Shown piece by piece: positions 1 through 55,740 of a stretch of 55,740 bases of DNA (its first letter is position 1; each line of letters begins with the position of its first letter). Both the position numbers and the translations under genes were made by a program. The notes under the pieces were generated by a model that was not told the origin of the DNA, did no database searches, and saw nothing but the letters and a program-made list of their open reading frames with translations. This DNA is from Bacillota bacterium (GTDB lineage Bacteria; Bacillota; Sulfobacillia; JAIMAT01), in contig JASBVM010000012.1 in NCBI GenBank assembly GCA_029961055.1, forward strand, positions 1-55,740. Direction: 5' to 3'.

Positions 1-416
1 CCGGGCTCCCGGCCGGCCCGCTCCTCCGCCTCCCGGGAGAGCAGGTAGAGGCGCGCGAACTTCCTCACGTCGCGGAAGCAGAGCCGCCCGCCGCCCGCCA
101 GCCCGGCGAGCATGTGAAGGTGCGGATCGGCGAGGTCGCCCGCGGGGTCGGGCTCGTCCGCCCGGAAGATGAGGCGGCCGGTCATGCGCAGGTGGAGGAG
201 CCAGCCGGGCCGCTCCCCGGCGAAGCGGACGAGCAGGTACTTGCCCCGCCGGTCCAGCGCCTCCACCCGCGCTCCCGTGTAGAGCCGGGCGAACGCCCCC
301 GCCTCCACCCCGACCAGGAAGTGCGGGTGCCGGACCTCGATCCGGGCGATCTCCCTGCCGACCAGGCGCGCCGCCAGCGTCCGGCGGATCGTCTCCACCT
401 CGGGCAGTTCGGGCAA
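1..416 (-). CDS. mutM: Formamidopyrimidine-DNA glycosylase, 3' end outside window
   Basis: The minus strand from 416 reads (M)PELPEVETIRRTLAAR, the hallmark Fpg/MutM N-terminus whose Pro-2 is the catalytic nucleophile and Glu-3 the general acid. About 138 residues are present; the H2TH and zinc-finger parts lie beyond the left edge. The enzyme excises 8-oxoguanine and other oxidised purines in base excision repair. The start is TTG at 416, because the Pro must follow the initiator; a GGAGG lies 10 bases upstream. The gene begins 5 bases after the polA stop, the polA-mutM order common in Firmicutes, so the two are probably co-transcribed and translationally linked. Confidence 0.93.
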   Translation of the reverse strand, partial: MPELPEVETIRRTLAARLVGREIARIEVRHPHFLVGVEAGAFARLYTGARVEALDRRGKYLLVRFAGERPGWLLHLRMTGRLIFRADEPDPAGDLADPHLHMLAGLAGGGRLCFRDVRKFARLYLLSREAEERAGREP

Positions 417-421
417 GAGGC

Positions 422-3142
422 CTACGCCTCCGCGTCCAGCGGCACCAGGTCGTACCAGTTGGGGCCGGCCTTGACGTCGACCACCAGCGGCACCGCCAGC
501 TTCATGGCGCCCTCCATGGAGTCGCGGAGAAGGCGGGCCATCGCCTCCCGGTCCTCGCTCCGCCCCTCCAGGATCAGCTCGTCGTGGACGGTCAGGACCA
601 GGCGGGCGTCGAGCCCGCTCTCGCCCAGGGCGCGGCGGAGGCGGACCATGGCGATCTTCAGGATGTCGGCCGCCGTCCCCTGGATGGGCGTGTTCAGCGC
701 CGTCCGCTCGGCCGCCTGCCGCCGCGCGTAGACGCGGGAGCGGAGGTCGGGGAGGTAGCGGATGCGGCCGGAGAGCGTGCGCACGAAGCCTTCCTCCCGG
801 GCGCGCGCCACCACCTCCTCCATGTAGCGGCGGACACCGGGGAAGCGGTCCAGGTAGGTGCGGATGAAGGCGGCCGCCTCCTCCCGGGAGATGCCCAGCT
901 GCTGGGAGAGGCCGTAGTCGGAGATGCCGTAGACGATCCCGAAGTTGACCGCCTTGGCGCGCGAGCGCTGCTCGTGGGTGACCTCCTCCGGCTTCAGACC
1001 GAAGACCTGGGCGGCGGTGGCCCGGTGGATGTCGGCGCCGGAGAGGAAGGCGGCCTGGAGCCGCTCGTCCCCCGCGATGTGGGCGAGCACCCGCAGCTCG
1101 ATCTGGGAGTAGTCGCCGGAGACCAGGATCCGGCCCGGCGGCGCGGTGAAGGCCTTGCGCAGCTTCCGGCCCGGCTCCTCGCGCACGGGGATGTTCTGCA
1201 GGTTCGGGTCGGCGCTGGAGAGGCGCCCCGTCGCCGTCACCGTCTGGTGGAAGGCGGCGTGGACGCGGCCGTCCACCGGATCGATCACCGGTCCCAGCCC
1301 CTCCACGTAGGTGCCGTAGAGCTTCGTCAGCTGGCGGTACTCCAGTACCGTGGAGGCGATGGGATGGGCCGCCGCCAGCGACTCCAGCACCTCCGCGTCG
1401 GTGGACCAGCCGGTCTTGGTCCGGCGTCCCCGCGGGAGGCCCAGCTTCTCGAAGAGGATCTGGCCGAGCTGCTGGGTGGAGTTGATGTTGAACCGCTCGC
1501 CGGCCATCTCGTAGATCCGGCGCTCCAGCTCGGCGATCCGGCCCCGGAACTCCTCGCCCAGCTCGCGCAGCGTGGCCGGGTCCACCCGGACCCCGGTCGC
1601 CTCCATCTCCGCCAGGACCGGCTCCAGCGGCATCTCCACCTCGCGGTAGAGGGGACCGAGCCCCATCCCCTCCAGCTCCGCCTCCATGGGCGACAGCAAC
1701 CGTTCCACGGCCAGCGCCTCGAGGGCGAGCCGCATCCCGGTGGCCTGCTCCGTCACCTGCTCCTCCCCGGCGGCCGGTCCCTCCGGCGGCAGCTCCACGC
1801 CAGCCCAGCGGCGCACCAGCTCGTCCAGCGGGTACCGGCTGCGCGAGGGGTCCAGCAGATAGGCGCCCACCTCGGCGTCCCGGACGGGGCCCGCCGGCTC
1901 CAGCCCCGCCGCCCAGGCGGCTCGCAGAAGCGGTTTCAGCCGGTACCCGGCCTTGGCGGCCCGCGGGTCGGCCAACCAGCGCGCCAGCGGCGCCGGGAAG
2001 CCGAGGCGGCCGCGCTCCGGGGAGCGCTCCACCGGGAAGAGCCAGGCTTCCTCCCCGTCGCAGACCGCGACCAGGGTGGGCGCCGGCAGGCCGGGCCGGT
2101 CCGGCCGGAAGGCGGCCGCCACGGTGCCCGGCCTCGCCTGCATCCGGCGCAGGAAGCGGTCGGCCTCCTCCCCCACCTCTTCGCGCACCCAGCGCAGGGG
2201 CGGCGCGCTCACGCTCGCCTGTGGACCCGCCCGGGCCGGGGCCTCCGCCTGCGCCCCGTTCGCCGTCTCAGGCGCCAGGCCGAAGCGACGGGCCAGCGTG
2301 CGCAGCTCCAGCTCCTCGAAGAGCGGCCAGGCCGCCGCCGCGTCCGGGGGGCGGCGCCGGCAGGCCTCCAGGTCCAGCGTCACCGGCGCCTCGCGGTCGA
2401 TGAGGCCCAGCTGCCGGCTCATCCGCGCCTGCTCCTCGTGTTCCGCCAGGCGCTCCCGGAGCTTCTTCCCCGCCACCTGGTCGAGGTGGCGGTAGAGCTC
2501 GTCGATGGAGCCGAACTGCTGGATCAGCTTGAGCGCCGTCTTCTCGCCGACGCCGGGCACGCCGGGGATGTTGTCGGAGGCGTCGCCGGCCAGGCCCTTC
2601 ACCTCCGCCAGCTGCCGGGGCTCCAGCCCGTACTCCTCCCGGACCGCGGCCAGGTTGAAGAGGCGCGTCTCGGTGATCCCCTTGACCGTCACCAGCACGT
2701 CGGTCTGCTCGTCCACCAGCTGGAGCGCGTCGCGGTCGCCGGTGACGATCAGCGCGCGGAGGCCCTGCTCCGCCGCCTGCCGGGCGAGGCTCCCCAGCAG
2801 GTCGTCGCCCTCGTAACCGTCCAGCTCGTAGATGGGGATGCGGAGCGCCTCCAGGACCCGGTGGAGCAGCGGGATCTGGCTGGCCAGCTCTTCCTGCATC
2901 GGCTGCCGTTGCGCCTTGTACTCCTCGTACGCCTCGTGGCGGAAGGTGGGCGCGCGCCGGTCGAAGACCACGGCCAGGTACTCCGGCCGCTGATCCTGTT
3001 CCAGACGCAGCAGCATGTTGAGGAAGCCCGTGATGGCGTTGGTCGGCTGGCCGGCCGTGGTGCTGAGCGGCGGCAGCGCGTAGAAAGCCCGGTGAGCCAG
3101 GCTGTGCCCGTCCAAAAGAGCGATGGTCGACGCTCCCGTCAC
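422..3142 (-). CDS. polA: DNA polymerase I
   Basis: The 906-residue protein has the three-part Pol I layout. Residues 1 to about 290 form the 5' nuclease (flap endonuclease) domain, beginning IALLDGHSLAHRAFYALPPL with the GDRDALQLV and GVPGVGEKTA motifs. Residues about 310 to 490 sit where the 3'-5' exonuclease should be, but the DxE metal-binding motif is missing, so proofreading is probably absent, as in Bacillus and Thermus enzymes. From about 500 the polymerase domain carries motif A (DYSQIELRVLAHIAGDE), motif B (RSRAKAVNFGIVYG) and motif C (VHDELILE). It fills gaps in excision repair and removes RNA primers. The start is GTG at 3142 after an AGAGGGGAGAGG ribosome site. Confidence 0.97.
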   Translation of the reverse strand: MTGASTIALLDGHSLAHRAFYALPPLSTTAGQPTNAITGFLNMLLRLEQDQRPEYLAVVFDRRAPTFRHEAYEEYKAQRQPMQEELASQIPLLHRVLEALRIPIYELDGYEGDDLLGSLARQAAEQGLRALIVTGDRDALQLVDEQTDVLVTVKGITETRLFNLAAVREEYGLEPRQLAEVKGLAGDASDNIPGVPGVGEKTALKLIQQFGSIDELYRHLDQVAGKKLRERLAEHEEQARMSRQLGLIDREAPVTLDLEACRRRPPDAAAAWPLFEELELRTLARRFGLAPETANGAQAEAPARAGPQASVSAPPLRWVREEVGEEADRFLRRMQARPGTVAAAFRPDRPGLPAPTLVAVCDGEEAWLFPVERSPERGRLGFPAPLARWLADPRAAKAGYRLKPLLRAAWAAGLEPAGPVRDAEVGAYLLDPSRSRYPLDELVRRWAGVELPPEGPAAGEEQVTEQATGMRLALEALAVERLLSPMEAELEGMGLGPLYREVEMPLEPVLAEMEATGVRVDPATLRELGEEFRGRIAELERRIYEMAGERFNINSTQQLGQILFEKLGLPRGRRTKTGWSTDAEVLESLAAAHPIASTVLEYRQLTKLYGTYVEGLGPVIDPVDGRVHAAFHQTVTATGRLSSADPNLQNIPVREEPGRKLRKAFTAPPGRILVSGDYSQIELRVLAHIAGDERLQAAFLSGADIHRATAAQVFGLKPEEVTHEQRSRAKAVNFGIVYGISDYGLSQQLGISREEAAAFIRTYLDRFPGVRRYMEEVVARAREEGFVRTLSGRIRYLPDLRSRVYARRQAAERTALNTPIQGTAADILKIAMVRLRRALGESGLDARLVLTVHDELILEGRSEDREAMARLLRDSMEGAMKLAVPLVVDVKAGPNWYDLVPLDAEA

Positions 3143-3218
3143 CCTCTCCCCTCTTCCCCTCCGCTCGGTCGCCGACCTCTCGCCCGGCGCCCCCGCCCGT
3201 CCCGTCGCCGGCGGCTTC

Positions 3219-4142
3219 CTAGGGGTTGCCTTCCCCGCCCTCCACCACGACGGTGACGCGCTCGACCGACGAGACCGCCGCGCCCTTCTTCTCCGAGGTC
3301 CCGCCCGGGGCCGAGAAGGCCGGGGGCGCCTGACGGACGACGCTGCCGCCGTTCGCCTCCGCCGTGCTCTCCAGCGTCTTCGCCACCGCCGCGGCGGAGA
3401 CCGGCGAGGCGTACTCCACCTCCACGCTGACGCTCTGGCCGGGGAAGACCGCGTCCCGCCGCACGCTGCCCAGCTGGGCCAGCCGCTCCGCCACCAGGCC
3501 GGCCACGAGGCGCGGGTCGCCTACGCGCAGCTCGAAGGTGGCCGCCGCCTCCTCCGCCGGGGCCAGCGACAGCCGGTTCCGAGCCTCCTGGCCCTGCCGG
3601 CCTCCGCTCTGGGTGGCCGGCGCGGCGAGCCCGCGGGCGCCCGCCGTCGCCCCGCCCTCCGGCGCGCCGGCGGGGGCCCTGCCGGCCGTTCCGGCCGCCC
3701 CGGTGGTCGGCCCCTGCCCGCCCTGCCCGCGGCTCATCTCCACCGCCACCCCGGGCTGCCGCGGGCCGCCCGGTCGCAGCCCGCCCCCGGCCACGCCCAC
3801 CGCCACCGCCAGCGCGGCCGCCGCGGCCACCCCGGCCGCCAGAGGCCAGCCGAAGCGCCGGCGCCGCAGGCCGGGCGCGCCCGGCGCCGGGGACGCTCCG
3901 GCCGCGCCGGCGCCGGAACCCGCCGCCTCCACCAGGCGGAGGTGGAGGCGCTGCTCCAGCCCCGCGGGCAGCGGCGGATCGGGCAGCGCGGCCAGCATGC
4001 CGGTCACGGCCGTCAGCTCGTCGGCTTCCTCCCGGCAGGCCGGACAGAGCTCGAGGTGCGCCCGCACCCGCAGGCGCACGCCTTCGGGCAGCTCGCCGTC
4101 CAGATAGGCGGGCAGGAGCGCGCGGCACCGGCGGCAGTTCAT
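3219..4142 (-). CDS. Anti-sigma factor with zinc-finger (ZAS/HC2) domain
   Basis: The 307-residue protein starts MNCRRCRALLPAYLDGEL and continues to HLELCPAC, the H-x3-C-x2-C signature of zf-HC2 anti-sigma domains that bind and hold ECF sigma factors. A hydrophobic Ala/Val/Gly stretch near residues 100 to 120 is the single membrane segment. A long low-complexity Gly/Ala/Pro region follows, then a folded C-terminal domain of about 100 residues that I do not recognise; it would be extracytoplasmic and may be the sensor. The start overlaps the end of the sigma gene by four bases, so the pair is translationally coupled. The signal sensed cannot be inferred. Confidence 0.88.
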   Translation of the reverse strand: MNCRRCRALLPAYLDGELPEGVRLRVRAHLELCPACREEADELTAVTGMLAALPDPPLPAGLEQRLHLRLVEAAGSGAGAAGASPAPGAPGLRRRRFGWPLAAGVAAAAALAVAVGVAGGGLRPGGPRQPGVAVEMSRGQGGQGPTTGAAGTAGRAPAGAPEGGATAGARGLAAPATQSGGRQGQEARNRLSLAPAEEAAATFELRVGDPRLVAGLVAERLAQLGSVRRDAVFPGQSVSVEVEYASPVSAAAVAKTLESTAEANGGSVVRQAPPAFSAPGGTSEKKGAAVSSVERVTVVVEGGEGNP

Positions 4143-4744
4143 TCCGCCACCCCCTGCCGGCGCCGCACCGAAGGAAGCAGCCCCGCCTCCGCCAGCTTCT
4201 CGCGGAGCGCCCGGCGTCCCCGGAAGACCCGGGACTTGACGGTGCCCAGCGGTATCCCGGTCATCTCGGCCACTTCCTCGTAGCTCAGACCCTCCACGTC
4301 GCGCAGGAGGAGCGCCGCCCGGTACTCCTCGGGAAGCGCGGCGAGCGCGGCCTCCACCGCCTCGTGGCGCTCCGCCGCCAGCAGCGCCTCCTCCGGGTCA
4401 CAGGCCGCGGTCCCCGTCGCCGGCTCGGGAATCCTCGCCGGCTCCCGCGCTTCCTCGTGGTGTTCGCGGCGGCGGTTCCGACGCCCATGGTCGAGGCAGA
4501 GGTTGATCGCGATGCGATAGAGCCAGCTGCCGAAGCGGGAGCCGCCGCGGAAGGCGCCCAGGGCGCGGAAGGCGTGCAGGACCGCCTCCTGCACCACATC
4601 CTCCGCCTCCTGGCGGCCGACGAGGCGGACCGCGGCGCCGTAGACGCGGCGCAGCTCGGGCCGGACCAGCTCCTCGAAGGCGGCCACGTCCCCCGCCTGC
4701 GCCCGCTCGAGAAGGGCTCGTTCGAGTCCGTCGATCTCCGGCAT
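4139..4744 (-). CDS. ECF (group 4) RNA polymerase sigma factor
   Basis: The 201-residue protein contains sigma region 2 (DVAAFEELVRPELRRVYGAA through GSRFGSWLYRIAINLCLDH, core and -10 binding) and region 4 (ALPEEYRAALLLRDVEGLSY followed by GIPLGTVKSRVFRGRRALR, a helix-turn-helix for the -35). There is no region 1.1 or 3, so it is an ECF type resembling the SigW/RpoE group. ATG at 4744 is chosen over the in-frame codon at 4774 because GGAGG lies five bases upstream of it. It is followed by a coupled zinc-finger anti-sigma gene, the usual arrangement. The divergent upstream region carries the tRNA-Leu promoter and a pair of ACCGGT-centred palindromes. Confidence 0.92.
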   Translation of the reverse strand: MPEIDGLERALLERAQAGDVAAFEELVRPELRRVYGAAVRLVGRQEAEDVVQEAVLHAFRALGAFRGGSRFGSWLYRIAINLCLDHGRRNRRREHHEEAREPARIPEPATGTAACDPEEALLAAERHEAVEAALAALPEEYRAALLLRDVEGLSYEEVAEMTGIPLGTVKSRVFRGRRALREKLAEAGLLPSVRRRQGVAE

Positions 4745-4801
4745 CGGGCCCTCCAGCACCGTACGTCGACACACCAGCCGGGACGGGGGCCGCGCCCCTG
4801 G

Positions 4802-4855
4802 GCACCGGTACGGCTTCGTTGATGCGCTCCTGGTCCTATGTTATCGTACCGGTGC
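4802..4855. promoter_or_regulatory. Inverted pair of GCACCGGTAC sites flanking the tRNA-Leu promoter
   Basis: GCACCGGTAC at 4802..4811 and its exact reverse complement GTACCGGTGC at 4846..4855 lie 44 bases apart centre to centre (about four helical turns). Each core, ACCGGT, is itself a palindrome. They bracket the -35/-10 of the tRNA promoter and lie in the region that must also drive the divergent sigma gene. Two sites for one dimeric regulator is a natural reading. The protein is unknown and the function is inference. Confidence 0.45.
4819..4847 (+). promoter_or_regulatory. Sigma-A-type promoter for tRNA-Leu
   Basis: TTGATG at 4819..4824 and TATCGT at 4842..4847 are separated by exactly 17 bases. 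A transcript would start near 4854, about 16 bases before the mature tRNA 5' end. This is one of the clearer -35/-10 pairs in this GC-rich window. Confidence 0.7.
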
Positions 4856-4869
4856 ATCGCGCCGCTTGG

Positions 4870-4956
4870 GCCGGAGTGTCGGAACCGGCAGACGAGCCCG
4901 ACTCAAAATCGGGTCCCCGCGAGGGGGTGTGGGTTCGAGTCCCACCTCCGGCACCA
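4870..4956 (+). tRNA. tRNA-Leu, anticodon CAA
   Basis: A full cloverleaf can be drawn. The acceptor stem GCCGGAG pairs with CTCCGGC at 4946..4952, followed by discriminator A and encoded CCA (4954..4956). The D arm is TCG/CGA. The anticodon stem CCCGA/TCGGG carries the loop CTCAAAA, giving CAA in the middle. There is a long class II variable arm (TCCCCGCGAGGGGG) and a T arm GTGGG-TTCGAGT-CCCAC. The long variable arm and CAA identify leucine, decoding UUG. It stands alone, with its own promoter and terminator. Confidence 0.96.
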
Positions 4957-4999
4957 CTCTTCCCACATTGGAGTCGGCTCCGCCCGGGTAGACGACGGA

Positions 5000-5031
5000 C
5001 CCCCGGGAATCGATCCCGGGGGCGCTCTTTC
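5000..5031 (+). terminator. Intrinsic terminator after tRNA-Leu
   Basis: A perfect nine-base stem, CCCCCGGGA at 5000..5008 with TCCCGGGGG at 5014..5022, encloses a five-base loop and is followed by CGCTCTTTCTC. It closes the one-gene tRNA unit and, read the other way, could also stop transcription from the ABC transporter genes on the minus strand. Confidence 0.78.
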
Positions 5032-5088
5032 TCGGCTCCTTCCCTCATGCGCCCGGCCGCGGTTCGGGGGACCGCTCCGCCCCTCGCT

Positions 5089-6006
5089 TCAGGCGTACGA
5101 GATACGCGGATCCAGGAAGGCGTAGACGACGTCCACCACCAGGTTCATCACCACGATGGCCGAGGCGCTGAACATGGTCAGCCCCATGATCAGGGCGCCG
5201 TCGACGTTGCCGATGGCGTGGTTGAGGAGAAGGCCGAGGCCGGGCCAGTTGAAGACGTACTCGGTCACCACCAGGCCGCCCAGCAGGTAGCCCAGGTCCA
5301 TGCCGAGGTAGGTGACGACGGGGATCAACGCGTTCCGGAAGATGTGCCTCCAGATGACGATCCGCTCGGCCAGCCCCTTCGCCCTCGCCGTGCGCACGTA
5401 GTCCAGCCGCATCACCTCCAGCATGCTGGAGCGGAGGATGCGGACATAGACGGCGGCGCCCGTCAAGCCCACCGAGAGCGCCGGGAGGACCACCCCGAGC
5501 GTCGAGTAGCCACCCAGCGGGAAGAGGCCGGCGTAGTATCCCAGGTAGAGAAGCAGCAGCGACCCGACCCAGTAGACAGGAAGCGCCACCCCCACCAGGC
5601 TCGCCGTGCGCGCCACCTGGTCGATCCAGCTGTTCCGCTTCACGGCGGAGATGACGCCGATCGGGATCGCGATGAGGAGCTCGGCCGCCACGGCCGCCAG
5701 GGCCAGGAAGACCGTCGGCGGCAGCGCCTGGAGGATCATCGTCAGGACCGGCTGCTGCATGATCCAGTCGTAACCCAGATCCCCGTGGAACACCTGGACG
5801 AAGTAGAGCGCCAGGCGGAGCAGGAGCGGCTTGTCCAGGCCGAGCGCCTGCCGGATGGACGCGAGCGTCTCCGGCGTCGCATGCGGACCGGCGATCACGC
5901 GGGCCGGATCGGATGGGATGGCGTAGGTGACCAGGAAGGTGATGGCGATGATCGCCGCGATCGTCACCACCGTCCAGATGAGCCGCTTCAGGATGTATTG
6001 GACCAC
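5089..6006 (-). CDS. ABC transporter permease, DppB/OppB type
   Basis: The 305-residue integral membrane protein has the standard start of peptide-transport permeases (VQYILKRLIWTVVTIAAI), a large periplasm-facing loop, and the cytoplasmic contact motif of the family in RTARAKGLAERIVIWRHIFR (EAA-type, ATPase docking) near residue 210. It forms half of the channel for peptides, nickel or opine-like solutes; the substrate cannot be told. The start is GTG at 6006. It is the last gene of the unit permease C, binding protein, permease B. No DppD/DppF ATPase gene is nearby, so ATPases must be supplied from elsewhere. Confidence 0.92.
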   Translation of the reverse strand: MVQYILKRLIWTVVTIAAIIAITFLVTYAIPSDPARVIAGPHATPETLASIRQALGLDKPLLLRLALYFVQVFHGDLGYDWIMQQPVLTMILQALPPTVFLALAAVAAELLIAIPIGVISAVKRNSWIDQVARTASLVGVALPVYWVGSLLLLYLGYYAGLFPLGGYSTLGVVLPALSVGLTGAAVYVRILRSSMLEVMRLDYVRTARAKGLAERIVIWRHIFRNALIPVVTYLGMDLGYLLGGLVVTEYVFNWPGLGLLLNHAIGNVDGALIMGLTMFSASAIVVMNLVVDVVYAFLDPRISYA

Positions 6007-6035
6007 GCGATCGCCCCCACCACCGGTCGCCGGAA

Positions 6036-6067
6036 GAGGAGCCGGCCCTCGTCGGGCCGGGCTCCTC
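6036..6067 (-). other. Stable intercistronic hairpin between binding-protein and permease genes
   Basis: GAGGAGCCGGCCC (6036..6048) pairs with GGGCCGGGCTCCTC (6054..6067) around a five-base loop, with one bulged base. No U-run follows, so it is unlikely to be an efficient terminator. Its place just after the binding-protein gene resembles structures that protect the upstream message and let the binding protein outnumber the permease; that role is inferred. Confidence 0.6.
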
Positions 6068-6084
6068 TCCAGGCTCTCACCCGT

Positions 6085-7797
6085 TCACTTCGCGATCGAG
6101 ATCAGGTTGAAGCGTGTCGTCGAGACCGGGTGCACGTAGATGCCCAGGTTGGCCGGGTCGTGCGGATCGGGCTGGAGCCAGGGCTGGATCAGCGCGTCGT
6201 TCCAGCCGTAGTAGAGGAAGGCCCAGGCCGCCTGGTCGTGGGCGATCTTCTCGGCCTGCTGATAGAGCTTGACGCGCTCGTCCTGCTGGCTCGACGGGAG
6301 CGAATCGGCCTTGGTCACCAGCTGCTCGAAGGTGGGGTCCGTCCAGTTGCCCACGTTGGTCGAGTTGAAGGCGTCCTTGGCCAGCAGGTTGTAGAGGAAG
6401 TCCTGCGCGTCGGGGTAGTCCTGGAACCAGTCGGTCCAGGCGATGTTCCACGGCTTGGTCGGATCGTCCTCGTACGGCCAATAGCTCCCCACCTGGCTGA
6501 ACCCTTGCAGCTTGACGTCGATTCCGACCTGCTTCAGCTGCTCCTGGACCATCTGCGCGGTCCGGATGTGGTCCTGGGTATTGCTCGGATAGATCATGGT
6601 CACCTCCAGCGGCAGCTTGACGCCTGCCTGCTGGAGGAGCTGCTTGGCCTTGGCCGGATCGTAAGGGTACGGCTGGATCGACGGGTCGTAGCCGGGGATC
6701 GCGGGCGGCAGCGGCTGGCTCATCACCTGCCCGCGCCCGTTGGTGATGTTCTGGATGATCTGTTGCTTGTCGAGGGCGTAGTTGATCGCCTGGCGGACCA
6801 GCGGGTTGTTGAAGGGCGGCTTGGTCGTGTTGAAGGCCAGGTAGTAGATGGCGTTCTCGCGCCCCTTGAAGTACTGCTTCTTCAGGTTCGGATCCTGGAG
6901 GACCTGGGCGTAGATGGCGGACGTCAGCGGCCCGTTGACGAAGTCGAGGTCGCCCTGGCGGAACTGGAGGAGCTGGAGGTTGTCGGGGACGTTCTCCTTG
7001 AAGACCAGCTTCTCGATCTTCGCCTTGTGCTCACCCCAGTAATTCGGGTTGGGAACCAGCGTCATCTGCACGCCCGGCTGCCAGGAGTCGAGCTTGAACG
7101 GACCGCTGCCCACGGCGTGCTGCGAGTAGTCCTTGCCGTACTGCTCGGCGACCTTGGGGTCGACGATCGCCGCGGACATCAGCGCCAGCGTGTTCAGGAA
7201 GAAGGCCTGGGGCTGGGAGAGATCGATCTCCAGCGTCTGGGCGTCGATCACCTTGACGCCCGGCAAGCCGCCCTTGCCGTCCGGGGAGGCCTTCTGGCCC
7301 GAGGCGTTCCACTCCTTGTAGCCCTTGATCGCCGAGTAGGCGAAGCCGTAGGGCGCCGCGCCCCCTCCGATGGGATTCTTCGACGTGACCCGGTCGAGGC
7401 TGTATTTGACGGCGTAGGCGTCGAGGGGATCCCCGTTGGAGAACTTGATGCCGGGCTTGATGTGGAAGGTGTACTTGAGACCGTCCGGCGTCACGTCCCA
7501 GGTGGCCGCGTCCGGCACGAGCTCGGACTCCTTCGCCGGATCGTAGCTGACCAGCGTGTCATAGATCATCAGCATCGGGTACATCGAGGTCATGTCGGTC
7601 CACTTGGCCGGATCGAGGGTCTCGATGTTGCTCGTGAAGGCGGTCACGAGCGTCTGGCCGTTCTTGTGCTGGGCGGTCGTCGCCCCCCTGTTGCCCGTCT
7701 GCGTGGCGGCCGGCTTGCCCCCGCAACTGGACAGGACCAGCGCAAGTGCGACCAGCGCGGTCGAAAGCGTCGTTGCCCAGCGAACCTTCTTGCGCAC
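6085..7797 (-). CDS. ABC transporter substrate-binding lipoprotein, family 5 (DppA/OppA type)
   Basis: The 570-residue protein begins VRKKVRWATTLSTALVALAL and ends its signal peptide at LSSC, a lipobox, so the mature protein is anchored by a lipidated Cys. Family 5 features follow: the TLDPAKWTDMTSMYPMLMIY region, LKYTFHIKPGIKFSNGDPL, and GSGPFKLDSWQPG. It captures peptides or similar solutes outside the membrane. GTG at 7797 is preferred over the in-frame codon at 7866, because only it puts the signal peptide at the N-terminus and it follows a GGAGG about 10 bases upstream. A terminator hairpin lies directly in front of this ribosome site. Confidence 0.93.
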   Translation of the reverse strand: MRKKVRWATTLSTALVALALVLSSCGGKPAATQTGNRGATTAQHKNGQTLVTAFTSNIETLDPAKWTDMTSMYPMLMIYDTLVSYDPAKESELVPDAATWDVTPDGLKYTFHIKPGIKFSNGDPLDAYAVKYSLDRVTSKNPIGGGAAPYGFAYSAIKGYKEWNASGQKASPDGKGGLPGVKVIDAQTLEIDLSQPQAFFLNTLALMSAAIVDPKVAEQYGKDYSQHAVGSGPFKLDSWQPGVQMTLVPNPNYWGEHKAKIEKLVFKENVPDNLQLLQFRQGDLDFVNGPLTSAIYAQVLQDPNLKKQYFKGRENAIYYLAFNTTKPPFNNPLVRQAINYALDKQQIIQNITNGRGQVMSQPLPPAIPGYDPSIQPYPYDPAKAKQLLQQAGVKLPLEVTMIYPSNTQDHIRTAQMVQEQLKQVGIDVKLQGFSQVGSYWPYEDDPTKPWNIAWTDWFQDYPDAQDFLYNLLAKDAFNSTNVGNWTDPTFEQLVTKADSLPSSQQDERVKLYQQAEKIAHDQAAWAFLYYGWNDALIQPWLQPDPHDPANLGIYVHPVSTTRFNLISIAK

Positions 7798-7818
7798 GAA
7801 GGCCCATCCTCCTTCATC

Positions 7819-7857
7819 AAAAAATCGCTCCGGTCCCTGACCCACCGGGTGACCGGA
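7819..7857 (-). terminator. Intrinsic terminator directly upstream of the binding-protein gene (possible attenuator)
   Basis: On the minus strand TCCGGTC (7857..7851) and ACCC (7850..7847) pair with GGGT (7843..7840) reversed and GACCGGA (7835..7829), with a four-base bulge. GCGA and six consecutive U residues follow (7824..7819). The hairpin sits between the permease C stop and the binding-protein ribosome site, leaving no room for a promoter after it. The binding-protein gene must therefore be expressed by read-through, which is the geometry of an attenuator. Confidence 0.65.
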
Positions 7858-7897
7858 TTCTTCCACTTCCTGGCGCAGCTGGAGTGCCTGCGGGGTT

Positions 7898-7939
7898 TCA
7901 CCCGGATCTCCGGCAGGGTGAGCCGCCCTCGCTGCTCAC
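7898..7939 (-). CDS. Putative 13-residue leader peptide
   Basis: A strong ribosome site (GAAAGGAGG, about 7955..7947) stands six bases before GTG at 7939. The frame encodes VSSEGGSPCRRSG and stops at 7898, about 41 bases before the terminator stem. The start codon lies inside a perfect seven-base hairpin (GGTGAGC/GCTCACC, 7917..7940). The last codons, CCGGGTG at 7905..7899, are complementary to CACCCGG at 7851..7845 in the terminator left arm, so the two structures exclude each other. There is no run of a single amino acid to identify a sensed tRNA. Translation is inferred only. Confidence 0.35.
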   Translation of the reverse strand: MSSEGGSPCRRSG

Positions 7940-8016
7940 CGCCCACCTCCTTTCGGTGGCCGCCATGCCAGTGCGGAGACGGCGCCCGTGCCTCAGCGTC
8001 GCCACCTCGACCGGCC

Positions 8017-8940
8017 TCATTCTTCAGCACGCGGGTTGAGCGCGTCGCTCAGCCCGTCGCCCAGGAGGTTGAACCCCAGGCTGCCGAGCGCCAGCGCCAG
8101 GCCGGGCCAGATGATCAGCCAGGGGGCCGTCTGGTAGAAGTTGAGGCCCAGGGTGATCATCTTGCCCCAGCTGATGGTCGGGTCGGGAACGCCGATGCCC
8201 AGAAAGGAGAGGGCCGACTCCGTCAGGATGTTCTGGGCCACCTGGAGCGTGCCGTAGACAATGACGGTGCCCACGACGTTGGGAAGCAGGTGGCGCCCGA
8301 GGATCCGCCAGGTTCCGGCCCCCAGCGCCCGCGCCGCCTCCACGTACTCCTGGTTCTTGGCCGCCAGCACCTGCCCCCGCGTGATCCGGGCGGTGGGTGC
8401 CCAGCCCAGGACCCCGATGACCGTGTAGACCGTGGCCACCGAGGGGTTGGAGACCACCGAGCGGAGGAGGATGACGAACAGGAGGAAGGGGAAGGCGAGC
8501 ACGATGTCGGTGATGCGCATCAGCACGTTGTCGACCTGCCCGCCCGCGTAACCGGCCACCAGGCCGACCACGAGGCCGATGGCCACGGCGATGAGCGTGG
8601 CCATGAAGCCGACCTCCATGGAGACCCGCGCTCCCCAGATCAGCTGGCTGAGCACATCCCGGCCACTGGGGTCGGTGCCGAGGAAGAAGTGGCCCCAATT
8701 CCAGGTCGGTGCCAGGGGCAGCCCCTGGGCGGTGGTTCCGTCCGGGTAGGTCTGGTAGGGGCTGAGCGGGGCGATCTGCGGCGCGAAGATGGCGACCACG
8801 GAGAGCAGCACGACGAGGACGAGCCCGAAGACCGCCGGGCCGTTCCGGAAGAAGTGCCGCACCAGCTGTCGCCACGGCGACGGACCGGAAGGCGGCTGCA
8901 GCGTCGTCTGCATGTCAGGGAATTCGAGAAGAGCGGACAC
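8017..8940 (-). CDS. ABC transporter permease, DppC/OppC type
   Basis: The 307-residue membrane protein has the N-terminal OppC_N segment (GPAVFGLVLVVLLSVVAIFA) followed by the conserved GTDPSGRDVLSQLIWGARVS motif and the ATPase-contact motif EAARALGAGTWRILGRHLLP. It pairs with the DppB-type permease encoded downstream. The start is GTG at 8940 with GGAGG six bases upstream, which gives an N-terminal cytoplasmic extension of about 30 residues. It is the first gene of the transporter unit. A 13-base palindrome lies just upstream of its ribosome site. Confidence 0.92.
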   Translation of the reverse strand: MSALLEFPDMQTTLQPPSGPSPWRQLVRHFFRNGPAVFGLVLVVLLSVVAIFAPQIAPLSPYQTYPDGTTAQGLPLAPTWNWGHFFLGTDPSGRDVLSQLIWGARVSMEVGFMATLIAVAIGLVVGLVAGYAGGQVDNVLMRITDIVLAFPFLLFVILLRSVVSNPSVATVYTVIGVLGWAPTARITRGQVLAAKNQEYVEAARALGAGTWRILGRHLLPNVVGTVIVYGTLQVAQNILTESALSFLGIGVPDPTISWGKMITLGLNFYQTAPWLIIWPGLALALGSLGFNLLGDGLSDALNPRAEE

Positions 8941-8952
8941 GGCTTCCCTCCT

Positions 8953-8965
8953 GTCCGTGACGGAC
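8953..8965. promoter_or_regulatory. Palindrome GTCCGTGACGGAC before the ABC transporter operon
   Basis: The perfect 6-1-6 inverted repeat lies 13 to 25 bases upstream of the dppC-type start codon, between any promoter and the ribosome site. It could be an operator or a small 5'-UTR hairpin. No clear -35/-10 pair was found in 8966..9160. Confidence 0.35.
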
Positions 8966-9164
8966 CTCCCGCAATGGTCAAAACAGATTACGCGCGCCCC
9001 GGGCCAATCCCTGCTTCCCGATGCCCGCAGCCGGCCATTTCCAAGCTTTCGCCGCTCCGGTCCCGGGCCGCCCGGAGTGTGCCACCGGCCGGGGTGCGGT
9101 CTGCCGGAGCCTCACCCTGTGGCATGGCGCTCCAGAACGACTGGATCATGGCTGAATGCTATAG

Positions 9165-9198
9165 AAAAAACCGGACCCGACCGCCACCGATCGGGTCC
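9165..9198 (-). terminator. Intrinsic terminator after mrp
   Basis: On the minus strand GGACCCGA (9198..9191) and TCGGGTCC (9180..9173) form a perfect eight-base stem around a ten-base loop, followed by GG and six U residues (9170..9165). It ends the long minus-strand run that finishes with mrp at 9237, and separates it from the ABC transporter unit. Confidence 0.88.
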
Positions 9199-9236
9199 GT
9201 GGGGAGCCTGCTCGGGGAAGATCGAGGCGCAGCCCT

Positions 9237-10352
9237 TCAGAAGCCGATACGCGGGCCGACGATCTGCCGCCGCGCGGGCGAGGCCTGGGCGGTCCGCTCG
9301 ACCACCACCTTCGCCAACTCGTCGAAGGCTTGACGGAGCGGTGACTCCTCGTCGGCCGCCGCCACCGGACGTCCCTCGTCGCCGCCCTCGCGGATGGCGG
9401 GCGCCAGCGGGATCCGCGCCAGGACCGGCTGGCCGATCGCCTGGGCCAGGGCGTCGGCGCCGCCGCTGCCGAAGACGTCGATGCGTTCGCCGCAGTGCGG
9501 GCAGACGAGGAAGGCCATGTTCTCGACGACACCCAGCATCTCCTGGTTCATCTTCGTGGCCATGAAGGCCGCCCGGGAAGCGACGTGGACGGAGGCTTCC
9601 TGGGGCGTGGTCACCAGGAGGATCTTGGACTGGGGCAGCCGCTGGGCCAGGCTCATGGGCACGTCACCGGTCCCGGGCGGCAGGTCGACCACCAGGTAGT
9701 CCAGGTCGGCCCAGAGCACGTCGTTGAGGAACTGGTCCAGGGCGCCGGCCAGCATCGGGCCCCGCCAGATCACCGCCGCATCCTCTTCGAGGAAGAAGCC
9801 CATGGACATCACCTGCATGCCGTAGGCCTCCACCGGGGCGATGGCGTTGCCGATGGCCACGGGCCGGGTGGCGATGCCCAGCATGCGCGGGATGGAGAAG
9901 CCGTAGATGTCGGCGTCCAGCAGGCCGACCCTCTTCCCCCGCCTCCGCAGGGCGACGGCCAGGTTGGCCGTCACGGTCGACTTGCCCACGCCGCCCTTGC
10001 CGCTGGCCACGCCGATGACCACGGTGCGCGACCCCGGCCGCGTCACCGACGACGTGTGCCCCGGCTCCTGGCCGCGCAGCCGCTGCGAGAGCCTCTGCCG
10101 CTCCTGCTCGTCCATCACCGAGAGGTGGACGTCCACCTGCTCCACGCCGGAAAGCGCGCCCACCCGCCGGCGGACTTCCTCGTCGATGCGCCCCTGCAGC
10201 GGGCAACCGGCCACCGTCAGGGCCACGTCCACCGTGACGCGGCCGCCGTCGATGCGCACCTCGCGGACCATATCGAGATCGGTGATGCTCCGGCCCAGCT
10301 CGGGGTCGATCACGTCACCGAGGACGTTCAGGACCTCTTCCTTGGTCGCCAA
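9237..10352 (-). CDS. Mrp/NBP35-family iron-sulfur carrier ATPase
   Basis: The 371-residue protein has an N-terminal MIP18 (DUF59) domain (residues 1 to about 85, EVLNVLGDVIDPELGRSITD). A P-loop ATPase follows with the deviant Walker A ASGKGGVGKST near 116 to 126, the MRP signature around residues 180 to 215, and a CPHC pair near residue 280 that would hold a bridging Fe-S cluster between two subunits. Family members carry and deliver Fe-S clusters to apoproteins. The start is TTG at 10352 after GAGGTGGGGGTG. A TATCAT -10-like element at 10401..10396 overlaps the end of the aminotransferase gene, so it may have its own promoter as well as read-through. Confidence 0.93.
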   Translation of the reverse strand: MATKEEVLNVLGDVIDPELGRSITDLDMVREVRIDGGRVTVDVALTVAGCPLQGRIDEEVRRRVGALSGVEQVDVHLSVMDEQERQRLSQRLRGQEPGHTSSVTRPGSRTVVIGVASGKGGVGKSTVTANLAVALRRRGKRVGLLDADIYGFSIPRMLGIATRPVAIGNAIAPVEAYGMQVMSMGFFLEEDAAVIWRGPMLAGALDQFLNDVLWADLDYLVVDLPPGTGDVPMSLAQRLPQSKILLVTTPQEASVHVASRAAFMATKMNQEMLGVVENMAFLVCPHCGERIDVFGSGGADALAQAIGQPVLARIPLAPAIREGGDEGRPVAAADEESPLRQAFDELAKVVVERTAQASPARRQIVGPRIGF

Positions 10353-10393
10353 TCACCACACCCCCACCTCGGCCCCGCTCGTCGTCCACCCTC

Positions 10394-11593
10394 TCATGAT
10401 ACACGGAGGGCGGAGGCGAGCCGACGGAAGCCCTCCTCGATCCGCTCCAGGGAGGTGGCGTAGCTGAGGCGGAGGTACTCGGGCAACCCGAAGCCCGCGC
10501 CGGGCACCACCGCCACGTGGGCCTCCTCCAGCAGGAGCTCCGCCAGATCGTCGCCGTCGTTCACCTGGCGGCCCGCCACCGCGCGGCCCAGCAGGGGGCG
10601 GATGGAGGGGAAGGCGTAGAAGGCGCCCTCCGGCTCCCGAGGAAGCTCGAAACCGGGCGTCCGGCGGATCAGCTCCACCACCCGCCTCCGCCTGCGGTCG
10701 AACTCCTCCACCATGGCGCGCGCCGCCTCGCCCGCCTGGCGCAGCGCGGCCACCGCCGCCCACTGGGAGATGGTGGAGGGCGCCGAGGTGAGATGCGACT
10801 GGATGGCGGTCATCGCCTCGACCAGGGCGCGGTCCTCGGCCACGGCCCAGCCGATCCGCCAGCCGGTCATGGCGTAGGCCTTGGAGACCCCGTCGATGAG
10901 GACGGTGCGGGCGCGGACCTCGGGCCCCAGCTGCGCGACGCTCACGTGCTCGACGCCGAAGACCAGGTGGCGGTAGATCTCGTCGGAGATGATCCAGAGC
11001 CCGTGCCGCAGGGCCAGCTCGGCCACCGCCTCCAGCTCGCCCCGGCCGAGGACCGCGCCGCTGGGGTTGGAGGGCGAGTTGAGCAGGATGGCCCGGGTGC
11101 GGGGGCCGATGGCGGCCTCCAGCGCCTCCAGGTCCAGATGGAAGCCCTCCTCCACCCGGGTGGGGACGATGACGGGCGTCGCGCCAGCCAACCGGATCTG
11201 CTCGGGATAGGAGACCCAGTAGGGAGCGGGCACGACCACCTCGTCGCCCGGCCCCGCCAGGGCGAAGAGCACGTTGAAGATGCTCTGCTTCGCCCCGTTG
11301 GAGACGACGATCCGGGCGGGATCCACGTCCAGCCCAAGCTCCTCGGCCAGGTTGGCGGCCACCGCTTCCCGCAGCTCCGGAAGCCCCTGCACCGCGGTGT
11401 ACTTCGTCTGGCCCCGTCGCATCGCCGCCAGCGCGGCTTCCTTGATCACCTCCGGCGTGTCGAAGTCGGGTTCTCCCACGCTGAAGCTGATCACGTCCAC
11501 GCCCTGGCGGACGAGCGCCTTGGCGCGCGCGTCCATGGCCATGGTGGGCGAGGCGGCCAGCCCCTCCGTCCGCTCCGCAAGAGCCAACGCCAT
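10394..11593 (-). CDS. Class I/II aminotransferase, aspartate aminotransferase type
   Basis: The 399-residue PLP enzyme shows the family motifs: ISFSVGEPDFDTPE near the N-terminus, NSPSNPSGAVL, ISDEIYRHLVF, and the Schiff-base lysine in DGVSKAYAMTGWRIGW near residue 235. A conserved Arg in YLRLSYATSLERIEEG near the C-terminus should bind the substrate carboxylate. The likely reaction is aspartate plus 2-oxoglutarate to oxaloacetate plus glutamate; the subgroup I-gamma resemblance also allows prephenate or other acceptors. ATG at 11593 follows GGGAAGGAGCG. It is the gene after pyk in the same direction, 93 bases away. Confidence 0.92.
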   Translation of the reverse strand: MALALAERTEGLAASPTMAMDARAKALVRQGVDVISFSVGEPDFDTPEVIKEAALAAMRRGQTKYTAVQGLPELREAVAANLAEELGLDVDPARIVVSNGAKQSIFNVLFALAGPGDEVVVPAPYWVSYPEQIRLAGATPVIVPTRVEEGFHLDLEALEAAIGPRTRAILLNSPSNPSGAVLGRGELEAVAELALRHGLWIISDEIYRHLVFGVEHVSVAQLGPEVRARTVLIDGVSKAYAMTGWRIGWAVAEDRALVEAMTAIQSHLTSAPSTISQWAAVAALRQAGEAARAMVEEFDRRRRRVVELIRRTPGFELPREPEGAFYAFPSIRPLLGRAVAGRQVNDGDDLAELLLEEAHVAVVPGAGFGLPEYLRLSYATSLERIEEGFRRLASALRVS

Positions 11594-11686
11594 CGCTCCT
11601 TCCCGAAACGGGCTCCGCCTCTCGACCTCGACGTCGCTTCCGGTGCCGAACCGAGGTGACGGGATTCGGAAAGCTCTTCCTGATGG

Positions 11687-13453
11687 TCAGATTCTATGAA
11701 CGCGGCCCCGGTACAGCAACCCGTGCACCGGGTCGACGGTCACCGTCTCGCCGGGCCGGAGCTCCTCCGCGCTCTCCGGCTGGTAGCCGACGATGGCGGG
11801 TCGGCCGAGGTTGAGGGCGACGATGGCGCTGGGGGAGCTGAGGCCGCCCTCGCGGACCACGAGCGCCGCCGCCCGCTGGGCGTAGACCACCATCTCCGGG
11901 TCGATGCGGGGCACCACCAGGACGTCGCCGTCGCGGAAGGCGGAGGCGGCCGCGGTGGCGTCCTCCACCAGGCAGACCGGACCGCTGGCGGCCTCCTTGC
12001 CGATCCCCTGGCCGCGCCCGAGGACGGCCGCCACCGTGTGGACCTTGAGCGTGTTGGTGGTCCCGGAGACGCCGACGGGGAAGCCGGCGGTGATGACGAC
12101 CACGTCGCCGTTCGCCACCCGCCCCGATTCCAGCGCCGCCGCCACCGCCCTCTCGATCACCTCGTCGCTGGAACGCTGGCGGGCCAGCACGAGCGGTTCC
12201 ACGCCCCAGACCAGGCTGAGGCGGCGGGCGGTCCCCGACTCCGGGGTGACGGCCAGGATGGGGGCGGCGGGTCTCTGGGCCGCCACCACGCGGGCCGTCC
12301 GCCCGGACTGGGTCGGCGTGATGATCGCCGCGGCGCCCAGCGCCGCCGCGGTCGCCACCGAGGCGCGGCTGATGGCGTCGGTGACGGTGGCGGGGGAGGA
12401 AGGCGGCTGCGCTCCCTGGCGGCGGGCGACCAGCTCGGCGTCGGCGCGCTCGGCGATCCGCGCCATCATCCGCACCGCCTCCACCGGGTGGGCGCCGGTG
12501 GCGCTCTCGGCGCTGAGCATGACCGCGTCGGTCCCGTCCATCACGGCGTTGGCCACGTCGGCCGCCTCGGCCCGCGTGGGCGAGGCGTGCTCGACCATGG
12601 ATTCCAGCATCTGGGTGGCCGTGATCACCGGCTTCCCCGCCCGGTTGGCCAGGGCGATGATCCGCTTCTGGATGAAGGGGACGTCCTCGGTGGGCATCTC
12701 CAGCCCCAGGTCGCCCCGCGCCACCATGATCCCGTCGGAGACCTCCAGGATCTCCTCGAAGCGGTCGACACCGTGACGGGTCTCGATCTTGGTGATGATC
12801 TCCGGCAGCCGGGCGGCCGGGGAGGCGTTCTCCTCCAGGAAGCGGCGCACCGCGAGCACGTCGTCCGCCGTCTGGATGAAGCTGGCCGCCACGAACTCGA
12901 TCCCCAGCTCCAGGCCGAGGCGGAGGTCGGCCTCGTCCTCCGGCAGGAGCGGCGGCAGCGAGAGCCGGGTCCCCGGCGCCAGGCACTTCTTGCCGCCGAG
13001 CAGCCGTCCTCCCACCACCACCTCGCAGTCGATGGCACCGTCGCGGCGGATCTCCCGCACCCGGAAGACCAGGTTGCCGTCGTCCAGGAGCAGCGTCGCC
13101 CCCGGCTCCAGGTCGCGAGCGAGGCCGGGATAGCTGATGCCGACCCGCTCGCGGCTGCCTTCCACCGGCTCCGGCACCAGCAGGAAGCGATCCCCCGGCG
13201 CCAGTTCCACGCTCCCGCCGGGGAAGCGGCCGATCCGCACCTCCGGTCCCCGGGTGTCGAACATGAGGCCGATGTGGCGACCCAGTCGCTCCGCGATCCG
13301 GCGGATCCGCTCGCTCCGCTCGCGCAGCTGCTGGCCGCCCCCGTGGGAGAGGTTGAGGCGGGCCACGTCCATACCCGCCTCCATCAGGGCGCGCAGCGCT
13401 TCCTCCGATTCGCTGGCGGGACCGATGGTGGCCACCACTTTGGTTCTGCGCAA
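11687..13453 (-). CDS. pyk: Pyruvate kinase with C-terminal PEP-utiliser-like domain
   Basis: The 588 residues begin MRRTKVVATIGPASESEEAL and carry the kinase signature around IITKIETRHGVDRFEEIL and VARGDLGLEMPTEDVP. The last 110 or so residues form the additional domain found in Bacillus-type enzymes. The usual T-S-H of the PEP-utiliser motif is here S-S-P (GGLSSPSAIVALNLGRPAIV), so the domain lacks the phosphohistidine and is structural or regulatory. It makes pyruvate and ATP from phosphoenolpyruvate and ADP. TTG at 13453 is the start, giving the standard N-terminus. pfkA precedes it by 69 bases, an operon of the two regulated glycolytic steps. Confidence 0.96.
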   Translation of the reverse strand: MRRTKVVATIGPASESEEALRALMEAGMDVARLNLSHGGGQQLRERSERIRRIAERLGRHIGLMFDTRGPEVRIGRFPGGSVELAPGDRFLLVPEPVEGSRERVGISYPGLARDLEPGATLLLDDGNLVFRVREIRRDGAIDCEVVVGGRLLGGKKCLAPGTRLSLPPLLPEDEADLRLGLELGIEFVAASFIQTADDVLAVRRFLEENASPAARLPEIITKIETRHGVDRFEEILEVSDGIMVARGDLGLEMPTEDVPFIQKRIIALANRAGKPVITATQMLESMVEHASPTRAEAADVANAVMDGTDAVMLSAESATGAHPVEAVRMMARIAERADAELVARRQGAQPPSSPATVTDAISRASVATAAALGAAAIITPTQSGRTARVVAAQRPAAPILAVTPESGTARRLSLVWGVEPLVLARQRSSDEVIERAVAAALESGRVANGDVVVITAGFPVGVSGTTNTLKVHTVAAVLGRGQGIGKEAASGPVCLVEDATAAASAFRDGDVLVVPRIDPEMVVYAQRAAALVVREGGLSSPSAIVALNLGRPAIVGYQPESAEELRPGETVTVDPVHGLLYRGRVHRI

Positions 13454-13522
13454 CCCGCCGCCCCCTTCCAGGCCCCGAAGCCGGCGTGCGGCGGGCCTCC
13501 CGGCCGCCCGCCGCCCGTCGCT

Positions 13523-14482
13523 TCAGATGGCCAGGATGGCCGCGAGCCGGTAGGTCTCGCGGTCGATATCCTTCCTCGCCGACACCACCTGCTCGTACGA
13601 GGTGAGCCGCACCTCGCCGTGGACCAGCCCGGCCATCACGCCGTGCCTTCCCTGCAGGAGGGCGTCCACCGCCGCCGCTCCCAGGCGCGAGGCGAGCAGC
13701 CGGTCCATGGCCGTCGGCGCCCCTCCGCGCTGGATATGCCCGAGGACGGTGACGCGCGTGTCGAGCCCCGTCCTCTCCTGGATCTTCTGCGCCACCTCGA
13801 AGCCGCGGGCGGCTCCCTCGGCCACCACGATGATGCTGTGCCGCTTGCCCGAGCGGTAGGCCGACTGGACCCGCTCGCAGATCGTCTCCATGGTCATGGG
13901 CTCCTCCGGCACCACGATGGACTCGGCGCCGTCCGCCAGCCCCGCCATCAGCGCGATGAAGCCCGAGTTCCGGCCCATCACCTCGACCACGAAGGTCCGC
14001 TCGTGCGCCGTCGCCGTGTCGCGGATGCGGTCGATGGCCTGGATGGCGGTGTTGACCGAGGTGTCGAAGCCGATGGTGGCGTCGGTGCCGGCCAGGTCGT
14101 TGTCGATGGTGCCGGGGACGCCCACCGTCCAGACACCGTGCTCCTCCAGGGCCATCGCCCCGCGGAAGGAGCCGTCCCCGCCGATGACGACCAGAGCCTC
14201 GACCTGGTGGCGGCGGAGCTGGGCCACCGCCTCGGCCTGACCTTCGGGGCTCTTGAAGGCCTCCGAGCGGGCCGTGTAGAGGATGGTACCGCCGCGGTGG
14301 ATGATGTCCGCCACCGAGCGCCGGTCCATGGGCCGGAGCTCACCCCGGACCAGGCCCGCGTAGCCGTGTTCGACGCCCAGGACCTCCAGCCCCTCGTAGA
14401 TGGCCTTCCGGACCACCGCGCGGATGGCCGCATTCATGCCCGGAGCGTCGCCACCGCTGGTCAGGACCGCGATCCGCTGCAC
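13523..14482 (-). CDS. pfkA: ATP-dependent 6-phosphofructokinase
   Basis: The 319-residue protein matches the usual bacterial PFK length. It carries [20 protein letters not shown] at the N-terminus, [14 protein letters not shown] (Gly-Gly-Asp-Gly, ATP-type), the catalytic [11 protein letters not shown], and the substrate-binding [13 protein letters not shown] and [13 protein letters not shown]. The Gly of the GGDG motif marks ATP rather than pyrophosphate as phosphoryl donor. The start is GTG at 14482, two bases from the stop of the preceding small gene, so translation is probably coupled. pyk follows downstream. Confidence 0.97.
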
Positions 14483-14483
14483 C

Positions 14484-14708
14484 TCATGCCCCCCCGTCCG
14501 CCTCGCCAGACCCGGCCCTGGCCAGCACCTCGGCCAGGGCCGTCTGCGCTTCCTCCATCTCTACGTCCGGAAGAAGGATCTCCCACAGCGAGAGGTCACC
14601 GCGCCCCCCACCGGCCCGCACCCGGGCGAGGAAGCCCCGCTCGGCCAGCCCGCGCACGACCCGATCGGCCATCTCTCGTGTGGGCGCGACGTACAGGACC
14701 TGCCACAC
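14484..14708 (-). CDS. Small conserved-looking protein upstream of pfkA (DUF2007-like)
   Basis: The 74-residue soluble protein starts [20 protein letters not shown] and continues through a short beta strand region to [16 protein letters not shown]. The pattern of a strand, a helix that tracks sequence neighbours, then a second strand resembles the small DUF2007/ACT-like signal-transducer fold; this is a resemblance only. GTG at 14708 follows GGAGGGC closely, and the frame ends against the pfkA start. The coupling suggests a role tied to glycolytic expression or to the histidine kinase gene just upstream, but no function can be assigned. Confidence 0.75.
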
Positions 14709-14781
14709 GCGCCCTCCCTCCCCGGCGGAGGCTCGCGCCAGGCTTCGCTCCGACCCGGCTCATTCCTGCCTGGATCCCGCC

Positions 14782-16287
14782 TCACTCCGGTGCGCCGGGC
14801 TTGTCCACCGCTTCCCCCGGCCCCTGCGCCCCGGCCGATCCCGGCGAGGGCTGCTCCTCCCGGGATGCCGCCGACTCCTCCCCGCCGCGGCGGGCCAGCG
14901 GGAGTCGGACGAAGAAACGTGCGCCCTCGCCCTCCCGGCTCTCCACGTCGAGCCGGCCGCCCTGGGCCAGGACCAGCCGCCGGCAGATGGAGAGGCCCAG
15001 GCCGGTCCCGCTGGGCTTGGTGGTGAAGAAGGGGTCGAAGATCCTCTCCAACCGGTCGGCGGGGATCCCGGGACCGTCGTCGGCCACCTCCACCACCGCC
15101 CAGCGTTCCTCCTGGCGGACCGACACCCTGACGTGCCCGCCGGTGCCCACCGCCTCCAGCGCGTTCCCGACCAGATTGAGGATCACCTGGCGCATGCTGT
15201 CGCAGCTGTGGCGCGCCACCACCGGCTCCTCCGGCTTCTCGTAAAGGAGCTCCACGCCGTGCGCCCGCGCCTGCACCTCCATCTCGCGGACGCTCTCCTC
15301 CAGGCAGCGCTGAAGCGGCTCGGTCGCCTGCTCGCTGGGTGAGAGCGGCCGCTCCAGGGCGATCAGATAGCTGGTCAGGTCACTCACCCGATCCATCTCG
15401 TGCAGCACCAGCCGCAGGAAGTCCTGCTGCTTTTCGCTGGCGGAGCGGTCGATCAGCTGCAGGTAGCCGCGGATGGCCGAGAGCGCGTTCCGGATCTCGT
15501 GGGCGGCGGCCGCCGCAGCCTGCTGCGCGTGCGGGATCGCCGCCTCCTCCGCCTCGCCCTGCCGGAGCGGGTCGACCCGGATGAGGGCGCCCAGCAGCTC
15601 CCCCCCGTCCAGCACGGCGCGGGCATGGACGTTCATGGGTCCGGGCCGGCTCGGCAGCCACGGGTCCAGGTTGAGGCGACGCTCCACCCGCCCGCGGGCC
15701 AGGAGCACCTCCTCGTCGACGCGCAACTCCGGGGGAAGGCCGGGAAAGATCTCCGCGACGCTCTTCCCCAGCAGCTCCCGGCCGGGCCGGAGGCAGAGCG
15801 AGGCCAGCCGGTCGCTCACCCAGACCAACCGGCCGCTGGCGTCCAGGACGCAGGCGCCGGTGCGCCCGCGGGCCAGCTCGTCCAGGAGCGCGCGCAGGAG
15901 GCTGATCTGGCGCTCGGCCGCCTCCGCCGAGGAGGGTGCCTCCACCACCAGCACCGCGCCGGCTACGGGTCCGTCGAAGCTGACCAGCGGGAGCACCTGG
16001 CCGTGAAGGCCGCCGCGCACCGTCAGCCGGCTGCTCCGGCCCCCCAGCGCCGCCTGGACCGCCCCACCCAGGTGGCCGCCCACCCGGCTGAAGAGCTCGC
16101 CGGACTCGGGCCCCTCGGGCTCGAGGTCGAGCCACCGCCGGGCGCTCGGGTTGGCGTAGACCGGCGCCCCGGTGGCGTCGAAGGCGACCACGGGCTCCTG
16201 GAGCAGGTCGATGGCGTCGCGTCGCAGGACCAGGTCGTTATGCAGGTAGAGATTGGGCAGCAGGCGGATGCGGCCTTCGCCGTCCAT
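14782..16287 (-). CDS. Soluble two-PAS sensor histidine kinase
   Basis: The protein (501 residues from ATG at 16287) has an N-terminal PAS-like domain (LLQEPVVAFDATGAPVYANP), a middle region, and a second PAS (ACVLDASGRLVWVSDRLASL). The HisKA phosphoacceptor H-box AAHEIRNALSAIRGYLQL is near residue 260, followed by the ATPase core with NLVGNALEAVG, VADDGPGIP and GTGLGLSICRRLV. No membrane segment is present, so it senses a cytoplasmic signal. No response regulator gene is adjacent, which with the host type suggests a sporulation-phosphorelay kinase; that is inference. Upstream in-frame codons to 16494 are rejected because the sequence there is basic low-complexity. Confidence 0.9.
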   Translation of the reverse strand: MDGEGRIRLLPNLYLHNDLVLRRDAIDLLQEPVVAFDATGAPVYANPSARRWLDLEPEGPESGELFSRVGGHLGGAVQAALGGRSSRLTVRGGLHGQVLPLVSFDGPVAGAVLVVEAPSSAEAAERQISLLRALLDELARGRTGACVLDASGRLVWVSDRLASLCLRPGRELLGKSVAEIFPGLPPELRVDEEVLLARGRVERRLNLDPWLPSRPGPMNVHARAVLDGGELLGALIRVDPLRQGEAEEAAIPHAQQAAAAAAHEIRNALSAIRGYLQLIDRSASEKQQDFLRLVLHEMDRVSDLTSYLIALERPLSPSEQATEPLQRCLEESVREMEVQARAHGVELLYEKPEEPVVARHSCDSMRQVILNLVGNALEAVGTGGHVRVSVRQEERWAVVEVADDGPGIPADRLERIFDPFFTTKPSGTGLGLSICRRLVLAQGGRLDVESREGEGARFFVRLPLARRGGEESAASREEQPSPGSAGAQGPGEAVDKPGAPE

Positions 16288-16448
16288 TCCGCGCACCTTC
16301 CTTCGCCAGCGTGAGAAGCTCCGCTCGACAGACGCCCCCGACGCCCTCCGAGACCGCCTGGCCGCTCCCGGTTCGCCTCGCGGCGGGGCCGTTGGCGTAT
16401 TCGTCTTTTCCCCTGTATGCCAACCAATCCCTCCGTAGATGCCCGGCA

Positions 16449-16478
16449 GGCGACCTCGCGCCCGGCGCGAGGGTCGCC
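16449..16478 (-). other. Strong hairpin between MFS and histidine kinase genes
   Basis: GGCGACCTCGCGC (16449..16461) pairs with GCGCGAGGGTCGCC (16465..16478) around a three-base loop, with one bulged base. No U-run follows on either strand. It lies in the 246-base gap between the MFS stop and the kinase start and may weakly terminate or protect the MFS message. No convincing promoter for the kinase was found in the rest of the gap. Confidence 0.5.
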
Positions 16479-16533
16479 GCCTCCGTCCCGCCACCCGCCC
16501 CGGCGGGCCTCCCTCGCCGGCGGCTTCCGGGGC

Positions 16534-17802
16534 TCAGGGGGCGCCGCCCCGCTCCGGCGCCGTCCCGAGGGCCAGGAGGGACCAGGTGCCCGCCGCCAGC
16601 AAGTAGGCCAGCGCCGTCCACTGGAAGAGGAGCTGGAAGGCGCCGCGGTCCACCCAGCTCCCCGCCCAGGCCGTGGCCGCCGCCCAGGCGGCCTGCCAGG
16701 CGAGGTTCTGGAGCGCCGACAGCCAGGTCCGCCCGGCTCCCCGCACCGAGGCCATGGCGAACTGGCTGCGCAGGGGCTCGGCCGCGTTCATCAGGCCCGA
16801 GCGGAGGACCAGCACCACCCCTGCGGCGGCCAGCGACCCCGTCCGCGGGGCGGCCAGGAGGAGGGGCAGGGAGAGCAGCTCGAACCCGATCCCCACCCAG
16901 GCCGCTCTCCTCCGCCCCCGCCCCGCCAACCGGCCCGCCAGCAAGGCCAGGAGCGCCGTCGCCACCGAGCCCAGGGCGAAGACGGTCCCCACCTCCCCCG
17001 TGCCGGCGCCGAACCGGCGGACCAGGAAGACGTTCAGGTAGGGGACGACCAGCCCCGCCCCAGCCCCCGTCAGCGCCTCGACCAGGACCAGCAGCGCCGC
17101 CACCGCCAGGGTGCGGAGCCCGGGCCGACCGTCCAGCCGGGAAGGAGCGGGCCGTGCGGACTCCCCCGGCTCGGCCCCCTCTCTCCCCTCCCCTCCCTGG
17201 ATTCGGCCGAGTCGCAACAGGGGAAAGAGCGCCGCGCCCGAGACCAGAAGCGTGACCAGGAGTGCGTTCCGCAATCCCGCGGGGGCGTGTGACCCGCCCA
17301 CCAGCGCCGGCAGGCCACCACCCAGGAGGGAGCCGAGAACCAGGGCCACCTCGCTCAGCGCGTAGGCGCTGGAGAAGAGGAGGCTGGCGCGGCCGGGAGG
17401 CTCCAGCTCCGCCATCAGCGGGTTGGTCAACACCGCCAGCGCAGCGCCTGCGAGGCCCGCCGCCACGGCGGCCGCCAGCAGCGGCTGCGGCCTCGGCCAG
17501 AGCAGCGCCGCGGCCCCGGTCAGACCGGCCAGGCCGCCGCTGAGGAGGAAGACGCGCTCCGCGCCCCAGCGCCTTCCCAGCCAGCCCAGGGGGAGCGAGC
17601 CCGCCAGGCCCGCCACCGCGCCCACCGCCAGCAGCCTCCCCAGCCAGGAGGCCGGATAGCCCATCGCCAGCAGCCAGAGGTTGGTGGTCACCTGTTGCAT
17701 CCCCTGGCCCAGCTGGACGAAAAAGAGGAAGAGCAAGAAGCTCCGGGAGCGCTCCGAAAGGGGAAGGTACCGTCGAAGCGCTTCCTGGAAGGAGGAGGGC
17801 AT
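16534..17802 (-). CDS. Major facilitator superfamily transporter
   Basis: About 422 residues with roughly twelve hydrophobic segments and the MFS loop motif in LPLGWLGRRWGAERVFLLSG after segment two. The C-terminal half repeats the pattern (GTVFALGSVATALLALLAGR). Substrate is unknown; drug or metabolite efflux is typical for such singletons. The start is uncertain: ATG at 17802 or 17811, neither with a good ribosome site, and ATG 17802 overlaps the ATG of the divergent NUDIX gene within CATG. Codons farther upstream to 17976 lie inside the NUDIX gene on the other strand and are rejected. Confidence 0.82.
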   Translation of the reverse strand: MPSSFQEALRRYLPLSERSRSFLLFLFFVQLGQGMQQVTTNLWLLAMGYPASWLGRLLAVGAVAGLAGSLPLGWLGRRWGAERVFLLSGGLAGLTGAAALLWPRPQPLLAAAVAAGLAGAALAVLTNPLMAELEPPGRASLLFSSAYALSEVALVLGSLLGGGLPALVGGSHAPAGLRNALLVTLLVSGAALFPLLRLGRIQGGEGREGAEPGESARPAPSRLDGRPGLRTLAVAALLVLVEALTGAGAGLVVPYLNVFLVRRFGAGTGEVGTVFALGSVATALLALLAGRLAGRGRRRAAWVGIGFELLSLPLLLAAPRTGSLAAAGVVLVLRSGLMNAAEPLRSQFAMASVRGAGRTWLSALQNLAWQAAWAAATAWAGSWVDRGAFQLLFQWTALAYLLAAGTWSLLALGTAPERGGAP

Positions 17803-18286
17803 GCTACCCATCGGTGAGCGCCGCTTCACGGTGCGCGGCCGCGAGGTGACGCACTGGTTCGTCGACTCCCCCAAAGTGGCCTGTATCATCCCGGTCCTGC
17901 CCGACGGCCGCATCCTCCTGGAGCGGCAGTACCGCGCCGCCCTGGACAGCTGGATCCTGGAGCTGCCCGCGGGCAAGGCCGAGCCCGGCGAGGAGGTGGA
18001 GGCCTGCGCCCGCCGGGAGCTGGAGGAGGAGACCGGCTTCCGCGCCGGCCGCCTGCAGGAGCTCTTCTGGTTCTGGCCGGCGCCGGGCTACTCCAACGAG
18101 GAGATCCACCTCTTCGTGGCGCGGGATCTCCGGGACGGTGAACGGAGCCTGGACCCCGGCGAGGAGCTGGAGGTGGAGGCGCTCACCGTGGAAGAGTTCC
18201 TCGACGCCGTGGAGGCCGGGCGCATCCACGACGGCAAGACGCTCCTGGCCGCCGCGCATCTCCGCTGCCACGGCCTATCCGGCTGA
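17801..18286 (+). CDS. NUDIX hydrolase, ADP-ribose pyrophosphatase type
   Basis: The 161-residue protein has a complete Nudix box near residues 57 to 79, GKAEPGEEVEACARRELEEE then TGF, with the REx2EE metal-binding core. It also has the upstream ELPAGK and downstream proline-containing WFWPAPGYSNEEIHLF typical of ADP-ribose pyrophosphatases (NudF type), which split ADP-ribose to AMP and ribose 5-phosphate. ATG at 17801 follows GGAAGGAGGAGGGC. The frame open to 17681 is rejected as start because it lacks a ribosome site. Its 3' end overlaps the convergent dnaE by 12 bases. The start codon overlaps that of the MFS gene on the other strand. Confidence 0.93.
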   Translation: MLPIGERRFTVRGREVTHWFVDSPKVACIIPVLPDGRILLERQYRAALDSWILELPAGKAEPGEEVEACARRELEEETGFRAGRLQELFWFWPAPGYSNEEIHLFVARDLRDGERSLDPGEELEVEALTVEEFLDAVEAGRIHDGKTLLAAAHLRCHGLSG

Positions 18287-21200
18287 ACCCAGGCGGGCCG
18301 CCCCGGGACCGAAGCGTTCGCGGAGAAGCCGCAGCAGCTCCTCGTCCGCCTCCACCCGGATCGCCAGCTTCCGCCAGCGCCGGCCGTCGCCCTCGTCCAG
18401 CAGGACCGGTGAGCGACCCGGCCGGCGGCGGAGCTCCCGGCCGAGCCAGCGGTCCTCCTCGGGCGCCAGGAGCCGCCCGAGACGGAGGTAGAGGACAGGG
18501 GCGGGCGCCTGGGGGGAGGCATCCGCCTCCTCCAGGCGTTCGAGGCGCGTCGCCACCACCGTCGGCCGTTCCGGGCGGTCGTCCCGGGGCGAGTAGCGCC
18601 CCTCCACCAGGAGGAGCGGCGCCTCTCCCGCCAGGAGCGGCCCCGCCTGGGCCAGGAGGCGCGGAAAGAGGAGGACCTCCGCCTCCCCGCTCCCGTCGTC
18701 CAGGGTGAGGAAGCCCATCGGCTCCCCGTTCCGCGTGCTCCGCCGCCGCAGCTCCACCAGCGACCCCGCCACCCGCACGGTCTCGTCCGGCTGCCGCTCG
18801 CCCAGCCGCTCCAGCGGCGTCACCCCCAGGGCGGCCAGCCGCCGCTCCAGCCGGGTCAGCGGGTGCTCGCTCAGGTAGAAGCCCAGCGCCTCCTTCTCGT
18901 AGGCGAGGAGCCGCAGCGGAGGCCACTCGGGCCGCGCCGCCCCGGCGGCGGGCTCCACGGAGGCGAGGCGGGCGGAGGCGGACGTCTCCCCGAAGAAGGA
19001 GAGCTGGCCGCTCTGGCGCCGGGCTTCCTCGCCCTGGGCAGCCGCCAGCGCCGTGTCCAGCGAATCCGCCAGCGTGGCCCGGTTGGCGCCGAGCCCGTCG
19101 AGCGCGCCCGCCTTGACCAGGCTCTCCAGCGCCCGCCGGTTGAGCACCGCCGTGCCCGTCCGCTCCGCCAGGTCGGTCAGGCTGGCGAAGGGGCCCCCCG
19201 CCTCGCGCGCCTGGACCACCGCCTCCGCGGCCGCCACGCCCACGTTCTTGACCGCCGCCAGGCCGAGGCGAAGCGCCTGGCCCTCCGGCTCGGTCTGGAC
19301 GCCGGAGTGGTTGACGTGGGGCGCCCGCACCTCGATGCCGAGGCGCCTCGCCTCGCGGATGTACTCGGCCACCTTGTCGCTGGCGTCCTGGACGCTGGCG
19401 ATCAGCGCCGCCAGGAAGGCGACCGGCTCGTGGCACTTCAGCCAGGCGGTGCGGTAGGCGAGGATGCCGTAGGCGGCGGCGTGGGCGCGGTTGAAGCCGT
19501 AGTTGGCGAAGCGGAGGATCAGGTCGTACAGCTCCTCCGCGAGCTCGCGGGGGTGCCCGTTGCGCAGGCAGCCCCGGATGAACGCCTCGCGCTGGGCGTC
19601 CAGCTCCTCCCGTTTCTTCTTGCCCACGGCGCGCCGGAGGAGGTCGGCCTGGCCCAGGCTGAAGCCGGCCATCGCCGAGGCCACCTCCATGACCTGCTCC
19701 TGGTAGACGAGGATCCCGTACGTGTCGCGCAGGATCGGCTCCAGCAGGGGGTGCGGGTAGCGGACGCCGCCCTCGTGCTTGGCGCGGACGAACTCGGGGA
19801 TGTTCTCCATCGGTCCGGGCCGGTAGAGGGCGACGGCGGCGATGATGTCCTCCAGCCGGGAGGGCTTCAGCTCCCGGAGCATCTCCCGCATGCCCGGCGA
19901 CTCCAGCTGGAAGATGCCCGTCGTCTCGCCCCGGCCGAGCATCTCCAGCGTCTCCGCGTCGTCCTCCGGCAGGTCGTGGAAGTCGACCGGCGCCCCCCGC
20001 CGGCGCGCGATCAGCCGGTTGGCCTCCTCGATGACGGTGAGCGTCCGCAGCCCCAGGAAGTCGAACTTGAGCAGCCCCAGCTCCTCCAGCGTCCCCATGG
20101 GGAACTGGGTGACCACGGTGGTCTCGCCGTTGTGCTGCATCGCCTGGAGCGGCACCCGCTCCATCAGCGGCACGGGCGAGATGACGACGCCGGCGGCATG
20201 GACCGAGGCGTGGCGGGCGAGCCCCTCCAGGCGGCGAGCCACGTCGAACAGGGTGCGCACGCGCTCCGAGGAGGCGTAGGCGGCGGCCAGCTCGGGGTTG
20301 CCGGTCAGCGCCTCCTCCAGCGTGACGCCCGGCCGCTCGGGCACCATGCGCGCCATCCGGTCCACCTCGGCATAGGGGAAGCCGAGGGCGCGGCCGACGT
20401 CGCGGACCACGGCGCGGGCGAGCATCCGCCCGAAGGTGATGATCTGGCCCACCCGGTCGGCACCGTACTTGCGCACGACGTAGTCGATCACCTCGCCTCG
20501 CCGCCGGTCCTCGATGTCGATGTCGATGTCGGGCATGGAGACGCGCTCGGGGTTGAGGAAGCGCTCGAAGACCAGCCGGTGGCGGAGCGGATCGACGTCG
20601 GTGATGCCCAGGAGGTAGGCCACCAGGCTTCCTGCGGCCGAGCCGCGGCCCGGACCCACGGCGATCCCCTGCCGCCGCGCCCAGTCGATGAAGTCCCAGA
20701 CGATCAGGAAGTAGCCGGCGTACCCCATCCGCCCGATCACCGCCAGCTCATGCTCCAACCGCCGGCGGACGTCGCCCCCGGCGACGCGGCGCGCGGCCTC
20801 CGGGTAGCGGACCGGAAGCCGCTCCTCGCAGAGCTGGCGGAGGTAGCTGGCGGCGTCGTGGCCGGGCGGGAGCGGGTAGTCCGGCAGCTCCATCCGCCCG
20901 AAGGGCAGCTCCACCCGGCAGCGCTCGGCGATGCGGAGCGTGTTCTCCAGCGCCTCCGGGCACCAGGCGAAGCGCTCGGCCATCTCCTCGGGGCTCTTGA
21001 TGTAGAACTGGTCGGAGTCGAAGCGCATCCGCCCGGGGTCTTCGACGGTGGTGGCCGTCTGGATGCAGAGGAGCACCTCGTGGGCGGGCGCATCCTCCCT
21101 GCGCGGATAGTGGGCGTCGTTGGTGGCGACCACGCCCACCCCCAGCTCCCTCGCCAGTTCCGCCAGCCGGGGGAGGAGCTGCTGCTGGGCGGCCAGCCCG

Positions 21201-21736
21201 TGGTCCTGCAGCTCGACGAAGAAGCTCTCGGGGCCGAAGAGATCGCGGTAGAAGCGGGCGGCCTCCCGGGCGCCCTGGACGTCGCCGCGCAGCAGCCGCG
21301 CGGAGAGCTCGCCGCTCAGGCAGCCGCTCAGCGCGATCAGGCCCTCGTGGTACCGCTCCAGCAGCTCGCGGTCCACCCGCGGCCGCCGGTAGGTGCCCTC
21401 CAGCGAGGCCAGGCTGACCAGCGCCATCAGGTTCCGCCAGCCGCGGTCGTCCTCGGCGAGCAGCGTCAGGTGGTAGTAAGGCTCGCCGTGGGGACCGGGG
21501 CTGCGCTCGAAACGGCTCCCGGGGGCCACGTAGAGCTCGCAGCCCAGGATGGGCCGGACCCCCTCCTGTTGGCAGGCCTTGTAGAAGTCGACGGCACCGT
21601 AGAGGACGCCGTGGTCGGTCAGGGCGACCGCGGGCATGCCCATCTCCCGCGCCGCCCGAGCCAGCTCCTGGACGCGGATCATCCCGTCCAGGAGGCTGTA
21701 CTCGGAGTGCATGTGCAGATGGACGAAGCCGGTCAC
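18275..21736 (-). CDS. dnaE: DNA polymerase III alpha subunit
   Basis: The 1153-residue replicative polymerase begins FVHLHMHSEYSLLDG, the first metal-binding motif of the PHP domain (residues 1 to about 215), and keeps its other His and Asp ligands (LTDHGVLYGA, GCELYVAPGS). The palm motif PDIDIDIEDRRRGEVIDYV near residue 400 holds catalytic aspartates. An HhH region and an OB-fold (VRVAGSLVELRRRS, near 985) follow. Length and layout fit DnaE1, not PolC. GTG at 21736 is chosen because PHP motifs start immediately after it and GGGAGGAGG precedes it; the open frame to 21880 has no ribosome site. It elongates chromosomal DNA. Confidence 0.97.
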   Translation of the reverse strand: MTGFVHLHMHSEYSLLDGMIRVQELARAAREMGMPAVALTDHGVLYGAVDFYKACQQEGVRPILGCELYVAPGSRFERSPGPHGEPYYHLTLLAEDDRGWRNLMALVSLASLEGTYRRPRVDRELLERYHEGLIALSGCLSGELSARLLRGDVQGAREAARFYRDLFGPESFFVELQDHGLAAQQQLLPRLAELARELGVGVVATNDAHYPRREDAPAHEVLLCIQTATTVEDPGRMRFDSDQFYIKSPEEMAERFAWCPEALENTLRIAERCRVELPFGRMELPDYPLPPGHDAASYLRQLCEERLPVRYPEAARRVAGGDVRRRLEHELAVIGRMGYAGYFLIVWDFIDWARRQGIAVGPGRGSAAGSLVAYLLGITDVDPLRHRLVFERFLNPERVSMPDIDIDIEDRRRGEVIDYVVRKYGADRVGQIITFGRMLARAVVRDVGRALGFPYAEVDRMARMVPERPGVTLEEALTGNPELAAAYASSERVRTLFDVARRLEGLARHASVHAAGVVISPVPLMERVPLQAMQHNGETTVVTQFPMGTLEELGLLKFDFLGLRTLTVIEEANRLIARRRGAPVDFHDLPEDDAETLEMLGRGETTGIFQLESPGMREMLRELKPSRLEDIIAAVALYRPGPMENIPEFVRAKHEGGVRYPHPLLEPILRDTYGILVYQEQVMEVASAMAGFSLGQADLLRRAVGKKKREELDAQREAFIRGCLRNGHPRELAEELYDLILRFANYGFNRAHAAAYGILAYRTAWLKCHEPVAFLAALIASVQDASDKVAEYIREARRLGIEVRAPHVNHSGVQTEPEGQALRLGLAAVKNVGVAAAEAVVQAREAGGPFASLTDLAERTGTAVLNRRALESLVKAGALDGLGANRATLADSLDTALAAAQGEEARRQSGQLSFFGETSASARLASVEPAAGAARPEWPPLRLLAYEKEALGFYLSEHPLTRLERRLAALGVTPLERLGERQPDETVRVAGSLVELRRRSTRNGEPMGFLTLDDGSGEAEVLLFPRLLAQAGPLLAGEAPLLLVEGRYSPRDDRPERPTVVATRLERLEEADASPQAPAPVLYLRLGRLLAPEEDRWLGRELRRRPGRSPVLLDEGDGRRWRKLAIRVEADEELLRLLRERFGPGAARLGSAG

Positions 21737-21803
21737 CCTCGCGCCTCCTCCCGCCTCAGCCCGGAGCGGCCGGCGGATCCGCGCCCGGCCACCCTCCCTG
21801 AGC

Positions 21804-23273
21804 TTACCGCTTGCCGCCTTCGCGCTCCTCCTTCTCCATCTCGGCCACCAGCTGCTTGAAGCGCCGCCCGCGCTCCTCATAGTCGCGGAACATGTCGTAG
21901 CTGGCGCTGGCCGGCGAGAGCAGGACCACGTCGCCGGGCCGGGCCCGGCGGCGGGCGGCCTCCACCGCCTCCTCCAGCGAGCCCACCCGCTCCACCGGCG
22001 GCGGCGCCACCCCGCGCTCGGCGCTGACCATCTCCAGCTCCCGGGCGATGACGGGCGCCGTCTGGCCCAGGAGGATGGCGGCGCGGAGGCCGGTCAACAT
22101 CCGCTCGGCCAGCGGCCGGTAGGAGAGGTGCTTGTCGTAGCCTCCGGCGATGAGGACGACGGGCTGCGTGAAGGCGTCAAGACCGGCCACCGTCCGGTCC
22201 GGGGCAGTGGCGATGGAGTCGTTCACCCAGGTGGCGCCGCCCACGTGGCCGCACAGCTCCAGCCTGTGTTCCACCGGATGGAAGGCGCGGACGGTCGCCC
22301 AGACGACGCCGGGCTCCACCCCCAGCGAGCGGGCCATGGCGGCGGCGGCCAGCACGTTGGCCACGTTGTGCCGGCCGCGGAGGGGGATCTCGCTCTCCGG
22401 GCCCAGCTCCTCCTCCCGGCCGAGCCAGCGCAGCCGGAGGCGGCCGCGCTCGCTCCACGCGGCCCCCTCGCCCTCCTCCGGCAGCGAGCCGCGCTCGAGC
22501 GCGAACCAGAAGCGCCGCCCGGGCGCCTCGCTGGCGCGGCAGGCCGGGTCCTCCGCGTTGAGCACGGCCACGTCGCCGGCTGTCTGGAAGCGGACGATCC
22601 GCCGCTTGCTCTCGGTGTACTCCTCCAGGGAAGGATGGATGTCCAGGTGGTTGGGCCGGATGTTCAGGATCGCCGCCACCTGCGGGCTCCGGTCCACCAG
22701 GCGCAGCTGGAAGCTGGAGAGCTCCAGGACCACCACGTCCCCGGCGCCGATCTTCTCCACCCGGTCGATCAGCGGGTCGCCGATGTTCCCGCCCACCCAG
22801 GTCCGGCGCCCGGCCCTCCGGAAGATCTGCCCGGTCAGGGTGGTGGTGGTGGTCTTCCCGGAGGTGCCGGTGATCCCGACCACGCACGCCCGTCGGCGGG
22901 CCAGCTCGCGGAGGAGGATGGCGATCTCCCCGTCGATCCGGGCGCCCCGCCGCCTCGCCTCCTCCACCGCGGGAAGGTCGATCCGCATCCCCGGCGCCAG
23001 CACCAGCCGGTCGAAGCCGGCCAGCCCCTCGTCCAGGTAGCCGGGACCGAGCCTCCTCTCCACCTCCAGCCCGTCCAGCTCGTGGAGGCTCTCGCCCAGC
23101 TCCTCCCCGGTCTTCCGGTCGAAGACCGCGACCCGCGCCCCTCGCGCCAGGAACCAGCGGACCAGCGGCCGGTTGGAGCGGCCGAGGCCGATGATGGCCA
23201 CCCGTTCGCCCCGGCGTGTCTCCGCACCGTCCGGCTCCCCGGGATGCGCCGGTCCAGCCTGGTCCATGCACAT
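21804..23273 (-). CDS. murD: UDP-N-acetylmuramoylalanine--D-glutamate ligase
   Basis: The 489-residue enzyme shows VAIIGLGRSNRPLVRWFLAR at the N-terminal nucleotide fold, the ATP loop GITGTSGKTTTTTLTG near residues 125 to 140, NIRPNHLDIHPSLEEYTESK, HNVANVLAAAAMARSLG, HRLELCGHVGGATWVNDSIA, and LLSPASASYDMFRDYEERGRRF, the Mur ligase C-terminus diagnostic of MurD. It adds D-glutamate to UDP-MurNAc-L-Ala in peptidoglycan synthesis. The start is ATG at 23273 (or 23267); the open frame to 23897 overlaps the divergent moxR gene and is rejected. It stands outside a dcw cluster, so a second murD elsewhere is possible. Confidence 0.95.
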   Translation of the reverse strand: MCMDQAGPAHPGEPDGAETRRGERVAIIGLGRSNRPLVRWFLARGARVAVFDRKTGEELGESLHELDGLEVERRLGPGYLDEGLAGFDRLVLAPGMRIDLPAVEEARRRGARIDGEIAILLRELARRRACVVGITGTSGKTTTTTLTGQIFRRAGRRTWVGGNIGDPLIDRVEKIGAGDVVVLELSSFQLRLVDRSPQVAAILNIRPNHLDIHPSLEEYTESKRRIVRFQTAGDVAVLNAEDPACRASEAPGRRFWFALERGSLPEEGEGAAWSERGRLRLRWLGREEELGPESEIPLRGRHNVANVLAAAAMARSLGVEPGVVWATVRAFHPVEHRLELCGHVGGATWVNDSIATAPDRTVAGLDAFTQPVVLIAGGYDKHLSYRPLAERMLTGLRAAILLGQTAPVIARELEMVSAERGVAPPPVERVGSLEEAVEAARRRARPGDVVLLSPASASYDMFRDYEERGRRFKQLVAEMEKEEREGGKR

Positions 23274-23384
23274 CGCGGATCCCTCTTCCTCGCCGCGCGA
23301 CTGCCCGGGCGACGCCCTGGAGCCCTCTCCGGCTGCGGGCGGGCGGGCCGGCCGGCGGGGCCGGCCGTGGCGGCGCAAGTTTCG

Positions 23385-23393
23385 TGATACGAT
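23385..23393 (+). promoter_or_regulatory. Extended -10 promoter element for the MoxR operon
   Basis: TGATACGAT provides TGn followed by TACGAT, close to the extended -10 consensus, 31 bases before the moxR ATG. No good -35 stands upstream, which is usual for extended -10 promoters. It lies in the 151-base divergent gap with murD. Confidence 0.5.
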
Positions 23394-23424
23394 GATTCCG
23401 CATTCCGATGCAAGGGAGAATCCT

Positions 23425-24393
23425 ATGCCCGAGATTCCCGAGGTACGCGACCTGGCCGCGCGGGTGACCGGGAACGTCGAACGGGTCATCCTCGGCAAGC
23501 GGCGGGCCGTCGAGCTGCTGCTGGTGGCGCTGCTGGCGGACCGCCATGTCCTGATCGAGGACGTGCCGGGAACCGGCAAGACCATGCTGGTCAAGGCCCT
23601 GGCCGTCTCGCTGGGGGCCAGCTTCGCGCGCCTCCAGTTCACCCCCGACCTCCTCCCTTCCGACGTGACCGGCACCTCGGTCTGGGACCCGCACCGGGGC
23701 GAGTTCCGCTTCGAACCGGGGCCCGTCTTCCACCAGGTCCTCCTGGCCGACGAGATCAATCGCGCCTCGCCCAAGACGCAGTCGAGCCTGCTGGAGTGCA
23801 TGGAGGAACGGCAGGTGAGTGCCGACGGCGTGACCCGCCCCCTCCCCCGCCCCTTCCTGGTGCTGGCCACCGAGAACCCCGTCGACTTCGAGGGCACCTA
23901 CCCGTTGCCCGAGGCCCAGCTGGACCGGTTCGGCCTCCGCCTGCGCATCGGTTACCCCGCGCCCGAGGAGGAGATGCAGCTGCTGGACCGGATGCGCGGC
24001 GACGAGCCGCTCAGGACGCTCCAGCAGGTGGCCACGCCGGAGGAAGTGCTGGCGGCCCAGGAGCGCGTGCGCGGGGTCTACGTGGACCCGGCGCTCCGCG
24101 CCTACCTGATCGACCTCATCACGGCCACCCGGACCCACCCCGAGGTGCAGCTCGGGGCCAGCCCGCGCGCCGCCGTCACCCTGGCAGCGCTGGCCCGGGC
24201 GCGGGCCGCCGTCTCCGGCCGGGACTACGTCCTGCCCGAGGACGTGAAGGCCCTGGCCGAACCGGCCCTCGCCCACCGCTTGATCCTGCGGCCGGAGGCG
24301 CGTTGGGAGCAGGTGACACCCGAGAGCGTCGTGCGTGACATCCTCAACCGGACGCCCCTGCCCGACCAGGTGCGGGTGAGGCGGGGGGGATGA
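23425..24393 (+). CDS. MoxR-family AAA+ ATPase
   Basis: The 322-residue protein carries Walker A in DVPGTGKTMLVKALA near residue 46, Walker B in VLLADEINRASPKTQSSLLE near 105 to 120, sensor 1 (FLVLATENPVDFEGTYPLPE) and the C-terminal lid (VQLGASPRAAVTLAALARAR). MoxR proteins act as chaperone-like ATPases in assembling partner proteins, usually with DUF58 and VWA partners. The start ATG follows AAGGGAGAATCCT. The DUF58 gene starts three bases after its stop, so the two form an operon with the transglutaminase gene. Confidence 0.95.
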   Translation: MPEIPEVRDLAARVTGNVERVILGKRRAVELLLVALLADRHVLIEDVPGTGKTMLVKALAVSLGASFARLQFTPDLLPSDVTGTSVWDPHRGEFRFEPGPVFHQVLLADEINRASPKTQSSLLECMEERQVSADGVTRPLPRPFLVLATENPVDFEGTYPLPEAQLDRFGLRLRIGYPAPEEEMQLLDRMRGDEPLRTLQQVATPEEVLAAQERVRGVYVDPALRAYLIDLITATRTHPEVQLGASPRAAVTLAALARARAAVSGRDYVLPEDVKALAEPALAHRLILRPEARWEQVTPESVVRDILNRTPLPDQVRVRRGG

Positions 24394-24396
24394 GGG

Positions 24397-25671
24397 GTGC
24401 GCCTGCGGCTGAACGATCCCTGGATCCCGCTGCTCTGGGCCGTCCTCGGAGTGGCCGCGCTCCTGATGGGCGGGCGGCTGCCCTGGTCGATCTTCTTCCT
24501 CTTCACCGCCCTCCTTTTGCTCTCCGGGGGGTGGACGGCCTATGCAGCCCGCCACGTGGAGATCGAACTGCAGCGCGGCCGTCTCCGGAGCACCGCCGGC
24601 GAGCAGCTGGAGGTGTCGCTCGCGGTGGAGAACGCCGGCTGGCTGCCTGTGCCCCACCTTGCGCTGGAGGACGTCTCCGAGGCGCCCATCGGCCTGCTGA
24701 GCGAACCGCTTCTCCTGTCGATGCCCGTCTCCGCCTCCGCCACCTACCGGCTCCGGACGCGCCCGCTCCGGCGGGGCCGCTACGCACTGGGCCCGCTGGA
24801 GGCCCGCGTCCGCGATCCCTTCGGGCTCTTCGAGAAACGCTGGCGGGTGGAGGGGCAGGAGACGGTGACGGTCTATCCCCGGGTCCTGCCCCTGGGTCGC
24901 CTGCCGCTTCCCCTGCGGGACCCCTTCGGCCAGGTGGAGACGCGCAGGCGGATCCTGCCGGACCCCGGTAGCCTCGCCGGCGCCCGCCCGGCGCAACCGG
25001 GCGACGCGACCCGCTGGATCCACTGGAAGGCGAGTGCCCGGCGAGGTTCGCTCTACACGAAGCAGTTCGACCCCACCGCCTCGGGGCAGGCGGTGCTGGT
25101 GGTGGACACCGACCGGAAGTCCTACGAGGCGGCGGCCGCCGGCGAGGTCTCGCCGGACCTCCTGGACGCCGCCTGCGAGCTGGCCGCCGCTTCCGGCCGG
25201 CTCTACCTGCGGCGAAACGTCGCCGTGGGCGCCTGGGTGGGAGGCCCCTCCCCCCTCTGGATCCCCCCGCGGACGGGGGAGAACCAGATGGGCTTCCTCC
25301 TGGAGGCGCTCGCCTCCGCTTCTCTGGCCGACGGCGGGCTCGAGGAGGCGCTGGCCGGCCTGGGCCACCGGCTGGCGGCCCAGACGGCGCTGATCGTCTG
25401 CTCCCCCCACCTCGAGGCCTCCACCGCCGCCGCCCTGCAGAGTCTCCAGCAGGACGGCTTCGGCGTCCTGGTCGTCCTGGTCAAGCCGCGGGCCGGCGGG
25501 AGGGCCGGCGGCCGGGCGGGCGAAGAGCGGCCGCGCGGCGGCCCGGAGGCCGCGGGAGAGGTCCTCCGCCGGTTGACCGAGGCGGGTGTCCATGCCTATG
25601 CCGCCGCGTCGGTCGCGGAGTTGGACGCCCAGCTGGGGGGTGAGGCGGATGCGCGCGCCGTCCTTCGCTGA
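24397..25671 (+). CDS. DUF58 domain protein
   Basis: The 424-residue protein opens with two adjacent membrane segments (residues about 8 to 45), a beta-rich region, then the DUF58 core whose signature is PGDATRWIHWKASARRGSLY near residues 200 to 220, followed by a von Willebrand A-like fold (AVLVVDTDRKSYEA). The start is GTG at 24397. DUF58 proteins accompany MoxR ATPases and membrane transglutaminases and are thought to be part of an envelope-associated complex; the exact role is unknown. The C-terminus overlaps the next gene by 23 bases. Confidence 0.93.
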   Translation: MRLRLNDPWIPLLWAVLGVAALLMGGRLPWSIFFLFTALLLLSGGWTAYAARHVEIELQRGRLRSTAGEQLEVSLAVENAGWLPVPHLALEDVSEAPIGLLSEPLLLSMPVSASATYRLRTRPLRRGRYALGPLEARVRDPFGLFEKRWRVEGQETVTVYPRVLPLGRLPLPLRDPFGQVETRRRILPDPGSLAGARPAQPGDATRWIHWKASARRGSLYTKQFDPTASGQAVLVVDTDRKSYEAAAAGEVSPDLLDAACELAAASGRLYLRRNVAVGAWVGGPSPLWIPPRTGENQMGFLLEALASASLADGGLEEALAGLGHRLAAQTALIVCSPHLEASTAAALQSLQQDGFGVLVVLVKPRAGGRAGGRAGEERPRGGPEAAGEVLRRLTEAGVHAYAAASVAELDAQLGGEADARAVLR

Positions 25672-27958
25672 CCCCTCCCTGCCCGGGGAGGAGGAGGTCA
25701 TCGGGGCACCGGCCTCGAGAGGCGGTGGCGCCTGGTACGCCTGGCGCGCCCTGGAGATGCTCCTCTTTCACGCCTACCTGGGGCTGCTGGTCTGGAGCTT
25801 CGGCCCCTTCCTCCACGTGCCCGTGGAGCCCGCTCGCTTCCTGGAGGTGGCGGTGCCAGTCTCCCTGGCGGCCTGGGCCATGGCGCGCTGGCGGTGGCTG
25901 GCTACGGCGCTGGTGGTCGCCGTGGTGTTGGCCCTGGGTCTCTCCGCCCGCTACGCCCCCCTGCTCTGGTGGCAGCTGCGGAGCCAGCTGCTCCTCCTGG
26001 GTCAGCTGCTGGGCGCCGCCTGGAGCGGGCATCCACTGCCCACGCCTCCCGGCGTCGCCTACGGGCTGATGACGCTGGGCGGCCTGCTGGCCGGCATCCT
26101 CGCCCACCGGGAGCGGGCGGCCTCGGGGCGCGGCGTCTGGCTCCTCGGGCTGGGAGCCGCCGTCCTTCTGGTGCAGTGGCTCTGGTACTGGGATCCCGCC
26201 TACTCCATCCTCTGGCCGGCCATGGCCCTGGGTCTGGCCTGGCTGGCCGCCCGGGAGGCGGTGGCCCACGCGCCGCGCGCAAGCTCGCCGGCGGCGGCCG
26301 ACGCCACCCGAGCGCCCGTGGCCTACTCCGCCACCCCGGCCCGCCAGCTGACGCTGGGCGTGCTGGCGGCCGTGGCCCTGCTCGCCCTGGTGGCCGCGCT
26401 GCCGACCGCCATCCCGCCCGCCAGCCTCGGCTCGCTGGGCCAGCGGTTCGCCCAGCTGATGCCCAGCCTCGAGCGGCTCCGCGGGGCCGGCGTGCCCGTG
26501 GGTTCGCTCCCGCCGGGCGGCTTCGACCTTTCCAGCACGGGCTTCGCGCAGGCGAACGACCGGCTGGGGGGACCGGTCCTGCTCGACCCGACGCCGGTGA
26601 TGCGGCTCCGCCTCTACGGTGCCCCCGCCGCCGGCACGCTCTACCTGCGGGGGATGGCCGACGACGTCTACACGGGCCTGGGGTGGAAGCTCTCCCCGAG
26701 CGGGGAGCCGACCCGCTCCCGGCCGCCGCAGCCGGCGGGGGCGATCCCCCCCTCGGCGCCCAGGGTGCGGCTCGAGGTGGAACCGCTGGGGAGCCTGCCC
26801 GTGGTCTTCTACCCGCTGCAGCCCGTCCAGCTCTCCGTGCCGGCGGAGATCCGCTCGGACGGCCTCGGCAACCTCTACGCTGCGACGGGCGCGCTGCAGC
26901 AGGGCTACGAGCTGGTGGCGCGGCTGATCCCCGTGGGTGGGCCCGGGTATGCACCCTCTTCCCTGGCCGGGCCGGTTCCACCGCCCGACCAGGGGAACGG
27001 CCTCCAGCTGCCCGCGGAGGTCCCCGCCCGGGTGAGGGAGCTGGCCCAGCGGGTGACCGCCGGCTCGTCGACGCCGCTGGAGAAGGCGCGGGCGCTGGAG
27101 CGCTTCCTGAAGAGCAGCTATCCCTACACCCTGGACGCCTCCGCGCCTCCACCGGGCCGGGACTTCGTGGACTTCTTCCTCTTCGAGGAGCGGCAGGGAT
27201 ACTGCACCTACTACTCCTCGGCCATGGCCGTCATGCTCCGCACGCTGGGCATCCCGGCGCGCTGGGTGACCGGCTTCCGGGTCGACCTGGCCGGGGGGCG
27301 GCTGCTGCCCGACGGCGGCCGGCAGCTGGAGGTGCGGAACGCCGACGCCCACGCCTGGGTGGAGGCTTGGATCCCCGGGCGCGGCTGGGTGCCCTTCGAT
27401 CCGACTCCGGGCGCGACCGAAACGGCCTCCACCGGTGCGGGAACCCTGGCGCCGGCGCCCGACGCCGGTCCGGGCGGCCAGCCTTCCCGGCCTCCCCTCC
27501 GGCAGCCGCAGAGCGGGGAGACCGGCGGCTCCGGAGCCGCCGCAGGCACCGCCCAGGGGGCTCCCCGCTGGCCGTGGTTCGCCCTCCTGGGCGCGCTCCT
27601 GGCAGCTTTCTGGACGGGGCGGGGCTGGTGGCGCGAGATGGCGCCCGTGGCCGGCGGCCGGGCCCAGATGGCCCGCCTCTTCCGCCTGGCGGAGCGACTG
27701 GGCCGGCTCTACGGGGTGCCGCGGCGCCGGGGCGAGACACCCACGGAGTACGCGGCCCGGGTGGGCCGCGTCTACCCGGTCGTCGTCCCGCCCCTGGAAC
27801 GGCTGGCCGTCCTCTACGAGCGGGCGCTCTTCGCCCCTGAGCCGCCGGCGCCCTCCGAGGCCGTGTCGGCCCATCGCGCGTGGCAGGAGCTGAACCGGCG
27901 CTGGGCGGAGCTGGGAGGGCGCTGGCGGCACGCCTGGCGGCGCTGGCTCAGCTGGTAG
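25649..27958 (+). CDS. Membrane transglutaminase-like cysteine protease (TgpA type)
   Basis: The 769-residue protein has about six N-terminal membrane segments, an extracytoplasmic beta region, then a transglutaminase-like domain with Cys near 518 (RQGYCTYYSSAMAVMLRTLG), His near 565 (NADAHAWVEAWIPG) and Asp in GWVPFDPTPG. One more membrane segment and a C-terminal DUF4129-like tail (ERLGRLYGVPRRRGETPTEY) follow. The complete Cys-His-Asp triad predicts an active enzyme facing outward, of unknown substrate. ATG at 25649 with GTGAGG upstream is preferred to the earlier ATGs at 25586 and after. It is the third gene of the MoxR-DUF58 operon. Confidence 0.92.
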   Translation: MRAPSFADPSLPGEEEVIGAPASRGGGAWYAWRALEMLLFHAYLGLLVWSFGPFLHVPVEPARFLEVAVPVSLAAWAMARWRWLATALVVAVVLALGLSARYAPLLWWQLRSQLLLLGQLLGAAWSGHPLPTPPGVAYGLMTLGGLLAGILAHRERAASGRGVWLLGLGAAVLLVQWLWYWDPAYSILWPAMALGLAWLAAREAVAHAPRASSPAAADATRAPVAYSATPARQLTLGVLAAVALLALVAALPTAIPPASLGSLGQRFAQLMPSLERLRGAGVPVGSLPPGGFDLSSTGFAQANDRLGGPVLLDPTPVMRLRLYGAPAAGTLYLRGMADDVYTGLGWKLSPSGEPTRSRPPQPAGAIPPSAPRVRLEVEPLGSLPVVFYPLQPVQLSVPAEIRSDGLGNLYAATGALQQGYELVARLIPVGGPGYAPSSLAGPVPPPDQGNGLQLPAEVPARVRELAQRVTAGSSTPLEKARALERFLKSSYPYTLDASAPPPGRDFVDFFLFEERQGYCTYYSSAMAVMLRTLGIPARWVTGFRVDLAGGRLLPDGGRQLEVRNADAHAWVEAWIPGRGWVPFDPTPGATETASTGAGTLAPAPDAGPGGQPSRPPLRQPQSGETGGSGAAAGTAQGAPRWPWFALLGALLAAFWTGRGWWREMAPVAGGRAQMARLFRLAERLGRLYGVPRRRGETPTEYAARVGRVYPVVVPPLERLAVLYERALFAPEPPAPSEAVSAHRAWQELNRRWAELGGRWRHAWRRWLSW

Positions 27959-27983
27959 GCGGGCGGGCCGGGTCTGCCGCCGC

Positions 27984-28556
27984 TCAGGCGGAACCGAGCC
28001 ACCGCCGCCAGAGGGCGGGCGCCTCGGGCGAGAACGCTTCCTGGCGGTCGCGGATGCGGTCGAGCAGCTCGGCGAGGCCCCGCTCCACCTCCCGCACCAG
28101 GCGCTCCGGGTAGGACCACTGGCGCCGGTGGAGCTCGAACTCGTGCAGGTCGAGGATCTGGAGGCGCCCGTCCTCGCCGAGCAGGACGTCCACGTCCAGG
28201 TCGGTGGTCCGGCCGTGCCGGCTCCCGCCCGGGGAGGCCTCCTCCCACTCCACCGGCGTGGTCAGGTTGCAGTAGTACCGGAGCCCCCGTTCCTGCAGCA
28301 GGACAAAGACGTCGTACCAGCGATCCCGCCACAGGTAGTGGACGACGGGGACATCGTCCTCCCAGAGGCGACCGTCGGCCTCCTCCACCTTCGTCCCCGC
28401 GGGCAGCCAGAGGACCGTCAGGCTGCCTTCCTCGGCCAGGACCGGCGCCGCCTGCCAGCGCCGGTGGAGGCGGCCGTCGAACTTGAAGGCGGTGACGGCC
28501 GCCAGCTCTTCCCGGGCGCCGGGGTGCCCGGCCCCCGGAGGCGTCCCCGGGTTCAA
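27984..28556 (-). CDS. DUF402 (FomD/Ntdp-type) hydrolase
   Basis: The 190-residue protein matches DUF402 throughout: an N-terminal beta barrel (AFKFDGRLHRRWQAAPVL), DRWYDVFVLLQERGLRYYCN, the acidic metal site TTDLDVDVLLGEDGRLQILD, and DLHEFELHRR. Characterised members hydrolyse nucleoside di- and triphosphates or related phosphoesters using these aspartates. The substrate here is not known. Its ATG overlaps the stop of the amidohydrolase gene by four bases, so it is the last gene of the MerR, amidohydrolase, DUF402 unit. It converges on the transglutaminase gene with a 25-base gap. Confidence 0.9.
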   Translation of the reverse strand: MNPGTPPGAGHPGAREELAAVTAFKFDGRLHRRWQAAPVLAEEGSLTVLWLPAGTKVEEADGRLWEDDVPVVHYLWRDRWYDVFVLLQERGLRYYCNLTTPVEWEEASPGGSRHGRTTDLDVDVLLGEDGRLQILDLHEFELHRRQWSYPERLVREVERGLAELLDRIRDRQEAFSPEAPALWRRWLGSA

Positions 28557-29827
28557 TCCCTCGCCTCCAGGAGGCGGAGGGCGGCGCCGCTCAGGATGCG
28601 GACGCCCAGCGGCAGCGCCTCCTCGTCGATGGTGAACTGCGGGCTGTGGTGGGGAGCGCCGGCGCCCTCCCTCGGACCGGCACCCAGAAGGAGGAAGGCG
28701 CCCGGCCGCCTCTGGAGGTAGTAGGCGAAGTCCTCGCCGCCCATGTTGGGCGGGTACCGGCTGTCCACGTTCTCGGCGCCGAGCACGCTCCGGGCCGCCT
28801 CGGCCAGCACCCGCGCCTCCTGCGGGTGGTTGGTCAGGGCCGGGTACCCCCGGTTGTACTCGAAGTCGTAGCTCGCCCCGGCTGCCGCGCAGAGGTGCTC
28901 GACCAGCGCGCGCATGCGGCGGATCACCTCTTCCCGGGTGACCTCGTCGAAGGTCCGGACGGTCCCGGTCATCTCCGCCGCCGGTGCGATCACGTTGAAG
29001 TTGAAGCCGGCGTGGAAGGTGCCCACTGTCAGCACAGCCGGCTGGAGCGGGTCGACGGCACGGCCCATCATCCCCTGCAGCCCGGTGACGATCTGGGCGC
29101 CCACCCAGAGCGCGTCCACCGCCTGGTGGGGCGCCGACCCGTGTCCGCCGCGCCCGTGGACCACGATGCGGAAGTCGTCGGCGTTGGCCATCAGGGCGCC
29201 CTCGTTCAGCCCGGCCTTGCCCACCGGGAGGTTGGACCAGAGGTGGAGGCCGACGACCGCATCCACGCCGTCCAGCGCCCCGTGCTCGATCAGCCCCAGC
29301 GCCCCGCCGGGGATCTTCTCCTCGGCCGGCTGGAAGAGGAAGCGGACCCGCCCCGGCCAGCGCGCCCGCGTCGTGGCGAGAAGGCGCGCCACCCCCAGGA
29401 GGATGGCGGTGTGGCCGTCGTGGCCGCAGGCGTGCATGACGCCCGGTCGCTCGCTGGCGAACTCCAGGCCGGTCGCCTCCTCCACCGGGAGCGCGTCCAT
29501 GTCGGCGCGGATGGCGACCGTCCTTCCCCCCCGCCCGCCGTCCAGGTCGGCCACCACGGCCGTGCCCCAGGGCCGGCGCGGCTCGAGGCCGAAACTGCGC
29601 AGCCGTTCGGCCACCCAGCCGGCGGTCTCCTCCTCCTGGAAGCTCAGCTCCGGATGACGATGGAGGTGGCGCCTCCAGGCCACCAGCTCCTCCCGCATCG
29701 CCTCCGCCGCCTGTGCGATCTCTTCCTCGCCCAGTGGTTCCACCGGATCGCCCCCTCTCGTGGGGGACGTTCCGTCCCGGAGGACCGGCTTCCTGCCCGG
29801 TCGAAGGGTGGGACCGCCCGAAGTCAC
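28553..29827 (-). CDS. M20-family amidohydrolase (amidohydrolase/hippurate hydrolase type)
   Basis: The 424-residue enzyme carries the metal-site motifs of M20D peptidases: LHRHPELSFQEEETAGWVAE, TVAIRADMDALPVEE, the HACGHDGHTAILLG block, FLFQPAEEKIPGGALGLIEH, and NMGGEDFAYYLQRRPGAFLL at the C-terminus. These enzymes remove N-acyl or amide groups from amino acids. GTG at 29827 overlaps the merR stop and follows GGAGGGGGGAG; a GTG about 28 codons inside (V of VEPLGEEEIAQ) is an alternative that would drop a poorly conserved extension. The adjacent GlnR-like regulator suggests a role in nitrogen scavenging. Confidence 0.93.
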   Translation of the reverse strand: MTSGGPTLRPGRKPVLRDGTSPTRGGDPVEPLGEEEIAQAAEAMREELVAWRRHLHRHPELSFQEEETAGWVAERLRSFGLEPRRPWGTAVVADLDGGRGGRTVAIRADMDALPVEEATGLEFASERPGVMHACGHDGHTAILLGVARLLATTRARWPGRVRFLFQPAEEKIPGGALGLIEHGALDGVDAVVGLHLWSNLPVGKAGLNEGALMANADDFRIVVHGRGGHGSAPHQAVDALWVGAQIVTGLQGMMGRAVDPLQPAVLTVGTFHAGFNFNVIAPAAEMTGTVRTFDEVTREEVIRRMRALVEHLCAAAGASYDFEYNRGYPALTNHPQEARVLAEAARSVLGAENVDSRYPPNMGGEDFAYYLQRRPGAFLLLGAGPREGAGAPHHSPQFTIDEEALPLGVRILSGAALRLLEARD

Positions 29828-30078
29828 CTCCCCCCCTCCGGCGCTTCCAGGATGCGCCGGATCTCGCGCAGCCTGTAACCCTCGCGGAGATAGCGCTTGA
29901 TGGTCAGGAGGCGCTCAAGGTCCCGGCCGGAGAAGAGCCGGTGGCCGCCACGGGTCCGGTGGGGCGAGACCAGGCCGCGCTGGTCGTAATAGCGGATCTG
30001 GCGAGGGGTCAGCCCGGTCAGCTCGGCGGCGACGGACATGGGGTAGAGCGGTCGATCCCGGTCGGGGGTTCTCTCCAT
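29824..30078 (-). CDS. MerR-family regulator resembling GlnR
   Basis: The 84-residue protein consists almost only of a MerR winged helix: LYPMSVAAELTGLTPRQIRY, YDQRGLVSPHRTRGGHRLFS, then LERLLTIKRYLREGYRLREI. The phrase YPMSVxxxLTGLTxRQIRYY is very close to Bacillus GlnR/TnrA. Unlike full GlnR (about 135 residues) it ends right after the recognition domain, so the glutamine-synthetase-interacting tail is missing. ATG at 30078 after GAGAGGGA is preferred to the longer frame to 30162. It is the first gene of a coupled three-gene unit with an amidohydrolase and DUF402, which it probably regulates. Confidence 0.88.
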   Translation of the reverse strand: MERTPDRDRPLYPMSVAAELTGLTPRQIRYYDQRGLVSPHRTRGGHRLFSGRDLERLLTIKRYLREGYRLREIRRILEAPEGGR

Positions 30079-30200
30079 ACGTTCCCTCTCCCGTCTTCCC
30101 GTGAGCCGGAACGCTCGGCGTCTCGCAGGCAGGCTATTCCGCCCCCTCCGCGGGGGTGCCACGACCCAGTCTTGGGGACTTCCCGCCTGCGGGCGACCTT

Positions 30201-30209
30201 TGTTAGACT
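30201..30209 (+). promoter_or_regulatory. Extended -10-like element, long leader before GH130 gene
   Basis: The gap 30079..30474 (396 bases) holds no gene. On the plus strand TGTTAGACT at 30201..30209 fits TGn-TAnnnT, which would give a 5' UTR of about 260 bases. Within it GGGTCATGACCC (30393..30404) is a perfect 12-base palindrome. I do not recognise a known riboswitch class in the leader. No clear promoter for merR on the other strand was found. Confidence 0.3.
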
Positions 30210-30474
30210 AGCCGGCGAATTTGACCGCGGACCGAGAGTGAAAACCGTTTCTGGAGATCCCCGCATCCCGGGGGCGGTCAGGGCTTCTCGGGCATAGATC
30301 GCTAGCGGCCCCCATGGCGCCGCAGCCGTGGTGCCGGGCGTGAAGGCGGGTGGTGGCTCCCGAGGGAGTGCGGACGAGGATCCTGATCGAAGGGGTCATG
30401 ACCCGGCGGACCCGCCTGCGAGCGGGACATCCATACGATTCCGAACCCGATGAAGGGAGCGTTGGGCGGCTACC

Positions 30475-31389
30475 ATGGCTTTCCGCCTCGAGCGACTGAC
30501 GATGGAACCGGTCCTCCGACCGGTGGAAACACACCCCTGGGAACGAGCGGCGGTCTTCAACGCAGCGGCCACGCTCTGGCGAAATCGCATCGTCTTGCTC
30601 TACCGTGCATCGGATCAACCGTTCGGCGCGGACTACTCCCATCCGTACGTCTCCGCCATCGGCTACGCGGAAAGCCCGGACGGAATCCACTTCGAGCGCC
30701 GGTCGGATCCGGTCATGCGCGGTCTCGGCCCCCAGGAAGCGCGCGGGGTCGAGGATCCCCGCCTCTCCCGGATCGGCGGCCGCTTCCACATGGTGTACAC
30801 GGCCTTCGGCGGCCGCGAGCCCACCGACTTCCGCATCACCCTGGCCACCTCGCGGGACCTGATCCACTGGGGCGAGAGGCGCATCCTCCTGGACGAGCCC
30901 AACAAGGACGGGGCTCTCCTGCCGGCCAGGATCGCCGGCCGCTACTTCCTCTTCCACCGGCGGCCGCCCTCCATCTGGCTGGCGGAGTCGACCGACCTGG
31001 TCCACTGGGAGGACCACCGCGAGATCCTCCTGCCGCGCCCCGGTTACTGGGACTCGGCGCGCATCGGCATCGGCCCGGCACCCCTGCGCGTGGAGGACGG
31101 CTGGCTGCTGATCTACCACGGTGTCGACGCCCACAACACCTACCGGCTGGGGGCGGCGCTCCTGGACGCGGAAGAGCCCTGGCGCGTCCTCGACCGGCTG
31201 GAGGAGCCGATCCTGGAGCCTGAAACCGACTGGGAGCGGAACGGCTGGATCCCCAACGTGGTCTTCGCCTGCGGGGCGGTCGACCTGCCGGACCGCTTCC
31301 TGGTCTTCTACGGCGCGGCCGACACGTATGTCGGCGCGGCGCAGGTCGCCAAGTCCCAGGTTCGCTTCGAGAAGCGGCGCGCCGCCTGA
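30475..31389 (+). CDS. GH130-family beta-mannoside phosphorylase/hydrolase-like enzyme
   Basis: The 304-residue protein is a five-bladed-propeller glycosidase. It has the GH130 signatures RGVEDPRLSRIGGRFHMVYT near residues 90 to 110 (the Asp of EDPRL is the usual proton donor), KDGALLPARI near 143, SDGIH-type repeats (SPDGIHFERR, STDLVHWEDH), and YHGVDAHNTYRLGAALLD. Characterised members phosphorolyse or hydrolyse beta-mannosides or mannosyl-glucose/GlcNAc; the substrate is not deducible. ATG at 30475 lacks a strong ribosome site (GGGCGG nearby). The gene stands alone after a long leader. Confidence 0.87.
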   Translation: MAFRLERLTMEPVLRPVETHPWERAAVFNAAATLWRNRIVLLYRASDQPFGADYSHPYVSAIGYAESPDGIHFERRSDPVMRGLGPQEARGVEDPRLSRIGGRFHMVYTAFGGREPTDFRITLATSRDLIHWGERRILLDEPNKDGALLPARIAGRYFLFHRRPPSIWLAESTDLVHWEDHREILLPRPGYWDSARIGIGPAPLRVEDGWLLIYHGVDAHNTYRLGAALLDAEEPWRVLDRLEEPILEPETDWERNGWIPNVVFACGAVDLPDRFLVFYGAADTYVGAAQVAKSQVRFEKRRAA

Positions 31390-31410
31390 ACGGCGGCCGA
31401 TGGAAACAGG

Positions 31411-31450
31411 GGGCGGGGAGGTCGGAGGGGACAGCCGGCCATCCCCGCCC
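31411..31450. terminator. Convergent-gene hairpin, probable bidirectional terminator
   Basis: GGGCGGGGA (31411..31419) and TCCCCGCCC (31442..31450) form a perfect nine-base stem, followed by TTCT on the plus strand. It lies in the 93-base gap between the GH130 gene and the convergent DUF212 gene. The U-tract is poor, so strength is uncertain. Confidence 0.5.
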
Positions 31451-31482
31451 TTCTCCGCCCGAGGGCGCCCGGTTCCGACGGG

Positions 31483-32028
31483 CTAGACGTTGAAGACGAT
31501 CAGGGCGATGACCGTTCCGATCAGCGCGCCGACGAGCACCTGGAGCGGGGTGTGCCCGCGCAGCTCGTTCAGCTCCCGCCTCTCCCGCTCCCGCAGGAGA
31601 GCCAGCTCCGAGCCGGCCTCACGGGCCGCCCCCGCCGCCAGGGGGAGCACCGCCTCCTCCTCGCCCGCCCTCTCCTTCGGCCCCGCAAGCTCCAAGCGGT
31701 CGAGCAGCGCGTTCAGGACCCGCGCCTGCTCGCCCACGGCGCGCCGGACCGTCACCGCGTCCCACATGGCCAGCAGGGCGACGACGATGGCCACCGACGC
31801 CTGGCCGGACGTCCAACCGGTGGAGAGGCCGACACCCACCACCAGCCCGCTGACCAGGGCCGCGTGCGAGCTGGGCATGCCTCCCGGCTCCACGAAGCGG
31901 CGCCAGAGCAGGCGCCGGGCCTGCAGGCTCTCCGCGCCCCCCTTCCAGAGCTGGGCGACGGCCATGCTGAGGAGGGCGACCACCAGGATGGGATCGAGCC
32001 CGATCAGGTGGAGGAGATGGTGGATCAC
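31483..32028 (-). CDS. DUF212 / acid phosphatase-vanadium haloperoxidase-related membrane protein (YuiD type)
   Basis: The 181-residue protein starts VIHHLLHLIGLDPILVVALL and carries KGG, then EPGGMPSSHAALVSGLVVGV, the GMPSSHAA motif of the PAP2/haloperoxidase-related DUF212 family. LLAMWDAVTVRRAVGEQARV and GHTPLQVLVGALIGTVIALI near the C-terminus are also typical of it. Four membrane segments are visible. A phosphatase role on lipids or polyprenyl phosphates is plausible but unproven for the family. GTG at 32028 overlaps the stop of the deacetylase gene (GTGA), so translation is coupled. Confidence 0.9.
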   Translation of the reverse strand: MIHHLLHLIGLDPILVVALLSMAVAQLWKGGAESLQARRLLWRRFVEPGGMPSSHAALVSGLVVGVGLSTGWTSGQASVAIVVALLAMWDAVTVRRAVGEQARVLNALLDRLELAGPKERAGEEEAVLPLAAGAAREAGSELALLRERERRELNELRGHTPLQVLVGALIGTVIALIVFNV

Positions 32029-32837
32029 CCTCGGCTTCCTCCGCTCGCCCCGCCCGGCGCCGGCGCCCCAGGAGGCGCTCCCTCCGCCGCCCCCGGTGCC
32101 TCCGGCCCGAGCAGCCGTGCCAGCGGGACCAGCTCCATCCCGGCCGCCCGGATCCGGTCCACCAGCTCGGGCAGCGCGGCCAGCGTCCGCTCCGGCGCTC
32201 CCTCGGCCCCGCCCGCGTCGTGGAGGAGGACGATCACCCCGGGCCGAAGCCCCTGCTCGACGCGGCGGACGATGGAGGCGGGCGTGGCGGAGGCCTTCCA
32301 GTCGTCGCCCACGGCGCTCCAGAGGACGAGGCGCGCACCGGTCTCCGCCGCTCCCAGCCAGACCGCCCAGTTGAAGGCCCCCCACGGCGGGCGCAGGTAC
32401 CGGACCGGGCGGCCGCTCACGTCCTCCAGGAGAGCCGCCGCGTCCCTGATCTCGCGCAGCGTCGCCGCGGGCCCCAGGCTCCAGGCGTGGCGGTGCGACC
32501 AGGTGTGGTTGCCCAGCTCGTGCCCCGCGGCCACCGCCTCGCGGACCAGGGCCGGTTCCCGGACCGCGCGCCGCCCGACCATGAAGAAGGTGGCCGGCAC
32601 CTCCAAGCGCGCCAGCGCCTCCAGGAAGCGCGGCGTGCTCGCCGGGTCGGGCCCGTCGTCGAAGGTGAGCGCCGCGCGCGCCCGGCCGGCGACAGGACCG
32701 CGGGCCGTCACCCCGGCGTGGAGGTAATGCCCCAGCAGCTCCGGCAGCCCGCCGGCCGCCAGCCAGGCCGCCCCGGCCGTCACCAGCAACCTCTCGCCCC
32801 AGCGGCCAAACCCCGCTCCGGCCAATCTCCTCTCCAC
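32025..32837 (-). CDS. Polysaccharide deacetylase (NodB/CE4 domain)
   Basis: The 270-residue protein has an N-terminal hydrophobic segment (LLVTAGAAWLAAGGLPELLG) as membrane anchor or signal. The CE4 domain follows with motif 1 LTFDDGPDPAST near residue 57 (catalytic and metal Asp), motif 2 GNHTWSHRHAW near 108 (metal His), motif 3 RYLRPPWGAFNWAVWL near 147, and motif 5 LLHDAGG. It should remove acetyl groups from N-acetylglucosamine units of an envelope glycan. It starts 16 bases after the glycosyltransferase stop and is coupled to the DUF212 gene. Confidence 0.93.
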   Translation of the reverse strand: MERRLAGAGFGRWGERLLVTAGAAWLAAGGLPELLGHYLHAGVTARGPVAGRARAALTFDDGPDPASTPRFLEALARLEVPATFFMVGRRAVREPALVREAVAAGHELGNHTWSHRHAWSLGPAATLREIRDAAALLEDVSGRPVRYLRPPWGAFNWAVWLGAAETGARLVLWSAVGDDWKASATPASIVRRVEQGLRPGVIVLLHDAGGAEGAPERTLAALPELVDRIRAAGMELVPLARLLGPEAPGAAEGAPPGAPAPGGASGGSRG

Positions 32838-32853
32838 TCCTCACCAGGAAGGG

Positions 32854-34044
32854 CTACCGGCGGGGCGACGGCTCCGCCATGCGCAGCACCTCCGCCGCCA
32901 CCCGGCGCGCCGCCTCCGGTCGCCCGGCCGCCCGGGCGGCCTCCCGCAGGGCGGCCAGCCGCTCCGGCTCGGCCAGCAGCCCGCGCACCGCCGCCTCCAG
33001 CTCCTCCGGCTGGCGGACCACCAGGCCGGCCTTCCGGCTCAGGAGCCACCTGGCGTTGGCCTCCTCCTGGCCGGGGATCGGCCGGTAGATCAACGGCGGC
33101 ACGCCGGCGGCCAGCGCCTCGGCGGTGGTCAACCCTCCCGCCTTGGTCACCACCACGTCCGATGCGGCCATCAACCGCGGCATGGCGTCGGTATACCCGA
33201 AGACGCGCGCCCGGCGGCGGGCGCCGGGAGTCTCCTCGACCAGCGTTCTCAGTCTTCTCCGCAGGTTCCGGTCCCGCCCGGCCACCAGCAAGAGCTGGAG
33301 CTCGGGATCCAGCCGGAGCAGGCGCTCCGCCACCCCGGCCACCGCCGCCAAGGCGCCGAACGCCCCGCCGGTGACCAGGAAGGTGGGCCGGTCCGGTCTC
33401 AGCCTCAACCGCTGCCGGGCCCGGGCCTGCTCCTCGGGGGTGTGCGGGCGGAAGCCGTCGCGGACGGGGATGCCCGTGACGCGGATCACTTCCTCCGGCT
33501 CGCCGCGGGCGAGGAGGCTCTCCCTCACCTCCTCGCTGCCCACGCAGTAGAGGTTGGTGCCGGGATGGACCCACTGGCTGTGGACCGTGTAATCGGTGAT
33601 CACGGTGACCACCGGCACGTCGACCAGGCCGCGGTGGCGGAGGTGGACCAGGACGCCCGCCGGCACCGGGAAGGTGCAGACGACCACCCGCGGCCGTCGG
33701 CTGCGCACGATGGCCAGCAGGTGCGTCCAGCCCAGGCGGTTCAAAAACTTCTGCCAGGGGGAGTCGTCGCGCAGGAAGCCCGTCCTGTGGTAGAAGACCC
33801 CGTAGGACCAGGGCGCGTGACGGAGCATGGCGATGTAGATGTCGCCCACCCCCCGGTTGAAGAGGTGGCCGACCATCTCCATGCCGTCGATCTGCTCGAT
33901 GCGCAGTCCCGGATCCGCCTGGAGCAGCGCCTCCCGGATCGCCCGCGCCGCCTGGCGGTGGCCCGCCCCCCAGGTGGCGTCGAGCAGGAGGATGTCCACC
34001 GGCCGCTCCGGGCCGCCTCTCTGCGACGGAATGGGCGCGTTCAC
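32854..34044 (-). CDS. MGDG-synthase/UgtP-type glycosyltransferase
   Basis: The 396-residue GT-B protein has the MGDG_synth N-terminal domain (LLLDATWGAGHRQAARAIRE, DYTVHSQWVHPGTNLYCVGS) and a GT28-type C-terminal domain (TFLVTGGAFGALAAV, SDVVVTKAGGLTTAEALAAG, PIPGQEEANARWLL). Relatives transfer glucose or galactose to diacylglycerol, making membrane glycolipids and lipoteichoic acid anchors. GTG at 34044 gives NAPIPSQRGGPERPVDILLL. No ribosome site precedes it, but a TATGAT -10 sits six bases upstream, so the message may be leaderless. It heads an operon with polysaccharide deacetylase and DUF212 genes. Confidence 0.9.
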   Translation of the reverse strand: MNAPIPSQRGGPERPVDILLLDATWGAGHRQAARAIREALLQADPGLRIEQIDGMEMVGHLFNRGVGDIYIAMLRHAPWSYGVFYHRTGFLRDDSPWQKFLNRLGWTHLLAIVRSRRPRVVVCTFPVPAGVLVHLRHRGLVDVPVVTVITDYTVHSQWVHPGTNLYCVGSEEVRESLLARGEPEEVIRVTGIPVRDGFRPHTPEEQARARQRLRLRPDRPTFLVTGGAFGALAAVAGVAERLLRLDPELQLLLVAGRDRNLRRRLRTLVEETPGARRRARVFGYTDAMPRLMAASDVVVTKAGGLTTAEALAAGVPPLIYRPIPGQEEANARWLLSRKAGLVVRQPEELEAAVRGLLAEPERLAALREAARAAGRPEAARRVAAEVLRMAEPSPRR

Positions 34045-34050
34045 GCCCCG

Positions 34051-34056
34051 ATCATA
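34051..34056 (-). promoter_or_regulatory. -10 element immediately before the glycosyltransferase start codon
   Basis: TATGAT (minus strand 34056..34051) is five of six to consensus and lies six bases before GTG at 34044, so transcription would start at or next to the G of the start codon. A -35 is not evident in the GC-rich spacer. Confidence 0.45.
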
Positions 34057-34232
34057 CCGCGCCCGCCCGGGCCTGGGACACGAGAGCACGGGGTGCGGAT
34101 CGCGGTCCGCTCCGGGAGGACGGCCGGTGGCGCCGCCCGAAAGGATCGCTCAGAGGCGACTCTCGGGCGAGGCGGCTGGCCTTGCGGAAGAGGTCGCCGG
34201 TGGCCGAGTTCCAGGAAGGGAGGAGGAAAGGG

Positions 34233-35567
34233 TTGCTGCACGCGCCGGAGTTCCCACCCGAGATGGAGTGGACCGGCTCCCGTCCCGTCCGCCTGGCCGA
34301 CCTGCGCGGGCGCCTGGTGCTCCTCCACTTCTGGACGTATGGCTGAATCAACTGCCAGAACGTGGTGCCGCAGTTGCGGCGCCTGGAAGAACGGTTCGGT
34401 CCCCGCGGCCTCGTCGTGCTGGGGATCCACTCCGGCAAGTTCACCGCCGAGCGGGAGACGGAGGCGATCCGGGCGGCGGCGCAGCGGCTGGGCATCCGCC
34501 ACCCCGTCGCCAACGACGCCGCCTTCTCGGTCTGGGAGAGCTACGCCGTCCGGGCCTGGCCGACCCTGATCTTCGTCGATCCGGCGGGCCGCCTGATCGG
34601 CCGGCACGAGGGCGAGTTCGCGCCCGCGGAGATGGAGCGGGTGGTGGCCGGACTCCTCGACCGCTTCCGGGCCGAGGGGCTGCTCCGCCCCGGCGGCGGC
34701 TCGGATCCCCCGGCCGGGGAGCCGCCGGCCGGCCCCCGCGGTCTCGCCTTTCCCGGCAAGGTGCGGATCGCCGGCGATCGCGTCTGGATCTCCGACTCCG
34801 GTCACGGCCGCGTCCTGGTCTTCGACCGGGCCGGCCGGCTGCTGGAGCGGATCGAGGGCATGCTCTCGCCGCAGGGCATGGCCTGGGTCGACGGGACGCT
34901 CTGGGTGGCCGACCCGCCGGCCGGCCGGATCTGGCGCGTCCCCGGGGGCCGGGGCCGGCCCGAAGCGTGGGCGGGCGACCTGCGTCAGCCCTGGGATCTC
35001 GCCTCCGACGGGCGGTACCTCTGGATCGCCATGGCCGGCGCGCACCAGCTCTGGCGGGCCGGCCCCGGCGAGGAGCCGCGGCCCTGGGCGGGGACGGGAT
35101 GGGAGGGACTCCGCGACGGGCAGCGGCAGATGGCTTCGTTCGCCCAGCCCAGCGCGCTCGCCTGCGCCTCGGGCCGGCTCTGGGTCGCCGACAGCGAGGC
35201 CAGCGCCGTCCGCGAGGTCGACCTGGCCGCGGGCAGCGTGAGGACGCTGGTGGGGACCGGTCTCTTCGACTTCGGCGACCGGGACGGCGCCGGCGAGGAA
35301 GTCCGCCTCCAGCACCCTCTCGACCTGGCCTGGGACCGGCGGAGGCGCCGCCTCTACATCGCGGACACTTACAACGGCAAGGTGAAGCGGCTCGACCCCG
35401 GCGGCCGCCGGGTGGTCACGCTGGCCGGCGGCTTCCACGAGCCGGGCGGCCTGGCCTGGGACCCCGGCTCGGACCGGATCTTCGTCTGCGACACCAACGA
35501 CCACGCCATCCGCCTCCTCCACCCCGAGGAGACGGAGATCCGACGGTGGTCGCCCGATCTTCCCTGA
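34233..35567 (+). CDS. Thioredoxin-like NHL-repeat protein, predicted selenoprotein (UGA at 34344)
   Basis: Read from TTG at 34233, six bases after GGGAGGAGG, the frame gives LHAPEFPPEMEWTG, then LVLLHFWTYG-U-INCQNVVPQ, where U is an in-frame TGA at codon 38. NHLRC2-type proteins have WTYCCINC here, so TGA replaces the first Cys of the redox CxxC (UxxC). The frame then continues for 406 codons without a stop: a thioredoxin fold to about residue 155 (AVRAWPTLIFVDPAGRLIGR) and NHL repeats (LAWDRRRRRLYIADTYNGKV and others) to the end. A SECIS-like hairpin follows the TGA. Total length is 444 residues counting selenocysteine. The role is probably a thiol-redox reaction with a propeller scaffold; the substrate is unknown. 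No sel genes are in the window. The alternative is a nonsense mutation or sequencing error. Confidence 0.85.
34347..34386 (+). promoter_or_regulatory. SECIS-like stem-loop downstream of the in-frame UGA
   Basis: Starting 17 bases after the TGA, GGTGCCGC (34364..34371) pairs with GCGGCGCC (34376..34383) in an eight-base stem with one G-U pair. It is capped by the four-base loop AGUU, with G in its second position. Below it CCA (34355..34357) pairs with TGG (34384..34386) across a six-base bulge. The loop begins 25 bases after UGA. Bacterial SECIS elements lie directly after UGA, commonly with about 16 to 37 bases to a loop that has G among its first bases. A competing stem CAACTGC/GCAGTTG (34349..34376) also exists. 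Confidence 0.65.
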
Positions 35568-35586
35568 ACGGCCCCGGAAGGGCCGT
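35568..35586 (+). terminator. Short hairpin right after the NHL gene
   Basis: ACGGCCC (35568..35574) and GGGCCGT (35580..35586) form a seven-base stem with loop CGGAA beginning at the base after the stop codon. There is no U-run, so it is at best a weak terminator between convergent genes. Confidence 0.35.
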
Positions 35587-35610
35587 CGAACGCCTGCCGG
35601 AACGTCGCCG

Positions 35611-35847
35611 CTAGCCGTTCCGCAACGGCGGCTCCGCCTGCGAATGCCCGTTCCGGCGCTTTCTCGGCCCTCTCCGCCGGACCGGCGCCGCGACGACCGG
35701 TGACGGCGCGCTGCCGCGGATCAGCTCCAGCTGGGGTCCCTGCCGGCGGCTCCCGCGGATCACGATGGCGGCGAAGACCCCGAAGACCATCACGGCGGCG
35801 CTGGCCAGGTACCAGACACTGAACGCCTGCCAGGCCGCCAGCGTCAT
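35611..35847 (-). CDS. Small single-pass membrane protein, unknown function
   Basis: The 78-residue protein opens with TLAAWQAFSVWYLASAAVMV and FGVFAAIVIRG, one membrane helix, then a basic tail (RRRGPRKRRNGHSQ). ATG at 35847 stands nine bases after GGGAGG and is preferred over the ATG at 35856, which overlaps that ribosome site. No family is recognised. It lies just downstream of the frameshifted DUF1906 gene in the same direction. Confidence 0.6.
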   Translation of the reverse strand: MTLAAWQAFSVWYLASAAVMVFGVFAAIVIRGSRRQGPQLELIRGSAPSPVVAAPVRRRGPRKRRNGHSQAEPPLRNG

Positions 35848-35893
35848 GTGCGGCATCCTCCCGACCTCCCGGGCGGCCCCCGCCACCCCCGCT

Positions 35894-36567
35894 TCAAGCG
35901 GCCGCCGCCTTGGCCACAGTGTACCGCCATCCGCCCCCGTTCCCCCAGGATCTGTCCACGTCGACGAGGAGGCCGCAGGTCGTGTACGGGAAGCGTTGCC
36001 AGAGGTTGTCCCCCGGCCGGCGCGAGGCGTTCCGGCCCGGCTCCAGGCGGGTGCCGTCGCCTGCCAGAAGCGGTCGGCCAGCCGCTCCTCCCAGAGCCAC
36101 TGGAGGACGTACCAGCCCCCGTAGACGCCGACGGGGTAGGAGGGGGCCGACCAGCCGCGGGCCTGCCGTCGGGCGCGCCAGGCGGCGGCGCCTTCGTGAA
36201 GGCCGCGGAAGTCGTCGCCCACGGCCAACCGATCCGCCCGGGTGAGGGCGTCGTAGTCCACCGCGAAGTAGATCGGCGAGCCGTCGGGCTGGCCGACCTC
36301 GTCCGCCGCCAGGGAGAAGGCGTCGCGCACGTCCGCGCAGCCGCGGGAGAAGGTGAAGGAGCTGCGCGAGGTGGGGGATCCGTTCTCCCAGACGGTGACG
36401 ATCCAGAGGCCGACGGCGGAGAACGCCCGGGCCTCGCGGCGCGTCCGGTTCTTGGCGGGGACGTTGACGCTGTCATAGCGGGCCACGAAGCCCAGCGGCG
36501 CCCCGCCGATCCGGACCCGACGGAGGCCGTCGACGTGGGGCTCCAGGTTCGTGGCCGAGCCGATGCC
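35894..36567 (-). pseudogene. DUF1906 (glycoside-hydrolase-like) gene, frameshifted and without a recognisable start
   Basis: The first frame reads PLGFVARYDSVNVPAKNRTR, SAVGLWIVTVWENG, GSPIYFAVDYDALTRADRLA and YPVGVYGGWYVLQWLWEERL, matching the TIM-barrel DUF1906 (Rv2525c-like) family of cell-wall-associated hydrolase-like proteins. At FW (about 36064) homology moves to the -1 frame, AGDGTRLEPGRNASRRPGDN then DVDRSWGNGGGWRYTV, ending at 35894; one G appears to be missing. Upstream, homology-like sequence (GIGSATNLEPHVDGLRRVRI) begins near 36567 but contains no ATG, GTG or TTG before 36486. It is therefore broken, or carries sequencing errors. Confidence 0.7.
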
Positions 36568-36683
36568 GACGGCAGGGAGGCGGCCGTCCGCCGCCGGTGG
36601 GCCGCGGAGAAGCGCGGGCGGCGCTCCGCCCCGGGCGGGGCGGACCGCCCGCCTGGGGAGCGGGCGCCGCCGACCCCCGGGGG

Positions 36684-37811
36684 TCAGAGCATGGGCACCT
36701 GCCGGACGACCTTCCCCTCGATCCGCTCGAAGATCTCGTCCAGGCTCTCCCCCGTGATGGTCATGCCGTGGTTCTTCAGGCCGACGATGGCGTGGCGAGG
36801 ATCCGGCGCCGTCCGGACCTTCTCCGCCACCGCCTGGGCGATCTCCAGCGTGCCGCAGGGGTAGTTGATCTCGGTGGCGTCGATGCCGGGAATCCAGGCG
36901 TGGACGTGGAGGATCGCGCCCACCTCGGGGTTCTGCTGGTAGACCATCCAGTGCTCGATGGCGTCGACGGAGACGCGGCGCGGCGTGACCGTCGGCGGCA
37001 CGGCGAGGTGGATGGCGTCGTCCTCTTCCTGGTAGCCCTTGACCAGAAGGGCGTCGCGGCCCACCTGGCGGATGTTGGTCTTGTCCACCCCGCTGGCGCT
37101 CATCCAGAAGTCGTCCTCGCTGCGCCGCACGCTCAGGTTGCCGTAGCTCAGCCCGCCGATCTGGTAGAGCCGCTGGACGTGGCGGAAGTCGCTCTCCGGC
37201 AGCAGCTTCTCGATGGGGAAGGGGGCCGGGTTGAGGTTCAGCTCGCCCAGCTGACGGCTGGCGCGGCGCATCTCCTCCATGTGCTCGTCGCCGTTCCAGA
37301 GCGACTCGGGCAGGTCAGGATCGAAGACGTTCTGGATCACCAGGTGGCTGGAGGCGAGCGGCTCCAGTCGCTGGTAGAGCTCCTCGAAGTAGCGCTCCGG
37401 CTCCTCGAAGGAGGCGCGGATGGGGTAGTAGCCCCGCTCCAGCGTGAGGAAGTAGGTCCGGACCTCCTCCCCCTCCGGCACCACGTACAGGAAGAGGTTG
37501 GAGAGCGAGCGGATCATCAGCGGGTAGGCCGCCAGCAGGACGTCCTCGGGCGGCGCGGGCGCCTCCGCGATCGAGACCACGTAGGTGGCCTGCGCGTGGC
37601 GGTGGTAGGGGCGCGCCTCGGCCGCGTCGATCAGGTTGAAGACGAGGTGGACTCCCGGGTACGGCTCCACCTGGGCGTAACCCCGCTCGCGGAAGGCGCG
37701 AGCCAGCCCTTCCACGAAGTGACGCATCAGCGGGCTCTCCGCCCGGCCCACCACCGTGAAGTCCCTGGGGCCCTCCGCTCGCTTCCTTCTCAGCAGGTCG
37801 TTCCAGTCCAT
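36684..37811 (-). CDS. Class II aldolase/adducin-domain protein with an unrecognised N-terminal domain
   Basis: The 375-residue protein has a C-terminal half (from about 200) with class II aldolase motifs: LSYGNLSVRRSEDDFWMSAS, then AILHVHAWIPGIDATEINYP with the metal-binding HxH, and HAIVGLKNHGMTITGESLDE with a further His. The N-terminal 180 residues (DFTVVGRAESPLMRHFVEGL, LASSHLVIQNVFDPDLPESL) are folded-looking but unknown to me. The family includes fuculose- and ribulose-phosphate aldolases and epimerases. ATG at 37811 starts MDWNDLLRRKRAEGP. A dehydrogenase gene lies just upstream in the same direction, which suggests a sugar or polyol pathway. Confidence 0.8.
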   Translation of the reverse strand: MDWNDLLRRKRAEGPRDFTVVGRAESPLMRHFVEGLARAFRERGYAQVEPYPGVHLVFNLIDAAEARPYHRHAQATYVVSIAEAPAPPEDVLLAAYPLMIRSLSNLFLYVVPEGEEVRTYFLTLERGYYPIRASFEEPERYFEELYQRLEPLASSHLVIQNVFDPDLPESLWNGDEHMEEMRRASRQLGELNLNPAPFPIEKLLPESDFRHVQRLYQIGGLSYGNLSVRRSEDDFWMSASGVDKTNIRQVGRDALLVKGYQEEDDAIHLAVPPTVTPRRVSVDAIEHWMVYQQNPEVGAILHVHAWIPGIDATEINYPCGTLEIAQAVAEKVRTAPDPRHAIVGLKNHGMTITGESLDEIFERIEGKVVRQVPML

Positions 37812-37863
37812 CGGCTTCAGCCTCCTTGGCTGGGCGTCTCTCAGGAGCGAATCTCCGGTCGGG

Positions 37864-39081
37864 TCAGGGGACGAGCAACACCTTGAGCGCCTGGCGAGCC
37901 GCCTTGGACATGGCCGTCTCCAGCGCCGCCCGCACCTGGGTGAGCGGGAAGCGGTGCGTCACCAGCCGTTCCAGGGGCAGGCCGCCGCGGGCGAGCAACT
38001 CCAGCGCCAGCTGGAAGGTGCGCGTCCGCTCGCCGCCCACTTCCTCGGTGGCGTAGGCGAAGGTGCCCCGGACGGTCAGCTCGCGCATCCAGACGAAGGT
38101 CCAGTCGACCCTCCGCGTCACGCCCGCCAGCCCGACCAGCACCACGCGCCCGCCCGGCCGGGTGAAGCGGAGCGCCTCGTCGATGGAGTCGTCCCGGCCC
38201 ACGCACTCGTAGACCAGGTCGGCGCCCGACTCGGGCACCGGCGCGCCCAGGATGGGGCGGAGCAACCGGACGCCCAGCTCGCGCGCCAGCTGCTCCCGCT
38301 GGCCGGCGCCCCGGCCGACCAGGACCCGGTCGGCGCCCAGCTCCCGCGCCAGCTCCGCCTGGAACGGATGCCGGGCGAGAACGGTGACGGGCGCCGGCTC
38401 CCCCAGGGCCTTCAGCGCCGCCACCACCAGGAGCCCGATGACGCCGGCGCCGATCACCAGCACCCGCTCGCCCGGCCGGGGGCGGTTCCGGAGCACCGCG
38501 TGGAGCGCGACGGCGAAGGGCTCCGCCAGCGCCGCCGCCTCGTCGTTCACTTGCTCGGGGACGGGGAAGATCTGCGAACGGTGCGCGAGGAAGTACTCCC
38601 CCCAGGTGCCCCCCGTGTCCCGACAGGCACCGATCAGCAGCCCCGGGGCCAGATCGCCCTGGGCCATCCGTTCGCACTGGCTGATCTCGCCGCGGGCACA
38701 GGCCGGGCAGGGCGGATCGATGCCGCGCGTCTCGCAGCCCAGGAGCGGGTCGACCACCACCCGCTGGCCGCGGGGGAAGGGGACCTGGGGGCCGGCTTCG
38801 TCGATGCGGCCGACCCCTTCGTGCCCCACCACGAAGGGGAAGGAGCTGTAGACGGAGGCGACGGGGCTGTCCCGGAGCGCCACCAGGTTCAGGTCGCTGC
38901 CGCAGATGCCGGCCAGAAGCGTCCGGATCCTCGCCCAGCCCGGGCCTCGCGGCTCCGGGACGGGAAGCTCGCGCAGCTGCAGGGGCGACCAGCGCCCCCA
39001 GTAGCCGGAGCGACGCAGCCCTCCCCAGGCCCGCGTCCACAGGTAGCGCGGGATCGCCGGGTCGAACGCCACCGCCTTCAG
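37864..39081 (-). CDS. Zinc-dependent medium-chain dehydrogenase
   Basis: The 405-residue protein from CTG at 39081 begins KAVAFDPAIPRYLWTRAWGG, the usual MDR N-terminus. It has the catalytic-zinc region GICGSDLNLVALRD and VVGHEGVGRIDE, a structural-zinc Cys set (CPACARGEISQCERM), and the nucleotide-binding GxGxxG in RVLVIGAGVIGLLVVAALKA. It oxidises an alcohol or polyol with NAD(P). CTG is chosen because GGAGGTGG stands five bases before it and the -10 element lies at 39113..39108, which excludes the GTG at 39117. It probably forms an operon with the aldolase-like gene downstream. Confidence 0.85.
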   Translation of the reverse strand: MKAVAFDPAIPRYLWTRAWGGLRRSGYWGRWSPLQLRELPVPEPRGPGWARIRTLLAGICGSDLNLVALRDSPVASVYSSFPFVVGHEGVGRIDEAGPQVPFPRGQRVVVDPLLGCETRGIDPPCPACARGEISQCERMAQGDLAPGLLIGACRDTGGTWGEYFLAHRSQIFPVPEQVNDEAAALAEPFAVALHAVLRNRPRPGERVLVIGAGVIGLLVVAALKALGEPAPVTVLARHPFQAELARELGADRVLVGRGAGQREQLARELGVRLLRPILGAPVPESGADLVYECVGRDDSIDEALRFTRPGGRVVLVGLAGVTRRVDWTFVWMRELTVRGTFAYATEEVGGERTRTFQLALELLARGGLPLERLVTHRFPLTQVRAALETAMSKAARQALKVLLVP

Positions 39082-39107
39082 GCTCTCCACCTCCGCCGCA
39101 TGACCCC

Positions 39108-39134
39108 ATATTAGCACCTGGTACTAAGACCAGG
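39108..39134 (-). promoter_or_regulatory. Promoter -10 and overlapping operator-like palindrome for the dehydrogenase gene
   Basis: TAATAT (minus strand 39113..39108) is a good -10 element about 27 bases before the start codon. Directly upstream CCTGGT-ACTAAG-ACCAGG (39117..39134) is a perfect 6-6-6 inverted repeat occupying the space between -35 and -10, a classic repressor position. The repressor is unknown. Confidence 0.55.
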
Positions 39135-39200
39135 CAGGCGAATCGCGCCCTCCGCCACGGGGCCGCCGCGGCGCGCGGCCCGGCAGCGGGCCAGCGCGGT

Positions 39201-39392
39201 TCACAGGAAGGGCAGGGCGTAGTAGGCGACCAGCCCGAGCACGACCAGTCCCATGATGAGGCTCAAAAAGAGCCGGCGCCAGTCGAACCTGCCCTGCTCC
39301 GGCCGCCCGGCCGTTCGCCCGCCCGCGGCCGGGCGGCGGGCGGGCGCGCGGCGCGCGGCCCGCCGGCTCGAGGGACGCGGCTTCTCGTCCAT
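39201..39392 (-). CDS. Small basic single-pass membrane protein
   Basis: The 63-residue protein has a very basic first 35 residues (MDEKPRPSSRRAARRAPARR), then one hydrophobic helix LFLSLIMGLVVLGLVAYYAL at the C-terminus. It starts three bases after the stop of the thiamine-type binding protein, with GGTGAGGTGGG upstream, so it is the last gene of that operon. No family is recognised; it may be an accessory of the transporter or an unrelated tail-anchored protein. Confidence 0.6.
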   Translation of the reverse strand: MDEKPRPSSRRAARRAPARRPAAGGRTAGRPEQGRFDWRRLFLSLIMGLVVLGLVAYYALPFL

Positions 39393-39394
39393 GA

Positions 39395-40435
39395 TCAGCG
39401 ACCCACCTCACCCGCCACGTCCACGAAGACCCGGGTGGCGTCCACCGGCTGCTTCAGCAGGTGGTGCCGGAGCATCCAGTTCGCCAGCGTGGCCCACTTG
39501 GCCTCCGTCTGCTTCCCGTAAGGCTGGCCCGGATCGCGCAGCTCCGGCAGCAGCACCCTCAGCCCGGCCCGGGCGAGGCCGCGGTCGAGGCCGGAGGCAT
39601 GGCGCGCCAGGACCTCCACGGCCTCGTCGGGGTGGGCGGCCACCCAGGCCTCGCCCTGCTGCGCCGCCCGCCAGAAGGCCTCGATCAGGCTCCGGTCGCG
39701 CTGGAGCGTCGACTCGTTGGTGACCAGGACGAGCTCGTAGTAGTCCGGCACGCCCAGCTCCCGGACGGGGAAGACGGTGACGGGATAGCCGTTGCGCGGC
39801 AACTCCAGCGCCTCCACCGTGGTGTAGCCGCCCTCGATGGCGTCCACCCGGTGCGTGGTCAGCGCGGGGATCAGGTCGAAGCCGACGTTGATCGACCGGA
39901 TCTGGCTCGGCGGCACCCCCAGCCGTTCGGCCAGCGTCTCCATGATCGCCTGGTCGCTGGGCGTGCCCGCGGTCCCGATCCGCTTGCCGCGCAGGTCCTC
40001 CAGCGAACGGATGCCGCTGGAGCGGAGGGCGATGAGCGTGTTGAGCGGATGCTGGACCACCGCCGCCACGGAGACGACGGGAATCCCCCGCTCCCGCGCC
40101 AGGAGCACGTCCTTGGGGTACCCGATGCCCAGGGTGACCCGTCCCGAGCCCACCAGCTTGAGCGGATCGGTGGTCTGGGAGGGCACCTCCACCTTGACGT
40201 CCAGCCCCTCTTTCCGGAAGTAGCCCCGGTCGAGCGCGGCGTAGAGCCAGGCGTGGTCCACGTTGGGCTGCCAGTCGAGGAGCAGCGTGACCGTGCGCGG
40301 CGCCTGCCGGCTGGGGCCGCCCGCCTTCCCCTGCGGGCCGGCGGAGCCACCCGCGCCGCCGCAGGCGCCGGCCAGGAGGGCCAGGCCGGCGAGAAGCGCG
40401 ACCAGCCCCAACGGATGCCGGATCCGTCGCATCAT
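39395..40435 (-). CDS. thiY: Substrate-binding lipoprotein, NMT1/THI5 family (thiamine precursor uptake)
   Basis: The 346-residue protein has a lipoprotein signal (LVALLAGLALLAGACGG, lipidated Cys near 25) and the NMT1/THI5 fold: TVTLLLDWQPNVDHAWLYAA, ALDRGYFRKEGLDVKVEVPS, GIGYPKDVLLARERGIPVVS and RSSGIRSLEDLRGKRIGTAG. Characterised relatives with a thiXYZ context bind formylaminopyrimidine-type thiamine precursors. The TPP riboswitch ahead of the operon supports that substrate. Its ATG overlaps the permease stop by four bases. The gene name is given from context. Confidence 0.88.
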   Translation of the reverse strand: MMRRIRHPLGLVALLAGLALLAGACGGAGGSAGPQGKAGGPSRQAPRTVTLLLDWQPNVDHAWLYAALDRGYFRKEGLDVKVEVPSQTTDPLKLVGSGRVTLGIGYPKDVLLARERGIPVVSVAAVVQHPLNTLIALRSSGIRSLEDLRGKRIGTAGTPSDQAIMETLAERLGVPPSQIRSINVGFDLIPALTTHRVDAIEGGYTTVEALELPRNGYPVTVFPVRELGVPDYYELVLVTNESTLQRDRSLIEAFWRAAQQGEAWVAAHPDEAVEVLARHASGLDRGLARAGLRVLLPELRDPGQPYGKQTEAKWATLANWMLRHHLLKQPVDATRVFVDVAGEVGR

Positions 40436-41190
40436 GCTTCCTCACTCCCGAAACCGTTCTCGGAGATACGCATCCACCAGAGGAGGCGCCGTTCCGCCCA
40501 GCCGGTGAGGGCGAAGAGGGCGATGCCCAGGAGGGCCAGGAGGAAGACGGCGGCGAAGACCGCGGAAGCGTCGAGCTGTGAGGAGTAGCGCTGGATCAGG
40601 TAACCCAGCCCCGCCTGGGCGCCCAGCCACTCCCCCACCACCGCACCGCTCACGCTGAAGGCGACGGCCAGCTTCAGCCCGGAGAAGACGGCGGGGAGGG
40701 CCGAGGGCCACTCCAGCGCCCGGAAACGCTGCCAGCGCCGCGCCCCCCAGGCGGCGAAGAGCTCCTCCGCGTCGGCGTCCACCCTCCCCAGGCCGTCGTA
40801 GGTGCTGACCACCAGCGGGAAGAAGCTCCAGAGGACGGCCAGGAGCACCTTGGGTGCCAGCGTGTAGCCCAGCCAGAGGACCAGGATGGGCGCGACGGCC
40901 ACGGTGGGGAACATCTGCGAGGCGACCAGCCAGGGATAGGCGCCCTCCGCCAGGCGGGGGCTCATCCGCATCAGCACCGCCAGGCCGACGCCCACCATGG
41001 CCGAGAGCGTGATGGCCAGGGCGATCTCCTCCAGCGTCACGGTTGCGTTGGCCAGGAGCGTCGCCCTCTCCCGCCAGAGCGCCGCCGCCACGTCGCTGGG
41101 CGCGGGCAGGATGAAGCGGGGCGGCCGCATCCACTCGACCCCCGCCTGCCAGGCGACCAGCAGCAGGAGCGCCAGGAAGCCTCCCCTCAT
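40432..41190 (-). CDS. thiX: ABC transporter permease for thiamine precursor
   Basis: The 252-residue membrane protein belongs to the TauC/SsuC permease class. It has a short N-terminal helix, FILPAPSDVAAALWRER, and the ATPase-contact loop in AEELFAAWGARRWQRFRALE and WPSALPAVFSGLKLAVAFSV. About six membrane segments are visible. It forms the channel for the ThiY-bound solute. ATG at 41190 lies eight bases after the ATPase stop, and its own stop overlaps the binding-protein start. Confidence 0.9.
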   Translation of the reverse strand: MRGGFLALLLLVAWQAGVEWMRPPRFILPAPSDVAAALWRERATLLANATVTLEEIALAITLSAMVGVGLAVLMRMSPRLAEGAYPWLVASQMFPTVAVAPILVLWLGYTLAPKVLLAVLWSFFPLVVSTYDGLGRVDADAEELFAAWGARRWQRFRALEWPSALPAVFSGLKLAVAFSVSGAVVGEWLGAQAGLGYLIQRYSSQLDASAVFAAVFLLALLGIALFALTGWAERRLLWWMRISENGFGSEEA

Positions 41191-41197
41191 CCTCCCC

Positions 41198-42001
41198 TCA
41201 TCCTCCCCCCACCTCCGCCCGGGCGCTCTCCCCCAGCCCCAGCAGCTCCAGCACCCTGCGCTCGGCCAGCGTGGTGTCGCCCACCGGGACGCGCTGGAGC
41301 GCCCGGATGGGCGTGCCGGTCACCACCAGCACCTCGTCGGCGAGAAAGGCGGCCTCCCGGACGTCGTGCGTGACCAGCAGGAGCGTCGCCTCCAGCCTCT
41401 CGCGCAGGCCGGCCAGCCAGAGCTGGAGCTGGCGGCGGGTGAGCGCGTCCAGCGCCCCGAAGGGTTCGTCCAGGAGGAGGAGCCGTCCGCCCGCCAGCAC
41501 GGTGCGGAGGAAGGCGGCCCGCTGCCGCTCGCCCCCGGAGAGCTGGGCGGGATAGGCCTCCCCCTTCCCCTCCAGGCCGAAGACCGGCAGGAGCTCCCGC
41601 GCCCGCCGGCGCGCCGCCTCCAGCTCCGGACCGCTCGTGCCGCGGAGCTCCAGCGGCAGCACCGCGTTCTCCAGAAGCGTCCGCCAGGGCAGGAGCGAAT
41701 CGCGCTGGGGCATGTAGCTCGCCCGGAGCGGCTCCCCCGGGCGGGCGCCGGGCGGGCCTCCGCAGACCTCGATCCTTCCCGTACGGGGCCGCAGGATGCC
41801 TGCCGCCAGCTTCAGAACAGTGCTCTTGCCGGAGCCGCTGGGGCCGACCAGGGCGGTGAAGGAGCCCGCCCGGACCGTGAAGGAGAGATCCTGGAGGACG
41901 GCAACCTCCGCCCGGCGCCTTCGCGCCACGGGCAGGGGCCTGTAGACGGCGGTGACGCCGTCGAACCGAAGGGCGGTCTCTTCCGCCCGGCCACCGCTCA
42001 T
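41198..42001 (-). CDS. thiZ: ABC transporter ATP-binding protein for thiamine precursor
   Basis: The 267-residue ATPase has Walker A GPSGSGKST near residue 52, Q-loop SYMPQRDSLLPWRTLLENAV, signature LSGGERQRAAFLRT near 152, Walker B RLLLLDEPFGALDAL near 172 and the H-loop LLVTHDVREAAFLADEV. It powers the ThiX permease. ATG at 42001 follows GGGAGGCGAGCGAGG. It is the first gene after the riboswitch terminator, 40 bases downstream. Confidence 0.92.
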   Translation of the reverse strand: MSGGRAEETALRFDGVTAVYRPLPVARRRRAEVAVLQDLSFTVRAGSFTALVGPSGSGKSTVLKLAAGILRPRTGRIEVCGGPPGARPGEPLRASYMPQRDSLLPWRTLLENAVLPLELRGTSGPELEAARRRARELLPVFGLEGKGEAYPAQLSGGERQRAAFLRTVLAGGRLLLLDEPFGALDALTRRQLQLWLAGLRERLEATLLLVTHDVREAAFLADEVLVVTGTPIRALQRVPVGDTTLAERRVLELLGLGESARAEVGGG

Positions 42002-42040
42002 CCTCGCTCGCCTCCCGCCAGGGTGCCCGCGAGGACCACG

Positions 42041-42063
42041 AAAAAACCGTCCCGGAGGACGGT
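42041..42063 (-). terminator. Riboswitch-controlled intrinsic terminator
   Basis: On the minus strand ACCGTCC (42063..42057) and GGACGGT with its U-run (42052..42041) form a seven-base stem with a four-base loop, followed by six U residues. It lies between the TPP aptamer and the thiZ start, so it is the expression platform: TPP binding should favour this terminator and switch off the transporter. Confidence 0.88.
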
Positions 42064-42101
42064 CGCAACGCGCCGGCGGCGGAGAACCACCCCTTGCGCG
42101 T

Positions 42102-42222
42102 GACCACTTTCCCTCCGCTGGTATGACCCAGATCAGGTTCGAGGGGTCGGCCTTCGCCGTCTCAGCCCGGGGCCGGCCCGCCGTCGCCGGCGGACCAGGG
42201 GCCCAGGGCGCCCCCAGTGGTC
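42102..42222 (-). ncRNA. TPP (THI element) riboswitch
   Basis: The minus strand shows the TPP aptamer in order: closing stem GACCACT (42222..42216) pairing with AGTGGTC (42108..42102), then GGGGGCGCC, the conserved CTGAGA, ACCCCTCGAACCTGATCTGG, and GTCATACCAGCGGAGGGA. P3 is extended by a GC-rich arm. It binds thiamine pyrophosphate and regulates the thiZ-thiX-thiY operon through the downstream terminator. Confidence 0.96.
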
Positions 42223-42246
42223 CTCTATGGTGTTCCTGTTGGCTCG

Positions 42247-42275
42247 ACTCTAGCCCGGCCAGGAACCGCCGTCAA
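42247..42275 (-). promoter_or_regulatory. Sigma-A-type promoter for the TPP riboswitch operon
   Basis: TTGACG (42275..42270) and TAGAGT (42252..42247) on the minus strand are separated by exactly 17 bases. Transcription would begin near 42240, 18 bases before the aptamer. The gap 42002..42350 therefore holds promoter, aptamer and terminator, with only about 75 bases between promoter and the pxp gene end. Confidence 0.8.
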
Positions 42276-42350
42276 GGCGACCGGGCTGGCCGGGCGCGAA
42301 CCGCGCCGGGCCGCCGGGCCATGAACCACCCGTCGCGGGTCAGGCGGGGT

Positions 42351-44144
42351 TCAGGCCGGGGGAAGCGCCAGCCGCCGTCGCAGTTCGGCCTGCCGGCGGC
42401 GGTCGGCCTCGCGCGCGGCCTCCCGCGAGACGGGGACGAGGTGGACCAGGTCGCCCGGCACCAGCTGCGCCAGCCGGTCGACGTCGGCGTCGACCACCGT
42501 CGCCACCCGCGCGTAGCCGCCGATGGTGGGCCGGTCGGCCAGAAGGAGGATGGGCTCCCCCGACGGAGGAACCTGGACCGCCCCCAGCGCCACCGGCTCG
42601 GAGAAGGCGCGCCCCGCCCTCCCCGAACGCGCCTCCGCCCGGAAGGCGAGCGGCTCCCCCTCCAGCCGCATCCCCGTGCGGTTCGACTCCCGTGCCACCC
42701 GCCAGCCTTGCCGGAAGAGGCGCGCCAGCGCCTCTTCCTCGAAGAGGTCGTCGTCCGGTCCCAGGGTGACCCGGACCTCCAGGGCTGCGCCGGGTTCGGG
42801 CAGCGGGGGCAGGAGAGGAAGCAGGCGCTCGCCGGGAGGAGGCTCCTCCGCCCGCTTCCCGGCACCCAGGCGGTCGCCCGCCCGGAGCGGCCGGCCTTGC
42901 AGGCCGCCCAGACCGGCCACCAGATCGGTGGAGCGGCTCCCGCCCAGGACGGGGAGGTCCAGGCCACCGGCCACGGCCAGATAGGCGCGCGCCCCGCGGC
43001 GCCGCGCCCCGAAGCGGAGGATCTGCCCGGCCTCCGCCTCCACCCGCTCGCCTGGCCGGACCGGCCGCCCGTCCAGGCGCGCGTCCAGGTCCGCCCCCGC
43101 CAGAGCGACCCGCACCGGCCGGAGGAAGCGCAGGACCGGCCCGGCCACCGTCACCTCCAGCGCCGCCGCGCCGGGCGGGTTGCCCACCAGCGCGTTGGCC
43201 ACCATCAGGGCCGTCCGGTCCAGCGCCCCCGCCTGGACGAAGCCGTACCCCCGCCAGGCCTGCCGGCCCAGGTCCTGCACCGTGGTCAGGAAGCCCGGAC
43301 GGACCACCTCCATCACCGCCTCCCCGGCGACGGCCCCCTCCCCCGCCTCCGCCCAGGCGCCACCCGACCCGGCCCGGGCGGAGCTCGCCCCGGCCTCCGC
43401 CTCCAGTCGCCGGAACTCCGCCTCGTCCACAGGCCGGAAGCGGACCTCGTCGCCGAGGCGGATGAGGACCGGCGGGTCCTGGCCGGGAAGGAGGAGGGGG
43501 AGCGGGCAGCGGCCGATCAGCCGCCAGCCTCCCGGCGTGGCGGAGGGATAGACGGCCGTCTGCCGACCCGCGATGGCCACCGAGCCCGCCGGCACCCGCC
43601 GGCGCGGCACCGCCAGCCGGTCCACCTCCAGCTCCGCGGGCAACTCGCCCAGGTAGGCGAAGCCCGGGCTGAAGCCGAGCGCCAGCGCACGGTAGGGGCG
43701 GGAGCTGTGCAGCCGGATCACCTCTTCCGGTGCCAGGCGCTTCGCCCGGGCCACTTCCTCCAGGTCGGGGCCGGCGTCGCCCCCGTAGAGCACCGGCAGC
43801 TCGACGACACGCGCGGGCGGCCCGCCCGTCGTCGTCCCCCCGGCAGGGCCGGCGGCCGCCAGCACCTCGTCGAGCCAGCGGACGAGCCCCGGCTCAGCCC
43901 AGCGCTCCGGGTCGAATTCGACGTAGAGCGTGGCATAACCGCGCAGGACCGCCTCGATCCCCTCCGGCAGCGGGTGGAGCGTCTCCGCCCAGGCGGCCAG
44001 GCGGTCCGCCGTCTCCGGAGCCGGCGGCAGCGGCCGGCCGCCGGCGTCCAGCGGGTCGATGTAGACGGCCCGCTCGCCGGCCGGGCGGAGGCGGTAGGCC
44101 GGCCGGCTCCCCGGCCCGGGCCGGGAGCCCTGCCTCCGGCTCAA
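42351..44144 (-). CDS. 5-oxoprolinase subunits B and C fused (PxpB-PxpC)
   Basis: The 597-residue protein joins two normally separate subunits. Residues 1 to about 235 are PxpB/KipI-like (GERAVYIDP, HSSRPYRALALGFSPGFAYL, VPAGSVAIAGRQTAVYPSAT). From about 265 it is PxpC/KipA-like (VVRPGFLTTVQDLGRQAWRG, ADRPTIGGYARVATVVDADV). With PxpA they hydrolyse 5-oxo-L-proline to glutamate using ATP. The start is a TTG overlapping the pxpA stop, with a weak ribosome site, so translation is probably by coupling. It is the last gene of the catabolic operon. Confidence 0.9.
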   Translation of the reverse strand: MSRRQGSRPGPGSRPAYRLRPAGERAVYIDPLDAGGRPLPPAPETADRLAAWAETLHPLPEGIEAVLRGYATLYVEFDPERWAEPGLVRWLDEVLAAAGPAGGTTTGGPPARVVELPVLYGGDAGPDLEEVARAKRLAPEEVIRLHSSRPYRALALGFSPGFAYLGELPAELEVDRLAVPRRRVPAGSVAIAGRQTAVYPSATPGGWRLIGRCPLPLLLPGQDPPVLIRLGDEVRFRPVDEAEFRRLEAEAGASSARAGSGGAWAEAGEGAVAGEAVMEVVRPGFLTTVQDLGRQAWRGYGFVQAGALDRTALMVANALVGNPPGAAALEVTVAGPVLRFLRPVRVALAGADLDARLDGRPVRPGERVEAEAGQILRFGARRRGARAYLAVAGGLDLPVLGGSRSTDLVAGLGGLQGRPLRAGDRLGAGKRAEEPPPGERLLPLLPPLPEPGAALEVRVTLGPDDDLFEEEALARLFRQGWRVARESNRTGMRLEGEPLAFRAEARSGRAGRAFSEPVALGAVQVPPSGEPILLLADRPTIGGYARVATVVDADVDRLAQLVPGDLVHLVPVSREAAREADRRRQAELRRRLALPPA

Positions 44145-44905
44145 GCGCCGACCGGGGCGATCTCCACGCCCGCCGCCTCCAGCCGTTGGCGGAGCGCGTC
44201 CACCAGGCGGACGGCCTCGGGGTTGTCACCGTGGACGCAGAGCGTCTCCGCTTGGAGCTCGACCTCCTCGCCGCTGACGGCGGTCACGCGGCCGTCGCGT
44301 ACGATGCGCAGGGCACGGGAGGCCACCTCGTCCGGGTCGTGGAGGACGGCTCCGGGCTGGGCGCGGGGCTGGAGGCGCCCGTCGGGCAAGTAGCCCCGGT
44401 CGGCGAAGGCCTCCAGGGCCACCCGCAGCCCCGCCTCGCGGCCGGCCCGCGCCAGCTCGCCGCCGGGCTGGGCGTAGAGGATCAGGCTCGGGTCGAGGCG
44501 GCGGACGGCGCGGGCGATGGCCTCCGCCAGCCGGGGGTCGCGCGCGGCCCGGTTGTACATGGCCCCGTGCGGCTTGACGTGGTGGAGCGGCACGCCTTCG
44601 GCCTCGCAGAAGGCGCGCAGGGCGCCGATCTGGTAGAGCAGGCTCGCCTCCACCTCCTCCGGGCTCATCTCGAGGTCGCGGCGTCCGAAGCCGACCAGGT
44701 CCGGGTAGCCCGGATGCGCTCCCACCGCCACGCCGAGGCGTGCGGCGGCGCGGACGGTGCGGGCCATGGTCACCGGATCGGAGGCGTGGAAGCCGCAGGC
44801 CACGTTGGCCGAGGTGATCCGGCGGAGAAGCTCGTCGTCCTCCCCCATCTTCCAGGGGCCGAAGCTCTCGCCCAGGTCGGCGTTCAGGTCGATGCGCAGG
44901 CTCAT
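44141..44905 (-). CDS. pxpA: 5-oxoprolinase subunit A (LamB/YcsF family)
   Basis: The 254-residue protein carries the family hallmarks: LRIDLNADLGESFGPWKMGE, ITSANVACGFHASDPVTMAR, GVAVGAHPGYPDLVGFGRRD, VKPHGAMYNRAA and LCVHGDNPEAVRLV. It acts with PxpB and PxpC to cleave 5-oxoproline, a damage product of glutamine and glutamate. It starts four bases after the GlcD gene ends and runs into the PxpB-PxpC fusion, so the three are tightly co-transcribed. Confidence 0.95.
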   Translation of the reverse strand: MSLRIDLNADLGESFGPWKMGEDDELLRRITSANVACGFHASDPVTMARTVRAAARLGVAVGAHPGYPDLVGFGRRDLEMSPEEVEASLLYQIGALRAFCEAEGVPLHHVKPHGAMYNRAARDPRLAEAIARAVRRLDPSLILYAQPGGELARAGREAGLRVALEAFADRGYLPDGRLQPRAQPGAVLHDPDEVASRALRIVRDGRVTAVSGEEVELQAETLCVHGDNPEAVRLVDALRQRLEAAGVEIAPVGA

Positions 44906-44909
44906 CCTC

Positions 44910-46367
44910 TCACCCTCCCAGGCTCCTTCCCGCGCTGGCGGACCGGGAGCGCGCCTCCGGCCTGCGGGGAGCGTCGGGGATGGGGACCGGCCAGCCCGGC
45001 GCCTGATCCGGGAAGAGCTTCCCCGGGTTGAGGATGCCGTGCGGGTCGAGGGCCGCCTTGATCGCCCGCATGGCGCGCAGGCCCGCCTCCCCGTGCTCCC
45101 ACCCCAGGAAGGGCGCCTTCAATACGCCGATCCCGTGCTCCCCGCTCAAGGTCCCGCCCAGCTCCAGCGTCACGCGGAAGATCTCGGCCACCGCCCGCCA
45201 GACCCGCTCCATCTCCTCCGGGTTGCGGGCGTCGCAGAGGATGTTGGGATGGAGGTTGCCGTCACCGGCGTGGCCGAAGACGACCAGGGTGACCGCATGG
45301 CGGCGGGCGATCTCCTTCAGGCGGCGGACCATCTCGGGGATCCGGCTGCGGGGGACGGTGGCGTCCTCCGAGATCTTGGTCGGCTTGATCCGCGCCACCG
45401 CCGGCGAGATCGCCTTCCTGGCCCGCCACAGCTCCGCCGCCTCCGCCTCCTCCCGCGCCAGCCGGAGGAGGCTGGCCCCCTGCCGCCGGCAGAGATCGGC
45501 CACCGCCCCGGCCTCCTCCTCCACCACCGCCGCGGGCCCGTCCACCTCGATCAGGAGGATCGCCTCCACATCCAGGGGCAGACCCAGGTGGAGGTACTCC
45601 TCCACCACACGGATCGACGACTCGTCCATCAGCTCCAGCGCCGACGGTCGCAGTCCCGCGGCGATGATGGCGCTCACCGCCTCGGCCGCCTCCTCCAGGC
45701 GGAGGAAGCCGGCCATCAGCGTCCGCCGGGCCTCCGGTGGCGGGATCAGCTTCAGGATCGCCTCCGTGATCACCCCCAGCGTCCCCTCCGAGCCGACGAA
45801 GAGGCGGGTCAGGTCGTAACCGCTCACGTTCTTGACGGTGCGGCCCCCGGTCCGCAGGATGCTCCCGTCGGCCAGGACCACGGTCAGGCCGAGGGTGTAG
45901 TCGCGGAAGACGCCGTACTTGAAGGCGCGCGGGCCGCCTGCGTTCTCCGCCAGGTTTCCGCCCAGGGTGGAGGCGACGGCGCTGGAGGGATCCGGGGGGA
46001 AGAAGAGGCCCTCCGCCTCCACCGCTTCCTGAAAGCGGCGGGTGTTGACGCCGGCCTCGACCTCCGCGTAGAGATCCTGGCGGTCGATGCGCCGGATCCG
46101 GTTCATCCGCCCCAGGTCGAGGACGACGCCTCCCCGCACGGGGACGGCTCCGCCCGAGAGGCCCGTCCCGGCTCCCCGGGGGATCACGGGCAGCCGCTCG
46201 CGGTGGCAGAGGCGGAGGACGGCCGCCACCTCCCCGGTCGTCGCCGGTCGGGCCACCGCGCGGGGGACCCCGCGCACCACGGTGGCGTCGTAGCCGTAGA
46301 GCACCCGCTCGCCGCGCCCGAGAAGCAGGTTGCCCCGTCCCACCGCTTCCTCCAGCCCGCGCACCAC
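44910..46367 (-). CDS. FAD-binding 2-hydroxy-acid dehydrogenase, GlcD type
   Basis: The 485-residue flavoprotein has the FAD-binding type 4 (PCMH) domain with VIPRGAGTGLSGGAVPVRGG, STLGGNLAENAGGPRAFKYG and GSEGTLGVITEAILKLIPPP. The oxidase C-terminal domain contains VVFGHAGDGNLHPNILCDAR and LGGTLSGEHGIGVLKAPFLG. It is related to glycolate oxidase subunit D and to D-lactate and D-2-hydroxyglutarate dehydrogenases. No GlcE or GlcF partner is adjacent, which favours a stand-alone dehydrogenase. The start is GTG at 46367, 49 bases after the MFS gene. Confidence 0.92.
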   Translation of the reverse strand: MVRGLEEAVGRGNLLLGRGERVLYGYDATVVRGVPRAVARPATTGEVAAVLRLCHRERLPVIPRGAGTGLSGGAVPVRGGVVLDLGRMNRIRRIDRQDLYAEVEAGVNTRRFQEAVEAEGLFFPPDPSSAVASTLGGNLAENAGGPRAFKYGVFRDYTLGLTVVLADGSILRTGGRTVKNVSGYDLTRLFVGSEGTLGVITEAILKLIPPPEARRTLMAGFLRLEEAAEAVSAIIAAGLRPSALELMDESSIRVVEEYLHLGLPLDVEAILLIEVDGPAAVVEEEAGAVADLCRRQGASLLRLAREEAEAAELWRARKAISPAVARIKPTKISEDATVPRSRIPEMVRRLKEIARRHAVTLVVFGHAGDGNLHPNILCDARNPEEMERVWRAVAEIFRVTLELGGTLSGEHGIGVLKAPFLGWEHGEAGLRAMRAIKAALDPHGILNPGKLFPDQAPGWPVPIPDAPRRPEARSRSASAGRSLGG

Positions 46368-46416
46368 CGTTTCGGGGAGGGGCTCTGCGGCCGCCTCCCT
46401 CGCAGGCTCCGCCGGT

Positions 46417-47655
46417 TCAGTCGTAGGCGACCAGCTCCTTCCCCGCCGTCTCCGGCAGGAGCAGCAGCATCCCCACCACCAGAGCGTAGGCGATGACGGC
46501 GAAGAGGGCGATGGCGGGTCCCAGGCTCATCTGCGCGCTGAGGAAGCCGACCAGTCCCGGGAAGAGCGCTCCCACGCCGCGTCCGAAGTTGTAGGCGAAA
46601 CCCTGCCCCGCCCCGCGCACCCGAGTCGGGTAGAGCTCGGTCAGGTACGGGCCCAGCCCGCTGAAGATGCCCGAGGCGAAGAAGCCGAGCGGGAAGCCGA
46701 GGACGAGCATCATGCGGTCGCTGATGGGCAGATAGGCGTAGGCTACCACCGTCGCCGCCGACAGGACCGCGAAGAGAAGGATCTTCCGGCGCCGGCCGAT
46801 CAGGTCGGCCAGATAGGCGGCGGTGATGTAGCCGGCGAAGGAGCCCAGGATCACCACGGCCAGATAGGCGCCGCTGTTGAGCACCGAGAGGTGCCGCACG
46901 CTCTTCAGGTAGGTGGGAAGCCAGGTGGTGATGGCGTAGTAGCCGCCCTGGATGCCCGTCGTCATCAAGGAAGCCAGGACCGTCGTCCGCAGGAGCCCTT
47001 CCCCGAAGATCTCGGCGCTGGAGGCGCGGGCGCCCGCCTCCACCTTCCTCCGGGTCGCCTGGAAGACCTCCGGTTCGCGGACGTGGCGGCGGATGTAGAC
47101 CACCAGAAGGGCGGGCAGGAGGCCCAGCCAGAACATGGCGCGCCACGCCCAGTTCTCGGGCAGGAGCGAGAACAAGAGGGTGGAGGCGAGGACGGCGACG
47201 CCCCACCCCACCGCCCAACCGCTCTGCACGGTGCCGACGGCGCGGCCGCGGAAACGCGGGTCGGCCAGCTCGCCCATCAGGACCGAGCCCGCCGCCCACT
47301 CGCCCCCGAAGCCCAGCCCCTGCAGCCCGCGGGTCACCAGGAGCTGCTCGAACGAGTGGGTGAAGCCGCTCAAGAAGGTGAAGAAGGCGTACCAGGCCAC
47401 GGTGATCTGAAGCAGGCGGACGCGTCCTACACGATCGGCCAGCATTCCCGCCAGCCAGCCGCCCAGAGCCGAGAGAAGCAGCGCCGCCGTCCCCAGGATC
47501 CCGGCCTGTCCCTGGCTGATGCCCCAGAGCGCTATCAGCGTGGGAATGACGAACGAGTAGATCTGGACGTCCATGCCATCCAGGCCCCAGCCGGCAAAGG
47601 TGGCGAAGAGTGCCCGCCGCTGGGTGCGGTCCATCTGGCGGATCCAGTCGAACAC
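46417..47655 (-). CDS. MFS transporter, carboxylate/sugar proton symporter type
   Basis: The 412-residue protein has twelve hydrophobic segments, a conserved Asp in GWGLDGMDVQIYSFVIPTLI (segment 1, typical of AAHS and NanT/ShiA symporters), the loop motif GMLADRVGRVRLLQ, GFGGEWAAGSVLMGELADPR and YPTRVRGAGQGFAYNFGRGV. Members import organic acids with protons. Its position between hydrolase and oxidase genes suggests that it imports the substrate of the operon. Confidence 0.9.
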   Translation of the reverse strand: MFDWIRQMDRTQRRALFATFAGWGLDGMDVQIYSFVIPTLIALWGISQGQAGILGTAALLLSALGGWLAGMLADRVGRVRLLQITVAWYAFFTFLSGFTHSFEQLLVTRGLQGLGFGGEWAAGSVLMGELADPRFRGRAVGTVQSGWAVGWGVAVLASTLLFSLLPENWAWRAMFWLGLLPALLVVYIRRHVREPEVFQATRRKVEAGARASSAEIFGEGLLRTTVLASLMTTGIQGGYYAITTWLPTYLKSVRHLSVLNSGAYLAVVILGSFAGYITAAYLADLIGRRRKILLFAVLSAATVVAYAYLPISDRMMLVLGFPLGFFASGIFSGLGPYLTELYPTRVRGAGQGFAYNFGRGVGALFPGLVGFLSAQMSLGPAIALFAVIAYALVVGMLLLLPETAGKELVAYD

Positions 47656-47722
47656 GTCGTGGCGCCTCCCCCGTCTTTGATCTTCCCAAGAGGCGTACTC
47701 CCGCGGTCACCAGGCTTCCCGG

Positions 47723-48622
47723 CTACGGGGCCAAGAGTTCGCGCGCGTTCTCGCCCGCCACGCGTCGCAGCTCTCCCTCCCGCATGCCCGCCGCCACCAA
47801 CGCTCCCAGTCCGCGCAACCAGCCGATCACGGGCGAACCGTTGGCCGCCTGTCCCAGATCGCTCTGGAGGAGAACCCGCTCCACCCCCAACCGGCGGATG
47901 GAGCCGACCAGCTCTTCCACGCCCTGCCCGCCCCAGGCCGGCAGGGTGGTGAGGAGGCTCTTCTCGACGTAGACGCCCTCTCGGACCAGCTCCCGCTGCA
48001 CCTCCAACCCCACCCGCGTGACCGCCAGGTCGGGGTGCGTGAAGACCCGCCGCTCCACCCCGAGCTCGCGGGCCAGACGGAGCAGGACGAGGCTCTCCGC
48101 GGGTGCGAGGTGGCCCGTGCAGAGAACGGCCCCGGCCTGGGCCATCAACTGGAGGATCTCCACCATCTCGGGACGAGTCCGGCCGTTCTCGTCCAGGACG
48201 GAGAGCGGCGGCCGTGGGCGGAGCTCCACGCGGCTCGGCTGTTCTCGGTAGCCGGCTCCGCCGTAGTGACGGAGGTGCTGGGCCGCGTGCAGCGTGGGCA
48301 TCCAGATCACCCGGGCGCCCAGCGCCAGCGCCGCCTCGACCGCCGCCGGGTTGAAGCCGCCGACAAAATGGTTGAGCGTCAGACTGCCGACCACCCGGAT
48401 CCCCGGCACCGCCTCCTCCAGGAGGGCGGCCCGCTCGGCGGTCGACCCCTCGTGCGCCTTGAGCACGAAGCCGGCCATCCCCGCCGCCCGGGCCTCCCGG
48501 GCGAGCTGGAGATCGTCGGTCGCGCGCGGGAAGAGGCTGGGCGCGGCGTGCACGTGGAAGTCGAAGCTTCCCCGGGCGAGGTCGACCGCCTCGTCCGGCG
48601 CGACCGGATTCCCGCTCCGCAA
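47723..48622 (-). CDS. TIM-barrel metal-dependent hydrolase (DUF6282-like)
   Basis: The 299-residue protein begins, after a short lead, FDFHVHAAPSLFPRATDDLQ, with the HxH metal motif of amidohydrolases. It also has KAHEGST, VVGSLTLNHFVGGFNPAAVE, GHLAPAESLVLLRLARELGV, FTHPDL and a C-terminal DLGQ. A TIM-barrel lactonase, lactamase or amidase is plausible; the substrate is unknown. The start is TTG at 48622, after GGAGGAGGTGTG that overlaps the preceding stop, so translation is coupled to the MBL gene. Confidence 0.78.
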   Translation of the reverse strand: MRSGNPVAPDEAVDLARGSFDFHVHAAPSLFPRATDDLQLAREARAAGMAGFVLKAHEGSTAERAALLEEAVPGIRVVGSLTLNHFVGGFNPAAVEAALALGARVIWMPTLHAAQHLRHYGGAGYREQPSRVELRPRPPLSVLDENGRTRPEMVEILQLMAQAGAVLCTGHLAPAESLVLLRLARELGVERRVFTHPDLAVTRVGLEVQRELVREGVYVEKSLLTTLPAWGGQGVEELVGSIRRLGVERVLLQSDLGQAANGSPVIGWLRGLGALVAAGMREGELRRVAGENARELLAP

Positions 48623-48629
48623 GGTGCGA

Positions 48630-49358
48630 TCACACCTCCTCCCCGGTCCCGCCGTCCGCGCGGAGCTCCCGCACCTCGCCGGCCGGCAGGAAGATCCGCA
48701 CGCGCGGCCTGCTCAAAGGCTCCCAGGCGTCCCCGCGCCGCTGGAGCGGCGCGTCGTGGCCGGGGTAGAGCCGCTCGGCCGAGGCCGCCAGCCGTTCGAT
48801 GGCCCTCCGCGCCTGGCGCGGCTCCCAGACCGGCTCCGGGACGCCGCCGGCCAGATCCCAGCGGTTCTTCAGCGCGTCGCCGCAGAGGACGGCGCCCCCC
48901 ACCTGAAGCGCCAGGCTGCCGGGCGTGTGCCCCGGCACCTCCAGGAGCCGGAGACCCTCCCCGAGCTCGGCCTCCCCGTCGACCAGGCGGAGCCTGGGGT
49001 GGCGCGCCAGCTCGCGGGCGTGGTCACGGAGGACGGCCACGTCCGCCTCGGCGGAGGTGGCGTAGGCCAGCTCCCTGCGGTGGACGAGGATCTCCGCGCG
49101 GGGGAGGAGGTCCCAGTTGGCCGCGTGGTCGAAGTGGAGATGGCTGAGGACGACGAGGTCCACCTCCTCCGCCTCCGCGCCCGCGGCACGGAGGCGCGGC
49201 AGCAGCTCCACCCGCTCGTTCATGCCGCACGTATCGAAGAGGATCCGCCGGCCGCGCCCGGTGACCACCAGGTGGCAGGAGCTCCACCCGAGGTAGCCGC
49301 GCTCGCTGCGACCGGGGAAACCGTCGAGGAGAGTCCGGATGACGGCCGAGGCCAGCAC
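48630..49358 (-). CDS. MBL-fold metallo-hydrolase
   Basis: From GTG at 49358 the protein has 242 residues. It carries the zinc motif VLSHLHFDHAANWDLL (HxHxDH) near residue 72, VPGHTPGSLALQVGGAVLCG (third His), and YPGHDAPLQ near the C-terminus. The layout resembles N-acyl-homoserine-lactone lactonase-like hydrolases. The open frame to 49430 lacks a ribosome site. It is the second gene of the catabolic operon; lactone opening is a plausible role but only inferred. Confidence 0.88.
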   Translation of the reverse strand: MLASAVIRTLLDGFPGRSERGYLGWSSCHLVVTGRGRRILFDTCGMNERVELLPRLRAAGAEAEEVDLVVLSHLHFDHAANWDLLPRAEILVHRRELAYATSAEADVAVLRDHARELARHPRLRLVDGEAELGEGLRLLEVPGHTPGSLALQVGGAVLCGDALKNRWDLAGGVPEPVWEPRQARRAIERLAASAERLYPGHDAPLQRRGDAWEPLSRPRVRIFLPAGEVRELRADGGTGEEV

Positions 49359-49499
49359 CTCCCCTCCGCGCCCGCCGCGGAGAAGCGCGCGGCAGGTCGG
49401 GCTTCCTTTCGTCTGCGACCGCCCCCGCACCTGCGCCTCAGCCCGCTCCCGGCCCGGTCGGCGTCCGGGAACGTCGCCCGAAGCCGGTCCTTCGCCGGT

Positions 49500-50642
49500 T
49501 CAGAGGAGGTCGGTCAGCAGCCCGGCCACCCGCTCGGCCAGGGCCGGCGCGGCGGTCAGCCCGGGCGACTCGATGCCGACCATGTTGACCCAACCGGCCA
49601 GCCCCCGGTCCGCCTCGTGGCGGACCACGAAGTCGCGCGGCGGCTCGCCCGGGCCTTGCAGCTTCGGGCGGACGCCGGCCATCTCCGGGGCCAGGTCGTC
49701 CGGCTCCAGCTCCGGCAGGTAGCGGTGGGCCGCTTCCCAGAAGGCGTGGCGCTTGGAGGGGTCGACCGTGAAGTCGGGGCGCTCCCGCCAGCCGGGGTCG
49801 AGCCAGGTGAGGTCCGGTCCGAGGCGAAGGCGGCCGTCGAGGTCCGGTGTGGCGTGGATGCCGAGCCCGGCCACCTCCGCCTCCGGCAGCGGGTAGACGG
49901 GGCGCCCGATCAGCCCGGCCTTGGCCGGGCGGACGCTGAAGTACTCGCCCTTGGCGAAGCGGAGCCCGTAGCCGGCCGCCTCCGGCTCGATCCCGGCCAG
50001 CGCCGCCACCCGGTCGGCCTCGAGCCCGGCGGCGTTGACCACCAGGCGCGAGGTGTACCGGAAGAGTTCGCCGTCGGGATCGCGGACGGTCAGCCGGAAA
50101 CCCTCCGGCGCCGGCTCCACCGCGACGAGCCGCGTCTGGAGCAGCAGCTCCGCGCCGCGCGAGCGCGCCTCCGCCGCGAGGGCGCGGACCAGCGTGGCCG
50201 CGTCGAGGATGCCGGTGGAAGGGACCCAGATCGCCGCCCGCGCGCGGACGTGCGGCTCCACCCTGCGGACTTCGCCGGCCTCGAGCAGGCGGATCCCCTC
50301 CACGCCGCAGGCTTCGCCGTTTCGCGCCAGCCGCCCGAGCGCCGGCAGCTCCTCCCCGCTCGAGGCGACCACCAGCTTGCCGGTCCGCCGGTGCGGAACG
50401 CCGAGCCGCTCGCAGAGCGGGTAGAGGAGCCGGTTGCCGGCCACGCAGGCCTCCGCCTTGAGCGAACCCGGCCGGTAGTAGAGGCCGGAGTGGATCACCT
50501 GGCTGTTGCGCGAGGAAGTCTCCTCGCCCGCCCGCCGGTTCCGCTCCAGGATCCAGACCGTCCGCCGGGGCGCGGCCAGGCGCGCCGCCACCGCCAGGCC
50601 GACGACACCCGCGCCGACGACGGTCAGGTCGACGTCGTGCAT
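49500..50642 (-). CDS. FAD-dependent L-2-hydroxyglutarate oxidase-like protein
   Basis: The 380-residue protein has the N-terminal dinucleotide fold LTVVGAGVVGLAVAARLAAP and the family-typical SSRNSQVIHSGLYYRPGSLK and EACVAGNRLLY. VVNAAGLEADRVAALAGIEP, FAKGEYFSV and MVGIESPGLTAAPALAERVA follow. These match LhgO/L2HGDH, which oxidise L-2-hydroxyglutarate to 2-oxoglutarate and pass electrons to quinone. ATG at 50642 is chosen because the FAD motif follows at once; longer open frames to 51272 overlap the divergent tlp gene. It heads the catabolic operon. Confidence 0.9.
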   Translation of the reverse strand: MHDVDLTVVGAGVVGLAVAARLAAPRRTVWILERNRRAGEETSSRNSQVIHSGLYYRPGSLKAEACVAGNRLLYPLCERLGVPHRRTGKLVVASSGEELPALGRLARNGEACGVEGIRLLEAGEVRRVEPHVRARAAIWVPSTGILDAATLVRALAAEARSRGAELLLQTRLVAVEPAPEGFRLTVRDPDGELFRYTSRLVVNAAGLEADRVAALAGIEPEAAGYGLRFAKGEYFSVRPAKAGLIGRPVYPLPEAEVAGLGIHATPDLDGRLRLGPDLTWLDPGWRERPDFTVDPSKRHAFWEAAHRYLPELEPDDLAPEMAGVRPKLQGPGEPPRDFVVRHEADRGLAGWVNMVGIESPGLTAAPALAERVAGLLTDLL

Positions 50643-50733
50643 TCCCCAGGGCCCGCCTCCGGACTCCATGGTAGCCGCTGGCGGGCCCGGCCCGTCCCTC
50701 GCCTCCTTGCGGAAGCGCGCACGCGTGCCGTCA

Positions 50734-50752
50734 CCATCCTCCTCGAGGATGG
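50734..50752. promoter_or_regulatory. 19-base palindrome between the oxidase operon and tlp
   Basis: CCATCCTC-CTC-GAGGATGG is a perfect 8-3-8 inverted repeat in the divergent gap, 92 bases upstream of the oxidase ATG and about 80 before the tlp start. It is placed as an operator for either direction. As RNA it would be a short hairpin. Confidence 0.45.
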
Positions 50753-50831
50753 CCTTCTTCATGCGAAGGCTCCCGTCCGCCGGGTGCGGGAGATCCTCGA
50801 CCGGGCATGCTAACCGCCGGGAGGTGGTCGC

Positions 50832-51086
50832 TTGCCCAAGCCGGATGATCGCTCGGACAACGTCGCCAAGTTGCGGCAGCACATCGAGAACACCTTCGAG
50901 AACCTGCGGGAGGCCCGGGAACGTATGCGGGCCCATGCCCGAGACCTCCCGGAGGGGCAGGAGGACGCGATCCGCGAGAAGAACCAGCGGCGGCGCGAGG
51001 CCATCGAGGGCTTCCGGCAGGAGATCCGCGACGAGGTGGACGACCGGCGCGGGGCCGGCGCGGTCTCGCCGCGCCGGCCGGACTGA
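50832..51086 (+). CDS. tlp: Small acid-soluble spore protein, Tlp family
   Basis: The 84-residue protein reads PKPDDRSDNVAKLRQHIENT, FENLREARERM and EKNQRRREAIEGFRQEIRDE, the Tlp signature (PDDRSDNVxKLQ ... EKNxRRxESIxxFRxEIxDE). Tlp proteins are made in the forespore and stored in spores. TTG at 50832 follows GGGAGGTGG. CATGCTA at 50806..50812 resembles the -10 of forespore sigma-G promoters with one mismatch, but it lies close to the ribosome site and its -35 is poor. This gene is the best evidence that the organism sporulates. Confidence 0.93.
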   Translation: MPKPDDRSDNVAKLRQHIENTFENLREARERMRAHARDLPEGQEDAIREKNQRRREAIEGFRQEIRDEVDDRRGAGAVSPRRPD

Positions 51087-51145
51087 CCCCGCGCGGAACC
51101 GCCCGCTGACCGGGCGGGCCGACCGCTGACCCGACGTGCTACGCT

Positions 51146-51185
51146 GGCGGAGAAGGGCGGGCTGCCCTTCTCCGCCCGTTCTCTG
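51146..51185 (+). terminator. Terminator after tlp
   Basis: A perfect 13-base stem, GGCGGAGAAGGGC (51146..51158) with GCCCTTCTCCGCC (51164..51176), encloses a five-base loop and is followed by CGTTCTCTG. The U-run is weak, but the stem is the strongest in the window. Confidence 0.68.
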
Positions 51186-51239
51186 CCACCGGTCCCGGTC
51201 CGGCCGAACCGCTCCGGGACGAGCGAGGTCGGCTCCCGC

Positions 51240-52061
51240 GTGACGTTGCGCGTGCTCACCTGGAACATCCATTCAGGCGTCGGCCGCGACGGTCGCCTCG
51301 ACCTGGAGCGCATCGCCCGCGTCCTGCGCTCGGCGGAGCCGGATCTGGCGGCCCTGACCGAGGTGAGCCGCTACTGGCCGCAGCGGGGAGACGTCGACCA
51401 GGCCCGGTACCTGGCCGGGCTGGCCGGGCTCCCCGTGCGACGCTTCGCCCCCGCCTTCCGCCGCGGCCGCGCCGCCTTCGGCAACGCGCTCCTGAGCCGG
51501 TATCCGCTGCGGCGGGTCACGGCTCGCACCCTTCCTCCCTGGCGGCGGGCGCCGGCGCTCCTCGGCCTGGCGGGCCGGCCCGAGCCCAGGCTCCTCCTCG
51601 CCGCCCAGCTCCGGCCGGACCGTGAGACTTCGATCCCCGTGGCCGTCACCCACCTCGGGCTCGATGCGGCCGAGCGGGCCCGCCAGAGCCTCGCGGTCGC
51701 GGGCTGGATCCGGCAGGCCGGCCCTCTCGCCATCCTGGCGGGGGACTTCAACGCTTCCCTGGAGGCGGAAGAGCTGTCGCCGCTGCGGGGCAGCCTCTCG
51801 GACAGCTGCGCGGGGAGCGCCGAGGCCACCTACCCCTCGGAGCGGCCCCGCTACCGCATCGACCACATCCTGGTCGGCAGGGGCTGGAGGGTGGTCAGGG
51901 CGGGCCTCTGGCGCGACCCGGGCGGCGAGAGCGCCCTCGCCTCCGACCACCTGCCCGTGCTCGCAGAGCTGGAGGCCGTCGCCGGCACCGGGGCGGCCCA
52001 CGCGCCGCCCGAGGGGCCCGCCCCGGTTCGACCTCTTCCGCCTTCACTCCCCGGAGCTTGA
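51240..52061 (+). CDS. Endonuclease/exonuclease/phosphatase (EEP) family hydrolase
   Basis: The 273-residue protein has the EEP metal and catalytic motifs: LRVLTWNIHSGVGRDGRLDL, DLAALTEVSRYW, VAVTHLGLDAAERARQSLAV, LAILAGDFNASLEAEELSPL, YRIDHILVGRGW and ASDHLPVLAEL. The family includes nucleases, sphingomyelinases and inositol phosphatases; the substrate is unclear. There is no signal peptide. The start is GTG at 51240 with only a modest ribosome site (CGAGG). The C-terminal 20 residues are proline-rich low complexity. Confidence 0.88.
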   Translation: MTLRVLTWNIHSGVGRDGRLDLERIARVLRSAEPDLAALTEVSRYWPQRGDVDQARYLAGLAGLPVRRFAPAFRRGRAAFGNALLSRYPLRRVTARTLPPWRRAPALLGLAGRPEPRLLLAAQLRPDRETSIPVAVTHLGLDAAERARQSLAVAGWIRQAGPLAILAGDFNASLEAEELSPLRGSLSDSCAGSAEATYPSERPRYRIDHILVGRGWRVVRAGLWRDPGGESALASDHLPVLAELEAVAGTGAAHAPPEGPAPVRPLPPSLPGA

Positions 52062-52117
52062 CCGAGTAGGATACCTGCGATCTGCGGGGGCTTGGTCCCC
52101 TCAAAGGGGGCGAACCG

Positions 52118-53875
52118 ATGATCGGTATCGACGAAAACCTGGCACCGCACCTGCACAAGTGCGATCCGGCCCTGCTCCGCCAGCTGCAGGAAGGGCCCGC
52201 ACCCGAGTCCGAACTCCGCCTCCTGGTCCAGAGGCAGCCGGGGCTGGACGAGGCCGCGGAGCGGGATCTGCGCCGCCACATCGACGGCTGCGGCGCCACG
52301 ATCGTGGGCGAGCTGCCCCTGGTGGAGGCGCTGCTGGTCACTTTGCCCCGCCGTTCGCTGGCCGCCTTGGCCGCCCATCCCGCGGTGCTCCGCCTCCACC
52401 TCGACCGGAGCGTGCACGCGCTCCTCGACGTGGCCGTCCCGGCGGTGGGCGCACCGGTTGCGTGGACGTCGGGCTGGACCGGCCGAGGCGTCACCGTGGC
52501 CATCCTGGACACAGGCGTCTACCCCCACCCCGACCTGACCCGGCCCGGCAATCGGATCGTCGCCTTCCACGACCTGGTCAACGGTCGCTCCGAGCCCTAC
52601 GACGACAACGGCCACGGCACCCATGTGGCCGGCTGCGCCCTGGGCAACGGCCACTCCAGCCAGGGCCGCTACCGGGGAAGCGCCCCGGAGGCGCAGCTGG
52701 CCGCGGTCAAGGTGCTGGACGCCCAGGGGAGCGGCTCCATCTCCACCATCATCGCCGGCGTCCAGTGGTGTCTCGAGCAACGGCAGCACCTGGGCATCCG
52801 CGTCCTCTCCCTCTCCCTGGGAGGGCCGGGCTGGATCCCCTACCAGATCGACCCCCTCTGCCAGGCGCTCGAGAAGGCCTGGCAGGCCGGCCTCGTCGTC
52901 TGCGTGGCGGCCGGGAACGACGGCCCGGCGCCCTTCACCATCAGCTCCCCCGGCATCGACCCGCTCCTGATCACCGTCGGCGCCACCGACGACAAGCGCA
53001 CCCCCGCCAAGGCGGATGACGCCGTCGCCTCCTTTTCCGGCCGGGGACCGACCCTGGAGCTGGGCCGGAAACCTGACCTGGTGACGCCGGGCGTGGGCAT
53101 CGTCTCGCTGCGGGCGCCCGGATCGGCGCTCGACCAGGCCCATCCCGACTTCCGGGTCGACGGAGACTACTTCCGCCTCTCCGGCACCTCGATGGCGACG
53201 CCCATCTGCGCCGGTGCCGCCGCCCTCCTCCTCCAGCGGCAGCCCGGAGCCAGCCCCGACCAGGTGAAGCGGGCGTTGATGGCCGGTGCCGACGACCGCT
53301 TCCACCAGCCGGAGGCAGCCGGCGCCGGCTACGTCGACGTGCCCAAGGCGCTGGCCGCCCTCGTCCCCGCCGCCGCCCCCGCCGCCACCGGCGAACGCCT
53401 GGAGGTCCTGGCTCCGGGCGAGGCCCAGGCCCGGCTCCTCCGCCTGGTGGAGGATGCCCGGCACACGCTCGACCTCGCGCTGCCCGCGGCAGGGGACCTC
53501 GATCTCCTGGAGGCGCTGGCCACCGCACTCCGGCGCGGCCTCCGGCTGCGCCTCCTGCTGGCGGCCGGCCGCTCCAGCGGCGAGGCGGCCCGCTTCCTGG
53601 CCCGGCGGGGCGCGCAGGTACGGAGCCTGCCCGGCTGGCCGCAGGCGGTGCTGACGGTGGCCGACGGCCGCCGGCTCCTGCTCTGGGTCGGAGGGACGGG
53701 GACCGTCCGGCAGGAGGCCGCCGGCGGTATCCCGCCGGCGCTCGGCGCCGCCGTCTCGGCGGATGCGCCCGGTGCCGCGGCCGAGGCGCTGCAGCTCTTC
53801 GAGGGGGCCTGGGAGATGGCGGGGGAGGCGCTCTTCGCCTCCCGCACCGCCGGGGAACAGCGGGCGACGGCCTGA
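52118..53875 (+). CDS. Intracellular subtilisin-like protease with extra C-terminal domain
   Basis: The 585-residue protein has no signal peptide. Residues 1 to about 115 are a propeptide-like region. The S8 catalytic domain follows with Asp near 131 (VAILDTGVYPHPDLTR), His near 168 (DNGHGTHVAG), oxyanion Asn near 267 (CVAAGNDGPAPF) and Ser near 359 (LSGTSMATPICAGAAALLLQ). It resembles AprX. From about 426 a further domain (LLRLVEDARHTLDLALPAAG, GLRLRLLLAAGRSSGEAARF, AVLTVADGRRLLLWVGG) has the strand-helix pattern of the PLD-like/TrmB C-terminal fold, without HKD catalytic motifs. ATG at 52118 follows AAAGGGGGCG. Confidence 0.92.
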   Translation: MIGIDENLAPHLHKCDPALLRQLQEGPAPESELRLLVQRQPGLDEAAERDLRRHIDGCGATIVGELPLVEALLVTLPRRSLAALAAHPAVLRLHLDRSVHALLDVAVPAVGAPVAWTSGWTGRGVTVAILDTGVYPHPDLTRPGNRIVAFHDLVNGRSEPYDDNGHGTHVAGCALGNGHSSQGRYRGSAPEAQLAAVKVLDAQGSGSISTIIAGVQWCLEQRQHLGIRVLSLSLGGPGWIPYQIDPLCQALEKAWQAGLVVCVAAGNDGPAPFTISSPGIDPLLITVGATDDKRTPAKADDAVASFSGRGPTLELGRKPDLVTPGVGIVSLRAPGSALDQAHPDFRVDGDYFRLSGTSMATPICAGAAALLLQRQPGASPDQVKRALMAGADDRFHQPEAAGAGYVDVPKALAALVPAAAPAATGERLEVLAPGEAQARLLRLVEDARHTLDLALPAAGDLDLLEALATALRRGLRLRLLLAAGRSSGEAARFLARRGAQVRSLPGWPQAVLTVADGRRLLLWVGGTGTVRQEAAGGIPPALGAAVSADAPGAAAEALQLFEGAWEMAGEALFASRTAGEQRATA

Positions 53876-53897
53876 AAGAACCGCAGGCCCAGAAGGG

Positions 53898-53938
53898 GGC
53901 GGCCCGGTGCGGCGAAGCTGACTGCCGGCCGGGCCGCC
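53898..53938. terminator. Hairpin between convergent protease and acs genes
   Basis: GGCGGCCCGG (53898..53907) and CCGGGCCGCC (53929..53938) form a perfect ten-base stem with a 21-base loop. No U-run follows on either strand, so it may act as a weak bidirectional terminator. Confidence 0.42.
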
Positions 53939-53983
53939 TGCCCCGATCACCCCTCCCCCCGGTGAAAGGGCGGAATCGGGGGC

Positions 53984-55740
53984 TCAGGCAGGATTCTCCG
54001 TCTCCTCGTACTGCGCCTTCAACTGCTCCACCACGGCGGGGTCGGCGAGGGTGGTCGTGTCGCCCAGCGCCCGCCCCTCGGCGATGTCGCGCAGGAGCCG
54101 GCGCATGATCTTGCCCGAACGCGTCTTGGGCAGCTCGGCCGTGAAGAAGATCTCGGCCGGGCGGGCGAGCGCCCCGATCACCCTGACCACGTGCTGCTTC
54201 AGCTCGTCGACCTTGGCCGGGCTGACCTCCACGCCCTCCTTCAGCGTGACGAAGGCGGAGATCGCCTGCCCCTTGACCGGATCGTTCCGCCCGATGACCG
54301 CCGCCTCGGCCACGTCGGGATGGTCGACCAGCGCGCTCTCCACCTCATAGGTGCCGATGCGGTGGCCGGAGACGTTGACTACGTCGTCGACCCGGCCCAG
54401 GAGCCAGAAGTAGCCGTCCTCGTCGTACTTGGCGCCGTCGCCGGTGAAGTAGAGCCCCGGGAAGCGGCTCCAGTAGACCTGCCTGTACCGCTCCGGATCC
54501 CCGTAGAGGCCCCGCAGCATGCCGGGCCAGGGGTGGGTGAGACAGAGGTAGCCGCCCTGTCCCCGGGCCACCGGCTCGCCGCGGTCGTTGACGATCACCG
54601 CCCGGATGCCCGGGAAGGGGCGGCTGGCGGAGCCGGGCTTCAGCCGGGTGATCCCCGGCAGCGGCGTGATCAGGATGGCGCCGGTCTCCGTCTGCCACCA
54701 GGTGTCCACGACGGGGCAGCGCTCGCCGCCGATGTACTTGTAGTACCAGACCCAGGCCTCGGGGTTGATGGGCTCGCCGACGCTGCCCAGGACCCGGAGG
54801 CTGGAGAGGTCGTGGCGTGCCGGCCACTCCGTCCCCCAGCGCATGAAGGTGCGGATGGAGGTGGGCGCCGTGTACAGGATGTTCACCCCGTACTTCTCCA
54901 CGATCTGCCACCAGCGGTCGCGGGCGGGGAAGTCGGGGGCGCCCTCGTAGATCACCGTGGTGGCGCCGTTGGCCAGCGGCCCGTAGACGATGTAGCTGTG
55001 GCCGGTCACCCAGCCGATGTCCGCCGCGCACCAGTAAACGTCCTCTTCGTGCAGGTCGAAGACGTACTTGTGCGTGGTGGCCACCTGGGTCAGGTAACCG
55101 CCGGTGGTGTGGAGGATCCCCTTGGGCTTCCCGGTGGTGCCGCTGGAGTAGAGGATATAGAGGGGATCCTCCGACTCCATGGGCTCCGGCTCGCAGTGGG
55201 GCTCGGCCTGGGCGAGGAGTTCGTCCCAGCGGATGTCGCGCCCCTCCACCCAGGAAGCCCCGGTGGAGGCCGCCTTCTCCGGGCCGACCCGCTCCACCAC
55301 CACCACGTGCTCGATGGAGGGCGTCTCCCGCACCGCCTCGTCGGCGTTGGCCTTGAGCGGCACCAGGTTGCCGCGTCGCCAGCCGGCGTCCTGGGTGATC
55401 AGCACCTTCGCCTGGGAGTCCAGGATCCGATCGCGCAGCGCCTGGGCGCTGAACCCGCCGAAGACCACGCTGTGGACGGCGCCGATGCGGGTGCAGGCGA
55501 GCATGGCCACCGGCAGCTCCGGCACCATGCCCATGTAGATGGCGACGCGGTCGCCCTTGCGCACGCCCAGCGCCTTCAGGCCACTGGCCGCCCGCTCCAC
55601 CTGGCGGAGCAGCTGGTCGTACGTGATCACCTTGGTGTCGCCCGGCTCGCCCTCCCAGAGAATGGCCGCCTTGTTCCGCCGGCCGCTCCGGACGTGACGG
55701 TCGAGGCAGTTGTAGCTGACGTTGAGCTGGCCGCCCACGA
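53984..55740 (-). CDS. acs: Acetyl-CoA synthetase, 5' end outside window
   Basis: About 585 residues of an enzyme normally near 640 are present; the start lies beyond the right edge. It has [10 protein letters not shown] at the present N-terminus, the P-loop [80 protein letters not shown] and [15 protein letters not shown], whose Lys is the catalytic, acetylation-regulated residue. It activates acetate to acetyl-CoA with ATP through acetyl-AMP. The W of WWQTETG is the acetate-pocket residue that separates Acs from longer-chain acyl-CoA synthetases. Confidence 0.96.

Follow-up and report, generated by a model that had tools for sequence, protein, structure and literature searches.

A predicted selenocysteine form of the bacterial NHLRC2/SOQ1 family, with repeated exchange of Sec and Cys at one active-site position

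In a 55,740-nucleotide stretch of DNA from a Bacillota bacterium (the window; the source assembly is G000 in our genome set), the gene at 34233-35567 on the forward strand is, in our judgement, a genuine selenoprotein gene encoding the Sec form of the bacterial NHLRC2/SOQ1 family. We put the probability of this reading at about 0.94, with Sec insertion itself predicted from sequence. The protein apparently belongs to an uncatalogued family of UxxC thioredoxin-fold selenoproteins. The argument rests on a single protein maintained on both sides of an in-frame TGA, an RNA hairpin that accompanies the TGA and is absent from Cys-coding relatives, and a genome that carries the complete Sec machinery.

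A single reading frame across an in-frame TGA

The frame opens at a TTG, meets a TGA at codon 38 that is followed by ATC AAC TGC (Ile-Asn-Cys), and is closed by another TGA at 35565-35567. Its features, all on the forward strand, are these:

34219..34226, forward: ribosome-binding site GGAGGAGG, spacer 6 nt to TTG 34233; from the sequence, with a matching GGAGG ahead of the aligned starts in G001 and G002
34233..35567, forward: predicted selenoprotein gene, thioredoxin-like domain plus NHL beta-propeller of NHLRC2/SOQ1 type, 444 aa, TTG start, TGA terminator; from reading frame, domain matches, PDB search and predicted structure
34239..34673, forward: thioredoxin-like (AhpC-TSA / Thioredoxin_8) domain, about residues 3-147; from profile match and AlphaFold model
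34344..34346, forward: in-frame TGA, predicted Sec codon U38, at the first Cys position of CxxC (UINC); from frame and homologue alignment
34353..34355, forward: codon of Cys41, presumed resolving Cys of UxxC; invariant in the 27-protein alignment
34362..34364, forward: GTG, first conventional start past the TGA, from which the active site is dropped; from open reading frame and domain comparison
34364..34383, forward: putative bSECIS hairpin GGUGCCGC-AGUU-GCGGCGCC, 8 bp, 20 nt, loop AGUU at 34372-34375; from pairing and covariation, fitting the bSECIS model of PMC13188914 Fig. 2
34743..35552, forward: NHL beta-propeller domain, about residues 171-440; from profile match, AlphaFold model and fold search

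An in-frame GTG at 34200 offers an alternative start, but 34233 is preferred because of its ribosome-site spacing and because the aligned starts of two genomes of the same genus, G001 (GTG) and G002 (TTG), also follow ribosome sites. Coordinates, frame and motif are as given in a preliminary description of this DNA, as is the TTG start with a ribosome site ahead of it. That description had further warned that an automatic start past the TGA would lose the redox motif, and this is what we find; without recoding, the open frame runs from GTG 34362 for 401 aa and keeps the NHL part only. Whereas the read-through protein matches AhpC-TSA (E 1e-11), Thioredoxin_8 and NHL repeats, the AhpC-TSA and Thioredoxin_8 matches are gone from the shorter version.

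The earlier assignment to an NHLRC2-type family is borne out both by sequence and by predicted fold. A PDB sequence search returned SOQ1 (E 1e-82) and human NHLRC2 (E 6e-75), collinear with the read-through protein over both domains and on both sides of the TGA and carrying Cys (CCINC) at the U position. The AlphaFold model (mean pLDDT 93.8, pTM 0.91) is matched best by the folds of the same two proteins, at TM 0.93 for SOQ1 and 0.90 for NHLRC2. Relatives read WTYCCINC where the present protein reads WTYGUINC, and the TGA does fall at the first Cys of CxxC, as had been proposed. Set against the family motif CC(I/V)NC it replaces the second Cys and is preceded by Gly rather than Cys, the motif occurring here in substituted form only (GUINC); among homologues the preceding position is either Gly or Cys. 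In an alignment of 27 proteins, with U written as C, the columns of U/C38 and C41 are invariant, and so is the cis-Pro motif W109-P110-T111.

Comparison of G000 with G001 gives a dN/dS of 0.23 for the codons ahead of the UGA and 0.25 over the 100 codons past it, and both sides are therefore maintained as one protein. The two genomes share 15 of the 16 codons that follow the UGA, which makes this stretch the best-conserved 16-codon window of a gene whose mean codon identity is 53%.

The most durable alternative is that the TGA is a real stop separating a 37-residue peptide from an independent 401-aa NHL protein, possibly with regulated read-through. The open frame from GTG 34362 does exist, and in a homologue of the Sec form (L095) the conventional open reading frame likewise begins just past the TGA. 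A protein made from that frame, however, would be truncated, lacking both the active site and the first strand of the thioredoxin fold, and no ribosome site was seen by eye ahead of GTG 34362. The 37 codons ahead of the TGA are also under purifying selection and collinear with SOQ1 and NHLRC2, which are single chains, while Cys homologues read straight through the site. We regard a real stop as very unlikely.

A hairpin specific to the TGA genes

A published bSECIS model specifies an upper stem of 4-16 bp, a loop of 3-9 nt with G in one of the first two positions, a distance of 16-37 nt after the UGA and a minimum free energy of -7.5 kcal/mol or lower (PMC13188914). The 8-bp AGUU hairpin begins 17 nt past the UGA, has its loop 25 nt past it and folds at -15.6 kcal/mol, in agreement with every one of these properties. 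Six or more of its eight pairs form in 42/46 TGA genes, as against 0/29 Cys genes (Fisher 8e-17), a p value that overstates independence because the genes are related, yet the tree scatters the exchanges between the two forms.

Within 25 TGA genes, 89% of the helix cells are paired, compared with 78±2% in shuffles (0/500 as high) and 40-71% in slid controls. Cells changed on both sides of the helix number 22, where shuffles predict 8±2.4, and the covariation score is 0.353 as opposed to 0.149±0.023 in shuffles, again with 0/500 as high. Eight Cys genes gave no hairpin signal, their pairing (42%) being similar to that in their slid controls.

The hairpin appears to leave its mark on the protein. 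The hexamer CAGTTG, which forms codons U+9 and U+10, is fixed in 43/46 TGA genes and found in 0/29 Cys genes, so that Gln stands at U+9 in 43 of 46 Sec genes and in no Cys gene; the latter mostly have Glu or Asp (also His) there, followed mostly by CTG or CTC for Leu. At their other Leu positions the TGA genes use TTG in only 8% of codons. The RNA structure appears to dictate the protein at these two positions, imposing Gln (CAG) and the TTG codon for Leu in nearly all Sec genes. There are exceptions to the hairpin pattern: the stem is interrupted in four TGA genes (L071, L074, L075 and L081), and one from Actinomycetota (L118, genome G901) has TGA at the same codon with the common AGUU hairpin absent, reflecting either another SECIS type or a recent change from Cys to Sec.

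Selenocysteine machinery

The source assembly (2.28 Mb, 96% complete) was searched family by family, and everything that the preliminary description had said to look for, selA, selB, selD and tRNA-Sec, is present. The tRNA-Sec scores 76.9 bits (gathering score 47), and ARAGORN also calls it, giving the anticodon as tca. Each of the three proteins exceeds its curated cut-off, SelA with 580 bits, SelD with 334 bits and SelB with 316 bits. SelD has an in-frame TGA of its own, in the context VECAGUASK (L018:1528; G000:C51, about 79934), the site at which SelD enzymes of the Sec type carry Sec, and a strong hairpin, ACAGGTCC-GGC-GGACCTG, lies directly past it. Given this machinery and a Sec-containing SelD, Sec decoding of UGA is to be expected in this organism, alongside the use of UGA as an ordinary stop. 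More widely, selA is present in 42/44 genomes with the Sec form and 24/36 with the Cys form (p 9e-4); the two Sec-form assemblies in which it was not detected, G066 and G171, are possibly incomplete.

A thioredoxin match elsewhere in the genome (C51:89495) was considered as a further selenoprotein and rejected, as it has a CPPC motif and its TGA is its normal stop.

Reading of the UGA as another amino acid (Trp, Gly or Cys), through a variant code or a suppressor tRNA, is less probable still than a real stop. Nothing specific speaks for it, although Cys is sometimes inserted at Sec codons under low selenium in other systems. Because a TGA also terminates this very gene, UGA is not globally reassigned, and both the presence of tRNA-Sec with all three Sec proteins and the restriction of the hairpin to TGA genes stand against it.

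It had been argued beforehand that homology on both sides of the TGA is the defining sign of Sec. The homology is real, extending to SOQ1, NHLRC2 and dozens of bacterial homologues, but is not sufficient alone; the covarying SECIS hairpin and the Sec machinery were needed as well. Together with the exchange of Cys and TGA described below, they support the Sec interpretation originally offered.

Exchange of Sec and Cys, and distribution

Codon 38 is TGA in 46, TGC in 26 and TGT in three of 75 distinct homologues, and nothing else, these being drawn from relatives in the window's own class and from Chloroflexota, Actinomycetota, Planctomycetota and Myxococcota, whose kinship makes the counts non-independent. 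Ten further homologues likewise have only Cys or TGA, and the earlier expectation about this site, that relatives should show Cys or Sec, therefore agrees with every homologue examined.

The exchange is visible within the genus. G001 (public MAG Bu54; 75% identical) has TGA at codon 38, whereas G002 has TGC, lacks the SECIS hairpin and has kept selA; its gene is split across two contig ends (G002:C120, our locus L024, and G002:C107). Judged on sequence, this is a recent within-genus switch between Sec and Cys. Across the family, a maximum-likelihood tree calls for no fewer than about 7 switches between Sec and Cys (6-8 over the bootstraps), counted without direction. The TGC of G002 is also the one observation that might suggest a sequencing error or a recent nonsense mutation in a Cys gene, that is, a pseudogene; but TGA occupies the same codon in G001 and in dozens of genomes of other phyla, the hairpin is absent from Cys genes and the frames on both sides are intact, and since so many independent assemblies share the site, error is untenable and this explanation can be dismissed.

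Sec forms occur in Chloroflexota, Bacillota-type relatives, Planctomycetota and Actinomycetota. In the Chloroflexota sample 65/301 genomes have a homologue, and 43 of these 65 show one in-frame TGA in the N-terminal match (its position at the site was checked in those retrieved as loci). The window's own phylum yielded a homologue in just two of 398 genomes, G000 and G050, and the gene is accordingly patchy there. Actinomycetota have it in 23/296 genomes, one with TGA, and Planctomycetota in 55/246, a small number of these with TGA, which in two was verified to lie at codon 38.

Gene neighbourhood gives no functional hint, the neighbours being common within the genus and absent around the gene in a Chloroflexota genome with the Sec form (G094). 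This is consistent with the reported lack of operon conservation in the NHLRC2 family (PMC6107167).

Some distance away in the window, a TPP riboswitch (42092-42225, reverse strand) lies upstream of an NMT1/THI5-type ABC transporter operon (39395-42001, reverse strand), which is probably for a thiamine precursor.

Short thioredoxin-like proteins in genomes of the same class (L040, L044 and L047) have a TGA in WGTT*PAC at the CxxC position. They were set aside as members of the NHLRC2-like family, the alignment covering the Trx domain only, and may be a separate UxxC selenoprotein family.

Proposed mechanism and function

We propose that Sec is inserted by SelB at UGA38, since this is the established bacterial pathway. 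When the ribosome reaches UGA38, SelB carrying Sec-tRNA(Sec) would bind the hairpin 25 nt downstream and Sec would be inserted, giving a product in which the first thioredoxin helix (39-58 in the model) opens with a UxxC active site (UINC). Sec38 would be the attacking nucleophile and Cys41 the resolving residue; Pro110, the cis-Pro of the WPT motif, would lie opposite Sec38, and the substrate-selecting cleft would have the NHL propeller as its second wall. Such a propeller cleft is described for NHLRC2 (PMC6107167). The placement of UxxC at the start of helix 1, together with the WPT cis-Pro loop, points to a selenol/thiol oxidoreductase facing the propeller cleft, and the protein is probably a selenol/thiol-disulfide oxidoreductase. 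Classical disulfide reductase chemistry is not assured, because human NHLRC2 is reported to be inactive in an insulin reduction assay and the authors of that work lean away from thiol-disulfide exchange (PMC6107167). Repeated Sec/Cys exchange at position 38 nevertheless argues that this residue acts in redox chemistry or as a nucleophile, perhaps on a narrow substrate.

A family apparently absent from selenoprotein catalogues

A 2026 review catalogues 119 prokaryotic selenoprotein families and subfamilies (PMC13188914), none of which pairs an NHL propeller with a Trx fold, although a member could be concealed in its generic row 'Redoxin family protein, UxxC'. The term 'NHL' is absent from that review, from a 2022 review (PMC9312934) and from a 2008 ocean survey (PMC2398784), and a search of the open-access literature (Sec-annotated GenBank records lying outside this scope) found nothing relevant that links NHLRC2, SOQ1 or NHL with selenoproteins. 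No NCBIfam model scores above cut-off for the window protein, Sec-containing Trx models such as NF041054 falling far below, and none of the families matched by 27 members is an NHL-propeller selenoprotein model. On balance we favour the view that these genes constitute an uncatalogued family, Sec-NHLRC2, common in Chloroflexota, found in three or more further bacterial groups and subject to repeated Sec/Cys exchange at one active-site position. Such a selenoprotein family would be widespread, with genes that would be cut short under current annotation, and its Gln at U+9 would be a clear case of a SECIS element that constrains the protein.

NHLRC2 is essential in mammals, and its mutations cause FINCA disease; we know of no biochemical function established for it. 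If the Sec-NHLRC2 reading is true, the CCINC of human NHLRC2 and plant SOQ1 would be a redox-catalytic site with the second Cys attacking. That Sec has repeatedly been used at the first Cys position of CxxC speaks for a catalytic residue and identifies which one it is, and the bacterial proteins provide a model for finding the NHLRC2 reaction.

Comparison with known systems

Known UxxC selenoproteins of the Trx fold, including Prx-like thiol:disulfide oxidoreductase (PF00578), the redoxin family (PF08534), thiol-disulfide isomerase-like proteins (cd02966) and HUIPC-motif Trx-like proteins, likewise begin their first helix with UxxC and have a bSECIS directly past the UGA (PMC13188914 Table 1). 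They differ in that none is described with an NHL propeller, although the representative of the 'Redoxin family' row may itself have this architecture. The C-terminal domains of Mycobacterium tuberculosis DipZ (PDB 2hyx, 5cyy) share the Trx-like subtype (E 5e-22). They are not known to carry an NHL propeller. The DipZ active site is SCINC (PMC6107167), with Cys where the window protein has Sec. The closest likeness is to human NHLRC2 (PDB 6gc1) and the lumenal domains of Arabidopsis SOQ1 (PDB 7djj/7djk), which share both the two-domain architecture and the active site WTY-x-[C/U]INC; beyond these two domains, NHLRC2 has a C-terminal domain and SOQ1 a HAD domain together with a transmembrane helix (PMC6107167). 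At the active site itself, both have Cys (CCINC) where the window protein would carry Sec (GUINC).
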